A stretch of DNA of 64,000 bases, from assembly GCA_003562475.1 (NCBI GenBank), contig PWUU01000063.1, positions 1-64,000 on the forward strand, written 5' to 3'. Positions 1-64,000 of this stretch are shown in pieces. Position numbers and translations under genes: made by a program. The DNA comes from Dehalococcoidia bacterium (lineage in GTDB: Bacteria; Chloroflexota; Dehalococcoidia; GIF9; AB-539-J10). The stretch's first letter is position 1. Every line of letters begins with the position of its first letter. Under the pieces are notes generated by a model. The model was given only the letters and a program-made list of their open reading frames with translations, was not told where the DNA came from and did not search any database.

Positions 1-2535
1 ATAGACGATCCCACGCTGGGCATAAGCGACCTGGCGGTCACACCGTCGACGCTGGCACCGGGTGCTATCGGAACCGCCACCGCCACCTACACCATCACCC
101 AGGACGACATCGACGCCGGCAGCATTGTCAACGAGGCTACCGCCACCGGTACACCTCCGACAGGTCCTGACGTAACAGATACGGACAGCGAGACCGTAAC
201 CGGCCCCGAGGCGGCTCCGTCCATCGAAATTGTTAAGTCTGCCGATCCGCAGACTTACACTGCTGCCGATGATGTGATCACCTACACCTTCAAGGTCACC
301 AACGACGGCAACGTCACCCTCACGAATGTGACGGTGGAAGACCCGCTCTTCGGTCAGACCTTCGGCCCAATCACCCTGGGTCCGAGTGAAGACGAGGAGT
401 TTACCTACGACTACACCATCACCCAGGCCGACATCGACGCCGGCTCTATCGTCAACATCGCCACCGCAACCGGCACAGCGCCGGATGACGAGACCGTCAC
501 CGATGAGGACAGCGCCAAGGTGGAGATCGTCGCCGAGCCGGGCATCGAGATAGTCAAGACCGCCGACCCGACCTCAGTCTCTGAGGCCGACACCATCGTC
601 ACCTACACCTTCACCGTCACCAACACCGGCAACGTCACCCTCACCAATATCGTGGTCACCGATAACAAGCTGGGCGACATCACCCTGGGCGCCACCACGT
701 TGGCTCCAGGAGCCTCCACCACCGGCACCGCCACCTATGACGTCACCCAGGACGACATCCACGCCGGTGACGACATCGTCAACATCGCCACCGCAACCGG
801 CACAGCGCCGGATCAATCGACCGTCACCGATGAGGACACCGCCACGGTGACCATGCCCGACGCCGACCCGGACATCGAGATAGTCAAGACCGCCTCCCCG
901 ACCTCAGTCTCTGAGGCCGGCACCGAAGTCACCTATACCTTCAACGTCACCAACAGAGGCCACGTCGAACTCACCGGCATAACAGTCGTCGATGACAAGC
1001 TCGGCCCCATCACCCTGGGCGCCACGACGCTGGCTCCAGGAGCCTCCACTACCGGCACCGCCAGCTACACCATCACCGAGGACGACATCGATGCCGGTGA
1101 CGACATCGTCAACACCGCCACCGTGACCTGCCACCAGGAGGTCACCGACGAAGACACCGCCACGGTGACCATCGCCACCGAGCCGGGCATCCGGATAGTG
1201 AAGACCGCCTCTCCGACCTCAGTCTCTGAGGCCGGCACCATCGTCACCTACACCTTCACCGTCACCAACACCGGCAACGTCGAACTCACCGGCGTAACAG
1301 TCGTCGATGACAAGCTGGGCCCCATCTCCCTGGGCGCCACCACGTTGCCTCCAGGAGCCTCCACCAGCGGCACCGCCACCTACACCGTCACCCAGGACGA
1401 CATCGATGCGGGTGCCAACATCGTCAACATCGCCACCGCGACAGGCACGCCGCCGGATGAATCGACCGTTACCGGCAGCGACACCGCCACGGTCAGCATC
1501 GCTCCAGCCCCCACGCCACCAGTCGAGACAGCAGTTCGCCGCCCGGAGGGAGAGCCCACCTGCTTCTTCGAAGTCGACATGCTGGGCAAGGTCACACGCA
1601 TCTATTACACCTGTCCTGACGGGTACTGTCTCGGCGACTACGAGCCCGAGGACCCGGCTCAGAAGCACTTCCTTGAGTTCAAACACTGGACACGCGTGGA
1701 CTACGAGCTGGAAGGGCAGCTCGCCAATAACCCGCCCAGATGGATACGCATGCGTATCTCCGACGATCCGCCGCCTGCGGGCCCGGGACAAGTCAAGGTC
1801 ACGGAGGTGTATACCTTCCTCGGCTACACGCCAAGAGGCGTCGTGGTCGATTCGGTCTTCTTCGACGAGTCCATCGGCATGGAGCTCGACTACGATCCCG
1901 ATAGACTGCCCGACAACACGGTTTCGGTCGGTATTGCTTACTGGAATCCCGACACCCAAGAATGGGAGGTCCAGCCAGCATCAGAATCGGCAGGACGCAT
2001 CGCCGGCGTCGGCACTGCAACCGCTGATGTGACACACTTCAGCTCGTTCGCGGTCATTGCCGTGACAGGAGCTCCGGTAGAGGAGGAGACGCCGGCTCCT
2101 GTGCCCGCTCCCACTCCACCGGCCGCGCCGAGGCCGGCACAGCTCTCGGGGGTCGAGCTCCTCATTGAGCCACTGGTGGAGCAATTCTGGGCGCCCATCA
2201 CATTCGTCACCAGGACCGGCAATGCGGTAACCGTGACAGCTACGGTCGAGAACCCTGGCGATGAGCAGGGCAGTTACGCCGTCGAGCTGTTGCTGAACGG
2301 AAAGGCCGTTGGCAGCCAGGATGTTTCGCTGGCGGGCGGCGAGCAGAAACAGGTGCGGTTCGCCGTCACCGGCGTCAGCGCGGGTCACTACCAGGTTCAG
2401 GTTGCCGGTCTCTCGGGCAGCTTCAGTTCATCACGTCAAGTGACATGGTGGCTGATCGTGTTGGTCGCCGCAGCGCTGCTGGTTATTGTGACAACGTGGC
2501 TACTCCTCCGCCAGCGAAGAAGGCGTCTGGGTTAG
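1..2535 (+). CDS. DUF11-repeat cell-surface protein with C-terminal CARDB-like domain and membrane anchor (5' partial)
   Basis: Frame 1 is open from base 1 (IDDPTLGISDLAVTPSTLAPG...), so the listed GTG start at 274 is internal. Tandem DUF11-like units; C-terminal TM helix WWLIVLVAAALLVIVTTWLLL followed by RQRRRRLG. Confidence 0.85.
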   Translation: MDDPTLGISDLAVTPSTLAPGAIGTATATYTITQDDIDAGSIVNEATATGTPPTGPDVTDTDSETVTGPEAAPSIEIVKSADPQTYTAADDVITYTFKVTNDGNVTLTNVTVEDPLFGQTFGPITLGPSEDEEFTYDYTITQADIDAGSIVNIATATGTAPDDETVTDEDSAKVEIVAEPGIEIVKTADPTSVSEADTIVTYTFTVTNTGNVTLTNIVVTDNKLGDITLGATTLAPGASTTGTATYDVTQDDIHAGDDIVNIATATGTAPDQSTVTDEDTATVTMPDADPDIEIVKTASPTSVSEAGTEVTYTFNVTNRGHVELTGITVVDDKLGPITLGATTLAPGASTTGTASYTITEDDIDAGDDIVNTATVTCHQEVTDEDTATVTIATEPGIRIVKTASPTSVSEAGTIVTYTFTVTNTGNVELTGVTVVDDKLGPISLGATTLPPGASTSGTATYTVTQDDIDAGANIVNIATATGTPPDESTVTGSDTATVSIAPAPTPPVETAVRRPEGEPTCFFEVDMLGKVTRIYYTCPDGYCLGDYEPEDPAQKHFLEFKHWTRVDYELEGQLANNPPRWIRMRISDDPPPAGPGQVKVTEVYTFLGYTPRGVVVDSVFFDESIGMELDYDPDRLPDNTVSVGIAYWNPDTQEWEVQPASESAGRIAGVGTATADVTHFSSFAVIAVTGAPVEEETPAPVPAPTPPAAPRPAQLSGVELLIEPLVEQFWAPITFVTRTGNAVTVTATVENPGDEQGSYAVELLLNGKAVGSQDVSLAGGEQKQVRFAVTGVSAGHYQVQVAGLSGSFSSSRQVTWWLIVLVAAALLVIVTTWLLLRQRRRRLG
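223..1500 (+). repeat. Four DUF11-like tandem repeats (starts near 223, 544, 874, 1189), plus a partial unit before 223
   Basis: Each unit begins I(E/R)IVK(T/S)A(D/S)P and contains TYTF.VTN.G.V.LT, a (V/T)DDK or NK segment, TLAPGAS and (T/S)VTDEDTATV. Unit lengths 321, 330 and 315 bp, read from start positions. Confidence 0.85.
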
Positions 2536-2561
2536 AGGCGTCGGTTACAGGACCGACGCCT
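2536..2561 (+). terminator. Hairpin directly after the DUF11 protein stop codon
   Basis: AGGCGTCGGT-TACAGG-ACCGACGCCT, perfect 10-bp stem starting one base after the stop; no T-tract. Confidence 0.6.
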
Positions 2562-2715
2562 TGCCCTGCGTTCGCAAGTGAGGTTGCAGGGAAAGGCCGG
2601 GAGCCGGTGATTGTAGCGGAGAGTGCGTGGGGCCGAAGGGGAGGAGTGCGCCGCGAAGCTGCGGACGCGGTTGTGGCGCTCTACTGATTATTCAGGGACC
2701 GTATCGCTGTATACG

Positions 2716-5256
2716 CTACTCTATCAGGTAGCTGAGTGCACCGCCGGTCGTTATCTCGCTGCGGAAGGAGATGATCATATAGGTCATAGTAAAACCGTCC
2801 CTCTCGGTTTCCGTATCTATTTTGGCCGAGGTGTCCCCCGGCTTCAGTATGCCGCTATCCCATGTGATGTAGAAGTGGTCTATATCGATCCCTTCCTCTT
2901 CCAGGCCTCTGGATTTGCTGTTCCAGACGTTATCGTAATTGGTGTCGGGATACAACGAACCATCATCCATTTTCACACCGTTTACTATAAACCGAGTGGG
3001 CTCATACAAATGGCCGGCATCGCCCTCGCCGACCATAACAGTTATTCGCCCGGCCAGTTCTTCACTTGGGATTTGGTCCGGCACCAGGAAGCCACTGATG
3101 GTGCCGCCGGGCTCGCCATCATTGTTGAAGTCGTGATTGTAAAGGGTATAGGGCGTGGGACCTCCCCAGCCGAAAAAGAAATCAAAGTCCGGATTCTGGA
3201 TATCAAAAAGGTAAAGCTGATGCCCTAGCGTTTCCGGACTGGAGTAGATGAGTACAAGCGACCAGCCGCTATGGGTGGCTGTGTAACGGTAGCGCGTGTT
3301 GCCGGAGGGAAGCGGCTTAGGAGCGGGGGTGCCGAGCGGATACCCGGTAAAGCCACCGCTGTCGTGAAACTCAAATTGGTAGTTCGGGTCATCTGCATTG
3401 ACCCAATAGTCCTCGGCATCGGGGTCAGTCCCGACATAGTAGTGGCCGACGATATACTCACCGGCGGCGTTGGGGAGGATATCCCTATCTTCTCTCCACT
3501 CGGCATCCTGAAGGTAGGCAGTAACATCAGCCATAGCCGTGTAGAACCATGTCCCCTCAAAATGTGTTTCGGAGAACGCGTCAGGGGACAACGTTTGATA
3601 GGCGTTGGCGGTAACCGGGGTGTCGTTGAACAGTACCTTGTTCACCCTGGCTGTCTCCTCGACGAGTCTTTCTAGATCTTCGGGAGTGGTGTTGCTCGGG
3701 TACTTCAAGCTGTCCACGGTCCTTGCGACGGTGATCTCGTCCAGATACACATATCGCCAAGAACTCCCGCTGTCACAGAAGAAACGCATCTTGAAGTTGC
3801 TGGTCAGGTACTCACCGGGAATATCATAATCGAAAAAGCTGGGAGGATTGCTACCGCTAAACGCAAGGATATCATCGCTCCATGTAATGCCACCATCGCC
3901 AGAAAAGGCAAAATAGAGCCTATCGCTGCTCGACCAAAACCCGCCTGTCGATTGACTCCAGTAGACCTCGACCGTTCCTGGACTATACGAACTCAAATCT
4001 AGGCTGTTTGTTAGGGTGATCGTCCTCGCTTGAATGGTAGAGCCACCCCGACCCCTGAATCTCCCCCCCGAGATTTCCCACTGGCTGCCATTGTCCCACT
4101 CGTCGAAATTAGAGCAGGTATCGTGGAACAAGCGGTTATAGCCGTGCCAGCCTATCCAGCCCGTCCAGTAGAGGTACGCAGCTTCAACAGTGGCGTCTTC
4201 GGGGATGCCAGCGCTGGCATCAGCACTGGTCTCGACGGTGGCTGAGGTCGATTCATAAAGATTCTCGTAGATGCTATGCGGGGGCCACTCCGCCGCTACC
4301 TTACCTCCAAGGAGGTTGCTGCCGGTGGCGAAGTAGTTCCCGGCCGTCGCTGACGCCAGCTTCCGCATTTCGGTCTTCGGGGTATGCGTCTCAACCGCAG
4401 TCCCGCCGGCGACTGAGCGTATCTGGAAGATCCTCGTGTCGGCATCCCAGGCGAAGGGGACTTCCCCACCACTGGTAGTAACCCACGATACTGCGTCCGG
4501 CTTGCGCTCCGGCTTCCTCGAGTCGAACTCAAAGGTGATGGCGGACGTCATCACACCGCCCGCCGGGTCGCCTCCGGGAAAATCGGCAAAGGGAACTCCA
4601 TCCAGTGCCCAGACTACAATGTGGCCGCCGAGATGGGAGGTAATATCCGGCACCGCGTAGTAGGGTTCACTGGTGTCTGCCTCAAGGTTGCTCGAGCCCA
4701 AGACATAGGTGAATCCATCGGGCAGCCATATGCCAACGGTCTGCACCAGCAACTCCTCCTCACCATCGTAGGTAATCCTGATCTGGTATGTCGATTCTGA
4801 AGGAATGCTGCCGGTTACGATGAGGGTACCGTCCTCGACAATGGTTCTTAGCGAAGTCGCGTCAAGAGGGTCAACCGGCGGAACCCAGACATTCCGGATA
4901 GTAACGTCCACATCCTTCCTGTTGACCTGCTCGGAGAGGCTGTAGGTCCAGTCAGTGTCGTAGTCGTATCTGTCGTAGCCGGGGTTATGGCCGGCAAAGA
5001 GCTTCTCCAGCCGGTCGTACTTGATCTGCCACATGGCATCCACCACACCGGCGTCGGCAGCATACAACTCGTTCGTCTTCTTCTCATACACGACACCGGT
5101 TGCTCTGAGCCCCTCACCCATATAGGACAGCATTGGCGTGACGATTAAGGAGCCCAGCACCAGAAGAACAAGGACGATGATCAAGGCGTGACCTCTCTCT
5201 CCTTTGTTCGGGGACCTCATCGCAGTCTTACTCACTTTTCTCATTGGAACACCCAC
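2716..5256 (-). CDS. Large PilX-like / prepilin-anchored protein with big C-terminal ectodomain
   Basis: N-terminus RGHALIIVLVLLVLGSLIVTPMLSYMGEGLRATG resembles a prepilin-type hydrophobic helix; followed by about 800 aa of beta-rich sequence. Alternative start at 5244 (MRKVSK). Confidence 0.7.
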   Translation of the reverse strand: MGVPMRKVSKTAMRSPNKGERGHALIIVLVLLVLGSLIVTPMLSYMGEGLRATGVVYEKKTNELYAADAGVVDAMWQIKYDRLEKLFAGHNPGYDRYDYDTDWTYSLSEQVNRKDVDVTIRNVWVPPVDPLDATSLRTIVEDGTLIVTGSIPSESTYQIRITYDGEEELLVQTVGIWLPDGFTYVLGSSNLEADTSEPYYAVPDITSHLGGHIVVWALDGVPFADFPGGDPAGGVMTSAITFEFDSRKPERKPDAVSWVTTSGGEVPFAWDADTRIFQIRSVAGGTAVETHTPKTEMRKLASATAGNYFATGSNLLGGKVAAEWPPHSIYENLYESTSATVETSADASAGIPEDATVEAAYLYWTGWIGWHGYNRLFHDTCSNFDEWDNGSQWEISGGRFRGRGGSTIQARTITLTNSLDLSSYSPGTVEVYWSQSTGGFWSSSDRLYFAFSGDGGITWSDDILAFSGSNPPSFFDYDIPGEYLTSNFKMRFFCDSGSSWRYVYLDEITVARTVDSLKYPSNTTPEDLERLVEETARVNKVLFNDTPVTANAYQTLSPDAFSETHFEGTWFYTAMADVTAYLQDAEWREDRDILPNAAGEYIVGHYYVGTDPDAEDYWVNADDPNYQFEFHDSGGFTGYPLGTPAPKPLPSGNTRYRYTATHSGWSLVLIYSSPETLGHQLYLFDIQNPDFDFFFGWGGPTPYTLYNHDFNNDGEPGGTISGFLVPDQIPSEELAGRITVMVGEGDAGHLYEPTRFIVNGVKMDDGSLYPDTNYDNVWNSKSRGLEEEGIDIDHFYITWDSGILKPGDTSAKIDTETERDGFTMTYMIISFRSEITTGGALSYLIE

Positions 5257-5832
5257 CTACAGCATAGACCGTGGTACGATAGTGATCACCCTGGTTTCGG
5301 TGGCAGGCTGCGGGCCATCACCAACGGCGGCCGTCAATGTCACAGCAATTGTGTTGCTACCGAGCTCCACACGGGTACTGGCCGGCTCTCCAACGATATG
5401 CCATGCGACCGTGGTGGTCACATCGGATGTCTGGCCGCCCTCGCTTTGAACCACCCGCCGGTTGAGGGACCAGCGCTCGCTCGATTCTTCCAGGTAGTAA
5501 GTGACTTCGCATGTGCGGTTAGTGTCCCACTCGATCCAGGTCAGACGGAGTGGAAAGCCGGTGCCTTCCGGCCCTTCCGGATAGCCGCCATTCACCTCGA
5601 CTTGAGCCGTTTGAGCCATGCTGACATCGCGGCGCAGCCAGTGAACGGCATTCTCCACCTGCTTCACCGCCGTCATGTGAGCGGAACTCCTGGCGCTCAC
5701 CGTCAGTAATTGAAATACCGTCGTCGCTACAGCGCTCGCGATGATACTGGTAATCGCCACCACTACGACCAGTTCCACCAGAGTAAAACCGCGCTGGCTC
5801 CCGGTTGCGTCGGGCCGCATCTGAAGTCTCAT
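5257..5832 (-). CDS. Prepilin-type N-methylation domain protein (minor pilin/pseudopilin)
   Basis: RGFTLVELVVVVAITSIIASAVATTVFQLL: canonical GFTLVE prepilin motif. Confidence 0.85.
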   Translation of the reverse strand: MRLQMRPDATGSQRGFTLVELVVVVAITSIIASAVATTVFQLLTVSARSSAHMTAVKQVENAVHWLRRDVSMAQTAQVEVNGGYPEGPEGTGFPLRLTWIEWDTNRTCEVTYYLEESSERWSLNRRVVQSEGGQTSDVTTTVAWHIVGEPASTRVELGSNTIAVTLTAAVGDGPQPATETRVITIVPRSML

Positions 5833-6191
5833 CGGTACTTATACCCCTCGAGCGTCAGCACCTCTCTGTCCCAATGCTCGATTACTACCGTTATCTTCTG
5901 AATGTTGATATCCCGTCCCGGGATGGCGTCAACAAAGATCTTCGCATTGTAGTTGGGATACTCGGCAGGTATCTCAGCTATCTCGTACGACGTGCTGAAC
6001 GGCTGCAATTTGACATGCTCCATCTGGCTCTCGGCAATGTTCTTGGCGGTCTGCCGCTCGTCGGTCAGAAACACAGTTGTGGCGGCTGTGCCAAGCGCTC
6101 CCAGGATGCCAACGGCAAGCACTCCCAGCACCGCCAGGGAAATCGCCACTTCAATCAGCGAAACGCCCTTCTGCTCTCTCATGGTGCTCAT
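5829..6191 (-). CDS. PilV-like prepilin-type protein
   Basis: QKGVSLIEVAISLAVLGVLAVGILGALGTA: prepilin cleavage motif and helix; 4-bp overlap with the next gene. Confidence 0.8.
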   Translation of the reverse strand: MSTMREQKGVSLIEVAISLAVLGVLAVGILGALGTAATTVFLTDERQTAKNIAESQMEHVKLQPFSTSYEIAEIPAEYPNYNAKIFVDAIPGRDINIQKITVVIEHWDREVLTLEGYKYR

Positions 6192-6562
6192 CGCTATCTG
6201 CCTCTTCAGCCGGAGTCACCATGGTAGGACGAATCGCAGACACTGCCGCATGACGTAGTAGCACGCCAGGGTAGCGACTGCACCCATGCCCATCTTCGAC
6301 CTCTGACAACACCCCCAAACCGGTGACGTTCGACGTGCAGCATCGCTCCGTGCCATAGTTCCCCTACGCTCCCACATACCTACTCTTCTCGCAGTGTAGC
6401 GCAATCCTGAGACACGTGCAATAGCATTATACAATGTGGATGATACCGATATATGGAGGAACGATTAGCGAGCGCTGCACAAGGTCTCCTGGAGATGCCG
6501 GGACCTCCTGACCGGTAGCGGATATGTAGACACGTGCGCCGCAAAGCTGCCATGCAGCCGGG

Positions 6563-7048
6563 CTACCCGTCGCCGGTATCCTCTGCACGCCAGAGCGATT
6601 CCGGAGACTCCACCAGGTCGGTGTAGAGTCGACCTTCGAGGTGGTCGAGCTCGTGTTCCAGCGCCTGTGCCAGGACGTCATCAGTCGCCGTAATGCGAAA
6701 CTCTCGCCCATCCCGATCCCGGGCCTTCACCTTCACCGTCACCGCCCGCTTCACCTGGCCCCGGTAGCCGGGGACCGACAGACACCCTTCTTCAATGATG
6801 CGTTCGCCCTTCTTCTTGATCAGCACAGGATTGATGAGCGCGATGACATCTTCTCCGGGCAATTCGATGACAGCCACACGCAGCGGCACGCCAACCTGGG
6901 GCGCGGCGAGGCCCACCCCGCTCACCGCCCGCATCGTGTCGATCATGTCGTCGATGAGACGCTGAACCGACATGTCGATCAGCGGAACCTTCTTCGCCGG
7001 TTCCCGCAATACGGGATCAGGATGTGTGCGAATCTCGCGTAGCGCCAC
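6563..7048 (-). CDS. def: Peptide deformylase
   Basis: GVGLAAPQVG, EGCLSVPG and HELDH (HEXXH) motifs. Confidence 0.95.
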   Translation of the reverse strand: MALREIRTHPDPVLREPAKKVPLIDMSVQRLIDDMIDTMRAVSGVGLAAPQVGVPLRVAVIELPGEDVIALINPVLIKKKGERIIEEGCLSVPGYRGQVKRAVTVKVKARDRDGREFRITATDDVLAQALEHELDHLEGRLYTDLVESPESLWRAEDTGDG

Positions 7049-7173
7049 TCAGTTGCCCACTTCGGTCCATTCCATCACAAGTAACACGCGGTCAATTTTA
7101 GCCTATGAGACACACCGAATCCCATCTTCTACCCCTGCCGACTCACGGTTCGCATACAGGAACCGGGCAGCGG

Positions 7174-7198
7174 GCAGCCGGGATGTCCTCCCGGCTGC
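7174..7198 (-). terminator. Intrinsic terminator-like hairpin downstream of the ROS gene train
   Basis: GCAGCCGGGA-TGTCC-TCCCGGCTGC, perfect 10-bp stem about 50 bp beyond the stop of the last gene (7251). Confidence 0.55.
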
Positions 7199-7250
7199 AA
7201 CCGCGCCGGTCCGCGGTTCAGCTTGTCAGTCGACCGGATGCTCCCTCGAA

Positions 7251-7469
7251 TCACACAGCAGCCAGGCCCTGGTCCGTAAGCGTATATGAACCATTGCTTT
7301 CCGCAGCGAAACCCGCTGCCGCAAGATCGCGCAGCCCGCTCCTCACGCGGTACAGCGGCATGCCGCTCTCGGCAGCGATGTCTTCCGCAGACGTCTTACC
7401 GGCCTTGAGAGCACCGAGCATCTTCAAGCCCGACTCAGTCGGCTTGCCATCAGGACTCACACACGGCAT
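7251..7469 (-). CDS. Small winged-helix-like DNA-binding protein
   Basis: 72 aa, SAEDIAAESGMPLYRVRSGLRDLAAAGFAAESNGSYTLTDQG: helix-turn-helix plus wing pattern; 13 bp downstream of the peroxiredoxin gene. Confidence 0.55.
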   Translation of the reverse strand: MPCVSPDGKPTESGLKMLGALKAGKTSAEDIAAESGMPLYRVRSGLRDLAAAGFAAESNGSYTLTDQGLAAV

Positions 7470-7482
7470 ACAGCATCACCCC

Positions 7483-8148
7483 CTACAGCTTCCTCTTGCA
7501 GAAGTACCAGTCGACACACTCGAAACCCTGCTTGAGCCGCTCCTCGGCTGCCTCCTGTGTCTGCGGCGGGGGTACTATCACCATGTCGCCCGGCCGCCAG
7601 TTGGCAGGCGTCGCAACCTTGTTCGCATCAGATGTCTGCAGCGCATCAATGGCCCGCAGTATCTCATCCATGTTGCGCCCCGTGGTCAGCGGGTAGTAGA
7701 GAATGAGCCGGATAACCTGGTTCGGATCAATGACGAAGGTACACCGTACCGTCTCGGTCTTGCTCTGGCCGGGATGCACCATGCCAAACTTGACCGAGAC
7801 CTCTTTGTTCAGGTCCGCGATGATGGGGAAGGTGATCTTGATGCCTGCCTTCTCCTCGATGTTCCGTACCCACGCGATGTGTGACGTGATGCTGTCGACG
7901 CTCAACCCAAGAAGCTCGACTCCTCGCTTCTTCAATTCGGGTTCAATCTGCGCGAAGGCCATGAACTCGGTGGTACACACCGGCGTGAAGTCAGCCGGGT
8001 GTGAGAACATCACAACCCAGCTGCCTTTGAAGTCGGACATCTTCAGTACGCCATGCGTCGTCGGCGCCTCGAACTCGGGCGCCTTGTCGCCAAGCCTGGG
8101 CATAGCCACAACATGTTCCATCTGTTCTTCCATTCGTAATACCTCCAC
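7483..8148 (-). CDS. Peroxiredoxin (1-Cys / Prx6-type)
   Basis: LGDKAPEFEAPTTHGVLKMSDFKGSWVVMFSHPADFTPVCTTEF: peroxidatic PxxxTPVCTTE motif with Prx6-like length. Confidence 0.92.
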   Translation of the reverse strand: MEVLRMEEQMEHVVAMPRLGDKAPEFEAPTTHGVLKMSDFKGSWVVMFSHPADFTPVCTTEFMAFAQIEPELKKRGVELLGLSVDSITSHIAWVRNIEEKAGIKITFPIIADLNKEVSVKFGMVHPGQSKTETVRCTFVIDPNQVIRLILYYPLTTGRNMDEILRAIDALQTSDANKVATPANWRPGDMVIVPPPQTQEAAEERLKQGFECVDWYFCKRKL

Positions 8149-8212
8149 TCATTTCTTTGATCCGGCCCCTGCCAGAGGGTGCCGGATTATCTGCTGCACG
8201 TTTGGAAAGACC

Positions 8213-8549
8213 CTACAGCTCCAGGGAGTTATCCCACACGCCGTGGATGCTGCAGCACTCCAATGCGTAGAACGCCTTGAACTGATCCAAGGAACCTGGA
8301 ACGCGACGTCCGGGCTCGTGTATCCGGGGGCAAAATCACACCTGCCAGGCTCGATGACGTGACCTTCCTTCTTCACTCCGTACCACTCCGCCCGGACGAC
8401 GTGATGCTCATATTCGGGTGCGGCACCTCCTTGCCCACCAGCACGTGGACGGCGTCTCCACCGTTCGTACCTTTCACCAGTTCGATGAAAGGTACGTGTT
8501 TCTCCTTTCCTTCCTGCACAGCTGCCTCAGGTATTTCTCCAAATCGCAC
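8213..8549 (-). pseudogene. Superoxide reductase (neelaredoxin/desulfoferrodoxin-type), split over three frames
   Basis: Reverse-strand translation: GTG start 8549 after AGGAGG; frame 1 ...EGKEKHVPFIELVKGTNGGDAVHVLVGKEVPHPN; frame 2 EHHVVRAEWYGVKKEGHVIEPGRCDFAPGYTSPDVAFQ; frame 3 GSLDQFKAFYALECCSIHGVWDNSLEL-stop. The SOR Fe-ligand motifs (KHVP, HPN, EHH, CxxH) are all present. Length 337 nt; two restored bases give 339 nt. Confidence 0.82.
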
Positions 8550-8606
8550 TGCTGTGCCTCCTGCTCTTCCGAGCGCTCAGACCCTCGCGTGCCCGCCACT
8601 GAACAG

Positions 8607-9791
8607 CTACACAAGCCCTGCGCCACGGTGCTTCTCTGCAATCTGTACGCCCAGACGGTCTATCGCACCCAGGTCCGATTCAGACGGCAATCCCTTGAGT
8701 ATCACTGGATCAAGCACCTCTACCTTCAGATTGGGCATGAGCGACAGCAACTGCTCCACTGCTTTGCCACCCCACCCATAGGAACCGACTATTGACGCGT
8801 ACATCACCCGTGGACGGAGTGCATTGGCGAGTATCGCCGCATACGCAACCTGAGGATGCGCTCCTGCGAGCACTGTGGGAGTTCCCAGCACCACCGTTGC
8901 CGCATCGACAAGCTCCATAGCGAGTCTGCCGGTGTCACCGGCGGTAAGCTTGTGCGGGACCACCAGCACTCCCTGCTCCGCGAGCGATGCAATGAGCCGG
9001 TCGACGATAACCTGTGTACTCCCGTGCATCGAGACATACGGCACCACGACCTTGTTAGCCAGCGGCCCGGAGACCCAGTCGCGGTACACATCCATGATGA
9101 ACTGCGGGTTGTCATACAACGGTCCGTGGCTCGGGGCGATGATATCGATGGCGTAGCCCCCGAGGCGCTCGAGATGCTTCACGATGTTCGTCCTGAAGGG
9201 CATCATGATCTCCGCGTAGTACCGCTTCGCTGCCCGATACACCCTCGATGGCTCGCTCATGAACAGCTCCGATGTGGCCAGATGTGAGCCGAAGAGGTCG
9301 CATGGGAACAGGACCTTGCGCTCCCGAAGATACGTCAGCATCGTCTCCGGCCAGTGCACCCACGGGGCATGAATGAACTCGAGAGTCAGGTCGCCAAGCG
9401 ACAGTGTTTCTCCATCGGTCACCGTGACGATCCGGCCTTCATCTATCTGCAGAAGGTCGACAAGCATGCCTCTCGCCTTCGGCGTGCACACCAGTTTCGC
9501 ATCGGCGAAGCGTTCCAGTGCGAACGGGATACTACCTGAGTGGTCCTGCTCAGCGTGGCTGGCGACTATGTAATCCACTCTCGACAACTCCAATGCATCG
9601 AGCAGACCGCACCACTCGCCCGTCTTGGTCGGGTCGACCGTGTCAATCAGAACCGTCTTCTCAGACCCTGTAACCAGATATGCGTTGTAGCTCGTCCCAT
9701 CCGGCAGGGGGATCAGCTCATCGAAGATCTGTCGATCCCAGTCGACCGACCCAACCCACATTACTCGATCGGTTACCTTCCGTGCTCGCAT
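8607..9791 (-). CDS. Flavodiiron protein (A-type flavoprotein, NO/O2 reductase family)
   Basis: Metallo-beta-lactamase-like ASHAEQDHSGSIP and SHGPLYDNP motifs, C-terminal flavodoxin domain (VVPYVSMHGSTQVIVDRL). Confidence 0.93.
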   Translation of the reverse strand: MRARKVTDRVMWVGSVDWDRQIFDELIPLPDGTSYNAYLVTGSEKTVLIDTVDPTKTGEWCGLLDALELSRVDYIVASHAEQDHSGSIPFALERFADAKLVCTPKARGMLVDLLQIDEGRIVTVTDGETLSLGDLTLEFIHAPWVHWPETMLTYLRERKVLFPCDLFGSHLATSELFMSEPSRVYRAAKRYYAEIMMPFRTNIVKHLERLGGYAIDIIAPSHGPLYDNPQFIMDVYRDWVSGPLANKVVVPYVSMHGSTQVIVDRLIASLAEQGVLVVPHKLTAGDTGRLAMELVDAATVVLGTPTVLAGAHPQVAYAAILANALRPRVMYASIVGSYGWGGKAVEQLLSLMPNLKVEVLDPVILKGLPSESDLGAIDRLGVQIAEKHRGAGLV

Positions 9792-9869
9792 TTCACCTTC
9801 TCCTATCCACCGGGATTCTTTCTTGCCCCTCCGACCGACTGACCTGCGCCGTCTCCCGTGAACCAGCCG

Positions 9870-10215
9870 TCAGACAGCGTCGGGGCCATACCGAATCATC
9901 TCGAGGGTCCCCGGATACTGACCCTCTTCGTCTCTGACGACAAACCGGCTGAAGCGCTGCACCTCTCCGTCGCCGGTCACCTTTCTACTCGACAACATCC
10001 CCTCTCCCGCTCTTGAGCTCCTCCCGCACCGCCTCCGCCACCGGGACAGTAACGGCTCTGCGACATTCCTGTACGGGCTTGCCTGGCGCCGAGAGTTGCC
10101 ATGCTGAACTCCGCCCTTCGGTCCTGTTCCAGAAACGAACGTTCTCGCTCACATCCATATACGCCGGTTCCATTGGCAGAACGTCAAACAGGACACACAG
10201 GTGCTCCCGGGTCAT
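9870..10215 (-). pseudogene. PAS-domain protein (DUF438-type PAS), interrupted by one frameshift
   Basis: First frame MTREHLCVLFDVLPMEPAYMDVSENVRFWNRTEGRSSAWQLSAPGKPVQECRR...ELKSGRGDVVE-stop (9985); shifted frame SRKVTGDGEVQRFSRFVVRDEEGQYPGTLEMIRYGPDAV-stop (9870). The combination resembles the DUF438-associated PAS pattern. Length 346 nt is not a multiple of 3. Confidence 0.55.
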
Positions 10216-10260
10216 GTTGCGTAGTGTTTCACCGACAGGGCTCCTCTGCGAGCTATACGG

Positions 10261-10971
10261 CTATTCCTCGACCTTCTCAAACTCGCTCTTTCCGGCGCCG
10301 CACACCGGACACACCCAGTCGTCAGGCAGGTCCTCAAACGCGGTCCCGGGTGCAACACCACTGTCCGGGTCGCCAGCAGATGGATCGTAGATGTAACCAC
10401 ACACGATGCACTTATACTTGCTCACTGATGCTTCCTCCTTGTCTTGATGTGGCACGTAACTCGGGGCACTGCGTGGTGTGACGCCCCGCTTGACGTCGTG
10501 ATAGAAGGCATACGACATTGGACGCGCATCGTTGAGCACGCGCGCACCGACCACTCGTCCTACAAACAGTGTGTGTGTCCACACGTCCAACTCACGCTCT
10601 ACCTCTACCTCGAGACAGGCAGTCGCATGCTGCGTCACTATGGGGACGCCGGTGACACCGGTCAGCGTCTCGACGCCAGCCAGCTTGTCGATATCACGTC
10701 CCGACTTGAACCCGAACTTCCCGATAAACGGCAGCGGGGTCTCTTCAGAGAGAATCGACGCCGCAAACAGGCGGCTCGCAGAGACATATTCATGGGTAAG
10801 GTTTTTCTTGTTGAGGCACACGGCAACCGCCATGGGCTCACCGGAGACCTGCATCAAGGCGTTAGCGATCTGCCCGTTCGCACTATCCTCATTACGCCGA
10901 GAACTCACCACATAGAGCCCGTAGCCGACGCGGTGCAGCGCTTCGGGCTGCAGTCTCACAGTACTACTCAT
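10261..10971 (-). CDS. Flavin reductase domain fused to C-terminal rubredoxin
   Basis: Flavin-reductase-like N-terminus ([39 protein letters not shown]) and rubredoxin [47 protein letters not shown]. Confidence 0.93.
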
Positions 10972-10976
10972 GGTAG

Positions 10977-12206
10977 CTACATCAGGTCCTTTTCACTCGC
11001 ATGGATAGCGCGCTGCAACTCGGCGTTCAGCGCATCGGGCAGACCTTCGATATCCACGTGCAGAAACCCTCGCACGATCGTGGACGCTGCCTCATCGCGT
11101 GACAGCCCACGAGCCATCAGGTACTGCACCTCGTCCTCCGCTATCTTGCCCACCGCCGCCTCATGGTAGAGATCGATGCCAGCCACGGTGCCACGCAACT
11201 CGGGAACGGCATGGATTACACCGCCATCGCTGAGAATCAGCCCCCGACATTCGAGGTGACCCTTAACATCGGCTGCGTTGCCCTCAATATAGCCACGGGC
11301 GATAATCTCACCACCTTTGACGACCGCGCGGGACACGATCTCGGTGCGCGACTCAGGAACCTGGAGAAATACCCTGGTGCCAACATCGATCTTCCCACCC
11401 GGGAAGCCTGCGATGACACTGTTGAATCGCACGGTAGCGCCACGCCCGACACACCACACCATCGGATTCGTCTGCACGTCACGAACCGGCTTCATGATGA
11501 CGTAGTTGCTGACAAAGGTCGCGCCCTCTTCTACAATCGCCCCCGTCCTCGGGCGTACATCAATACCCGGCTGCCAGTCGTGGATCATCGTAAACGTGAG
11601 CTTCGCCCCTTTGCGCACATAGAACTCGGACACACCAAGATGCAGGCCCGACTCCGTGTGAGGTCCGGTGGTACAACCGGTAATGATGTGGAGCTCCGAT
11701 CCCTCTTCGGCGATGATAATGTTGTGGACATGCTGTGCCAGGCCTTCCGTGCCAAGGTAGAGGCAGGCCTGCAGCGGAAGCACGGTCTGTTGCCCTGGCA
11801 GCGCACGCATGAAATAGCCATTTGCATTGCCGGCATCGACGCTCGAAGTGTACCTGTCGGCCCCGGACTGCACGGCATGCCACCAGTAGTCCCGCAGCCA
11901 GTTGTACTTCTCCAGCGCCGTCTGAACCGGCATCAACTCGACGCCATTCCGGGCAACCGACACATGTACGGGAGTGTGATCGACCTGGATGAATGTGCCG
12001 GATCGCTCGTCCACGTCATCGAGCATGACTCCGGCATCGAGCATGCGTTGTTTCATCTCGTCCGGCAACTCGCGCGGATCGGAGTGGTAGGACTGCTCGG
12101 GCACCGAGGATGCGTACTCTCCCGGTTCGGGCTCGGCATCAGTATGGGAAGCGTGCTCTGTCACTCCATCCTGTCGCCGAGAATTCACGTCACGCATCGG
12201 CAGCAC
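10977..12206 (-). CDS. sufB: SufB/SufD-family Fe-S assembly scaffold
   Basis: SufBD beta-helix core-like sequence ([41 protein letters not shown]..., [34 protein letters not shown]). Confidence 0.9.
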
Positions 12207-12967
12207 TCCTCATAGCCGTATTCCTTGATGGTTGTGAGAATCTCGTGCGGATCGCCACCACACGTCAGCCGACCATCGATCATGACGTATCCTGTACGCG
12301 CATTCACATAGCCCAGTATGTGTCCCGTATGGGTAATGATGAGTCCCGAGTGGTGTCGTTCCCGAATTCGTACATCTTTGTGCAGCAGCCCGTTGATCAG
12401 GTCGCCAATGACTGCGATGTTGACAAGGTCCACACCCGATTCCGGCTCATCCAGAAACACGAAATCAGGGTTCTGCGCGAGCAGTTGCAGCAACTCGGAC
12501 CGCTTGATCTCACCGCCTGAGAATCCATAGTTCACATCCCGGTCAAGGAAGTCGAGCAATCCCGCCGCAGCAGCCAGTTCGCGAATCTCCGATTCCGAAG
12601 CCTCTCTGCGGAGACACGCCGCAACCATATCCCTTGTCTTGACCCCTCTGACCACCGGCGGCCGCTGGAATGACATTCCCATCCCCTTTCGTGCCCGTTC
12701 ATCGACCGATAGCCCGGTGACATCCTCGCCCTTGAAGACCACACTGCCTCTGGTGACCACATACTGGGGGAAACCCATCAGCGCCATGAGCAGCGTGCTC
12801 TTTCCACTGCCGTTCGGCCCAAAGAGCGCAGCCGTCTCTCCGTATCGCACATTGAAGTCGATGCCACGAAGGATTTCAACACCGCCAATTTCGACGTGCA
12901 GGTCGCGTACCGACAGTATCGCTTCATCGATAGAACCCCCTCCCGGGGAGCTGCCGTCACCCTTCAA
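12185..12967 (-). CDS. sufC: SufC-family ABC ATPase
   Basis: Walker A GPNGSGKST, signature FSGGEIKRSELLQ, Walker B FVFLDEPESGVD; C-terminus EECCRCVT. Confidence 0.92.
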   Translation of the reverse strand: MKGDGSSPGGGSIDEAILSVRDLHVEIGGVEILRGIDFNVRYGETAALFGPNGSGKSTLLMALMGFPQYVVTRGSVVFKGEDVTGLSVDERARKGMGMSFQRPPVVRGVKTRDMVAACLRREASESEIRELAAAAGLLDFLDRDVNYGFSGGEIKRSELLQLLAQNPDFVFLDEPESGVDLVNIAVIGDLINGLLHKDVRIRERHHSGLIITHTGHILGYVNARTGYVMIDGRLTCGGDPHEILTTIKEYGYEECCRCVT

Positions 12968-13493
12968 GCGTCCACCTTTCCTTCACGGTGTACCATCCGG
13001 CAGGGTCGGTAAGATACTCAAAGCTGTCCAGCAGGGTCAGGTGGTGAATCCGCTCTTCTCCCGCGAGCGTGTTGTAGAACTTCTTCTCACCTTGAGAGTC
13101 GGTCTCATTCGCTCGCGAGCGATACATGTCATAGGCCTCCAGTTCTTTTGCCATCGCATCTTTCATAGCTTCCAGCTCGGAACGGGCAACCTTGATGTCC
13201 TCGGGAGAGACCTCACTATTGAACGCTGCAACCACTTCCTTGAGGTGCGCTCCCTCCCATGCCGGCGCTTCTATGTCGGGCCAGTCCGCCCCTTTGCTGA
13301 GCTCGGCCTCGATCGCCTTGAAACGCTTGGCGTGCTCATCCTCCTCCAACGCCAGTCGCTCAAACAACTGCCTGGCAACAGGATTCACCGCCATTTCTGC
13401 CGCCTTCAGGTAGTAGCCCTTCTCCTGCAACTCTATAGCCAGGGCTTTCTTTAGGGTCTCCATTCTCTTTTCCGCATTGTCCGTCATCTCCAA
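12957..13493 (-). CDS. Rubrerythrin/ferritin-like diiron protein
   Basis: Repeated ExxH motifs (EEDEHAKRF, GEERIHHLTLL) in helical sequence. Confidence 0.8.
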   Translation of the reverse strand: MEMTDNAEKRMETLKKALAIELQEKGYYLKAAEMAVNPVARQLFERLALEEDEHAKRFKAIEAELSKGADWPDIEAPAWEGAHLKEVVAAFNSEVSPEDIKVARSELEAMKDAMAKELEAYDMYRSRANETDSQGEKKFYNTLAGEERIHHLTLLDSFEYLTDPAGWYTVKERWTLEG

Positions 13494-13501
13494 TACCTCC
13501 T

Positions 13502-13987
13502 CTACGCATACCGCTGCTTTTGTTCAGAGAGCTCCCGTACGTGCTTCCTCTCCTCCCTGATGATTCGGTCAACCGCGTCACGTTGCCTCTGGGGCACAAG
13601 CTCCCGCATCTCGGAGTAGAACAATATAGAGTCTTTTTCAGCTCCCAGTGCCAGTTGAAGCGCCTCAGCGGGACCCGCGACCTTCGCGGCCATCTCCATG
13701 GCCACTGTGTCGTCAGTGAACACGGAAGAATCAATGAGCGCCTTCAAATATGAGGCATATTCCTCCTCGTCCACGGGCGGCACCACGGCTCCACTCTCGA
13801 TCTCTGAACGCAACCCCTGGAAGATCTTGATATGTTGCCGCTCCATATCGGCGAGTTCCCCATAAGTCCCTTTCAAGCCTGCATCAGCCGCGCGCTCCGA
13901 CAGAGACTGGTAGTACGCAACCCCGTTCCTTTCGATGCCAACTGCGATGTCATACAACTCGCCGGCTGTGAATACTGCCATTGACAC
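13502..13987 (-). CDS. Rubrerythrin/ferritin-like diiron protein
   Basis: MERQHIKIFQ and REERKHVREL ExxH motifs, four-helix pattern. Confidence 0.8.
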   Translation of the reverse strand: MSMAVFTAGELYDIAVGIERNGVAYYQSLSERAADAGLKGTYGELADMERQHIKIFQGLRSEIESGAVVPPVDEEEYASYLKALIDSSVFTDDTVAMEMAAKVAGPAEALQLALGAEKDSILFYSEMRELVPQRQRDAVDRIIREERKHVRELSEQKQRYA

Positions 13988-14008
13988 ATACCTCCTCGGT
14001 TTCGCCTG

Positions 14009-14419
14009 TTATGCACAGCTATCATGCGCGCCAGACTGTACCTTGTCCTGCCAGCAGTCTACGCACACACCCCTGAACTCGAGCACATGGTACTTGATAT
14101 CCAGACCTGTACGTTCGCTCACACGTCTATCGAGATCCAGATCAACAGATTCCTGAAGATCTATCACTGCCCCGCACAACTCGCATCGAAAGTGATAGTG
14201 CGTCTCAACAGTACCATCGTATCTGTTCACCCCACCAGGTCCTTCATACGAACGAATCTCTCCTGAGTCGGACAGCACTTTGAGGTTTCGATAGACGGTT
14301 CCAAGGCTGATGGAGGGAATCTGCTTCCTCGCCTCGTGATAGACCCAGTCCGCCGTTGGATGACAGTCGGTGCTACGTACGACGCTGAGTATAATTTCTC
14401 GCTGTCTTGACTTTCTCAT
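14009..14419 (-). CDS. Fur/PerR-family metalloregulator
   Basis: N-terminal winged helix SLGTVYRNLKVLSDSGEI, HYHFRCELCGAVIDL metal-binding region, C-terminal CVDCW. Confidence 0.93.
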   Translation of the reverse strand: MRKSRQREIILSVVRSTDCHPTADWVYHEARKQIPSISLGTVYRNLKVLSDSGEIRSYEGPGGVNRYDGTVETHYHFRCELCGAVIDLQESVDLDLDRRVSERTGLDIKYHVLEFRGVCVDCWQDKVQSGAHDSCA

Positions 14420-14427
14420 TGTTAACC

Positions 14428-14446
14428 GCTAATGGTTATCGTTATT
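14428..14446 (-). promoter_or_regulatory. Fur-box-like operator upstream of the fur-family gene
   Basis: Reverse strand AATAACGATAACCATTAGC matches 15 of 19 positions of classical Fur box GATAATGATAATCATTATC; a TTGACA (minus strand, 14470..14475) lies upstream. Confidence 0.7.
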
Positions 14447-14749
14447 AGTGTCTCATTGTGACAACCAGATGTCAAATGACCGGACCGCTCCTCAGGTGCC
14501 GGCCGCGGCATATATCTTCTTCGCTCCACCATCCCATCGCACACCAGCGCAGATAAGAGAGAGTCCTGGAGATTCACGCCGACTTTCGTGTGCCACCAGA
14601 CTCATCATCCTCCGCTCGTCGGCAGTCAAGACGCCAAAGCGTGCGCGTTTCACGATTCTAGTTGCGTCGGAAGATGCTGTCAAACGCGGCCATTGACACA
14701 CAGTACGTGGCAACCTCAAGCGATTTCGAGAGGGCAACACACGCACAAC

Positions 14750-15361
14750 TCACTTGCATGCCAGTCGCATCCCCATGCCTGCAGCCTCATCGATGAACTC
14801 GGGAGAATGGTTGACCTGTGCCCTGCCTTCCATACTTCTCACCAGCAGCTGCTCGGCAAATCGTACGCCAACGGCGTCGAAGAAATACCTGGCAGTGAAC
14901 ACAACACCGTCGAACATCTTCGCACCACTGGTCGCCCCCACCGAGACCAGCGCCCCTCCACGCGATGCAGTGTCAGGCTGCCAGATCCGTAACATATACT
15001 GTCGGACCCATAACGCCTGACAGCGATCCACAAGGGCCTTCGCCTGGCTCGTAAGGCCATAGAAGAAGACGGGGGACGAGAGGACAATGTGGTCCGCTGC
15101 CACAAGTTCATCGTAGAGATCACTCATGTCGTCTTGAATCGAACACACGCCATCCACCGCACAGTCGTAGCATTCGATGCACGGATGGATGTTCATCTCA
15201 CACACAAGTATCTTCCGCGTGGTCGCGCCACATTCGGCCGCTCCGCGAAGCGTCGCATCGAGCAGTATCTCGGTATTACTGCCGCGTCGCGGGCTTCCCA
15301 TTACACCCAGTACATACATGATCGCCGGCGCCATTGTGACACGATTGAACGTGCTATGCAA
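14750..15361 (-). CDS. NADPH-dependent FMN reductase / iron-sulfur flavoprotein family
   Basis: GVMGSPRRGSNTEILLDATLRGA flavodoxin-like loop, CIECYDCAVDGVCSIQDDM cysteine cluster. Confidence 0.88.
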   Translation of the reverse strand: MHSTFNRVTMAPAIMYVLGVMGSPRRGSNTEILLDATLRGAAECGATTRKILVCEMNIHPCIECYDCAVDGVCSIQDDMSDLYDELVAADHIVLSSPVFFYGLTSQAKALVDRCQALWVRQYMLRIWQPDTASRGGALVSVGATSGAKMFDGVVFTARYFFDAVGVRFAEQLLVRSMEGRAQVNHSPEFIDEAAGMGMRLACK

Positions 15362-17759
15362 CGCTCACCGGGTCCACATCAACAACCCAGCCACGTGGCA
15401 GCTCCAGGTCAGCGAGCACTTCCGTGGGCTGCGGACCACGCAGGGTGACTTGCCAGCGATAGTGACCGCGTAGCCGCCGTATAAAGGCCGGAGACGGACC
15501 GGTGATTCGCAGGTCGGAAGCTACTACTCTGCGGGATAGCTCGTGCGCCACGCGTTCAGACTCGCGACGGCACCGTTCTTCATTCACATGCGAGAACAGC
15601 AGTCGCACCATAGAGCAGAATGGCGGGTAGTAGGCTTCACGCCTGTAGCGAATCTCCTCCTGATAGAAGGCTGGATAGTCGTGAGTCGCCGCGCACCTGA
15701 GCACGTAGTTCTCGGGTTCGTACGTTTGGACCACCACACGCCCGGGGTTGATTCCTCGTCCGGCCCTTCCTGCAGCCTGGCACAGCAGCTGGAAGCTGCG
15801 TTCGGAAGACCTGTAGTCGGGTACACTCAGGCCCACATCGGCACCGACCACACCCACCAGCGTAACACCGGGAAAATCGTGGCCTTTCGCCACCATCTGC
15901 GTGCCTACGACAACATCGGCACGCCCCTCACGAATCGCGTCCTGCAAGGCCGTCCCCCCACGAGTCTTCGCCGGTACATCGCTGTCCCATCGAATCACCT
16001 GTGCGTCAGGATGGAGCAAGCGCACTTCCTCCACAACCCGCTGCGTTCCCACTCCCAGGTAGCGAAGCCTTCCGCTGCTGCACCGGGGACACCGCTCTGG
16101 AACCCGCGTAGCGTAGCCACAACGATGACACAACAAGCCATTTCTCGTTGCATGGTACGCCAGCGCCACAGAACAGCGCGGACATGCAAACACATAGCTA
16201 CAACGACGGCACTGTACGAGAGTGGCCGTTCCGCGCCGATTCAAGAACAGCAGCACCTGTTCACGACGCGAGAGGGCCTCCGACATGGCTGAGACAAGCG
16301 CACGACTGAAGAGGCTGGTGTTCCCGTAGCGTAGCTCATCGCGCATATCGACCACCTCGATGGGTGGCAAGCCGGCGCTCCCGCCAATTCGCGAAGGGAG
16401 TTCCAGCAGTCGCGTCACGCCGGTCGCTGCGCGGTGGAAAGTCTCGACGTCTGGAGTCGCGCTTCCAAGCATCAGCACCGCACCACTTAGTTGCGCGATA
16501 TGACGTGCAACGTCCCTCGCATGGTAGCGCGGGACGATATCCTCTTGCTTGTAGGCCCACTCGTGTTCTTCGTCGAGAATGATGAGTCCGGGCTTCTCCA
16601 ACGGGGCGAAGAGGGCACTCCGCGGGCCCACCACGACATCCCGGTCACCACGCTGCACCTGCTCCCACTCGTCACGTTGCTGCCCCAACGTGAGGCCGCT
16701 ATGCAACAACGCCACCCGTCCCGGGAAACGGGACGTAAAGCGTTCTACGGTTTGCGCCGCGAGCGCAATCTCGGGCACGAGACACACCACCTGACGTCCC
16801 TGGGCGAGGGCGAGTTCGGCAGCGCGCAGGTACAGCTCCGTCTTGCCGCTCCCCGTTACGCCATACAGCAGGTTCTCGGAGAACGACCAACTTTCCAGGC
16901 TGCACCGGATAGAGTCAAGCGCCCTGGACTGCGCCGAAGTGAGCGTGAGTGCAGCCGTCTCCCTCGATGATTGTGCTGCGATAGTCGCTCGCCACACCCG
17001 CCGCTCACTCATTTCGATGAGTCCCTGAACGGACATTGCTCGAAGCACCGAGGATGTCGCTGCAGTGGCGGCACGAAGCTCCCGGGCTGACGCAACCCCA
17101 CCATGAGCGCGCAGGTATTCAACCACCCGGGCTTGCCGATCAGCTCTCTTTCTATGGAGCATTTCCTGTGTCACAGCGATATCGTCCGTCCCGGCACATA
17201 GCGTCACCGTGACTTCCTTGCGCACGCCGACGCGACGTTCGCGCGGGATCTCACGTCGAACGAGAATGCCCTGTGCCACAAGAGCATCCAGGGCTCGGCG
17301 CACGGCGGATGCCCTGCCATCCCTGCGCAACGTACGGGCCTCGAGCTTACGGTGCTCCAGGGCTGCGTGATATAACTCCGCCTCAAGTCCTTTCAGGACC
17401 GGGGCTGACCCGTTCGGCTGCTCCGCCGCTTCGTAGAAGACGAGAGGGTCCCGCTCGATTCCGGGAGGCAGGAATAACGAAACAGCCGAGTACAGTGAGC
17501 TCAGGTACCTCGAACTGATGTAGGTGCCTGCCTCAAGCTGCCGCGGGGAGAGAGCATACTCCGGAGACACCGAGAGGATAGGTCGTGTGTCTTGACGGGA
17601 CGACCCGTCATCAACCGTGACCACGACGCCCCGGACGGTTCGCACGCCAAACGGTACCCAGACGAGCTGTCCGGCACGGACCTCAAGTCCCCCCGGGACG
17701 TGGTAGGTGTAGGTGGGGCGTCCCGCGGGCGCATTGACCGCCACCTCAGCGTAGGACAT
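15354..17759 (-). CDS. priA: Primosomal protein N' (PriA helicase)
   Basis: GVTGSGKTELYLRAA, DEEHEWAYKQEDIVPRYHARD, CRRCSYVFACPRC zinc motifs, GTQMVAKGHDFPGVTLVGV. Confidence 0.96.
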   Translation of the reverse strand: MSYAEVAVNAPAGRPTYTYHVPGGLEVRAGQLVWVPFGVRTVRGVVVTVDDGSSRQDTRPILSVSPEYALSPRQLEAGTYISSRYLSSLYSAVSLFLPPGIERDPLVFYEAAEQPNGSAPVLKGLEAELYHAALEHRKLEARTLRRDGRASAVRRALDALVAQGILVRREIPRERRVGVRKEVTVTLCAGTDDIAVTQEMLHRKRADRQARVVEYLRAHGGVASARELRAATAATSSVLRAMSVQGLIEMSERRVWRATIAAQSSRETAALTLTSAQSRALDSIRCSLESWSFSENLLYGVTGSGKTELYLRAAELALAQGRQVVCLVPEIALAAQTVERFTSRFPGRVALLHSGLTLGQQRDEWEQVQRGDRDVVVGPRSALFAPLEKPGLIILDEEHEWAYKQEDIVPRYHARDVARHIAQLSGAVLMLGSATPDVETFHRAATGVTRLLELPSRIGGSAGLPPIEVVDMRDELRYGNTSLFSRALVSAMSEALSRREQVLLFLNRRGTATLVQCRRCSYVFACPRCSVALAYHATRNGLLCHRCGYATRVPERCPRCSSGRLRYLGVGTQRVVEEVRLLHPDAQVIRWDSDVPAKTRGGTALQDAIREGRADVVVGTQMVAKGHDFPGVTLVGVVGADVGLSVPDYRSSERSFQLLCQAAGRAGRGINPGRVVVQTYEPENYVLRCAATHDYPAFYQEEIRYRREAYYPPFCSMVRLLFSHVNEERCRRESERVAHELSRRVVASDLRITGPSPAFIRRLRGHYRWQVTLRGPQPTEVLADLELPRGWVVDVDPVSVA

Positions 17760-17783
17760 CAGCAGTCCAGACCAACGGGGAAG

Positions 17784-18164
17784 CTACTCTTTCGCGTTCG
17801 AGGTGGTCTCGGTCGGCGTCGCAGAGGAGCGCTTCTCCTTAAGCCGTGCCCGCTTCGCACTAAGGCCTCTCATGTAGTACAGCCTCGCGCGTCTGGCCTT
17901 GCCCTTGCGGAGCACTTCGACCCGTTCGATCAAAGGAGACTGAAATGGCAGCGTATACTCAACACCCACGCCATATGCCACGCGCCTCACTGTGAACCTG
18001 CCGCCGTCCACTCCTCGGCGAATGCGGATCACCATCCCCTGAAAGTTCTGTATCCTCTCACGCTCTCCCTCACGCACCCTCAGCGAGACTCGCACAGTGT
18101 CGCCCGGAGACAACTGCGGGATACTCTCGTTTACCTTCGGTCTAACAAGCTCTCTGATATCCAT
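17784..18164 (-). CDS. rplS: 50S ribosomal protein L19
   Basis: PQLSPGDTVRVSLRVREGERERIQNFQGMVIRIRRG, VGVEYTLPFQSPLIERVEVLRKGKARRARLYYMRGLSAKRARLKEKR. Confidence 0.97.
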   Translation of the reverse strand: MDIRELVRPKVNESIPQLSPGDTVRVSLRVREGERERIQNFQGMVIRIRRGVDGGRFTVRRVAYGVGVEYTLPFQSPLIERVEVLRKGKARRARLYYMRGLSAKRARLKEKRSSATPTETTSNAKE

Positions 18165-18871
18165 GCTCGCTCCTTGTCGCTCAGTGTTACATTATCCAGC
18201 AGGTCCGGGCGCCTCGTCGCAGTTCTAAGAATAGACTGGCGACGTCTCCAGGCTACAATCTCGGCATGGTTGCCCGACAACAGTACCGGCGGCACTTTCC
18301 ATCCCCGATACACTTCGGGCCGGGTGTAGTGCGGATACTCGAGCAACCCCTGCGCATGTGATTCATCCGTGGCGGACTCCTGTGACCCCAACACCTCTGG
18401 AATGAGTCTCACTACCGCGTCAACCACCACCATTGCCGCCAGCTCGCCCCCGGTCAGTACATAATCGCCGATACTCAACTGGTCAGTCGCCAGATGTTCG
18501 GCCACCCTCTCATCAACGCCCTCATAGTGGCCGCAAATCAGCATCAGGTGAGAATGGCCGGCCAACTCCGCAGCAGTTTCCTGTGAGAACAGGCGCCCCG
18601 CGGGCGTCAACAGGATGACAGGCGACCCAGGCGAACCAGTCGTCTTCCACACGTACTCGGCGGCCTCAAAGACCGGCTCAGGCTTGAGCACCATCCCTGC
18701 CCCACCACCATATGGATAGTCGTCTACCGTTGCATGGCGGTCGTGGGCAAAATCGCGAATATTATGGGTGAACACCTCCACAAGACCCCGCGTCTCTGCT
18801 CTTCTCACAATGCTATGCGCGAAGGGCGAGACAAACATCTCGGGAAACAGACAAAGGATATCTATGCGCAT
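18131..18871 (-). CDS. trmD: tRNA (guanine-N1)-methyltransferase
   Basis: MRIDILCLFPEMFVSPFAHSIVRRA; DYPYGGGAGMVLKPEP; GHYEGVDERV; SIGDYVLTGGELAAMV; GLLEYPHYTRPEVY. Confidence 0.97.
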   Translation of the reverse strand: MRIDILCLFPEMFVSPFAHSIVRRAETRGLVEVFTHNIRDFAHDRHATVDDYPYGGGAGMVLKPEPVFEAAEYVWKTTGSPGSPVILLTPAGRLFSQETAAELAGHSHLMLICGHYEGVDERVAEHLATDQLSIGDYVLTGGELAAMVVVDAVVRLIPEVLGSQESATDESHAQGLLEYPHYTRPEVYRGWKVPPVLLSGNHAEIVAWRRRQSILRTATRRPDLLDNVTLSDKERAWISESLLDRR

Positions 18872-18983
18872 TAGGGGCTCGAGATAGGGTTGCCACCGAA
18901 CGCGTAATTCTATCACAGGCACGAGCGGAAGGGAATTTCTGCATTATCGGTCCCACCATGACTATCGTAGGAGGCGCAGGCAC

Positions 18984-19012
18984 TTGACAAACTCGACTTA
19001 AAGGTCTTAAAT
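18984..19012 (+). promoter_or_regulatory. Sigma70-type promoter of the mraZ operon
   Basis: TTGACA (18984..18989), 17-bp spacer, TTAAAT (19007..19012). Confidence 0.7.
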
Positions 19013-19018
19013 ATGGAA

Positions 19019-19048
19019 GTGGGGAGAAGTGGGGAGATAGGGGGCAAG
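19019..19048 (+). promoter_or_regulatory. MraZ-binding repeat region
   Basis: Three 10-bp-phased repeats GTGGGGAGAA/GTGGGGAGAT/AGGGGGCAAG at the expected transcription start, matching the known TGGG(A/G)-N5 MraZ operator pattern. Confidence 0.85.
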
Positions 19049-19071
19049 TTGCCCCGTCAGGGGAGAAGCGG

Positions 19072-19497
19072 ATGTTCTTTGGTGAGTATGTCTACAAATT
19101 AGACGACAAGGGGCGGGTACCGCTTCCGCCGAAGTTTCGCAGAGACATGCGCGACTCCGTCGTACTGACGAAAAGCCCCGAGAAATGCATACGAGCCTAC
19201 CCGCTTGCCGAGTGGAAGCGACTTGCTGATGAACTCGCATCAAAGGCTGTAACCTCCGCAAGCCAGCGCAAGCTGAACAGAGCCATATTCGGATCGGCGT
19301 ACTCAGCTACATTCGACAAGCAGGGCCGGATGGCTCTCCCTCTCCCGCTCCGCCTCCATGCGGAAATAGGAGAGACAGTAGTCGTGGTGGGTGTTAACCA
19401 GTCGATCGAACTCTGGAACGAAGACCTGTGGAAGGCAGAAAAGGCGTCGTCCGAGGAACAGGCGGAACAGATTATGGAAAGCATGGGAGGCAGTTGA
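19072..19497 (+). CDS. mraZ: Transcriptional regulator MraZ
   Basis: MFFGEYVYKLDDKGRVPLPPKFR and ATFDKQGRMALPLPLR AbrB-like repeats. Confidence 0.95.
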   Translation: MFFGEYVYKLDDKGRVPLPPKFRRDMRDSVVLTKSPEKCIRAYPLAEWKRLADELASKAVTSASQRKLNRAIFGSAYSATFDKQGRMALPLPLRLHAEIGETVVVVGVNQSIELWNEDLWKAEKASSEEQAEQIMESMGGS

Positions 19498-20390
19498 GCA
19501 AAGACTCAATGCCCTCAACGGCACACGTCCCGGTGATGGTGACTGAAGCTATGGAGGCACTGAAGGCTCGCCCCGGAGGCCAGTACGTTGATTGCACACT
19601 CGGTGCCGGTGGACACGCTCGGGCAATCCTCGAGAGGATACAGCCCGACGGTCGTCTTCTAGGCATCGACGTTGATGCTGCTGCCGTCGAAATGGCGCAA
19701 CACACTCTCGCAGCATATGGTGGAGCGGTGGTGCTTGCCCAAGGCAATTTCTCCGAACTCGGCTGCATCTGTGAGCGACACGGCTTTCGGTCGAACGACG
19801 GCATACTCTTTGACCTCGGAGTGTCATCGATGCAGCTGGACACCGCCGAGCGTGGCTTCAGCTTTCAGCGGGAAGCACCACTCGACATGAGATTCGACAC
19901 CACGAGCGAGCCAAATGCCGCAGACATCGTAAATACCTACAGCGAGCAAGAGATAGCTCACATCTTGTGGGAGTACGGGGAAGAACGCTACTCCCGCCAC
20001 ATCGCGCACAGGATCGTGCAGCAGAGGCCGATCCTGTCCACATCACGACTTGCGCACCTGGTGCAGCAGGTCCTAGGCAGCAGGCGTGGCAGGATTCATC
20101 CAGCCACCCGCACATTCATGGCCCTTCGCATCGCGGTCAACAGGGAGCTGGAGAGCCTCAAGCTGGCACTGGACCAGACAGCGAGCCTCCTGAGGGCAGG
20201 AGGAAGGCTGGTGGTGATCAGCTATCACTCCCTGGAGGATCGCATCGTGAAGCAGTTCATGAGGGCTGGGGCGGCAAATCACGCCTTCCTGCTCACTACA
20301 AGAAAGGTCATACGACCTACTTCGTTGGAGTGTAGCTCCAATCCTCGCAGCCGCAGTGCGCGGCTCAGGATCGCTGAGCGTCTTGCGTAG
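19494..20390 (+). CDS. rsmH: 16S rRNA (cytosine1402-N4)-methyltransferase
   Basis: HVPVMVTEAMEAL, DCTLGAGGHARAIL, GILFDLGVSSMQLDTAERGFSF, VISYHSLEDRIVKQFM. TTG start 19494 overlaps the mraZ stop; alternative ATG at 19509. Confidence 0.95.
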   Translation: MSKDSMPSTAHVPVMVTEAMEALKARPGGQYVDCTLGAGGHARAILERIQPDGRLLGIDVDAAAVEMAQHTLAAYGGAVVLAQGNFSELGCICERHGFRSNDGILFDLGVSSMQLDTAERGFSFQREAPLDMRFDTTSEPNAADIVNTYSEQEIAHILWEYGEERYSRHIAHRIVQQRPILSTSRLAHLVQQVLGSRRGRIHPATRTFMALRIAVNRELESLKLALDQTASLLRAGGRLVVISYHSLEDRIVKQFMRAGAANHAFLLTTRKVIRPTSLECSSNPRSRSARLRIAERLA

Positions 20391-20435
20391 GCACCGTCTG
20401 CGCCTCAGCGTCCGGCAGAATCTAAGGAGGTGAAA

Positions 20436-21656
20436 ATGGCTAAAGGGATAGTCTCCGCAATCGATGTAGGCACCACGAAGATAGCCACCATCGTGGCACA
20501 TGTCCGTAGCCGGGACGACATTGAAGTTCTCGGCGTCGGCGTCGTCCCGAGCCACGGACTGCACAAAGGCATCGTCGTCAACATGGATGAGGCGAAAGAG
20601 GCGATCGCCACCTCGATCCAGGAGGCACAGAAGATCAGTGGCACGCGGGTGGACACTGTGTATGTGGGTGTCACAGGCCGACATATCAGCAGTATCAACA
20701 ACAAGGGTGTGGTGGCCATCCCACGCGCTGACCGTCTGGTTCGCGCTGATGACCTGCAAAGAGTCCTTGCCGCGTCGAGGAACGTCGCCGTGCCCGAGGG
20801 CAAGAAGCTGCTACACGCCATTCCAAGGTACTACACGCTCGACGGTGAAGAGCGGGTGAAGCAACCAGTCGGCATGCATGGCACGCGACTTGACGTTGAA
20901 ACCCACATTATCACTGCCTCTGTATCGTCCGTGCAGAACCTGGTGAAGGTGATCAGGAGCATCGGAGTGCAGGTTCAGGACCTGGTCCTCGAGCCGCTCG
21001 CGAGCGGCGAGGCCGTCCTGACATCGCAGGAGCGTGAGAGCGGCATCATAATGGCCGATCTCGGTGGTGGCACCACAGATATCGCGGTCTTCAAGGACGG
21101 CGATATCTACCACACGGCGATACTCCCTGTCGCCGGCTATCAGATCACAAGTGACATCGCCATAGGGCTTGGCCTCCCCTTCCACGTTGCCGAGCGAATG
21201 AAGAAGACGTACGGCAACGTGACCCCCGGCCTCGATGCCGGCAGAGAGCAGGAGCTCACGGGAATAGAGAACGGCCACACCGCATCGTATCGCGAGCTCT
21301 GCGATATCGTCCGCTCCAGACTGGAAGAGCTCTTCGAGCTCATTCTCCTTGAGTTGCCAACCACTGACTACCAGCGCCTGGCGCCGTGCGGCCTCGTTCT
21401 CACCGGTGGAACCGCTAACCTTGGTGGCCTCGTGGAGTTGGGCAAGGATCAACTGAAGATGCCGGTACGAAGGGGAGCTCCGCTTGGTAGTGGCGTCTAT
21501 GGCATCACCGACACCATCCGCGATTCAGCCTATGCGACGACCCTTGGCCTCGTGCTCTGGCAGGCACGCAGCCGGGAGCGATCTGCATGGACCGGTACGC
21601 GGAGCAATATGTTCGGCGGCCTTGGCAAACTACTGCGGAAGCTCTTCCGGGGTTAG
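20436..21656 (+). CDS. ftsA: Cell division protein FtsA
   Basis: IVSAIDVGTTKIATIVAHV, GVVPSHGLHKGIVVNMDEA, ADLGGGTTDIAVF, C-terminal amphipathic GGLGKLLRKLFRG; AAGGAGG ribosome-binding site. Confidence 0.95.
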   Translation: MAKGIVSAIDVGTTKIATIVAHVRSRDDIEVLGVGVVPSHGLHKGIVVNMDEAKEAIATSIQEAQKISGTRVDTVYVGVTGRHISSINNKGVVAIPRADRLVRADDLQRVLAASRNVAVPEGKKLLHAIPRYYTLDGEERVKQPVGMHGTRLDVETHIITASVSSVQNLVKVIRSIGVQVQDLVLEPLASGEAVLTSQERESGIIMADLGGGTTDIAVFKDGDIYHTAILPVAGYQITSDIAIGLGLPFHVAERMKKTYGNVTPGLDAGREQELTGIENGHTASYRELCDIVRSRLEELFELILLELPTTDYQRLAPCGLVLTGGTANLGGLVELGKDQLKMPVRRGAPLGSGVYGITDTIRDSAYATTLGLVLWQARSRERSAWTGTRSNMFGGLGKLLRKLFRG

Positions 21657-21695
21657 GATTGCTCGACAACAAGTTGCGAAGACAAGGAGGCAGAA

Positions 21696-22826
21696 ATGGC
21701 TAAGACGACATATACACCAGCCCCGGCCAGGATTAAGGCAATTGGTATCGGCGGCGGCGGCACGAATGCAATCAACCGAATGATAAGAGAGGGCATCCGC
21801 GGTGTCGAATTCGTCGCGATGAATACGGATGCGCAGGCTCTTGCGCTCGCCGAAGCTCAGACCCGGATTCAAATCGGTGAGAAGCTCACCCGTGGACTTG
21901 GCGCAGGTGGCGACCACCGCACCGGCCATAGGGCTGCTGAGGAGAGCAGACAGACCATACAAGAGGTAGTCGAGGGTGCGGATATGGTCTTCGTCGCTGC
22001 CGGTATGGGTGGCGGCACAGGGACCGGCGGCATACCGGTTGTCGCGCAGACAGCCAAGGAATCGGGTGCGCTCACCATCGGTGTCGTCACCAAGCCCTTC
22101 AAGTTCGAGGGCGGTCACCGTTCCGAGGTCGCTGAAGAGGGGATAATGCACCTCACCGAGAAGGTCGACACCCTCATCATCATACCGAACGACAGATTAC
22201 TTCAGCTGTGCGATAACAAGACAACCGTAGATGCAGCCTTCCGGCTTGCCGATGATGCTCTCCTTCTGGGCGTCCAGGCTATCTCCGAGGTTGTCACCGT
22301 TCCCGGGCTGATTAACCTGGACTTCGCAGATATCAAGTCGGTCATGAAAGACGCTGGGCCAGCATGGATGTCGGTCGGTCGAGGCTCCGGCCAGAATCGT
22401 GCGGTCGACGCCGCGAAGGCCGCTCTCGCGAGTCCCCTGCTCGACGCACAGGTTACCGGCGCCAAAGGTGTCCTCTTCAATGTCACCGGCGGCCCAAGTC
22501 TCACACTCTTTGAGTGCAACGAGGCCGCAAGCGTCATCAGCGACGCGGTTGATCCAAGAGCCAACATCATCTTTGGCGTGGTATTCGATCCCAAGCTGGA
22601 CAGCGAGGTGAAGATCACCGTGATCGCGACCGGCTTCACCAGCCAATACGGCAAGGGTTCTCCCGACACCGAGGAACTGAGAAGGCTGATGAAGGGAGGT
22701 GGGGACTCTCTGGATGTCCCGTCCTTCCTGCGGCGCAGCCATAGGCATGCCGGTGGTCAGCTCACTCAGGCGCTTCGAGGGCATGCAGAAGTGACCCCCC
22801 AGCCGAACCGTCTTTCCTGGCAATAA
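21696..22826 (+). CDS. ftsZ: Cell division protein FtsZ
   Basis: IGIGGGGTNAINRMI, AGMGGGTGTGGIPVVA tubulin signature, DLGVP-type C-terminal peptide LDVPSFLRR. Confidence 0.96.
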   Translation: MAKTTYTPAPARIKAIGIGGGGTNAINRMIREGIRGVEFVAMNTDAQALALAEAQTRIQIGEKLTRGLGAGGDHRTGHRAAEESRQTIQEVVEGADMVFVAAGMGGGTGTGGIPVVAQTAKESGALTIGVVTKPFKFEGGHRSEVAEEGIMHLTEKVDTLIIIPNDRLLQLCDNKTTVDAAFRLADDALLLGVQAISEVVTVPGLINLDFADIKSVMKDAGPAWMSVGRGSGQNRAVDAAKAALASPLLDAQVTGAKGVLFNVTGGPSLTLFECNEAASVISDAVDPRANIIFGVVFDPKLDSEVKITVIATGFTSQYGKGSPDTEELRRLMKGGGDSLDVPSFLRRSHRHAGGQLTQALRGHAEVTPQPNRLSWQ

Positions 22827-22842
22827 CCGAAATGCCTGGAAG

Positions 22843-22866
22843 GGGGATGGCTTTCGAGCCATCCCC
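22843..22866 (+). terminator. Intrinsic terminator-like hairpin after ftsZ
   Basis: GGGGATGGCT-TTCG-AGCCATCCCC, perfect 10-bp stem with TTCG tetraloop, 17 bp past the stop. Confidence 0.75.
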
Positions 22867-22894
22867 TGTTGCGCGGACACCGGGGTCCGCCCTG

Positions 22895-22923
22895 TTGTGG
22901 TCTACTATATATAGTGCTACAAT
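22895..22923 (+). promoter_or_regulatory. nrdR promoter with an embedded NrdR-box-like palindrome
   Basis: TTGTGG-17 bp-TACAAT; the spacer carries perfect palindrome ACTATATATAGT (22904..22915), matching the core of the NrdR box. Confidence 0.7.
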
Positions 22924-22952
22924 AACTGTACACCACAAGAAGTGGGAGCAGC

Positions 22953-23447
22953 ATGAGATGCCCGTTCTGCGGCGCACTTGAGTCGAGAGTGATCGACTCG
23001 CGCGGCCTGGAGGATGAGGTGAGGCGCCGGCGAGTCTGCTCCATCTGTGGGTCACGCTTCACCACCTCAGAACGCGTGCAGAACTACGCCCTCTTCATCG
23101 TGAAGAAAGACGGCCGCCGCGAGGCATACGACCGGGCGAAGCTCGCTGCAGGCATCCACAAGGCATGTGAGAAACGACCCCTGCCTACGGGATCGGTTGA
23201 GAAGCTCATCACCGGGATCGAGGAGCATATTCACGAACTCGGCAGGGCGGAGATACCGAGCACCATCATAGGCGACCTCGTCATGGAGGGACTCGAGAAG
23301 CTTGACCACATTGCCTATATACGGTTCGCCAGCGTCTATCGCGAGTTTGCTGACATCGGTGCGCTAAAGGATGCGCTTGAGAGCCTCGCAACGGCACAGA
23401 ACGCCCTCCAGCTACCTCGGACCGGATCGAAAGGCGTTCCGCGATAG
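22953..23447 (+). CDS. nrdR: Transcriptional repressor NrdR
   Basis: MRCPFCGALESRVIDSR...RRRRVCSICGSRFTTSERV zinc ribbon plus ATP-cone. Confidence 0.96.
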   Translation: MRCPFCGALESRVIDSRGLEDEVRRRRVCSICGSRFTTSERVQNYALFIVKKDGRREAYDRAKLAAGIHKACEKRPLPTGSVEKLITGIEEHIHELGRAEIPSTIIGDLVMEGLEKLDHIAYIRFASVYREFADIGALKDALESLATAQNALQLPRTGSKGVPR

Positions 23448-23468
23448 CTCTCCAGAGAGCAGGACAGC

Positions 23469-25964
23469 ATGACACGACGAACAACCCGCAGAGAGAAACC
23501 TCCGGTCACCACCGATGACGTCGCCAGGGCGGTCTTCTCGGCAGCCGAATCCATCGGCGTTACCGACCGGGACCTGCTCGAACAACTCACCGAAAAGGTG
23601 AGCGAACGACTGGGAACTGCCCGCCCTTTGCCCGGCATGGAAGACCTTGTCGGTACAAAGAAGCAGCCTGTGTCACGGACACCCGCAGCGACACGAGCAC
23701 GGGTGAAACCGCTCAAGATTGTGCCCTCAGAGGACACCATGACGGCCGCTGCTCGTGGTGCTTCAGGTTTGGCGCTCTCGCGCAACGCAATGACCGTTCT
23801 TGAGCGCAGATATCTGTCAAAAGGGTCGGACGGGACCCCCGCTGAGACGCCCGAAGAGTTGTTTCGCCGTGTCGCGCGCCACGTGGCGCGTGCCGAAACC
23901 ATCCTTAATCCCGGAGCAGACGCGCACTACTGGGAGGAGCGGTTCTATGAGGCCATGACACGGCTCGACTACCTGCCCAACTCCCCCACACTGATGAACG
24001 CGGGAAGAGAACTGGGCCAGCTGTCAGCCTGCTTCGTCATCCCTGTGGAGGACTCTATGGAGTCCATCTTCGATGCTGTGAAGCACACGGCCCTCATCCA
24101 CAAGAGCGGCGGCGGCACGGGCTTCTCGTTCTCGCACCTTCGACCGGCGAGAGACCGCGTCGGCAGCACAGGAGGAGTCGCCAGCGGTCCCCTGTCTTTC
24201 ATGCAGGTATTCGATAAGACAACCGACGTCATCAAACAGGGTGGCATGAGACGGGGAGCCAACATGGCCATCCTCGACGTCACCCATCCGGACATCAGAG
24301 ATTTCGTATCCGTCAAGCGGGAGCCCGGCGTCCTGACAAACTTCAACCTGTCGGTGGGCGTCACCGACGAATTCATGCACGCCGTACGCTCTGATGCCGA
24401 GTACAGCCTGTTGAACCCGCGGACCGGCCAACCTGTGGAACGTGTGCGGGCAAAGGACGTGTTCGACCAGATTATCGACATGGCCTGGCTGACCGGCGAC
24501 CCCGGTATCGTCTTCCTGGATGAGATCAATCGCCGTAATCCAACACCTCATCTGGGCAGGATCGAGAGCACCAATCCTTGTGGAGAACAACCTCTCCTGC
24601 CCTACGAATCGTGTAACCTCGGATCAATCAACCTCGCTCATATGGTGAACGACAGCAGGAATCCTGCAGCAATCGACTACGAGCGCCTCGGCGAGATTGT
24701 AAAGCTTGCCGTGCGGTTTCTCGACGATGTCATCGAGGTCAACGAGTTTCCCCTCCCGGAGATACGGGAGCGGACCCTTGCGACGAGGAAGATCGGCCTT
24801 GGCGTCATGGGATTTGCGGATATGCTCCTCCGACTCAACGTGCCGTACAACAGCGAGGAGGCGCTGACTACCGCAGAGGAAGTCATGGGCTTCATCTCGC
24901 GCAGGGCGGATGAGTGTTCGGCAGAGCTGGCACTGGAACGCGGAGTGTTTCCTGCGTTTCAGGGCAGTGTGTATGACTCGGACGGAGGCCCCGGATACCG
25001 AAACGCGTCGCGTACCACCATAGCGCCGACCGGCAGCCTCAGTATACTGGCAAACTGCAGCAGCGGCATCGAACCCCTTTTCGCACTCACCTACGTGCGC
25101 CGCATACTCGATCGAGAGGACTTCCTCGAGGTCAATCCATATTTCGAGGAGGAGGCCCGCGAGAGAGGATTCTACAGCGAGGAGATGATGCGGCTGCTTG
25201 CAGAGGGCACTCCGCTCCGGGATATGGAAGAGGTACCGGATGATATCAAGCGCAAGTTCGTATGTGCGTACGATGTCGCTCCCGAGTGGCACGTACGGAT
25301 GCAGGCAGCCTTCCAACGGCACACCGATAGTGCTGTCTCGAAAACTGTGAACTTCCCACGCACGGCAACCCGGGAAGACGTGGCGAACGTCTACATGCAT
25401 GCGTTCGAGCATGGACTCAAGGGAATCACCATCTACCGCGACGGCAGCCGCAGCGACCAGGTACTCAGCACGGGAAGCTCGAAGACAGAAGGGAAGCATA
25501 CTATTGTGCCCCGACTCCGACCAAAGGTCACGCGTGGTGTGACTGAGCGCATCACTACCGGGTGCGGCAACATGTACGTCACCATCAACTTCGATGACAG
25601 CGGCGTGTGCGAATCCTTCGCGACGCTTGGCAAGGCAGGCGGATGCGCTGCAGCTCAACTTGAAGCAACCAGCAGGCTCATCTCAAACGCCCTGCGCTGC
25701 GGCCTCGACCTTGGTTCCATTGTAAAAAACCTGCGCGGCATCCGGTGTCCCTCTATCTCGTGGGAACAGGGAAAAGCGGTGACCTCATGTGCTGATGCAA
25801 TCGCAGGAGTGCTCGAGAAATACGTGGCTGTTGATCAGGACACCCCGGAGGGGACTGCTCGCGCCATGGGCCCCGGGGGCCAGTGCCCGGAATGTGGCGG
25901 AGGCCTTATATACCAGGAAGGCTGCAGTATCTGTATCTCGTGTGGATATACCAAGTGTTCATAG
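23469..25964 (+). CDS. nrdJ: Class II (adenosylcobalamin-dependent) ribonucleoside-diphosphate reductase
   Basis: LPNSPTLMNAGRELGQLSACFV, NLSVGVTDEFM, ESTNPCGEQPLLPYESCNLGSINL, RTTIAPTGSLSILANCSSGIEP, C-terminal zinc-ribbon-like CPECGGGLIYQEGCSICISCGYTKC. Confidence 0.94.
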   Translation: MTRRTTRREKPPVTTDDVARAVFSAAESIGVTDRDLLEQLTEKVSERLGTARPLPGMEDLVGTKKQPVSRTPAATRARVKPLKIVPSEDTMTAAARGASGLALSRNAMTVLERRYLSKGSDGTPAETPEELFRRVARHVARAETILNPGADAHYWEERFYEAMTRLDYLPNSPTLMNAGRELGQLSACFVIPVEDSMESIFDAVKHTALIHKSGGGTGFSFSHLRPARDRVGSTGGVASGPLSFMQVFDKTTDVIKQGGMRRGANMAILDVTHPDIRDFVSVKREPGVLTNFNLSVGVTDEFMHAVRSDAEYSLLNPRTGQPVERVRAKDVFDQIIDMAWLTGDPGIVFLDEINRRNPTPHLGRIESTNPCGEQPLLPYESCNLGSINLAHMVNDSRNPAAIDYERLGEIVKLAVRFLDDVIEVNEFPLPEIRERTLATRKIGLGVMGFADMLLRLNVPYNSEEALTTAEEVMGFISRRADECSAELALERGVFPAFQGSVYDSDGGPGYRNASRTTIAPTGSLSILANCSSGIEPLFALTYVRRILDREDFLEVNPYFEEEARERGFYSEEMMRLLAEGTPLRDMEEVPDDIKRKFVCAYDVAPEWHVRMQAAFQRHTDSAVSKTVNFPRTATREDVANVYMHAFEHGLKGITIYRDGSRSDQVLSTGSSKTEGKHTIVPRLRPKVTRGVTERITTGCGNMYVTINFDDSGVCESFATLGKAGGCAAAQLEATSRLISNALRCGLDLGSIVKNLRGIRCPSISWEQGKAVTSCADAIAGVLEKYVAVDQDTPEGTARAMGPGGQCPECGGGLIYQEGCSICISCGYTKCS

Positions 25965-25985
25965 TACGATGAGGAGGAACAGGAC

Positions 25986-27407
25986 GTGACAACGTCCCGC
26001 GGTCGCTACTACGCTGGATTGCAGCTGATAACCGCAGTGTCGAATGCCAATCTATCATTGCGCCGTACCTGTAATGCGATCGCCAAAGCCATCGCAAAAT
26101 CCATGGGAATGACCGGCTGCAGGGTGCTCCTGCTCAATCCGAAGAACGAGTATCTCACGACGATAGGCTCGTTCGGACTGAGCGATCTCTATCTGCGAAA
26201 AGGCCCGCTTGATGCCAGGAAGAGTCTGCCTGAAGTACTCGACGGCCGCATTGCCGTGGTTGCTCATGCGCCCTCCGACGAGCGGCTCCAGCATCCGGAA
26301 GTCGCCGAATCGCAGCAGGTGGTGTCGATTGTGGCTGCTCCACTCATGCGCGGCCAGGACACGATAGGCCAACTGCGCATGTATTCAAGGGAGACACATT
26401 CGTTCTCTCGCCTGGACGAGGAGTTCCTCAGAGCCGCAGCTAACATATGCGCAGTAGTGCTTGAGAGAGCCGAACTCCTGCAGTTCAAGGAACGGGTGAA
26501 GAGGTCCTGCGCAAAGACGCCGAGAAGGGCCTTACCTGCACAAATGCCCGTCAGCTCGCTTAAACCTACGGAGTTCGCGCACGAGAGCGAGGTGGAGTTC
26601 GCCAACCTGCTGGACTTCTACCAGATAGAGTGGCTCTACGAACCCCGCTCGTTTCCGCTCGGATGGAATGGGGATGAGGTGTCGCAGATGTTCACGCCCG
26701 ACTTCTATCTGCCTGAGCTGGACATGTACGTCGAGCTGACCACGATGAAGCAGGACCTTATCACCTCAAAGAACCGCAAGGTGCGCAAGCTTCGCGAGAT
26801 GTATCCCGACATCAATATCAGGCTACTCACACGCAAGGACTTCGCGCGACTGCTGTCCAAGTACGGCTATGGCCCCATGGGTGACGCCAGAGTCGAAGGA
26901 GTCGGCCGGATCCTCTACAGCCACGTGCAGATACAGAGAAGGGTGCGCTCACTCGGGAGGCGAATCTCCAAAGATTATGTAGGGCAACGAATAGTCATGA
27001 TAGGCGTGCTCAAGGGGGTCATGTGCTTCATGTCGGACCTTATGCGGCACATCTCTATTCCCATGAGAGTCGACTACATGGACATCTCCCACTATGGAGG
27101 AGAGGAAGACGTGGTCAAGATCACCAGGGACCTGGACTCGTCGATCTCCGGAGAGCATGTGCTCATGGTGGAGGACATAGTGGACACGGGAATGACGCTG
27201 AATTACATACTGGCCCACCTCGCATCACACCGACCGGCCAGCCTCCGCGTGTGTACCTTACTCGACCGCAAGCCAAGACGACTGGCAAACGTGAAACTGG
27301 ACTACGTAGGTTTTGAGATACCGGACGAGTTCGTGGTGGGTTACGGTCTCGACTACAAGGGCGAATACCGGAATCTGCCTTCTATCGGCATTCTGCACCA
27401 AGAGTAG
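25986..27407 (+). CDS. Three-domain fusion: GAF domain, PD-(D/E)XK-like domain, hypoxanthine phosphoribosyltransferase
   Basis: GAF-like aa 1 to about 165; nuclease-like aa about 196-292 (ESEVEFANLLDFYQIEWLYEPRSFP...FTPDFYLPELDMYVELTTMK); HPRT aa about 300-473 with PRPP loop VLMVEDIVDTGMTL. GTG start. Confidence 0.8.
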   Translation: MTTSRGRYYAGLQLITAVSNANLSLRRTCNAIAKAIAKSMGMTGCRVLLLNPKNEYLTTIGSFGLSDLYLRKGPLDARKSLPEVLDGRIAVVAHAPSDERLQHPEVAESQQVVSIVAAPLMRGQDTIGQLRMYSRETHSFSRLDEEFLRAAANICAVVLERAELLQFKERVKRSCAKTPRRALPAQMPVSSLKPTEFAHESEVEFANLLDFYQIEWLYEPRSFPLGWNGDEVSQMFTPDFYLPELDMYVELTTMKQDLITSKNRKVRKLREMYPDINIRLLTRKDFARLLSKYGYGPMGDARVEGVGRILYSHVQIQRRVRSLGRRISKDYVGQRIVMIGVLKGVMCFMSDLMRHISIPMRVDYMDISHYGGEEDVVKITRDLDSSISGEHVLMVEDIVDTGMTLNYILAHLASHRPASLRVCTLLDRKPRRLANVKLDYVGFEIPDEFVVGYGLDYKGEYRNLPSIGILHQE

Positions 27408-27412
27408 GCAGC

Positions 27413-27964
27413 ATGAGCCATATCCGACAACAGACGCGCCTCTCGCTTCTTATACCACGAAGTGCCATCGAGCAGACAGTTGCGAGGCTCGCCGCACAGA
27501 TTACTGAGGACTACCGCGGGAGACAGCTGGTCGCCGTGGGCGTGCTGAAGGGTGCATTCATCTTCATGGCCGACCTCATAAGACAACTGGACATCCCTCT
27601 GGAGATCGATTTCGTGGCAGTCTCCAGCTACGGCGGAGCCACCGAGAGCTCTCGCACAGTGGTGATGCAACATGATCTTGCAACAGATGTGCGCGGCAAA
27701 GACGTCCTCGTGATCGAGGATATCGTCGATAGCGGCCATACGTTGTGTTACCTGCTCAAGCACCTGAAGGGTAAAGGGGTCGCCTCCATTCGTCTCTGTG
27801 CGCTCGCCGACAAGCCATCGCGACGCGAACTCAGTGTTACGATAGACTACCTGGGATTCACCGTGCCCGACCGCTTCGTGGTTGGCTACGGTCTCGACTT
27901 CGATAACAAGTTCCGCTACCTTCCGGACATCTACGCAGTGGAGACATATGACGCGGACAGCTGA
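27413..27964 (+). CDS. hpt: Hypoxanthine phosphoribosyltransferase
   Basis: GVLKGAFIFMADLIRQLDIPLEIDFVAVSSYG, VLVIEDIVDSGHTL, VPDRFVVGYGLDFDNKFRYLPDI. Confidence 0.95.
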   Translation: MSHIRQQTRLSLLIPRSAIEQTVARLAAQITEDYRGRQLVAVGVLKGAFIFMADLIRQLDIPLEIDFVAVSSYGGATESSRTVVMQHDLATDVRGKDVLVIEDIVDSGHTLCYLLKHLKGKGVASIRLCALADKPSRRELSVTIDYLGFTVPDRFVVGYGLDFDNKFRYLPDIYAVETYDADS

Positions 27965-29651
27965 GCTCATCAGGGTCGCACGGGGCGAACTGCCGGCCGA
28001 CCTGTCACTGCGCAACGCACAGGTTGTGAACACCGTCGCCGGCAGCATCATTTGCAGCGATGTCGCCGTTCACGGAGGCGTCATCGCCGGTGTGGGACAC
28101 TATACGAATGCCCGGGAGTGCCTCGATCTTGATGGAGCTTACCTGTTACCGGGCCTGATAGACGGGCACACACATATTGAAAGCTCCATGCTACACCCCG
28201 CGCGCTATGCGGAGGCAGTGGTACCCCGGGGTACGCTTACACTGATAACCGACCTGCACGAGATCGCAAATGTCTGCGGCATCGATGGGATCGAGTTCGG
28301 CATCCGCTGGAGCCGGAGGCTCCCACTGGATATGCGATTCATGGCGCCGTCGTGTGTGCCGGCCTCCCCGCTAGAGTCTTCAGGAGCAGACCTCGGGCCA
28401 TCGGCCATCCGCAGCCTGCTGGCCGAGCCCTCTGTCATCGGACTCGGCGAGGTGATGAACTACCCGGGCGTACTGTCCCAATCGACCGACGTGCTGGAGA
28501 AACTCGAGGCCGCACGCGGAAAGCCGATCGACGGACACGCACCTGGCCTACGCGGGCAGGACCTCAACGCCTATCTCGCCGCCGGCATCATGTCGGACCA
28601 TGAGTGCACGACGCTTGAGGAGGCTGAAGAGAAACTGCGCAAAGGCATGTATCTGATGATTCGCGAGGGTTCTTCAGAGAAGAACCTTGAGACGCTCCTT
28701 CCCGTAATTACTCACGAGACACACAGCCGCTGCATGTTTGTGGTGGACGATAGGAGCGCCACCGATCTCGCGCACGAGGGTGATCTCGATCACGTTGTGC
28801 GAAAAGCTATCTCCCTGGGACTCGACCCGATTCGCGCCATACAACTCGCCACGATCAATCCTGCCCAGTACTTTCGCCTGCACGATAGGGGTGCGATATC
28901 GCCGGGCAAGGTAGCACACCTCATCACGATGCGCGACCTTAACCGTTTCGTAGTCGACCGGGTGTTTCACGCCGGAAAACTGGTGGCGGAGAGAGGGAGG
29001 GCTCTCTTCACGCTCCCGGAGGGACCGGCCGAACTGACCGACACCATACGGATGGCTCCAGTCGATCCGGACGCACTCAAGATCCCGCGTGCCCCCGGGG
29101 AATTCCCTGTCATTGAACTCGTGCCCGGGCAAATCATCACGCGCAGGCGCATGGAGATTCCACGAGTTGCAGGCGATGTGTTCGTTTCGGACACACAACG
29201 TGACATACTCAAGCTGGTTGTCGCAGAGCGCCACCACGCCACCGGAAGGATTGGAAAGGGGTTTGTGACCGGATTCGGGTTGCAGCGTGGCGCAATGGCG
29301 AGTTCCGTCGCACACGACTCGCACAACATAGTCTGCGTCGGAGTGAACGACGAAGACATCCTGGGTGCGATCAAGACGGTTCAACAGTCTCAGGGTGGAC
29401 TGGTAGCCTTCGCTGATGGAGAGGCGAAGGCTGTATTGCCATTGCCCGTCGCCGGCCTGTTGTCGCTGGATCCATTGGCGACAGTCCTGGAAGGTCAGAA
29501 ACGGGTAGAGGAAGCAGCGCGCCAGTTGGGCGCCCTTCCACCCGCTCCATTCTCGCTCCTCTCTTTCCTGGCTCTACCGGTTATCCCCGAACTCCGCGTC
29601 ACGGACCTGGGAGTGGTGGATGTCACCCAGTTCCGCGTCATTGCGCGGTAG
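27948..29651 (+). CDS. ade: Adenine deaminase
   Basis: LDLDGAYLLPGLIDGHTHIESSML, GTLTLITDLHEIANVCG, KPIDGHAPGLRGQDLNAYLAAGIMSDHECT. ATG at 27948 overlaps hpt by 17 bp. Confidence 0.94.
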   Translation: MTRTAELIRVARGELPADLSLRNAQVVNTVAGSIICSDVAVHGGVIAGVGHYTNARECLDLDGAYLLPGLIDGHTHIESSMLHPARYAEAVVPRGTLTLITDLHEIANVCGIDGIEFGIRWSRRLPLDMRFMAPSCVPASPLESSGADLGPSAIRSLLAEPSVIGLGEVMNYPGVLSQSTDVLEKLEAARGKPIDGHAPGLRGQDLNAYLAAGIMSDHECTTLEEAEEKLRKGMYLMIREGSSEKNLETLLPVITHETHSRCMFVVDDRSATDLAHEGDLDHVVRKAISLGLDPIRAIQLATINPAQYFRLHDRGAISPGKVAHLITMRDLNRFVVDRVFHAGKLVAERGRALFTLPEGPAELTDTIRMAPVDPDALKIPRAPGEFPVIELVPGQIITRRRMEIPRVAGDVFVSDTQRDILKLVVAERHHATGRIGKGFVTGFGLQRGAMASSVAHDSHNIVCVGVNDEDILGAIKTVQQSQGGLVAFADGEAKAVLPLPVAGLLSLDPLATVLEGQKRVEEAARQLGALPPAPFSLLSFLALPVIPELRVTDLGVVDVTQFRVIAR

Positions 29652-29660
29652 CATCGCTCT

Positions 29661-30803
29661 CTACGAGAGCAACGCGCGCGCGATGACCAACCGCTGAACT
29701 TCGCTGGTGCCTTCGTAGATCTCGAGAATCTTGGCGTCACGGTAGTATCGTTCGATTGGCAGATCTTTCATGTAGCCATAGCCGCCATGTATCTGCAGCG
29801 ACTTCCGTACCACATCCATAGCGGCGTTCGCCGCGTACAGCTTGGCCTGTGCCACTTCTTTTGTGAAACGTTCGCCGCTATCCGCGATTCTGGCAGCGCG
29901 ATAGCCCATCAGCCATGCGGCATCAACTTCATTGGCCATGTCGACGAGCATCCACTGAATACCCTGGAACTCACTTATCGGCTGCCCGAACTGGTGCCGC
30001 TGCTTCGCATACGCAATTGCTGCATCGAGTGCTGCGGAGGCTACGCCGACTCCCTGGCCCGCCACGTCGAGCCTCCCCTCATCAAGAATGGAGAGCGCGA
30101 TCCTCATGCCCTTTCCAACCTCTCCAATCTGATTGTCCGCCGGCACCCGCACATCGTCGAATATGAGTTCAGCCGCACTTTCCGCCCTGATGCCCAGCTT
30201 ATCCTCTACCTTACCTACGCTGAATCCAGGCATCCCCTTCTCGATGACAAACGCGGTGATACCTTTGCTGCCAAGCTGTTTGTCGACGGTTGCGAATGTG
30301 AGCACGATGTCGGCCTTGTCGCCATTCGAGATGAAGCACTTCGCGCCGTTGATAATCCACTCATCTCCCTCACGACGTGCCACAGTGCTCATACGCGAGA
30401 TGTCGCTGCTCGCCTCGCGCTCGGTAAGGCCGTAGGCACACAGCTTCTCACCCTTCGCAGCCGGTACCACGAACTTCTGCCTCTGTTCCTCGTTTCCGAA
30501 GTGGTGCAGACCGCTGAGCGCCAGCCCCACGTGGGTGCCGAAGATTGAGGCAACGGAGATGCTGGCTCTCGCCAGCTCGATCGAAGCCAGGTAGGCGTCT
30601 ATGAAAGAACCTCCCTGGCCTCCATACTGCTCCGGGATGGTCAGGCCGGTAAGCCCGACGTCTTTCATCTTGTAGAACGCCTCGATTGCGAGCTCGTTAC
30701 GCTCGTCCCATTCGTCCGCGAACGGAGCGATCTCATTCTCAACGAAATCCCTCATTTGACGCTGGAACATCTTCTCCTGTTCAGCTAGTAGTACATCCAT
30801 CAT
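29661..30803 (-). CDS. Acyl-CoA dehydrogenase
   Basis: CAYGLTEREASSDISRM, FGQPISEFQGIQWMLVDMA, QIHGGYGYMKDLPIERYYRDAKILEIYEGTSEVQRLVIARALL. Confidence 0.95.
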   Translation of the reverse strand: MMDVLLAEQEKMFQRQMRDFVENEIAPFADEWDERNELAIEAFYKMKDVGLTGLTIPEQYGGQGGSFIDAYLASIELARASISVASIFGTHVGLALSGLHHFGNEEQRQKFVVPAAKGEKLCAYGLTEREASSDISRMSTVARREGDEWIINGAKCFISNGDKADIVLTFATVDKQLGSKGITAFVIEKGMPGFSVGKVEDKLGIRAESAAELIFDDVRVPADNQIGEVGKGMRIALSILDEGRLDVAGQGVGVASAALDAAIAYAKQRHQFGQPISEFQGIQWMLVDMANEVDAAWLMGYRAARIADSGERFTKEVAQAKLYAANAAMDVVRKSLQIHGGYGYMKDLPIERYYRDAKILEIYEGTSEVQRLVIARALLS

Positions 30804-30888
30804 GGGTCACCCTCCTTAAACGGTATTCCGTATCCGTCCAGCCCCGGCTACCATTCGCTCACCCAGTATACGCCATGCGGTTGCAGAA

Positions 30889-30917
30889 TTGACAGGGCCC
30901 GAGGCGCCATCTACAGT
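30889..30917 (+). promoter_or_regulatory. Sigma70-type promoter for the sugar-acid kinase gene
   Basis: TTGACA (30889..30894), 17-bp spacer, TACAGT (30912..30917); the GTG start at 30929 lies only 11 bp beyond. Confidence 0.55.
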
Positions 30918-30928
30918 AGACCGCGGAA

Positions 30929-32173
30929 GTGAAAGACTCAAGTCAGCAAATACGGTTCTGCGTTATTGCAGACGACCTGACGGGGGCGATGGACACCGGC
31001 GTGGGCCTTGCCCAGGCGGGGCTATCTGCAGTGATCACGTTTTCCGGCCTCGCAAAGGTTACGTCGGACGCCGTCGTTGCAACCACCGACAGCCGTGCGA
31101 TATCCGCGAGAGAAGCTTACCGCCGTGTGAAGTCGGTTGCCGAACGTTTCCACGACTACTACATCTACAAGAAGATAGACTCTACCCTGCGTGGCAACGT
31201 AGCCACTGAGCTTCAGGCACTGCTCGACGTAACCCGTGCGCTTCACGCAGTGGTGTGTCCCGCATTCCCGGCCATCAAGCGCACCGTTGTCAACGGACAG
31301 CTTATGGTCGACGGCACTCCAGTACACAAGACGAGCTTCTCCCGTGATCCTGTGAGTCCGGTGAACCGTTCCGACATTGTCGAGTTGCTGCGGACCGGCT
31401 CGGGGATCTCCGCCGGGAGCCTGGGTCTCCGGGACGTGGAGCGCGGCCCCGAACACCTTGCCGGACGCATACACAGAAGCGAGCACAGGGCGATTGTCAT
31501 CGACGCGACCGAAGACAGGCACCTCCGCTGCATCGCAGACGCACTGGCGCTGAGCAACGAGCGGTTGCTCCCGTGCGGCTCCGGCGGACTGGGAGCACAG
31601 ATTCCCCTCGCGTTTGGTTATTCCGATCGTGGTCATAGTCTCCTTCCCGCTCTCACCGGTCCAACGCTGCTCGCGGTAGGCAGCCGCAACGATGTGAGCG
31701 CCCGACAACTCCAGAGGGTGATGGAGACCATTCGACCACCCTTCGTCAAAGTGGAGCCCCGGGAGTTCAGGACCAGAGCAGGAAGGAGTCCCCGCGCCAA
31801 TCAGCTTGCGGCCGAGATAGTCGATCTGCTGGCCAAGCACAGGGTGGTGGTCGTCAGTTCAAGTCTGAGCGACTACTCGCCACAGCTGCGACACACGATG
31901 GCTCCCATTCTTGGCGCCATCGTGCTCAGGGTGCTTGCCACCGCCACGCTCACAGGGTTATTCCTGTCGGGTGGCGACGTCGCGCGCACCGTCTGCGGGG
32001 ACGATGGCATACAAGGATTGAGGATTCTGGGTGATCTTCAGCCGGGCGTGATCGTCGGTGAAGCGGTGGGATCGCGTTACCGGGATCTCCGCGTGGTCAC
32101 CAAGGCCGGAGGTTTCGGTAACGAGGAAGCCATGGTCCAGGCAATCAAACACCTGAGTCAAGGGGAACAGTAA
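30929..32173 (+). CDS. Four-carbon acid sugar kinase family protein (DUF1537; DtnK/OtnK-like)
   Basis: RFCVIADDLTGAMDTGVGLAQAG N-terminus, YKKIDSTLRGN, C-terminal LFLSGGDVARTVC...GVIVGEAVGSRYRDLRVVTKAGGFGNEEAM. Confidence 0.9.
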   Translation: MKDSSQQIRFCVIADDLTGAMDTGVGLAQAGLSAVITFSGLAKVTSDAVVATTDSRAISAREAYRRVKSVAERFHDYYIYKKIDSTLRGNVATELQALLDVTRALHAVVCPAFPAIKRTVVNGQLMVDGTPVHKTSFSRDPVSPVNRSDIVELLRTGSGISAGSLGLRDVERGPEHLAGRIHRSEHRAIVIDATEDRHLRCIADALALSNERLLPCGSGGLGAQIPLAFGYSDRGHSLLPALTGPTLLAVGSRNDVSARQLQRVMETIRPPFVKVEPREFRTRAGRSPRANQLAAEIVDLLAKHRVVVVSSSLSDYSPQLRHTMAPILGAIVLRVLATATLTGLFLSGGDVARTVCGDDGIQGLRILGDLQPGVIVGEAVGSRYRDLRVVTKAGGFGNEEAMVQAIKHLSQGEQ

Positions 32174-33189
32174 TGAACAGCTACATCCCGTTGCTTGCCA
32201 TTACGATGGGCGATCCTGCCGGAGCAGGGCCGGAGATAGTGGTGAAGGCACTGAATGACCCGGCAGTGCGGCCCATCTGCCGGGGACTTGTTGTCGGCGA
32301 TGCCGGTACCATGCGAGCCGCTGCGGAAATCGTTGGCATTCCTGTAGAGGTCCACGCCGTTTCATCTGCTGATGAGATGAACGACGGAGAGATGGCGATG
32401 AATGTGTTCGACCTCAAGGACGTCGACCTCTCCACGCTCGTTCGCGGCAGGGTCGCCGCCAGCGCCGGAAAAGCCGCATATGATGCGGTGGAGAAAGGTA
32501 CGCTCCTGACACTTGAGGGCAAGACAGACGCAATAGTCACGGGACCTCTGAACAAGGACGCGCTCAACCAGGCCGGATATCACTTTCCGGGGCACACACA
32601 GATACTGGCCCACCTGTGCGGCGTGAGCGACGCGGTAATGATGCTGGTGGCAGACAACCTCAGAATCGCACATGTTTCCACCCATGTCTCACTGCGCGAG
32701 GCGTGCGATCTTGTCTCAAAGGAACGAATCCTTCGTGTCCTGCAGCTCGCCATCGATGCCACCAGGTCTATGGGCGTCGAGAAGCCCCGCGTGGTCATCC
32801 CCGGCCTGAATCCACACTCAGGTGAGGGCGGCCTCTTTGGAGACGAGGAACAGACTCACATCTTTCCCGCGATAGAGGAGGCGAAGCAACTCGGAATGGA
32901 TGTGAGAGGACCCCTCCCTCCGGATACGGCATTCCTCAGGGCATTCCGGGGCGAGTTCGACCTCGTCATTGCGATGTATCACGACCAGGGACACATCCCA
33001 ATCAAGATGGTCGGATTTGAGAAGGGCGTCAATGTCACACTGGGACTGCCAATCATCCGAACGTCGGTGGATCACGGAACCGTATTCGGAAAGGCTGGCA
33101 AGGGCACAGCAGATCCCACAAGCCTGATAGAGGCCATCAAGCTGGCTGCGACGATGTGTCGCATTGTGCGAGAGACACGAAGCTCATGA
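32173..33189 (+). CDS. pdxA: 4-hydroxythreonine-4-phosphate dehydrogenase family (PdxA/PdxA2)
   Basis: LLAITMGDPAGAGPEIVVKAL, VTGPLNKDALNQAGYHFPGHTQILA, VIPGLNPHSGEGGLFGDEE, AMYHDQGHIPIKMVGFEKGVNVTLGLPIIRTSVDHGT. Confidence 0.94.
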   Translation: MNSYIPLLAITMGDPAGAGPEIVVKALNDPAVRPICRGLVVGDAGTMRAAAEIVGIPVEVHAVSSADEMNDGEMAMNVFDLKDVDLSTLVRGRVAASAGKAAYDAVEKGTLLTLEGKTDAIVTGPLNKDALNQAGYHFPGHTQILAHLCGVSDAVMMLVADNLRIAHVSTHVSLREACDLVSKERILRVLQLAIDATRSMGVEKPRVVIPGLNPHSGEGGLFGDEEQTHIFPAIEEAKQLGMDVRGPLPPDTAFLRAFRGEFDLVIAMYHDQGHIPIKMVGFEKGVNVTLGLPIIRTSVDHGTVFGKAGKGTADPTSLIEAIKLAATMCRIVRETRSS

Positions 33190-34587
33190 TGCGTGACGGG
33201 AGGCCTGGCTCTGGAGGTACTCGTCCCTGCGTCTTAGATGCATCAGGGCCCGCGCCGCCCTGTCTGGAGTGGGAAACGCAAGCGTAGTACCTGTGCTTTC
33301 CAGGGTGGTGCGCACTTCCTCGAAGTGCATCCCATACATGAAGTATACGAACGGCTTGTTCGGGAAGTCGCGCGCGACTTCCCGAATCATAGGAAGGTGT
33401 TCCTCTCCCAGATGCGGCTGATACGCGCTGATCACGGCCATTGCTGCGTGCACGCCAGGATCAGAGAGAACGTGGCGCAGTGCCGCCGTCTCCATCTTCG
33501 CACGTGGGTGTCCCATGATTGACACGCCAGGCCATATATCGACCGGGTTTCCCACACCAAGCCACTCCGGCAACAGCGCACTGAGCGCATCCATAGTGGG
33601 CTTGGAGAATTCCACGAGTTCCATTCCATTTCGGCAACACGCATCGGCTGCGATGATACCGAAACCGCCGGTGTAGGTAGTGAGCCCAACTCCGTTACCT
33701 TTCGGAGCCGGAAGCCTTAAGAACGCCCGTATGGCATCGGAGAGTTCCTCTATGTCGTTCACCCTGATGACGCCGGCGCTGCGGAGGGCCACATCCCACA
33801 GAAGATCGCTTCCAATCAAGGCGCCGGTGTGCGACTGGACTGCACGTGCCAGTTTCTCAGAGCGGCCAACCTTTAAAGCAAGAGTAGGCTTTTTCAGGGC
33901 CACCCGTCTCACCGTGTCGACAAACTCCTTCGCATCCGTCATACCCTCGATGTGCAGGACCACCACTCTGGTGTCGTCATCCTCCTCGAAGTAGCGAAGG
34001 CCATCCACAGTATTAACGTCGCATGCATCGCCAACATCGATGACCTTCCCCGCCAGCCTTACATCGGTCAATCCCACGAAGGTTCCGCCCGTCTGGGAGA
34101 TGGTCCCCACTCCATTGGCCTCCATGGGAATGCGAATATACGATGTGCTCAGACGCAGGTGTGCGTTGGCCACGCCAAATGTATTAGGCCCGAGAATACG
34201 CGTCTCCGTCCCGCTCACCATGTTCACTATCTCACGTTGAAGTCTCTTCCCTTCCTCGTCGTCGGCATCCGCAAACCCTTGGGTCACGACGACGATTGCC
34301 CTGATCCCCTTCTGAATACACTGCCTGACAACCTGTGTCACGAGATCGCGTGGAAGGCTTATCACGGCTAGATCGACTATCTCTGGCACGTCCGCTACAC
34401 TCGCATATGTCTTCACTCCCAGAATCTCAGCGGCATTGGGGTTCACGGGATAAAGGCGTCCCGCATACCCGTAGAGGAGCAAGTTCTCCAGCAGGTTGTA
34501 CGCATCCGGTCCTGTTTGCCGGGACACACCTATGGCCGCTATCGATTCCGGTTCCATGAAGAGCTTCATCTGCTGGTAGTTCGCCAT
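33184..34587 (-). CDS. NDP-forming acyl-CoA synthetase alpha-like protein (CoA-binding and succinyl-CoA-ligase-like domains)
   Basis: MEPESIAAIGVSRQTG, YGYAGRLYPVNPNAAEILG, ILGPNTFGVAN, catalytic-His context QSHTGALIGSD. Confidence 0.85.
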   Translation of the reverse strand: MANYQQMKLFMEPESIAAIGVSRQTGPDAYNLLENLLLYGYAGRLYPVNPNAAEILGVKTYASVADVPEIVDLAVISLPRDLVTQVVRQCIQKGIRAIVVVTQGFADADDEEGKRLQREIVNMVSGTETRILGPNTFGVANAHLRLSTSYIRIPMEANGVGTISQTGGTFVGLTDVRLAGKVIDVGDACDVNTVDGLRYFEEDDDTRVVVLHIEGMTDAKEFVDTVRRVALKKPTLALKVGRSEKLARAVQSHTGALIGSDLLWDVALRSAGVIRVNDIEELSDAIRAFLRLPAPKGNGVGLTTYTGGFGIIAADACCRNGMELVEFSKPTMDALSALLPEWLGVGNPVDIWPGVSIMGHPRAKMETAALRHVLSDPGVHAAMAVISAYQPHLGEEHLPMIREVARDFPNKPFVYFMYGMHFEEVRTTLESTGTTLAFPTPDRAARALMHLRRRDEYLQSQASRHAS

Positions 34588-34625
34588 TGTCGAGTCCTCC
34601 CTCCGGCCCCTTCACAGGAGCAGGC

Positions 34626-34653
34626 ACATGTTCTCTGACATCAGAGAGCATGT
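34626..34653. promoter_or_regulatory. 28-bp near-perfect inverted repeat between divergent acyl-CoA synthetase-like genes (candidate operator)
   Basis: ACATGTTCTCTGA-CA-TCAGAGAGCATGT; arms match at 12 of 13 positions. Confidence 0.6.
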
Positions 34654-34739
34654 CAATTCGCGACTTGCTGCAAACACCATGGAACCCTGTTCTGCTAGAC
34701 TTCCACCGATCCTGAGAACAGATCGCAGGAGCACCACCG

Positions 34740-36161
34740 ATGAGAGAGGGCAGCAGCGAATTCGAGGCAACATTTCACCCGAAGTCCATCGCCGTGGTGG
34801 GAGCATCATCGGACGAACGCAAGTCCGGAGCGAAGTGGGTCCTCGGGCTGAAGGCTGCGGGTTACGAGGGCGCCGTCTATCCGGTGAGCGCGGGAGGCGG
34901 CTCCATCGCAGGATTGGACATCTTCACCAGCCTCTCGTCGGTTCCAGGTGATGTCGAGTGCGTCATCGCTTCGATACCCGCTCGCTCTGTACTGCAGCTG
35001 CTCGACGAGTGTATCGCCAAGAGGGTCCGAGTCGTCCAGTTCTTCACGGCAGGGTTCAGCGAGACTGGTTCGACGGAAGGGGAATCTCTTGAGCGCGAAA
35101 TCCTGAAACGCGTCAGCAATTCCGGTCTACGCATCATCGGTCCAAATTGCATCGGCAGCTTCTGTCCCCAGTGCCACATACCGCTCGGCCCTTCGTCTCT
35201 CGGCAGAACGGGATTAGCGGGACACGTGAGCTTCGTCTCTCAGAGCGGGGGAATTGCTGCCAAGCTCGTGGAGTACGGGATCGCGCGTCAGATACGGTTC
35301 AGCAAAGGCGTGAGCGTCGGCAACAGCATCGATCTAGACGCGAGCGACTTCATCCGGTATTTCGTTCATGATGAGGCGACCCACGTAATAGGCGCGTATC
35401 TGGAAGGCACGAGGGACGGCCGCAGGCTCTTCGCGTCCCTGCGTCAAGCGTGTGCTGTGAAACCGACGGTCATCTGGAAGGGCGGACGCACCGAGGCAGG
35501 CGCCGAGGCTGCGATGTCCCACACCGGGTCGCTCGCGAGTTCGGCGCCAGTCTGGTCTGCCATGCTGCAACAGGCGGGAGCCATCGAGGCGCGTAGCCTC
35601 GAGGAACTCGCGGACTGCCTTCTGCTCCTGCAACAACTTGGCCCCGTCCACGTGCGCAAGGTGGCCATCGTTGGCGGCCTTGCCGACGGTGGGGGAGGAA
35701 TCTCCGTCTCCGGAAGCGACGCCTGCAACGATAACGCTCTCGCTGTGCCGCCACTCGAGTCGACCACCAGAGAGAGACTCCTCGACCTGATAGGTGAGGT
35801 GGGCAGTATTCTCAGGAATCCCGTCGACGTGAGTCCCGCTCAGTTCAGAGGGCTCGAGACCCTGTTCGAGGCAATACGGGTGGTTGCCAGTGATGCATCA
35901 TCCGATCTCGTTATCGTGCAGGAAGATGTGGATATCATGCACTCTTTCCTGGGTATCGCTGAGACACGCGAGGTCAACGAGTTTCTGACGAGGCTCCCAC
36001 GCGAGACGGAAAAGCCAATGGCTGTCGTTCTTCCTGGAGGAGCGGCTGAACTGCACCGCGTTGAGGTGGAGAACCAGTTGCTTGCTGCCGGCATCCCCGT
36101 GTTCCCTGCGATGTCGCGCGCTGCCCGAGCTATCGCGCTCGTCAGCCAACTTCACGCCTGA
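34740..36161 (+). CDS. NDP-forming acyl-CoA synthetase alpha-like protein
   Basis: FHPKSIAVVGASSDERKSG, GLRIIGPNCIGSFCP, VSFVSQSGGIAAKLVEYG, MSHTGSLASSAPVWSAMLQQAGAI. Confidence 0.87.
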   Translation: MREGSSEFEATFHPKSIAVVGASSDERKSGAKWVLGLKAAGYEGAVYPVSAGGGSIAGLDIFTSLSSVPGDVECVIASIPARSVLQLLDECIAKRVRVVQFFTAGFSETGSTEGESLEREILKRVSNSGLRIIGPNCIGSFCPQCHIPLGPSSLGRTGLAGHVSFVSQSGGIAAKLVEYGIARQIRFSKGVSVGNSIDLDASDFIRYFVHDEATHVIGAYLEGTRDGRRLFASLRQACAVKPTVIWKGGRTEAGAEAAMSHTGSLASSAPVWSAMLQQAGAIEARSLEELADCLLLLQQLGPVHVRKVAIVGGLADGGGGISVSGSDACNDNALAVPPLESTTRERLLDLIGEVGSILRNPVDVSPAQFRGLETLFEAIRVVASDASSDLVIVQEDVDIMHSFLGIAETREVNEFLTRLPRETEKPMAVVLPGGAAELHRVEVENQLLAAGIPVFPAMSRAARAIALVSQLHA

Positions 36162-36219
36162 CCAGCGCCTTCCCGTTCTTCTTTACAATGGTCACTACGG
36201 AGAGCTATAATTCAGGTCT

Positions 36220-37782
36220 ATGCCCCTATCTGAATGCACCCACGCGGGTGCCTCACTGGCCCGAGCCCTCCACATCATAGAGTCGACGTCTCTCTGCAGC
36301 TACGTCGTCGGGGGATTCGTCCGCGACAGGCTCCTTGGGAGACCCTCCCGGGACATTGATGTTATCGTGGATGGTGACCCACTTGTGATAGCCCGCGAAA
36401 TCGCGAGGACACTTGCAGGTTCCTGCGTGTCTCTTGACGAAGAACGTGGCATCGCACGCGTTGTGGTGGCTCCACCAATGCATGCGGAGAGCGACGCCTT
36501 AGCGTCCGGCACAGATGCCCTGGTTCTTGATCTCGCCCGGCACAAAGGAGACATCGCAGATGACCTGGCGAGGCGCGATTTCACCATAGATGCGATTGCC
36601 GTGCCCGCCGCAATCGTTGCATCGCTGCTGACTGAGGAGGGGGACTCCGCGGCCTCCACCATTGCCCGCAACGCAATAGATCCCCTTGGTGGTCTCACTG
36701 ACCTCACAAGCCGGGTCCTGAAGCACGCAGGGAAAAATGCCTTCGAGAACGACCCTGGCCGCCTCATGCGTGCCGTACGCCTCGCCAGGGAACTCGACTT
36801 CACAATCGATTGGGTCACGGAAGAGCTGATTGTCAAGAACGCAAGTCTGGCGTCCAGGGTGGCTGCAGAACGCACACGAGAGGAGCTTCTCGCGCTATTG
36901 AGTCTGCCTCGGGCAGCGGACAGCATCCACTACCTTGATCGGCTCGGCCTGATGACAGTTGTCGTCCCGGAACTCGAGGACTGCCGGGACGTGGAGCAAC
37001 CAACCTGCCACTTCTGGGACGTACTGGAGCACTCGATTCAGACAGTCGCTACATTTGAGTTCATTGCTGGAGAGGCCGACTGGAGATTTGGCAACGACGA
37101 GATGCTTGAGTATTTCCCTGAAGAAGCGGGCTTCGAAGCATATCTCTCGGACACGGTCTCAACGGGGGTGTCGAAGGCCACGCTCATCAAGCTTGCCTGT
37201 CTCCTGCACGACCTCGCCAAGCCGCAGACGAGAGAGCTGGATGAGTCGGGGCGCGCACGCTTTCTCGGGCATGCCAGATATGGTGCAGCTCTCGCGAAGG
37301 GCGTTCTGCAGCGACTCAGGTTCAGCACACATGAGACCACGTACGTCGAAACGCTAATATACAACCATCTGCGCCCGGCACAAATGTCAGCCGAAGGGCC
37401 ACCCACAGCACGGGCGGTGTACCGCTTCTTCCGCGACACAGCCGGCGCGGGCTTCGGCGTGCTGTACCTGGCCGTGGCGGATTACCTGGCGTGCAAAGGG
37501 CCTCTGTTCACAACGAATGAATGGCGTGCTGTGTGTAACCTGGTCCAGTTCATCCTGCGAGAGCATCAGAGACAGGAGGAGGCTGTCTCTACCGTAAAAC
37601 TTATCGACGGTCGCGAACTGATGAGAGCGGTCGGGCTCGAACCTGGCCCAATAGTGGGCATACTTCTCGAGACGATAAGGGAGGCCCACGCTGCCGGTTT
37701 GGTGAGCACAAGAGAAGAGGCGCTCCAACTGGCTCGTAAGACTATGCGAGATGAACACTTCACTGTGAGGACTTCGAGGTGA
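36220..37782 (+). CDS. cca: CCA-adding/poly(A) polymerase family tRNA nucleotidyltransferase with HD domain
   Basis: SYVVGGFVRDRLLGRPSRDIDVIVDG, RRDFTIDAIAVP, DPGRLMRAVRLARELDFTI, HD motif LACLLHDLAKP. Confidence 0.93.
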   Translation: MPLSECTHAGASLARALHIIESTSLCSYVVGGFVRDRLLGRPSRDIDVIVDGDPLVIAREIARTLAGSCVSLDEERGIARVVVAPPMHAESDALASGTDALVLDLARHKGDIADDLARRDFTIDAIAVPAAIVASLLTEEGDSAASTIARNAIDPLGGLTDLTSRVLKHAGKNAFENDPGRLMRAVRLARELDFTIDWVTEELIVKNASLASRVAAERTREELLALLSLPRAADSIHYLDRLGLMTVVVPELEDCRDVEQPTCHFWDVLEHSIQTVATFEFIAGEADWRFGNDEMLEYFPEEAGFEAYLSDTVSTGVSKATLIKLACLLHDLAKPQTRELDESGRARFLGHARYGAALAKGVLQRLRFSTHETTYVETLIYNHLRPAQMSAEGPPTARAVYRFFRDTAGAGFGVLYLAVADYLACKGPLFTTNEWRAVCNLVQFILREHQRQEEAVSTVKLIDGRELMRAVGLEPGPIVGILLETIREAHAAGLVSTREEALQLARKTMRDEHFTVRTSR

Positions 37783-39113
37783 GAAGAAGAGATACGATCC
37801 TCCTGGTATTCATTGTGGTGCTCCTTGGTTTGTCGCTGTCGGCAATCCTGCCGGTACGATCAAACCTGCTGGGACCGGATGGATTGACGCTCGGCCTTGA
37901 CCTCAGGGGGGGGAGCCAGCTCTTGTACAGGGCTGATCTGACGAAGAAGGACCCCGGTGTCACCGACGATCAGGCCATGGCATCCGCAATAGAGAAGATC
38001 CGGCGCAGGATCGACGAGTTCGGAGCGGCGGAACCCACCATCCAGAAGCAGGGGGCTGATCGCATCCTTGTGCAGCTGCCGGGAGTACAGGATGTCACAA
38101 GAGCCATCAGGCTCATCGGTGACACAGGCCTGCTGTACTTCTTGGAGTTGAAGCAGGATGAGACGGGTACACCCGTAACGGATGAGCGAGGAGACTACGT
38201 GTTTCAGGAAGACCCGGCGACCGCGATTGCCACGGACGGCCAGGAGCGCGAGCTGACCGGCCGGTACCTTAGAAGCGCGTCTCCAGATTTCGACCAGTTT
38301 GGTGCCCCGATTGTCATTTTTGAATGGAACAGCGAAGGGGCGCACCTCTTTGAGCAGATTACGCAACGCAATCTGCAGAGACCGCTGGCGATCGCCATCG
38401 ACGAACAGATAATCTCAACCCCAATCGTCGAAGCGGTTATTGCCACGCGGGGCCAGATACAGGGTCGTTTCACCATTGATGAGGTGAGAGATCTCTCAAA
38501 CCAGCTGAACTCCGGCGCCCTGGATGTGCCCCTCGAACTCATCGATGAGAGGGATGTCGACGCCACTCTCGGTGCGGACTCGATTGAGAGGAGCCTCATC
38601 GCCGCAGGTGTTGGACTCCTGCTCCTGCTGGTATTCATGCTGGTGTACTACAGGTTCCCCGGTGCTATCGCATGCCTGAGTCTCGGCATGTACGGCGCCA
38701 TTCTCCTGGCCATATTCAATGTCTTGTCGTCTCATCTCACACTCACGCTGCCCGGCATAGCTGCGCTAATACTGTCCCTTGGCATGGCGGTCGACGCGAA
38801 CGTGCTGATATTCGAGCGACTCAAGGAGGAACTGCGGGCCGGCAGAACCCTGCAAGGCGCCGTGGAGATTGGCTTTACGAGGGCGTGGTCAGCCATCAGA
38901 GACAGCAACATCACCACGCTGATCGCATGTCTGATCCTATTCTGGCTCGGCGGCACATTCGGAGCCTATATGGTTCGAGGTTTCGCGTTAACACTTGCGA
39001 TTGGGGTCGCGGTCAGCATGTTCACAGCGATCGTGGTAACACGGACTCTGCTGCGAATCGCCGTCTTAACAAAGGTAGTCACCAACCTGCGCTCGTATGG
39101 AGTTAGGTCATGA
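37779..39113 (+). CDS. secD: Protein translocase subunit SecD
   Basis: GLTLGLDLRGGSQLLYRADL, LNSGALDVPLELIDERDVDATLGADSIERSLIA, LSLGMAVDANVLIFERLKEELRAG. Confidence 0.96.
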   Translation: MRRRDTILLVFIVVLLGLSLSAILPVRSNLLGPDGLTLGLDLRGGSQLLYRADLTKKDPGVTDDQAMASAIEKIRRRIDEFGAAEPTIQKQGADRILVQLPGVQDVTRAIRLIGDTGLLYFLELKQDETGTPVTDERGDYVFQEDPATAIATDGQERELTGRYLRSASPDFDQFGAPIVIFEWNSEGAHLFEQITQRNLQRPLAIAIDEQIISTPIVEAVIATRGQIQGRFTIDEVRDLSNQLNSGALDVPLELIDERDVDATLGADSIERSLIAAGVGLLLLLVFMLVYYRFPGAIACLSLGMYGAILLAIFNVLSSHLTLTLPGIAALILSLGMAVDANVLIFERLKEELRAGRTLQGAVEIGFTRAWSAIRDSNITTLIACLILFWLGGTFGAYMVRGFALTLAIGVAVSMFTAIVVTRTLLRIAVLTKVVTNLRSYGVRS

Positions 39114-40030
39114 TCGATTTCGTGGGAAAGCGACATTGGTTCTTTCTTGGTTCACTGATTGCGCTGCTGATAGCGGTAGTCGCACTTGGCGCGTTCGGGC
39201 TTCGACCCGGGATCGATTTCACGGGAGGCACGGCCATGACGCTCCGATTCGAGCCACAGGTGGATCAGGCGGCGCTCCGAGACGTGCTGACAGATTACGA
39301 AGGCGGTTCAGATGCCATCATACAGAGGAGTGGGGATGACTATCTCGTGCGCATGAAGTTGCTGACCGTCGATGAACGCGAGGCAATCATGGCTGGACTC
39401 GAGTCGAAACTGGGCGCGGAGCTGACGGTTCTGGACTACAATACGGTGTCACCAGCCATTGCCACTGAGACGGCCCGCCAGGCAGGTCTCGCGCTACTAT
39501 TTGCCTCGGTCGCGATGCTGCTCTACATCGCGTGGTCCTTCCGCAGGATGCCAAGCCCTTTCAAGTGGGGTGCCTGTGCGATCATTGCGCTCGTGCACAA
39601 CATCCTGATCGTGGCCGGGCTGTTCGCCCTCCTCGGAAGATTCCAGGGGGTAGAGATCGATGCGCTGTTCATCACGGGACTTCTGACCATCGTAGGCTAT
39701 ACCATTAACAATACCGTCGTCGTCTTCGACCGCATCAGAGAGAACAGGGCAAAGGGCATCAGCCCCGATCTTGGAATCACAGTCAACTGCAGCCTGGCAG
39801 AGACGCTTGTCCGCAGCGTGAATACGTCGCTCACCACGCTCTGCGTCATACTCGCATTGCTCCTTTTTGGCGGCATCACGATCCACTACTTCATCCTTGT
39901 CCTGTTTGTCGGCCTGCTGATTGGCACGTACAGCTCGCTGTTCATCGCCGGACCCCTCCTGGTCACCTGGGAACGGCAAGAGTGGGGGCTGCTTCTCAGT
40001 CGACTACGTACAGCGGAACACGCCGCGTAG
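39110..40030 (+). CDS. secF: Protein translocase subunit SecF
   Basis: RPGIDFTGGTAMTLRF, TIVGYTINNTVVVFDRIRENRAKG, SLAETLVRSVNTSLTTLCVILALLLFGG. Confidence 0.96.
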   Translation: MIDFVGKRHWFFLGSLIALLIAVVALGAFGLRPGIDFTGGTAMTLRFEPQVDQAALRDVLTDYEGGSDAIIQRSGDDYLVRMKLLTVDEREAIMAGLESKLGAELTVLDYNTVSPAIATETARQAGLALLFASVAMLLYIAWSFRRMPSPFKWGACAIIALVHNILIVAGLFALLGRFQGVEIDALFITGLLTIVGYTINNTVVVFDRIRENRAKGISPDLGITVNCSLAETLVRSVNTSLTTLCVILALLLFGGITIHYFILVLFVGLLIGTYSSLFIAGPLLVTWERQEWGLLLSRLRTAEHAA

Positions 40031-40075
40031 GCGGATGACGCCTGCCTTGAGCACTAGCTGGCCCCGGGTTACATC

Positions 40076-40091
40076 TCACCGGTACCGGTGA
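40076..40091. promoter_or_regulatory. Perfect 16-bp palindrome TCACCGGTACCGGTGA downstream of secF
   Basis: Read directly; about 45 bp after the secF stop and 215 bp before the next gene. Confidence 0.45.
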
Positions 40092-40306
40092 CGTGAGCAT
40101 TTCATAGGCCTTGCAGCTTCCTGCCACCTACCCCATCGCCGGGGCGGATCCACTTCTCCTCAGTCGCCCATCACGTTCTCTCTCCCCATGAGTATTGTGC
40201 GGACACATGCTATTATTGTCGGACCGGGACAGACAGATGACCGGTCTGTTCAGACAAGCAGGACAGGTGACCTCATTCACAGAGTACTGAGGAGACGATT
40301 CTCCGT

Positions 40307-41134
40307 ATGACGGAACGCACATCAGTTGCCGTTGCGGTCGCACAAATGGCCAGCGGGCCAGACAAGAGCGAGAATACCGCCAGGGCGGTATCGCTTGCAA
40401 CGAGGGCCGCCGACACAGGAGCAACGATGATTGCGCTGCCCGAGACGTTTGACTATCGCGGCGATGGCCAGGATCTCAAGGATATCGCTGAGCCTCTGCC
40501 GGGAAACGCCCTCGCTCCCCTTATGTCACTCGCTGCAGAGCGCCGCGTATGGATTCTTGCAGGAAGCGTGCATGAGAGGGACGCCGCGGGCGGAATGCCG
40601 TTCAATACTTCTGCGTTGATTAACCCGCAAGGAGGAATCACAGCGAGCTATCGCAAGATGCACCTGTTCGACATCTGCATCAGTAACAGATCGGTCACGG
40701 AATCTGCCAGGTATCAGGCAGGCACTGATGTCGTGTGGGCGGACGCGGACGGAATCACGGTAGGACTGACCATCTGTTACGACCTGCGATTCCCGGAGCT
40801 GTACCGTGTTCTTGCAGACGCAGGTGTTGACGTCGTGTTTGTGCCCTCGTCGTTCACTGCTCCGACGGGCGAAGCTCACTGGGAAGTGCTCTTACGTGCT
40901 CGTGCCATCGAAAACCAGTGCTTCGTCGTTGCGCCCGGCCAGGCTGGCACTGGTGCAGGAGGAATAGCCACCTACGGCAACAGCATGATTATCGACCCAT
41001 GGGGTCGCATACTGGCGCAAGCCACACATGATGGAGAGCAGATCATATCCGCGGTGCTTGATTTCGACGAAATGGTAGCGGTCAGAAACCGTCTCCCGGC
41101 GTTGAGTAATCGAAAACTCCGTCCCATTCGTTGA
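40307..41134 (+). CDS. Carbon-nitrogen hydrolase (nitrilase superfamily, Nit/omega-amidase-like)
   Basis: IALPETFDYRGDG, SYRKMHLFDI, GLTICYDLRFPELYR, catalytic E-K-C pattern. Confidence 0.92.
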   Translation: MTERTSVAVAVAQMASGPDKSENTARAVSLATRAADTGATMIALPETFDYRGDGQDLKDIAEPLPGNALAPLMSLAAERRVWILAGSVHERDAAGGMPFNTSALINPQGGITASYRKMHLFDICISNRSVTESARYQAGTDVVWADADGITVGLTICYDLRFPELYRVLADAGVDVVFVPSSFTAPTGEAHWEVLLRARAIENQCFVVAPGQAGTGAGGIATYGNSMIIDPWGRILAQATHDGEQIISAVLDFDEMVAVRNRLPALSNRKLRPIR

Positions 41135-41225
41135 AATAGAATGAAACTGTCACTACAATTGTGGAGTATCATGGTTCAGGCAGTGTGAATCGCGCTTCCT
41201 GATGCCGCTGTATCAGCACATAGTT

Positions 41226-42794
41226 ATGGAACAGGATTACCCGTCCTTCGAAGAGGCTGTCGCCAGAGCCGAGCAGATGAGCCTGGCTGCACGCCAGGCT
41301 GCCCAGCAGTCGCGCAAAGCTGCCGAGCAGGCGTATACCAGGATAGAGGGCATCGCACGGCAGGCTCGCAAGGAGGCGGAGGATGCGCGCAAGGTGGCGG
41401 AGGAAGCTGCAAATAAAGCCGAGGAGATAGGCGAGTCCGCTTCGAAGATATCCCGGGACGCCATCGCCCGGGCGCAGCAGGCAATCGCCGCCGCAGAAAG
41501 CCAGCTGCGTTCATCGACCAGCGCGGCAGCGTCAAGCGCCCGCTCATTCGAGGAAACGGTCAGCCACCTCGAAGAGCTTGTGCATCGGTCCATCACATCT
41601 GTCGAGGAATCGATTTCTTCCTCCCAGCGCTCCCTCAGTAGAGTGGAGAAGATAGCGCTTAATGCACAACAGAGAGCGGAGGAAGCTCGCGAAGCTTCCC
41701 AGCAAGCTGTTGCGGCAGCAGAAGAGCAGGGGCGACAGGCCGCCGAAACTGCTGAAGAGTCAATTCAGGCTTCCCGTGAGGCGCAGAATGCTGCAGAGCG
41801 CGTCGCCCGCACGTCGGAGAAGGCCTCCAAAGAGGCTGCGAAGGCATCGGAGAAGGCCGTGGCACGAGCGGAGAAGGTCTTCCAGTCGGCCTCCGACTCG
41901 GCTGCGTCATCATCCGCAGCATTTGAAGAAGCGAGGGCTCGCGCCGAAGAGGCGGTCGCGTCGGCGAACGCCTCATCCGAACAATCCAGTCGCGCTTTCG
42001 AGGCTGCACTACGACGAGCCGAGGAAGCAGGGAAGCACAGCCAGCGGGAGGCGGACCGCCAGGTGAAGGTGTCGCAGGAAGCAGTTGCACGGATCGAAGC
42101 GTCGGTGCGGGCAAGCAGAGAGGCCGTTGACGCCGCAACAAGAGCCTCTCAAGAGGCAATGGGCCGGGCCGAAGAGGCTGAACGCGCTGCTCGTGAAGCA
42201 GTCCGACGCGCCGAGGAGATCACCGCAGCCGCTACCAGGCTCGCAGATGAAGCGCTGACGGTGGCAGGAAAGGCTTCAACCCAGGCCGATGAACTGGGAA
42301 GACTCTCCGCAGAAGCCGCCGAGGAGGCGAGACGTCTTGCCGAAGAGGCCACCAGGCGCTCCGAGCAGACGAGCGCTGAGGCGTTGCGTGCATCTGAGGA
42401 GTCCAAGCGTGTGGTTCGCGAGGCTACCGAAGCATCGGTGAAGGCAGCACGAGACAACGTTGTTGCTTCGGCAAGAGTCCTTCAGGAGGCGATTGCCAAA
42501 GCCGAGGAGACAACGAAGACAGCCCGGAAAGCTGCGCGCGCATCGATGAAGGTGTTCGAAGACGTTGTGGCCGATGCTGAGAAGCTACGTCCACAGATCG
42601 AGGAGGATCGCGAGATGCCATCGAAGCCCTTTGCGGAAGCAATGCATCGCCTCGAGACGGAGGAATCAAAGGCAAGGCCACAGCCACGCGACGGCCGGCC
42701 GGACATCCACTCCAGACTTCAATTTCTCGCGAAGATGTACGCAGCCGATAAGGAGCAGCCATTTAACAAGCCCGATGACCTGGACGAAGAGTAG
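41226..42794 (+). CDS. Long Ala/Glu-rich helical (coiled-coil) protein
   Basis: About 520 aa; no proline between DYPSF and EKLRPQ (roughly 440 residues), no Cys or Trp; mixed 7- and 11-residue periodicities. The ORF extends to 41202; MEQDYPSF start at 41226. Confidence 0.8.
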   Translation: MEQDYPSFEEAVARAEQMSLAARQAAQQSRKAAEQAYTRIEGIARQARKEAEDARKVAEEAANKAEEIGESASKISRDAIARAQQAIAAAESQLRSSTSAAASSARSFEETVSHLEELVHRSITSVEESISSSQRSLSRVEKIALNAQQRAEEAREASQQAVAAAEEQGRQAAETAEESIQASREAQNAAERVARTSEKASKEAAKASEKAVARAEKVFQSASDSAASSSAAFEEARARAEEAVASANASSEQSSRAFEAALRRAEEAGKHSQREADRQVKVSQEAVARIEASVRASREAVDAATRASQEAMGRAEEAERAAREAVRRAEEITAAATRLADEALTVAGKASTQADELGRLSAEAAEEARRLAEEATRRSEQTSAEALRASEESKRVVREATEASVKAARDNVVASARVLQEAIAKAEETTKTARKAARASMKVFEDVVADAEKLRPQIEEDREMPSKPFAEAMHRLETEESKARPQPRDGRPDIHSRLQFLAKMYAADKEQPFNKPDDLDEE

Positions 42795-42880
42795 ACAGCC
42801 AACAGGACGTCAATCTCGAGTGACATCTGTTGCTGAGATATGTGGTCAACGCAAGGATTCGTAGCGGAAGGAGAATACCC

Positions 42881-43408
42881 ATGGTAAGCGAAGACGAACA
42901 CAAGGCGCAAGCAGCAGCCCCCGAGACTCAGGCTGAGGAGCTGAAGAAGGCTTCCAGGGCCGGGGAGCCAACCATCGACCTGCTGGACGAGACTCAGCAG
43001 CGCGCGGCAGCGGCGTATGTCGCCTACGTCGAGGCAGAGCGCCAACTCGAAAGAGCATATAAAGAGCAAGAGGCGAAGGCAGAGAAAGCGTATGCTGCGG
43101 CGCTCGAACAGGCGCGCAAGGAGAGCGTCGACGCTATTGCCAGTGCCCGGAAGTCATATGACGCCTCTGTCTCCCAGGCAAGAAAGGCCATGGAGGACAG
43201 CCTCGCCAAGGCCAGGCAGGTGTTTGACGAGAGTTCCGCTCAAGCCAGCAAGACGTACGAGGAGAGTGTGGCGCAATCTAAGAAGCAGTTCGAAGATGTC
43301 GTCGCCCGTGCGATGAAGCAAAGGGACGAGGCAGAGAACAAGGCCCGGCAGCAACACACCGAGGCAATGGCACATACGTGGAACGTGTTCACAAAGGCAC
43401 GGCGCTAG
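42881..43408 (+). CDS. Hendecad-repeat helical protein
   Basis: GGAAGGAG ribosome-binding site and ATG at 42881. Eleven consecutive 11-residue blocks, e.g. KSYDASVSQAR/KAMEDSLAKAR/QVFDESSAQAS/KTYEESVAQSK/KQFEDVVARAM. Confidence 0.8.
   Translation: MVSEDEHKAQAAAPETQAEELKKASRAGEPTIDLLDETQQRAAAAYVAYVEAERQLERAYKEQEAKAEKAYAAALEQARKESVDAIASARKSYDASVSQARKAMEDSLAKARQVFDESSAQASKTYEESVAQSKKQFEDVVARAMKQRDEAENKARQQHTEAMAHTWNVFTKARR
43019..43381 (+). repeat. Eleven tandem 11-residue (33-bp) degenerate protein repeats
   Basis: VAYVEAERQLE/RAYKEQEAKAE/KAYAAALEQAR/KESVDAIASAR/KSYDASVSQAR/KAMEDSLAKAR/QVFDESSAQAS/KTYEESVAQSK/KQFEDVVARAM/KQRDEAENKAR/QQHTEAMAHTW with no gaps. Confidence 0.85.
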
Positions 43409-43433
43409 CCACATACCAGTAGAGGCAAGAAGG

Positions 43434-43464
43434 AAGGCCCTCCCGCATTTCGCCGGAGGGCCTT
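43434..43464. terminator. Bidirectional terminator hairpin between the helical-repeat gene and the tubulin-like gene
   Basis: AAGGCCCTCC-CGCATTTCGCC-GGAGGGCCTT, perfect 10-bp stem between convergent genes. Confidence 0.75.
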
Positions 43465-43498
43465 ACGAGGTAGTACCGTATCAGTTCGTCGCAGTGAG

Positions 43499-44671
43499 CT
43501 AGAGAAGCACCGGAATCTCGTCGAAGGACTCCTCAAGCCTCCTCGTCTGGTAGCCGAGCCCTTTCTTCGCCTTCATCACAGAAATCAGGTCGATCGCCTT
43601 GGTGAAATACTCGGTGACCTTTCGGACATTGGAGATTTCGGACATTACCACCGTCACATCGATCTGTTTGTTGTCGCGAGGATAGTCGCCACTTCGGATC
43701 AGCGCATTGGGTGCAAGATTGCGCAGATTGTCACCCAACTGCTTCATAACATCCATACTCATCTCACGCGCCGGGGCAGTCAATAGATACATCGCCCTCC
43801 CCACATCACCCGGGTCGATAGTCATGGATAACTCGCTGATGGCCTGATCCATGGCGTGCACGCTGCGGCTTGTATCAGCCATCTTTTCGCGGAAGTCACG
43901 TCTTGGACCACAGAACGGCAGACGCCTTTCCAGCCTGGACGCACCTCCTCCGATAACCGTCCAGCCTGTCAGAGTCTGAATGACGTCGCCAGCATCCAGT
44001 ACCTTCGAACCCACATAGCGACGGTTCGTCTCTTCACCTGCACAAAGCACATTGTAGAACGGCTCCACCACCCGTGCGTTAATCGAGTTCAAGTTGTTCT
44101 CAGCGGGTGCGTCTTTCTTCACATACCGCTGATTGTCGATGAGAAACACGGCGTCCGCCACCAGGTAGGTGGATTTCAGGCAGGTCGCAGTGTTGTAGAT
44201 TGTCCTGGTCTCGGTGTTCTCTTCCTGTCGAAACGGCAACACGACGACGTCGTATACCGGCTTGCCAATATAGCGTTCCTTCAGATGCTTGGTGAGCACA
44301 CCAATAGCGCCCGAACCGGTGCCTCCTGCCGCGCCCGCGCATAACAGGAACGCATCGGTTTCGTAGAACCCTTCTGCCGTACGAATTGCGTCGATAATCT
44401 TGTCGACATCTTCATTGGCAATTTCGGCGCCGAGCTCGCTGATCTTGCCGACACCGTGTCCGTTTGTTCGCTGCGCACCGATCAATATCCGGTGCTTGTA
44501 GTCCGGCTTGATGGTGCGGAGTCCACTCAGATCGGTCACATCGGTGTTGACTGCGAATACTCCAGCGAGCGTATCCATCCCGCGGAGTGCGTGTCCTCTC
44601 CTGTTCAAACGAGCGAATCTGTCAGCGATGCGCCCGCCACATTGTCCCAGTCCGATCACAAGCAGCTTCAT
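43499..44671 (-). CDS. Tubulin/FtsZ-superfamily GTPase, divergent from FtsZ (CetZ/tubulin-like)
   Basis: N-terminal LLVIGLGQCGGRIADRF; tubulin signature LLCAGAAGGTGSGAIGVL; N-terminal VNTDVTDLSGL; no FtsZ C-terminal peptide. Confidence 0.85.
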   Translation of the reverse strand: MKLLVIGLGQCGGRIADRFARLNRRGHALRGMDTLAGVFAVNTDVTDLSGLRTIKPDYKHRILIGAQRTNGHGVGKISELGAEIANEDVDKIIDAIRTAEGFYETDAFLLCAGAAGGTGSGAIGVLTKHLKERYIGKPVYDVVVLPFRQEENTETRTIYNTATCLKSTYLVADAVFLIDNQRYVKKDAPAENNLNSINARVVEPFYNVLCAGEETNRRYVGSKVLDAGDVIQTLTGWTVIGGGASRLERRLPFCGPRRDFREKMADTSRSVHAMDQAISELSMTIDPGDVGRAMYLLTAPAREMSMDVMKQLGDNLRNLAPNALIRSGDYPRDNKQIDVTVVMSEISNVRKVTEYFTKAIDLISVMKAKKGLGYQTRRLEESFDEIPVLL

Positions 44672-44875
44672 GGCGCTATTCTAATGCCCTCCTTCACTAA
44701 TGTCAACACACACGTGGCCAAACCGCCAGATCGTCAATCATCAAGGCAAATGGCCTCACCGCATCAACTCCAGCATAACTCATAGCACGATGATGCTGCC
44801 TTCGAGTACGAGGAGCCCAGTTCCGTTCCAGGAAGAAGACGCTGGCGCCGCAAACGTGCCAAGGTTCACCTCTCA

Positions 44876-46444
44876 CTATACAACGATGAGCCGTCCGTAG
44901 TAGTTGTCTGCCAACTCACAAAAACTCGTCCTGTAAAGCCGGGTGGCCGCGGGCAGGTGCTCCACCACGTCTGTCGCGATCATACCATCCGGCCCCTTTT
45001 CCTCAGTTGCCAGATCACCTGCCAGTCCGTGCAGAAAGGCTCCAACCACCGCGGCGCTACGAAGGTCAAGTCCCATGCCTGAAACTGCGGCGATTGTCCC
45101 CGTGAGCACATCGCCGCAGCCCGCTGTAGCCATGCCGGGATTTCCTGTCAAGTTCAATGAAATAGGGCCGCTCGCCTCTCCTATGAGCGTGCTGGAACCT
45201 TTCAGTACCATAATACCACCAAGCGTACGCGCGGCCTCCTGTACCGCGGCCACGCGATCCTGCTCGATTTCTGCAACGGCGCATCCAAGCAGGCGGGCCA
45301 TCTCACCGGCGTGGGGTGTGAGCACTGTGGGAGCTCGGCGGTTACGTAGACAGGACACATCACGAGCAATCGCACTCAACCCGTCGCCGTCCACCAGAAC
45401 TGGAGTCGAAACTCGTGCTACCAGATAGCGAACCAACTCCTGGGTTTCCTCATTCAGTGACAAGCCGGGCCCTGCCACAACCATGTCGATACGCTCACTC
45501 ATCGCACACAACTCATCGAGATTGGAGAGCGCAACGGAGCCATCTGCAGTCTCCTGCAGCGGCATAATGACAGCCTCACTCGCACGACTTCCAAGCAGAG
45601 GAGCGAGAGTCGCAGGCGTCGCCAGCCGGGCGTAACCTCCGCCAGCCCGCAGGAACGACATGGCAGCAAGGACCGGAGCTCCCAGATACGAGCGAGCCCC
45701 TGCAATGAACAGTACGTCACCATAGTCGCTCTTGTGAGACTCGAGGGGTCGTGCGGGCAACGGCACGAGCTGGCTGGTCTCCACGTGTCCCACTGAATCA
45801 TACAGCGAAGGAGGAAAGGATAGATGTGTCACGTACAGTCTGCCGCATAGCTCTCTGCCGGGAGGAAGCAGGTTTCCTCTCTTTGGCAAGCCGAAGGTCA
45901 CCGTACATGTGGCTCGTACCGCGACACCGCCGGTTGCACCGGTGTCGCCGTTCACGCCTGAAGGCGTATCGACCGCGACAACGAGGTGACTTGATGCGTT
46001 GAGGTGCTCTATCACCTCAGCATACAACCCCTCGGGGCTTCGCGACAGGCCTGTGCCAAGCATCGCATCGATAATGACATCGCTCGATCGTACAAGGTGG
46101 AGGTCACCAGACGCATACAATCGCTGTACCGGTATGCCGGCACGCACCGCCGCTTCAAGGTTCGTCCGGGCGGTGCCGCTCACCGCATCTTCCTCCACCA
46201 GCAAGTACACAAGCACCGCCACGCCGGACGAGTGAAGCTTGCGCGCCACCACCAATCCATCACCTCCGTTGTTACCACCCCCGCAAAGCACAACGAAGCG
46301 CCTCGCCACCAGGCCAAATTCCCTCTTGATCACTTCATACACGGCGTGTCCGGCATTCTCCATGAGGATGGTCTCTGAGAGACCATAGTCCTCCACCGCC
46401 TTCCGGTCGCACTCTCGCATCTCCTGCACAGTGCAGATCTTCAT
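44876..46444 (-). CDS. nnr: Bifunctional NAD(P)HX epimerase / ADP-dependent dehydratase
   Basis: N-terminal VLCGGGNNGGDGLVVARKL (YjeF_N); C-terminal carbohydrate-kinase-like LTPHAGEMARLLG, LTGNPGMATAGCGDVLTGTIAA. Confidence 0.94.
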   Translation of the reverse strand: MKICTVQEMRECDRKAVEDYGLSETILMENAGHAVYEVIKREFGLVARRFVVLCGGGNNGGDGLVVARKLHSSGVAVLVYLLVEEDAVSGTARTNLEAAVRAGIPVQRLYASGDLHLVRSSDVIIDAMLGTGLSRSPEGLYAEVIEHLNASSHLVVAVDTPSGVNGDTGATGGVAVRATCTVTFGLPKRGNLLPPGRELCGRLYVTHLSFPPSLYDSVGHVETSQLVPLPARPLESHKSDYGDVLFIAGARSYLGAPVLAAMSFLRAGGGYARLATPATLAPLLGSRASEAVIMPLQETADGSVALSNLDELCAMSERIDMVVAGPGLSLNEETQELVRYLVARVSTPVLVDGDGLSAIARDVSCLRNRRAPTVLTPHAGEMARLLGCAVAEIEQDRVAAVQEAARTLGGIMVLKGSSTLIGEASGPISLNLTGNPGMATAGCGDVLTGTIAAVSGMGLDLRSAAVVGAFLHGLAGDLATEEKGPDGMIATDVVEHLPAATRLYRTSFCELADNYYGRLIVV

Positions 46445-47688
46445 CGACTCAACCTCCGCGGTGACAGCATCTCACACCACTCAGCGACGTATGATTCAAG
46501 ATCCGCAAGCGGCCTCTCATCTGGCGAAGGCAATCCGGTATCCACCGAGTTCGGGCACTTGAGCCCACCACCGGTAGCCACACAGACAACAACATCGCCC
46601 CTCTGAAACACACCGTCCCTGGCAAGTTGAGACGCTGCGGCAAGGGAAACGGCGGCCGCCGGCTGGACGAATACACCTGTCGCTGCCAACTTCAGTTGCG
46701 CACTCAGGATCTGCTCATCACTCATTGCCACGCTCACGCCTGCGCCGGCACGCAATCGGCGCAGCACGGCGTTCCCGCTGGGTGGTCGCGGATTGGCAAT
46801 GGCCTGTGCAATGGTGTGGGGGTTGCTGACACCGATGACCCGATCCAGTGCCTTATGCCATGCATGATAGATGGGTGCACACCCGTCTGCCTGGGCACAC
46901 ACAATACGAGGCACGTGCGAGATCAGTCCCGCGTCCATCATCTCCTCGAACCCCTTGAGTATCCCCCGAAAGACTCCGCCGGAGCTCGTGGGGACGACTA
47001 CCCAATCGGGCGCATTGTATCCTGTCTGCTCACAAATCTCGAAAGCGATGGTCTTGGAGCCCTCGACCCTGGCCGGGGCATCGGAATTCAGAAACCGGAG
47101 CTCGCTCTTCTCAAGCCGGAGGGTCGCCTGATAGAGCTCCGGATAGTCTCCACGTACACGGACAACTGCGGGACCGTACACCATAATCGGAGCAAGCTTC
47201 TCCTCAGGTATCTCGGCACTGATCAACACCAGTGCAGGCAAACCCGCACGTGCGGCATACGCAGCCACCGAGGCAGCCATGTTTCCAGTCGAGACCACCC
47301 CCACTGCCTGGCTATCCATATTCATCGCTTCGGCCATTGCCACCAGAGTGCCACGATCTTTGAACGACCAGGTTGGGTTCACCGACTCATTCTTGACAAG
47401 CAATCGGGAGATGCCGAATTCTGAGGCCAGTCGTGGGGCACTCACCAGAGGCGTGAACCCTTCGCCAAGCGAGAGGACGCGGTAGTAGCGACTGGGTGGC
47501 AGAAGTCCGGCGTAGTGTTCGGCCAGTGACTGCTCATGCCATGCCGGCCGTCCAACCGCCAGACGCTCGTATCCACGAACCTCCAACGGTTCGCCGCAGT
47601 CGGGACACCGAAGCGCGGCTTCCTCGTACGCTATTGATGCACTGCATCCCGTGCAGTCCAGCGTCAAGCGCAATGGGCCCTCCTCCAT
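46441..47688 (-). CDS. thrC: Threonine synthase with N-terminal zinc ribbon
   Basis: CTGCSASIAYEEAALRCPDCGEPL; PLP-lysine region NPTWSFKDRGTLVAMAEA; VVSTGNMAASVAAYAARAG. Start at MEEGPL (47688). Confidence 0.9.
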   Translation of the reverse strand: MEEGPLRLTLDCTGCSASIAYEEAALRCPDCGEPLEVRGYERLAVGRPAWHEQSLAEHYAGLLPPSRYYRVLSLGEGFTPLVSAPRLASEFGISRLLVKNESVNPTWSFKDRGTLVAMAEAMNMDSQAVGVVSTGNMAASVAAYAARAGLPALVLISAEIPEEKLAPIMVYGPAVVRVRGDYPELYQATLRLEKSELRFLNSDAPARVEGSKTIAFEICEQTGYNAPDWVVVPTSSGGVFRGILKGFEEMMDAGLISHVPRIVCAQADGCAPIYHAWHKALDRVIGVSNPHTIAQAIANPRPPSGNAVLRRLRAGAGVSVAMSDEQILSAQLKLAATGVFVQPAAAVSLAAASQLARDGVFQRGDVVVCVATGGGLKCPNSVDTGLPSPDERPLADLESYVAEWCEMLSPRRLSR

Positions 47689-47919
47689 GCACACCGTCCA
47701 CAGGATGTCCGGCGGAGCGTACGGATGCGACGGTCGGTCAACACGCCGACCACTTCCCGGTACCACTCCACTATAACCGGCCTTGTCGCAACGTGCAATA
47801 GCCTTCAGGCGGAGGCAATGCGACCCGAACCTTCAGGGAAGCACATCTACCCACTCAACCACCGACACGCGCATGAGAAAGGCCTCATGTCCCGAAGCCT
47901 TTCCCTGTCCGGCAGGCAA

Positions 47920-48645
47920 TCACCGGTCCTGTTCCACTGCACCGCGCACCACCGGCGTCCTGGCACCAACACGAATTGCGAGGTACATGAACGGTGTGTC
48001 GATCAAAGCCATGATCCACTTCAGCAGATATGTCGTCCCCAGTATCTGCAACCATGTTGCTGGCTCGAACAGGCCCCACAACGCGATGAAGCAAAACAAC
48101 AGCGAGTCTATCGCCTGCGACACCATCGTGGAGGCGCAGTTCCGCAGCCAGAGGTAACGTCCCCGGGTCTTCTTCCGCAAGAAGTGGAACGCGGCGATAT
48201 CGTGATGCTGCGACACAAGGTAGGCAATCAGACTTCCTGCAGCCACACGTGGCATGAGCCCAAACACGGTCGCCAGGGAATCGTGTGCGAAATCCCCTCG
48301 CGCGGGAGCAAACCAGAGTGCGAACTGCATCCAGATTACCGCCAGTGCCATCGCAGCGAATCCAATCCAGACGCACCTGTGCGCCTCGCGCTTGCCATAC
48401 AGCTCGCTCAGCACATCAGTCGACAGGAACACTGTGCCGTACAGGACATTCCCCAGCGTTGCCGTCAGACCGAACAGCACAACCGTCTTGGTCACCTGAA
48501 TGTTGGCAACGATTACCGCAGCAATCACCAGTGCGTAGAGTCCGTACCGCCCAAACAACCTGACGACAATGAGCGAGAGGCTCAACGACACGAGCGCAAA
48601 GGTGAGCCATAGGATGTTGTTGCATGTGAGAACCACGTCCTGCAT
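47920..48645 (-). CDS. Queuosine precursor transporter (YhhQ family)
   Basis: Multi-TM; GNVLYGTVFLSTDVLSELYGKREA, RNCASTMVSQAIDSLLFCFIAL; 8 bp downstream of tgt. Confidence 0.88.
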   Translation of the reverse strand: MQDVVLTCNNILWLTFALVSLSLSLIVVRLFGRYGLYALVIAAVIVANIQVTKTVVLFGLTATLGNVLYGTVFLSTDVLSELYGKREAHRCVWIGFAAMALAVIWMQFALWFAPARGDFAHDSLATVFGLMPRVAAGSLIAYLVSQHHDIAAFHFLRKKTRGRYLWLRNCASTMVSQAIDSLLFCFIALWGLFEPATWLQILGTTYLLKWIMALIDTPFMYLAIRVGARTPVVRGAVEQDR

Positions 48646-48653
48646 CTCAGACG

Positions 48654-49841
48654 TTACGCCTGCCCTGAGTCGTAATCACCCCTGCTCCTCACAAACTCAT
48701 TGTCGCGTCTTCGAGCAAGCCGCATGGCCTCATCGGAAGGGCGGTAGCGCTGTCGGAACTCGTGACGAAACCCCTGGAAGACTCCTCCCCGAATAGCTGT
48801 GCGAATGTCGCGCATCAGCCGATGGAAAAAGGTCAGGTTGTGAATCGTTGCCAGTCTGTATGCCAGGAGCTCTTCGCACTTGAACAGGTGGTGCAGGTAC
48901 CCTGCCGAGAACCTGCGGCACGTGTAGCAGTCGCAGTCACAGTCGACAGGCCCCTGAGCGATCTTGAAGGACGCGTGCGTGACACTGCGACGGCCATCCC
49001 GCGTATAGACGGCGCCATTTCGTGCAACGCGTGTGGGGAGGACGCAGTCGAACATGTCAACCCCACACCACACCGCCTCCAGGATATCCTCAGGAGCACC
49101 CACGCCCATCAAGTACCGGGGTCGATCAGCCGGCAGGAGGGGAACTGTCTCCCTGATGACAGGGTACATCACCTCCTTCGCCTCACCGACACTGAGCCCA
49201 CCAACCGCGTAGCCCGGAAAATCAAGCGAGGTGAGAGTCCTGACCGAGAGTTTCCTGAGCGCGATGTCCCCACCACCCTGTACTATGGCAAACAGGAATT
49301 GGTCCGGGCGGTGCCTGGCCCGCAAGCACCGTTCCGCCCAACGGTGGGTCCGCTCCACTGCCTTGCGTAACCGTGTTCCTTCGATCCCCCCGGCAGGCAC
49401 ATCATCGAGCGCCATGATGATATCGGCCCCTAATCCTTCCTGTATCTCAATCGACCGCTCAGGTGTCAGTCGATGCTCGCTGCCATCGACATGGGAGCGG
49501 AATGTCACTCCTTCATCGTCGATGGTCCGTAGAGCGGCCAGGCTGAAGACCTGAAAGCCTCCGCTATCGGTCAGAAGTGCCTTATCCCACGACATGAATC
49601 TGTGCAGTCCTCCGGCCCGACAAACCGCATCTACGCCCGGGCGAAGGAACAAATGGTAGGCGTTCGCCAGGAGTATTTCGAAACCTATGTCATGGAGTTC
49701 ATCAGGAGTCAACGACTTCACGGTTGCCTGACTGCCGACAGGCATGAACACCGGAGTCTCAACAGTGCCATGGGCTGTCTCCAGTCGACCCGCCCGCGCC
49801 TCAGACGTCGGGCAGCGATGCTCGATCGTGAAGCAGTGCAA
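48654..49841 (-). CDS. tgt: tRNA-guanine transglycosylase
   Basis: VFMPVGSQATVKSLTPDEL, LLTDSGGFQVFSL, MFDCVLPTRVARNGAVYT, CDCYTCRRFSAGYLHHLF. Confidence 0.97.
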   Translation of the reverse strand: MHCFTIEHRCPTSEARAGRLETAHGTVETPVFMPVGSQATVKSLTPDELHDIGFEILLANAYHLFLRPGVDAVCRAGGLHRFMSWDKALLTDSGGFQVFSLAALRTIDDEGVTFRSHVDGSEHRLTPERSIEIQEGLGADIIMALDDVPAGGIEGTRLRKAVERTHRWAERCLRARHRPDQFLFAIVQGGGDIALRKLSVRTLTSLDFPGYAVGGLSVGEAKEVMYPVIRETVPLLPADRPRYLMGVGAPEDILEAVWCGVDMFDCVLPTRVARNGAVYTRDGRRSVTHASFKIAQGPVDCDCDCYTCRRFSAGYLHHLFKCEELLAYRLATIHNLTFFHRLMRDIRTAIRGGVFQGFRHEFRQRYRPSDEAMRLARRRDNEFVRSRGDYDSGQA

Positions 49842-49951
49842 TTCTATCTCGAGGGTACCCCCGGAGCTAGTATACCATTCGCCCCAACCCTCGACTCCTC
49901 ACTCCAGGTCAGGCACGGAATTCGGGGGGATCGCACTGGCAATCCAGACAC

Positions 49952-53519
<3,568 letters not shown>

Positions 53520-53745
53520 GATGGTCTGACCGCGCTCATCTGCACACACAATGCCCGGTCCGGACGGTGAGTCTCACAACAGTAGTATAACGGTACCAGC
53601 TGAGGCACATCGAAGCGCCGTAGCGTCACATATTCCGTTTCGGCGTCACGTGGTATCCTTTGTCTGCTGACACGCTGATCCTCATAGCCACCCTGCCCGT
53701 CGAAGAACCAACATAAGGGAGCGTGCTGAGTCATCTGAGACTTGA

Positions 53746-54231
53746 ATGGATGCGTATCTGGACATAGAGACAACAGGCCTTAGCCCCTTCACAGACTCCA
53801 TCACCGTTGTCGGCCTGTATCGCCAGGCGCCAGGTGGTTTCGCCTTCAGACAGCTTGTCGGCTCGGAGGTCACCCGCGACAGCGTGGAGACGCTGCTCAC
53901 CGGGGTGACAATCCTCTACACTTACAATGGTGCTCGATTCGACCTCGTGTTCCTGCAGTCGCAACTTGCCCTTGAACTGGACCCTTCCATCAGCCACAGA
54001 GACCTCATGTACACCTGTTGGGCTCGAGGTCTCTATGGAGGGCTGAAGGCGGTGGAACGATGTCTCGGTATCGAGAGGACCTTGAGAGAAGTATCAGGAC
54101 GACAGGCCATCACGCTGTGGTGGCGCTATGTCGACTATGGGGATACGACAGCCCTTCGCCTTTTGCTGGACTACAATGAAGAAGATGTGCGCAACCTTAA
54201 GGTCCTGCGGGATAGGCTTGGCATCAACTGA
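53746..54231 (+). CDS. RNase H-like / YprB-type exonuclease domain protein
   Basis: AYLDIETTGLSPFTDSITVVGLY, YNGARFDLVFL, DYNEEDVRNLKVLRDRL. Confidence 0.82.
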   Translation: MDAYLDIETTGLSPFTDSITVVGLYRQAPGGFAFRQLVGSEVTRDSVETLLTGVTILYTYNGARFDLVFLQSQLALELDPSISHRDLMYTCWARGLYGGLKAVERCLGIERTLREVSGRQAITLWWRYVDYGDTTALRLLLDYNEEDVRNLKVLRDRLGIN

Positions 54232-54249
54232 CACAACGGTGCTGCCGCG

Positions 54250-55110
54250 ATGAGAGTGGTGGACTTCCACACGCATGTGGTGCCTCCCTGGGTGATCCAG
54301 GAGAGGGAGTCTCTGGCCCACAGCGATGCCTGTTTCGGCATGCTCTACTCCAATCCAAGAGGGCGGCTCGCAACCGTCGAGGACCTTATCCGCAGCATGG
54401 ATGAGGCCCACGTATCCATTTCGGTGGCGCTGAACATCGGCTGGTGCAGCCACGATTTGTGCGTTCGGACCAACGACTACCTGATCGAGTCTGCAGGCAA
54501 GTGGCCCGAGCGCATCATCCCGTTCTGCATGGTGCAACCGACTTCGACCGATTTCGCGCTCAAGGAACTGGAGAGATGTGCTGCGGGCGGCGCCAGGGGC
54601 ATCGGAGAGTTGCGGCCGGATGCGCAGCAGTACTCGCTTGCCGACATCGAGTTACTGAGACCGCTTGTTAATGTTGCCTCAAGCCACAGGATGATGCTGC
54701 TCAGTCATGTGTCGGAACCCGTGGGACATGAATACCCCGGCAAAGGAACCATCACTGTGGAGCAGCCATACGCACTCGCGAGAGCTTTCCCGGAGGCTAA
54801 CCTGGTCTTCGCCCATTGGGGTGGAGGACTACCCTTCTACGCCCTCATGCCCGAGGTTAAGAACACGCTTGCCAACGTCTATTTCGACACGGCGGCCTCG
54901 CGGTACCTGTACCGTCCGGAGGTATTCGAGATCGTTTCGCGACTCGTCGGTGCGGACCACGTCCTGTTTGGGTCGGATTACCCGCTTCTCTCGCAACAGC
55001 GCGCAGTCGACGAGGTAATACAGTCCACACTTGACCGTGGCGAACAGACCTCGCTACTTAGCGGCAATGCTACTCGGCTACTGCAGAGAGGAGGCAGTCT
55101 CCTTGGCTGA
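54250..55110 (+). CDS. Amidohydrolase family protein (TIM-barrel metal-dependent hydrolase)
   Basis: VVDFHTHVVPPW, ARGIGELRPDAQQY, LLSHVSEPVGHEYPGKG, NLVFAHWGGGLPFY, LFGSDYPLLSQ. Confidence 0.88.
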   Translation: MRVVDFHTHVVPPWVIQERESLAHSDACFGMLYSNPRGRLATVEDLIRSMDEAHVSISVALNIGWCSHDLCVRTNDYLIESAGKWPERIIPFCMVQPTSTDFALKELERCAAGGARGIGELRPDAQQYSLADIELLRPLVNVASSHRMMLLSHVSEPVGHEYPGKGTITVEQPYALARAFPEANLVFAHWGGGLPFYALMPEVKNTLANVYFDTAASRYLYRPEVFEIVSRLVGADHVLFGSDYPLLSQQRAVDEVIQSTLDRGEQTSLLSGNATRLLQRGGSLLG

Positions 55111-55693
55111 TGACGTAATCCGTGCATTTGTGGCAATCGAGCTGCCTGAAGACGTGAAGGGCGCGCTGGAGGCCATCATGCGACAACTCAGGGATCGCTT
55201 GACGAACCCCGATATCAAGTGGGTGGCGCCGCAGAGCCTCCACTTGACGCTGAAGTTCCTCGGACAGGTACCAACAGCGCGGATCGAAGATGTGCAGGGC
55301 CGTCTCGCCAATATGTGTGCCATGGCATCGCCGATGCAGTTTGAGGTCAAGGCCCTGGGAGCATTTCCATCCACCGGATCGCCCCGAGTAATCTGGGTGG
55401 GGCTGGGGGGCGATATCGCGCGGTTAACCTCGCTGGCCGGCCACATCGATGCGACGCTCAGCGAACTCGGTTTCCAGAGAGAGACCAGACCGTTCACGCC
55501 GCACCTCACCATTGCCCGGATCCGACAGGGAATTACCGGCAGAACAAGGGCCGCCATCCGTACCGCTCTCAGCGAGACCGAGGTGACAGAAGGGATTCGA
55601 TTCCAGGCAACAACGCTCACTCTGATGAGAAGCCAGCTGCTGCCAGGCGGAGCCGTGTACAGTCGGCTGGCGCTCGTCTCTTTCGGGTGGTGA
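55103..55693 (+). CDS. thpR: RNA 2',3'-cyclic phosphodiesterase (2H family)
   Basis: IRAFVAIELPEDV; HxTx motifs LHLTLKFLGQV and PHLTIARIR. TTG start 55103 after AGGAGG. Confidence 0.92.
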   Translation: MADDVIRAFVAIELPEDVKGALEAIMRQLRDRLTNPDIKWVAPQSLHLTLKFLGQVPTARIEDVQGRLANMCAMASPMQFEVKALGAFPSTGSPRVIWVGLGGDIARLTSLAGHIDATLSELGFQRETRPFTPHLTIARIRQGITGRTRAAIRTALSETEVTEGIRFQATTLTLMRSQLLPGGAVYSRLALVSFGW

Positions 55694-55720
55694 TCGAATC
55701 CGGATCGACAGTCTCGCGGT

Positions 55721-55749
55721 TTGCGAACGCAATAAGCCTGATATATACT
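55721..55749 (+). promoter_or_regulatory. Sigma70-type promoter
   Basis: TTGCGA (55721..55726), 17-bp spacer, TATACT (55744..55749), upstream of the small zinc-ribbon gene. Confidence 0.55.
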
Positions 55750-55781
55750 TTGCCCAGTCTTGGTTTGGGAGGTGGAATACC

Positions 55782-55991
55782 TTGGAGAACTCTCCTTTCC
55801 CTAAGTGCCAGAAGTGTGACACAGGCGACCTTGTCCCTCTGTCGGACTTCGGAAGCCAAGGTGCGGCGATTCGCTACAAAGCATGGGTGTGTACGAAACC
55901 TGATTGCGGCTACAACATCAAGATCAGGAACGGTGAGATATACCTCAACGAGCCCATCCTGAGCGGTGAACTACGCGCCCGCAGTCACTAG
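55782..55991 (+). CDS. Small zinc-ribbon-like protein
   Basis: 69 aa with CQKCDTGDL and CTKPDCGYNIKIRNGEI; TTG start. Confidence 0.6.
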   Translation: MENSPFPKCQKCDTGDLVPLSDFGSQGAAIRYKAWVCTKPDCGYNIKIRNGEIYLNEPILSGELRARSH

Positions 55992-56012
55992 TACTCCCGG
56001 GCTTATGCGAGC

Positions 56013-56711
56013 GTGTTTCGCGTCGGTTGTGTAGTCGGCCTGGCGCTCGACTGTCTCTTTCCACGCAGTTGCGTGGGATGTAGCAGGCTTGGAGCCTATA
56101 TTTGTGCGGATTGCCAGGCGCAGATGGCATTCCTGCTTGGTCCGATTTGCCCGCGGTGCGGGCAACCCCAGGTCAGTGGCATGCTATGCCCCTCTTGTGC
56201 GACGGTATCGAGTTCGATCTCTTCCATCCGCTCGATCTTTCGCTTTGAGGGAACCGCTCGTCGGGCGATTCATGAACTGAAGTATCACAACCTGAGAGCA
56301 ATCGCGCCGACGCTGGCAGCATACCTTGCCTCATACGCCGCCACCAGTGGAGATAGGATTGATGTGATCATGCCGGTTCCACTGCATCCGACGCGTCACA
56401 AGCATCGAGGCTACAACCAGGCGGCGTTGCTTGCACACGAGTTAGGCCGACTGCGAGGCATTCCAGTATCATTCAACTCTCTCAAGAGAACGAGAGAGGG
56501 AACAAGCCAGGTGCACACAAGGAACATGGATGAGCGTCGCGCCAATGTTCAAAATGCATTCGAATGCACCGATGCATCTCTCGCAGCAAAGTGCATTATG
56601 TTAATTGACGATGTTTGTACAACTGGAGCCACGCTCGATTCCTGTGCTGTGGCGCTCAAGAGTGCCGGTGCGCATGAAGTGTTCGGACTGACAGTGGCAC
56701 GAGAAGTGTAG
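56013..56711 (+). CDS. comF: ComF family phosphoribosyltransferase
   Basis: CVGCSRLGAYICADC/CPRCGQPQVSGMLCPSC zinc motifs; GYNQAALLAHELGR; IMLIDDVCTTGATLDSCAVAL. Confidence 0.93.
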   Translation: MFRVGCVVGLALDCLFPRSCVGCSRLGAYICADCQAQMAFLLGPICPRCGQPQVSGMLCPSCATVSSSISSIRSIFRFEGTARRAIHELKYHNLRAIAPTLAAYLASYAATSGDRIDVIMPVPLHPTRHKHRGYNQAALLAHELGRLRGIPVSFNSLKRTREGTSQVHTRNMDERRANVQNAFECTDASLAAKCIMLIDDVCTTGATLDSCAVALKSAGAHEVFGLTVAREV

Positions 56712-56725
56712 TAACGGAGGTTCAC

Positions 56726-57274
56726 ATGGAATTACGGATCCATACTAAGAACGACGTGTCCGTTTCTCCCGCGATTGAGGAATACGCCACCAAGCGCATC
56801 AGCAAGATGGCCCGCTACCTTCCCAGTATTGACGCAGGAAAGGTGGAGATAGCGGACGAGGGAACCAGACAGCCTGACCAGCGCTTCGTCGTCCAGGTCA
56901 CCCTGGAAAGCAACGGCGTGATGATCAGAGCGCAGGAGAGGGCTGAGGATGTGCGGATGGCTATCGACCGTGTGGTGGACGCACTCACCAATCGGGTCCA
57001 ACAGTATAAGGGGAAACGATTCGAGAAGACCAAGGACACCGTTCGCAAGATGGAGCCGGCTCTCGATGGAGAGGAGACCGAACCCGAGCGACCAGCGCGC
57101 GTGGTCAAGACAAAGCAGTTCGAGCTGAAGCCAATGCCGGTTGACGAGGCCACCGAACAGATGGAGTTGCTGGGACACGACTTCTTTCTGTTCGTGAACT
57201 CGGAAAACGGCAAAGCCAACCTGCTCTACAGACGCAAAGACGGCAATTACGGACTGATACAACCATCAGTGTGA
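56726..57274 (+). CDS. hpf: Ribosome hibernation-promoting factor (long form)
   Basis: MELRIHTKNDVSVSPAIEEYATKRI N-terminus; C-terminal FELKPMPVDEATEQMELLGHDFFLFVNSENGKANLLYRRKDGNYGLIQP. Confidence 0.95.
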   Translation: MELRIHTKNDVSVSPAIEEYATKRISKMARYLPSIDAGKVEIADEGTRQPDQRFVVQVTLESNGVMIRAQERAEDVRMAIDRVVDALTNRVQQYKGKRFEKTKDTVRKMEPALDGEETEPERPARVVKTKQFELKPMPVDEATEQMELLGHDFFLFVNSENGKANLLYRRKDGNYGLIQPSV

Positions 57275-57283
57275 TTTCAGGGT

Positions 57284-57814
57284 ATGGACTACACGGCATT
57301 CTCCACGCCCCTCGGCTGGATGATTATTGCCGGCTCCTCCCGCGGCATCGCTCATGTCGTACTGCCCGCGCAACACTTCGATGCGGCGCTGGATCGACTA
57401 CGCGCGAGAACCCCAACGGCCTTGCGAGAACTGCGTGCGCGTCACCCTTCAGTCTTCGGCTCACTGCCTGACCGTCTCACCGCATTCATGTGCGGCCAAC
57501 GGGTTTCTTTCCCTGACCATCTCGACACGAGCGGATGGACAGATTTTCAGTTCCGCGTATGGGAGGCAACACGCAATATCCCTTACGGACAGACCAGGAG
57601 CTACTCCTGGGTGGCAGCCTCAATCGGACAGCCAGGGGCGTATCGGGCGGTGGGACAGGCGCTCCACAAGAATCCAGTACCGGTCATAGTGCCCTGCCAT
57701 AGAGTAGTAGGAATCCATGGAGACCTCACCGGCTTTGGAGGGGGGCTTGCTCTGAAACAGGTGTTGATCTCTCTCGAAACCAACCGTGTCGCTGCTTCAG
57801 ACGATGCGGTATGA
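57284..57814 (+). CDS. ogt: Methylated-DNA--protein-cysteine methyltransferase
   Basis: FQFRVWEATRNIPYGQTRSYSWVAASIGQPGAYRAVGQALHKNPVPVIVPCHRVVG active site PCHRV. Confidence 0.95.
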   Translation: MDYTAFSTPLGWMIIAGSSRGIAHVVLPAQHFDAALDRLRARTPTALRELRARHPSVFGSLPDRLTAFMCGQRVSFPDHLDTSGWTDFQFRVWEATRNIPYGQTRSYSWVAASIGQPGAYRAVGQALHKNPVPVIVPCHRVVGIHGDLTGFGGGLALKQVLISLETNRVAASDDAV

Positions 57815-60800
57815 GCCGTTGGTCAGCACGCCAGACAGGTCGCGCTCGAGCTCAGGACAGAGTACCACCCTGACGCCGGGCATCTCCAAATCAGCCACCT
57901 CTCCCGATGCGCATTCGATGCCAAGAGCCACCGGGTCATCCCCCGGATAGGCTCTTAGCAGATCGACGATTCTATGCAACAGCTCAACGTCCGCCTGCCT
58001 GTCGTCCGTTTCTCTGAGTTCGATAATCAATTCGCGCGGTTTGGCGCGCCGATGGACAGGGCCCTGGCCGGGTGCGTACCTCTGGGCATGCTGACAACTG
58101 ACCTGGAACTGCCCGTCACGTCCTCGCAGCTGCCCTTTGACTATGACCAGCGCGCCCTCCACCCAGAGCCCACGAGTGCTTTGCTGCACGCGCGGCCACA
58201 CGGCGACCTCTATGCTACCCGAGGCGTCCTCAAGCTGTGCGACCACGAATGGGCGCCCTTCTCTTGTGAGCGACTGCCTCACTGACGCCACCATACCCGC
58301 AACCACCACCTCCTGCTCAACCAAGTCGTGTCCCAGCATACCGCACGGTGCAGTCACAATGCCATCCAGCTCTGCCCGATAGGCCTCGACAGGATGAGGA
58401 GAGAAAGAGACTCCTGTAAGCTCCTTTTCCCAGGCCATCTTGTCGCGCGCGGACACTTCAGGAATTCGGGATCCGGGTTCCAGTTCAAGGCCTTCAGACA
58501 TCCCTGGCATCACATCAAAGAGCGATGTCTGACCGGATTCTCGCATGCGCTGCTCAGCCTGGGCAACGGCAACCATGCGGTCCAACGACGCGAGGAGCTC
58601 TGCTCTCGTGCCAAGGCAATCCAACCCCCCAACGCGAATCAGACTCTCCAGCGCCTTCTTGCTGACTCCTCTCGCCCCGACCCTGCGACAGAAGTCGCCA
58701 GCGGAACTGAACTCTCCGCCATCCGCGCGGGCACTGAGAATCGCATCAACTGGTCCGAGGCCGACGTTCTTAACTGCGGCAAGTCCGACGCGAATAGCCT
58801 GATCCGGCCCGGTTTCCTCTATTGTGAAGCCCGTTTCGCTCCGATTCACGTCAGGGGGGAGAATCCCTATCCCCATTTTGCGGCACTCCTCCGCAGCAAG
58901 ACAGATCTTCTCCATGTTGTCCAGATACGTATTCATGAAGGCGGCCATGTATTCGACAGGGAAATTCGCCTTAAGGAACGCGCCCCGGTATGCGACAAGG
59001 GCGTAGCTCACGCTGTGAGCCTTGTTGAACGCATAACCCGCGAATGGCTCGATCAATGCAAATATCTCTCTCGCCAGGCGCTCGTCGATGCCGTTTGCCA
59101 CAGCCCCTGCGACGAATGTCTGCTCCTGCTCCTTCATGACTTCAGGGATCTTCTTGCCCATCGCTTTGCGGAAGATATCTGCCTGGCCCATGGAGTATCC
59201 CGCGAGCGTACGGGCGATGAACATCACCTGTTCCTGGTACACAATGACTCCGTATGTCTCTTCAAGGATTCGCTCCAGCGCGGCGTGCGGGTACTTGACC
59301 TGCACAATGCCCTGCTTTGCTCGAATGAACCGGTCGATCTGCTCCATGGGGCCGGGCCGATAGAGGGCTACCATCGCCGAGATATCGGCGAACACAGATG
59401 GTTTCAACTCCTGCAGGTATCGCCGCATACCCCTGCTCTCAAGCTGGAATATGTCACGGGTCTCGCCCGATGCCAGCAGCTCAAAAGTCTTCCTGTCGTC
59501 GAGTGGAAGCTGCGAGAAATCGATCTGCACTCCATGGCGCTTCCTGATGGACTCCTTTGCCTTGGCAAGAATCGTCAGGTTGGAGAGCCCGAGAAAGTCC
59601 AGCTTGAGCAGGCCGAGCTTGGCGATATTCCACATGTGGAACTGCGTCATGAGACTCTGCTGACCCGACTTGCCGGCAGGCTGCAGCGGAGTGTAATGCA
59701 CCAGCGGGTCACGAGAGATGACTACTCCTGCCGCATGGGTGCTGGCATGTCGCACAAGCCCTTCAATTCTGCGGGCAGAGTCGACCAGTCTCCTGATCTC
59801 ATCGTCACTCTCGTACATTTGGCGAAGCTCTGAGCTCTCTGCCAGTGCTCGTTCAAGGGTGATAGTCAACTCGAGCGGGATTAGCCGGGCTACACTGTCA
59901 ACCTGGTTGTACGGCATGCCGAGCGCACGCCCCGCGTCGCGGAGCGCGGCACGCGCCCCCATTGTGCCGAATGTGATGATCTGTGCCACGTGGTCGGTGC
60001 CATACCGTGCATTGACATACGCCAGCATCTCATCTCGACGGTCGTCCTGGAAATCCAGGTCGATGTCGGGCATTTCACGTCGCTCAATATTGAGGAAACG
60101 CTCGAAGACAAGGCCGTAGTCGATAGGGTTGATGTCCGTTATCTCGAGACAGTAGAGAACAAGGCTTGCCGCGGCGCTGCCGCGAACCCCGTAGAAGATG
60201 CCATTCAGTTTTGCATACGAGACGATATCCCACACGACCAGGAAGTAGTCGTCGAAGTGCGTGCGTGCAATTACATCCAGTTCGTGGCGCAGTCTGCCTT
60301 CCAGTTCGGGGATGGGATCCGGAAACCTCTGCCGGAACCCGTCCCAGCAAAGGGAGGCAAGGTGTTCTTCAGCAGAACACCCCGTGGGCAACGATACTTC
60401 GGGGAGGTGTAACTGGTGAAAATCGAGAGCAACGTCGCACAAGTCGGCAATGCGAACACTATTCCCTACTGCCTCGGGGATATCCTCGAAGAGCGCTGCA
60501 GCTTCATCCGGACTTCGAAGATAGAAGAAGTCTCCCGCCATCTTGAGGCGCTTCTCATCATGCACTACGGAGTTGGTCTGTACGCACAGCAATAGGTCGT
60601 GCGCATCGGCATCTTCACGATCCACGTAGTGCACGTCGAAGGTAGCGACCATCGGGATATCGAGCTTCCGGCCCAGTGCCACGAGCTCGGGATTCGCCCT
60701 TTCAAGCTCAGGGATCGGATGTCGTTGAAGCTCGATGTAGTAGTCGCCAAACAGGTCCCGGTACCATGAGGCCGTGGCCTCCGCATCAGCAATTCGGCCG

Positions 60801-61246
60801 TCGAGGATCAATCTCACCAACTCGCCACTGGAGCATCCCGATAGCGCAATAAGTCCGGCGTGATACTCTTCGAGCAACGACCGGTCCACGCGCGGCTTGT
60901 AATAGAACCCCTCGGTGTGCGCTCGTGTGACCAGTTGCATAAGGTTGTGGTAACCTTGCATCGTCCTGGCAAGAACAGTCAGATGAAAGGGGTTCCGGCT
61001 CGACCCATCACGGATTGCTCGTGTGGTCTCAGCTACATACAGTTCACAACCGAGAATTGGCTTCAGACCGGCGGCACGTGCCGCCGTATAGAAGTCGATG
61101 GCGCCATACATGCTCCCGTGGTCGGTAATGGCGATACTCTCCATGCCCAGTTCCTTCGCACGGGAGATGAGCTGCGGAATGCGACACATCCCGTCGAGAA
61201 GGCTGTATTCGGTGTGGACATGAAGATGAACGAAGGCCGAAGCCAT
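57797..61246 (-). CDS. dnaE: DNA polymerase III alpha subunit
   Basis: FVHLHVHTEYSLLDGMCRI PHP start, PDIDLDFQDDRRDEMLAYV, GVIVYQEQVMFIARTLAGYSMGQADIFRKAMGKK, C-terminal OB fold. Confidence 0.97.
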   Translation of the reverse strand: MASAFVHLHVHTEYSLLDGMCRIPQLISRAKELGMESIAITDHGSMYGAIDFYTAARAAGLKPILGCELYVAETTRAIRDGSSRNPFHLTVLARTMQGYHNLMQLVTRAHTEGFYYKPRVDRSLLEEYHAGLIALSGCSSGELVRLILDGRIADAEATASWYRDLFGDYYIELQRHPIPELERANPELVALGRKLDIPMVATFDVHYVDREDADAHDLLLCVQTNSVVHDEKRLKMAGDFFYLRSPDEAAALFEDIPEAVGNSVRIADLCDVALDFHQLHLPEVSLPTGCSAEEHLASLCWDGFRQRFPDPIPELEGRLRHELDVIARTHFDDYFLVVWDIVSYAKLNGIFYGVRGSAAASLVLYCLEITDINPIDYGLVFERFLNIERREMPDIDLDFQDDRRDEMLAYVNARYGTDHVAQIITFGTMGARAALRDAGRALGMPYNQVDSVARLIPLELTITLERALAESSELRQMYESDDEIRRLVDSARRIEGLVRHASTHAAGVVISRDPLVHYTPLQPAGKSGQQSLMTQFHMWNIAKLGLLKLDFLGLSNLTILAKAKESIRKRHGVQIDFSQLPLDDRKTFELLASGETRDIFQLESRGMRRYLQELKPSVFADISAMVALYRPGPMEQIDRFIRAKQGIVQVKYPHAALERILEETYGVIVYQEQVMFIARTLAGYSMGQADIFRKAMGKKIPEVMKEQEQTFVAGAVANGIDERLAREIFALIEPFAGYAFNKAHSVSYALVAYRGAFLKANFPVEYMAAFMNTYLDNMEKICLAAEECRKMGIGILPPDVNRSETGFTIEETGPDQAIRVGLAAVKNVGLGPVDAILSARADGGEFSSAGDFCRRVGARGVSKKALESLIRVGGLDCLGTRAELLASLDRMVAVAQAEQRMRESGQTSLFDVMPGMSEGLELEPGSRIPEVSARDKMAWEKELTGVSFSPHPVEAYRAELDGIVTAPCGMLGHDLVEQEVVVAGMVASVRQSLTREGRPFVVAQLEDASGSIEVAVWPRVQQSTRGLWVEGALVIVKGQLRGRDGQFQVSCQHAQRYAPGQGPVHRRAKPRELIIELRETDDRQADVELLHRIVDLLRAYPGDDPVALGIECASGEVADLEMPGVRVVLCPELERDLSGVLTNGSYRIV

Positions 61247-61275
61247 CGAGTCGATTATACCATGGGGGTGGCGGT

Positions 61276-62028
61276 TTGACTCCTGAAGCACGGCGCCAAT
61301 CCCACACACCTTTTCTCATGCGTCTGGCACCACATTTGCTCCTTGTTATCCTGCCCGTCCTCCTGCTCAGCACCGTATTGAGGCTGGAGATGAACAGTCT
61401 CAGTCTCTATACGCGCGGGTTCCAGACCTACGCGGTGAGCGAGACAACCGGCTTAAGTGAGGAGCAGCTTCGACAGGCCGCGGTCACGCTTATCCACTAC
61501 TTTAATTCTCTGACAGAGAGTCCCCAGATGACGGTGGTCGACTCCAGCGGCAGACAATTCGAACTCTACCACGATTACGAACTGATTCATCTCGAGGACG
61601 TGAAGGAGTTGTTCGCGTTGAATTCGACACTCCAGGCTCTCAGCCTACTCCTCCTGGTGGTGATTGTGGCGGCGAGCCTTTTCTTCGGCCGCCGTCTCGA
61701 GGTGTACAGGGGCTTGCGAAATGGCGCGCTGGCCACGCTCGCGCTCCTCGCTATCACCGCGATGGCCTTTGTCGTCGATTTCGATTGGATGTTCGTCACA
61801 TTCCACCTGGTCGCATTTGATAACCCGTTCTGGCAGCTCAATCCAATGACGGACTACCTCATAATGTTATTCCCACTCGGATTCTGGCAGGACATGTCTA
61901 TCCTGGCAGCTGCAGCTACAGGGCTCATGGCAGCATCCATTTACGCGCTCGCAACGCTGCGCTCTCGGAACCCACGCGATCAACACCCGGCCAACCCCTA
62001 TCCAACCACCACAGACTGTGATGTATAA
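61276..62028 (+). CDS. TIGR01906/DUF1461-like integral membrane protein
   Basis: N-terminal TM then NSLTESPQMTV, ELIHLEDVKELF, then multiple TM helices. Alternative ATG start at 61318. Confidence 0.75.
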   Translation: MTPEARRQSHTPFLMRLAPHLLLVILPVLLLSTVLRLEMNSLSLYTRGFQTYAVSETTGLSEEQLRQAAVTLIHYFNSLTESPQMTVVDSSGRQFELYHDYELIHLEDVKELFALNSTLQALSLLLLVVIVAASLFFGRRLEVYRGLRNGALATLALLAITAMAFVVDFDWMFVTFHLVAFDNPFWQLNPMTDYLIMLFPLGFWQDMSILAAAATGLMAASIYALATLRSRNPRDQHPANPYPTTTDCDV

Positions 62029-62065
62029 TGGCCATTGGGAAGCAACCCCCGTTTCCGGAGGTCGC

Positions 62066-63010
62066 ATGACTGATTTCAAACCATCTCTAGTGAGACAGCA
62101 GTCGTCAGGCACCTACCCTCCATACATTCCCAGCCTCAATGTACCGCGGGACTACAATGACATCGTTCTTGAGTGGGATACACCGAGCCATATCGCTGTC
62201 GTCACGCTGCATCGCCCCGAGGTGCAGAATGCACTGAGTCCCACTCTCATCGAGGAGACCATAGACGCCCTTCGACTGGTTGAGGACAACGATGACCTCA
62301 GTTGTGTCATCCTGCGTTCTTCAAGCGAGCACTTCTGCTCAGGAGGCGACTTCCACGCGTTTGCCAACAAAGAACTCCTCACACAACGATGGTATTTTGA
62401 ACTGACGCCAAAGATGATCCAGTCGATGCTTCAGTCGACAGTGCCAATCATCGGGGCCGTGCGCGGTAACTGCTGTGCCCTTGGTGTGGCAATAGCAGGA
62501 GGCTGTGACATTGTGCTTGCGTCGGATACCGCAAGCTTTTTCCTCCCGGGTGGCACCGTTGGCTTTGGATGCTTCACACCTGCCGCAGGCGCGTACAAGT
62601 CCATGCATCGCAAGCGGCTGATGGAACTCCTGCTTACCGCCAGGCCTCACTCCGCAGAATGGGCCCGGGATGCCGGACTGGTGAATCACGTCTACCCCGA
62701 TGCTGACCTTGATACGGAAGCCTGGGAGATGGCCAGAACAATTGCCGCAAACGCTCCTCTTGTCGTGAGATGGTCCAAACAGTTCTTCTACCACATTCAA
62801 GAGATGGAGCAACGCCAGGCATTCAGATACGGCACTGATCTAATCACGATGCAATCTCTAACACGAGACGGCAACGAAGGACAGAACGCATTTCTCCAGA
62901 AACGAAAACCTGACTGGCAGGGCCGCAAGGGCGGCGGTGCCAGGGGCGATGTTCATGCACCGGAGGAGGAGCACGTCTGGAGGGTTGGCAAAGAGATACG
63001 CCGCAGGTAG
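62066..63010 (+). CDS. Enoyl-CoA hydratase/isomerase family protein
   Basis: HIAVVTLHRPEVQNALSPTLIEETIDALR, FCSGGDFHAFANKE, GAVRGNCCALGVAIAGGCDIVLASDTASFFLPG. Confidence 0.92.
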   Translation: MTDFKPSLVRQQSSGTYPPYIPSLNVPRDYNDIVLEWDTPSHIAVVTLHRPEVQNALSPTLIEETIDALRLVEDNDDLSCVILRSSSEHFCSGGDFHAFANKELLTQRWYFELTPKMIQSMLQSTVPIIGAVRGNCCALGVAIAGGCDIVLASDTASFFLPGGTVGFGCFTPAAGAYKSMHRKRLMELLLTARPHSAEWARDAGLVNHVYPDADLDTEAWEMARTIAANAPLVVRWSKQFFYHIQEMEQRQAFRYGTDLITMQSLTRDGNEGQNAFLQKRKPDWQGRKGGGARGDVHAPEEEHVWRVGKEIRRR

Positions 63011-63066
63011 AGGTCTGGCAGTACAGGTAGTGCACCTCATCCTCAGGCGAAAGAGGGAAGAAGAGA

Positions 63067-64000
63067 ATGGCAACAGACAGGCAGAAGGCCGTTGAACTGG
63101 CTATTGAGCAAATCGAGCGTGAGTTTGGGCGGGGTTCGCTCATGCGGCTGGGAGAGACAGCCAAGCAGAGAGTGGAGGTCATACCGACGGGTTCACTCTC
63201 ACTGGACCTCGCACTCGGAGTGGGCGGTATCCCGCGAGGACGCGTAACTGAGATATTCGGTTCGGAGTCCTCAGGAAAGACCACTCTGGCACAGCATATC
63301 ATCGCTGAGGCGCAGAAAGCAGGAGGAACCGCCGTCTACATCGATGCAGAAAACGCCCTTGATCCTGCATACGCAGCTGCCTGCGGTGTGGACATCGAGG
63401 CCCTTCACGTCTCCCAACCCGACACAGGAGAGCAGGCGCTGGAGATAGCAGAGCGACTTGTGAGGAGCATGGGGGTAGACATCATCGTGGTGGACAGTGT
63501 TGCTGCGCTCGTGCCGAAGGCGGAGCTTGAGGGGGATATGGGCGATTCCCACGTTGGCCTCCAGGCTCGACTCATGTCGCAGGCACTCCGAAAGCTGACT
63601 TCTGCCATCAACCGTTCCAGGACATCAGTCGTCTTCATCAACCAGTTGCGGGAGAAAGTCGGCATCGTCTTCGGTAACCCGGAGGTCACCCCGGGTGGGC
63701 GCGCCTTGAAGTTCTACAGCTCGGTGCGCGTCGACCTGAGGCGCGCTGATTCTCTGAAGCGTGGATCTGAGATCATCGGCACGCGAGTCAGGGCGCGCAT
63801 CGTCAAGAACAAAGTGGCGCCGCCATTTCGCGTCGCAGAATTCGATATTCTGTTCAAACAGGGCATCAGCAAGGAGGGAGACCTCATCGATATTGGCGTC
63901 AGTTCAGGCCTCGTCAAGAAGTCGGGGGCATTTCTCGCGTACGGTGACCACAAACTCGGGCAGGGTAGAGAGAACGCACGAGACTATCTCAGACAGAATC
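63067..64000 (+). CDS. recA: Recombinase RecA (3' truncated by window end)
   Basis: ATG 63067 reads [30 protein letters not shown]..., Walker [46 protein letters not shown]; open to base 64000. Confidence 0.97.

Follow-up and report, generated by a model that had tools for sequence, protein, structure and literature searches.

Among the genes of a member of the Dehalococcoidia (phylum Chloroflexota) is one whose product joins, in a single polypeptide, an N-terminal GAF domain, a central nuclease-like segment and a C-terminal hypoxanthine phosphoribosyltransferase (HPRT), and which is followed immediately by the gene for a separate HPRT. This arrangement raises the question of whether the fusion is a purine salvage enzyme or something else derived from one. 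The gene was examined within a stretch of 64,000 nucleotides (contig PWUU01000063.1 of assembly GCA_003562475.1), hereafter called the window; the fusion, its domains and the nrd and hpt genes next to it all lie on the plus strand.

Architecture and conservation of the fusion

The fusion gene (25986..27407) starts with GTG and specifies a protein of 473 amino acids. The next ORF, the separate HPRT, begins at 27413 after a gap of 5 bp, and both the limits of the gene and this spacing are as had been given in an earlier, sequence-only reading of the DNA. The GAF domain, which that reading placed at the N-terminus as a GAF-like sensor, is confirmed at aa 25-159 (26058..26462) by a match to PF01590 (E=8.2e-10; 39.8 bits against a Pfam cut-off of 22.4). 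No significant Pfam or NCBIfam match was obtained for the residues between GAF and HPRT, which contain the domain here designated X.

Of 61 genomes belonging to the same family or order, 51 gave long matches to the fusion; one match ends at a contig edge and another carries a single internal stop. Since the whole GAF-X-HPRT frame is kept uninterrupted in approximately 50 of these 61 genomes, the architecture is not due to chance. Between species of the window's genus synonymous sites are near saturation. Within the genus pN is 0.03-0.08 for X, 0.07-0.12 for HPRT and 0.14-0.22 for GAF, and X, having the lowest values, is under tighter constraint than either of the other domains.

The central domain

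The layout of a PD-(D/E)XK nuclease, which the sequence-only reading had recognized in the central segment, is borne out by the fold and by comparisons with sequence profiles, profile-profile alignment among them. A profile built from 22 X domains (in the window protein aa 193-296; 26562..26873) matched T7/T3 endonuclease I in the PDB with E=0.0011. Relatives of X are present on phage contigs, and a profile made from these phage relatives gives 2e-12 with T7 endonuclease I and also matches archaeal Bax1 nucleases. When X was aligned with the phage nucleases using hhalign the probability was 99.6% (E=1.1e-24), and PHROG endonuclease families match X directly (phrog_15137, endonuclease, 3.5e-9). 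The restriction-endonuclease fold that a structure prediction was expected to reveal here was found in the AlphaFold2 model (mean pLDDT 88), in which the elements H8-19, E31-36, E39-44, E55-59, H64-80, E86-89 and H91-100 follow the order alpha-beta3-alpha-beta-alpha. Foldseek matches of this model in the PDB were mostly PD-(D/E)XK nucleases (PvuRts1I, the R2 nuclease domain, PspGI, Bax1, AbaSI, Vsr and TnsA), the first four with probabilities of 0.91-1.00; no match had an E-value under 0.005, the best being 5.9e-3. Judged mainly from the sequence profiles, with which the predicted structure agrees, X is a T7-endonuclease-I-like PD-(D/E)XK domain. With 14 K/R and 17 D/E residues it is slightly acidic overall, and basic only in its C-terminal half.

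Residues of the active site were counted over 136 distinct X domains and 42 viral stretches. The acidic residues E202 of motif I (26589..26591), D239 of motif II (26700..26702; PDF = P238-D239-F240) and E250 of motif III are each found in 136/136 X domains, these being non-independent counts since the homologues share ancestry. Motif III reads E250-L251-T252 (26733..26741): where (D/E)-X-K is expected all 136 X domains have E-X-T, as compared with K in 41 of the 42 viral relatives. The sequence-only reading had correctly picked out E202, PDF, E250 and the threonine at the catalytic lysine position in the window protein. The lysine three residues on, K255, is unlikely to be the displaced catalytic residue, being K in only 111/136.

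A better candidate for a relocated lysine is K262 (26769..26771), which lies in the following helix and is present in 136/136 X domains and at the corresponding position (E+9) in 0/42 viral stretches, an equivalence that holds only if a gap of 3 residues precedes the helix, where hhalign and a downstream Tyr-Pro marker both put it. The DUF1626 family (PF07788) of PD-(D/E)XK proteins resembles X in having Thr in motif III and conserved Lys/Arg residues in the helix that follows, which its authors explained by lysine migration (PMC1913061); it differs in its domain partners, and X gave no Pfam match to PF07788. From these alignments migration of the lysine to K262 would be as plausible as decay of X. 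Because the acidic triad and K262 are invariant, two readings of X are live, and the degenerate nuclease that had been suspected is only one of them.

The HPRT domain

The C-terminal part of the fusion (aa 305-473; 26898..27404) scores 192.2 bits with TIGR01203 over aa 310-470, above the cut-off of 150, and its fold matches in the PDB are bacterial HPRTs with 41-49% identity. Using the numbering of the human enzyme we compared 117 distinct X-fused HPRTs with 35 solo HPRTs and with 23 unfused HPRTs from genomes in which X is separate, 22 of the latter being confirmed to adjoin X and one lying at a contig break.

The Ser-Tyr dipeptide of the HPRT loop is required for catalysis. At this site the window protein has H369-Y370 (27090..27095), human Ser103 having been replaced by His. 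The serine is kept in 35/35 solo HPRTs and in 22/23 of those with a separate X (57/58 unfused in all), and is absent from 115 of the 117 fused domains, where Y, R, H, T, P, N, Q, K, G, A and E are found instead; two retain it. Loop II is also shorter, with 34-35 residues in 73/76 GAF-fused HPRTs versus 37 in 34/35 solo ones. The purine-contact residue Lys165, K in 35/35 solo HPRTs, is R in 33/117 fused ones including the window protein (R428; 27267..27269), whose binding of ppGpp or IMP may, to judge from this residue, differ.

The PRPP loop (EDIVDTGMT, aa 396-404; 27171..27197) is conserved. E133, D134, T138 and G139, together with D193 and R199, are fixed in 117/117 fused HPRTs, and the window protein has the complete set of PRPP-motif and Mg/PPi residues (E133, D134, D137, T138, G139, T141, D193 and R199). 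D137N occurs in 27 fused HPRTs, all of them among the 41 GAF-less fusions (27/41). GAF-fused members retain D137 and mostly Tyr104, residues with which residual or altered catalysis is possible. The earlier description of this domain as an intact HPRT therefore holds for the PRPP loop and fails at the catalytic loop serine (His369) and the purine-contact lysine (Arg428).

The fused HPRT domains form one clade (SH-aLRT 92), and for this reason the serine was probably lost long ago, once or a few times, after which the site drifted. The PRPP-binding residues, from their pattern of conservation, probably stayed constrained while the Ser103 site drifted.

Canonical HPRT copies

The separate HPRT behind the fusion (27413..27964; TIGR01203 198.7 bits) keeps both the Ser-Tyr dipeptide and Lys165. 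An origin of the two neighbours by tandem duplication was rejected, because the downstream copy groups with the canonical HPRTs of Dehalococcoidia, outside the fused clade; as the tree is read, it is a canonical hpt that came to lie immediately after the fusion in the genus of the window. Such a second, canonical HPRT is encoded in 40 of the 42 genomes with a fused copy, presence and absence counts being affected by the incompleteness of metagenome-assembled genomes (MAGs), which may account for its absence from the remaining two (G014 and G117). The suggestion that the fusion was unlikely to be the only salvage enzyme is strengthened by this count and by the loss of the loop serine in 115/117.

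Among six high-quality genomes of one genus (g32), four (G090, G134, G149 and G165, as against G099 and G242) lack X but keep the canonical HPRT, a pattern which suggests repeated loss of the fusion. In four Thermomicrobia-type genomes (G230, G184, G238 and G246; loci L217, L221, L222 and L223) the canonical HPRT lies inside ORFs of 670-705 aa, possibly TilS-HPRT fusions.

Gene neighbourhood and distribution

In the window the fusion gene stands behind ftsA-ftsZ-nrdR-nrdJ. The gene for NrdR (22953..23447; TIGR00244, 168 bits) is a conserved upstream neighbour, and that for NrdJ, the B12-dependent ribonucleotide reductase (23469..25964; TIGR02504, 731.6 bits), is separated from the fusion by 21 nt. 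The scan of genome contigs for X kept the best 80 of at least 587 matches. Among the 80 named loci there are 31 in which the fusion gene is directly 3' of nrdJ; nrdR and ftsA-ftsZ usually lie farther 5'. Loci outside the nrdJ lineage have varied neighbours, none of which is conserved except hpt. Two loci (L141 and L142) have a standalone X near a PRPP-synthetase-like gene, which may be a further link to PRPP; an association with PRPP synthetase was not accepted, the genes being convergent and two genomes too few to count.

Across 201 Chloroflexota genomes 58 X genes were found, of which 47 are tied to HPRT: 13 encode GAF-X-HPRT, 12 X-HPRT, and 22 are X genes standing directly before a separate hpt that is read in the same direction. 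The other 11 do not adjoin hpt, one of them sitting at a contig end. X-fused HPRT is carried by many Chloroflexota, and the unfused, fused and GAF-fused states are, as read from these gene arrangements, a fusion series linking the function of X to HPRT. The plasmid collection held one true X member, that of Thermomicrobium roseum. A RelA/SpoT homologue is encoded in the window's genome.

Some further observations may be recorded. The dnaE gene (1654 aa) of a Miltoncostaea oceani plasmid has an X-related stretch (L213:5001-5246), possibly an intein homing endonuclease, and at L146:3908-5314 there are tandem copies of X, the second truncated or frame-shifted. Elsewhere in the window (30929-33189) is a D-threonate-kinase-like gene, under the curated cut-off, with pdxA directly after it, likely a four-carbon acid sugar catabolic pair. 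A search of PADLOC defence families gave only weak partial matches to the fusion protein (best E=3.5e-4 over 50 residues), and none was assigned.

Function of the fusion

Taken by its sequence the fusion is very unlikely to be a salvage enzyme. We consider it somewhat more probable than otherwise that it is a regulator or effector in which an HPRT-derived sensor of PRPP or purine nucleotides, possibly ppGpp, would control a PD-(D/E)XK domain acting on nucleic acid. A nucleotide sensor on an HPRT scaffold, as predicted by the sequence-only reading, is the best-supported reading, with a canonical HPRT in 40/42 genomes and the serine lost in 115/117. It is suggested by the retention of the ligand-binding residues, the loss of the catalytic loop and the presence of a canonical paralogue, a combination also seen in the PurR of Firmicutes, whose PRT domain is without enzymatic activity and senses PRPP and ppGpp (PMC8789054). 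A further precedent is that ppGpp is known to bind in the pocket of HPRT by way of the PRPP motif (PMC6783271), and the genome has a RelA/SpoT homologue. Also in favour of this reading are the shortened loop II, D137N in 27 fused HPRTs, the single clade of the fused HPRTs, the kinship and shared fold of X with phage PD-(D/E)XK nucleases, the tie of X to HPRT in 47/58 and the strong purifying selection on X. With its PRPP pocket kept and its loop serine lost the HPRT domain would bind PRPP, a purine nucleotide or ppGpp as a ligand sensor, and we infer that control would run from this sensor to X. The target of X in turn would be nucleic acid, which it would bind in a metal-dependent manner or else cleave with its lysine relocated to K262, and the GAF domain would provide a second input. 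Such a protein could have arisen from adjacent genes, X then hpt, which fused and to which GAF was added in Dehalococcoidia. In the gene order of the window its position would suit a response to nucleotide supply, together with nrdR-nrdJ and ftsA-ftsZ. Counted against a sensor are the TIGR01203 score, which lies above the cut-off, the retention of D137 in GAF-fused members and the 11/58 X genes away from hpt; the slightly acidic character of X overall counts against its acting on nucleic acid.

The first two of these points, together with the PRPP loop, D193 and R199 kept in all GAF-fused members, would also suit an active phosphoribosyltransferase whose base specificity or regulation has shifted, and to which X and GAF were accessory targeting or regulatory domains. 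Other phosphoribosyltransferases use different loop residues. We regard this as unlikely, as the serine has been lost from almost all fused domains in favour of many different residues, D137N is found in 27/41 GAF-less fusions, and the genomes almost always have a canonical paralogue as well. A different doubt concerns X, which might be a dead nuclease fold with no role beyond that of a protein-protein adaptor, NrdJ, NrdR and the canonical HPRT being possible partners. The lost motif-III lysine, the lack of net basic charge overall and the tight linkage to hpt would all fit, but an adaptor would have no need to keep all three acidic metal ligands in 136/136 domains, and we think this reading distinctly improbable.

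The same invariant triad, with T252 and K262 in 136/136 and a lysine at the latter position in 0/42 relatives, argues for a stronger form of the sensor-effector reading, overlapping with it, in which X is an active nuclease, using K262, that is turned on by the HPRT and GAF domains. The DUF1626 nucleases offer a precedent for such an active site (PMC1913061), and there are the weak matches to PD-(D/E)XK defence proteins. We hold this nucleotide-gated nuclease to be possible, if doubtful: the equivalence of K262 hangs on the 3-residue gap before the helix, and a defence island would not be expected to show such synteny in the chromosome, such deep conservation or a 47/58 linkage to hpt. It is with comparable hesitation that we would extend the idea to a phylum-wide PRPP- or alarmone-gated nuclease, its lysine moved to the next helix, through which dNTP supply and cell division genes in Chloroflexota would be tied to purine status.

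Comparison with known systems

The closest parallel to the proposed sensor is PurR of Bacillus subtilis, where a regulatory PRT domain likewise derives from a purine phosphoribosyltransferase, keeps the PRPP motif and has apparently lost its catalytic role. There the output is a winged HTH, for which (PF09182) the fusion protein gave no Pfam match, whereas the fusion has PD-(D/E)XK and GAF domains and a PRT part that is a true HPRT-family domain. It resembles bacterial HPRTs (TIGR01203, including the ppGpp-regulated enzymes) in scoring above the family cut-off and in its PRPP loop, D193 and R199, and differs from them in the lost loop II serine, the shortened loop, Lys165 replaced by Arg (window protein), the added GAF and X domains and the coexisting canonical paralogue. 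With T7 endonuclease I and the phage PD-(D/E)XK nucleases X shares the fold, the Glu of motif I, the PDF of motif II, the Glu of motif III and significant profile similarity; unlike them it has the motif-III lysine replaced by Thr in all homologues, a new invariant helix lysine and a cellular partner, hpt. By its motifs, then, the fusion is neither a PurR (no PurR HTH), nor a standard HPRT (altered loop), nor a standard EXK nuclease (altered motif III), though its sequence points clearly to descent from an HPRT and an EXK nuclease.

Significance

The open-access literature searched yielded no description of a GAF/X/HPRT fusion. GAF-X-HPRT is widespread in Chloroflexota, but an account of it as a well-characterised architecture, which would have told against the earlier reading, was not found in that literature. 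The X-HPRT of Thermomicrobium roseum is annotated simply as 'hypoxanthine phosphoribosyltransferase', and it is by such labelling as an enzyme that the fusion has been hidden. If the sensor reading is true, the fusion would add to PurR another purine phosphoribosyltransferase turned sensor, but with a nuclease-type output, and in a phylum whose nucleotide regulation is poorly known. Because unfused, fused and GAF-fused states coexist today, the conversion of enzyme to sensor could be tested stepwise. Genome-based predictions of purine salvage in the organisms that bear the fusion may be counting a protein which is not an enzyme.
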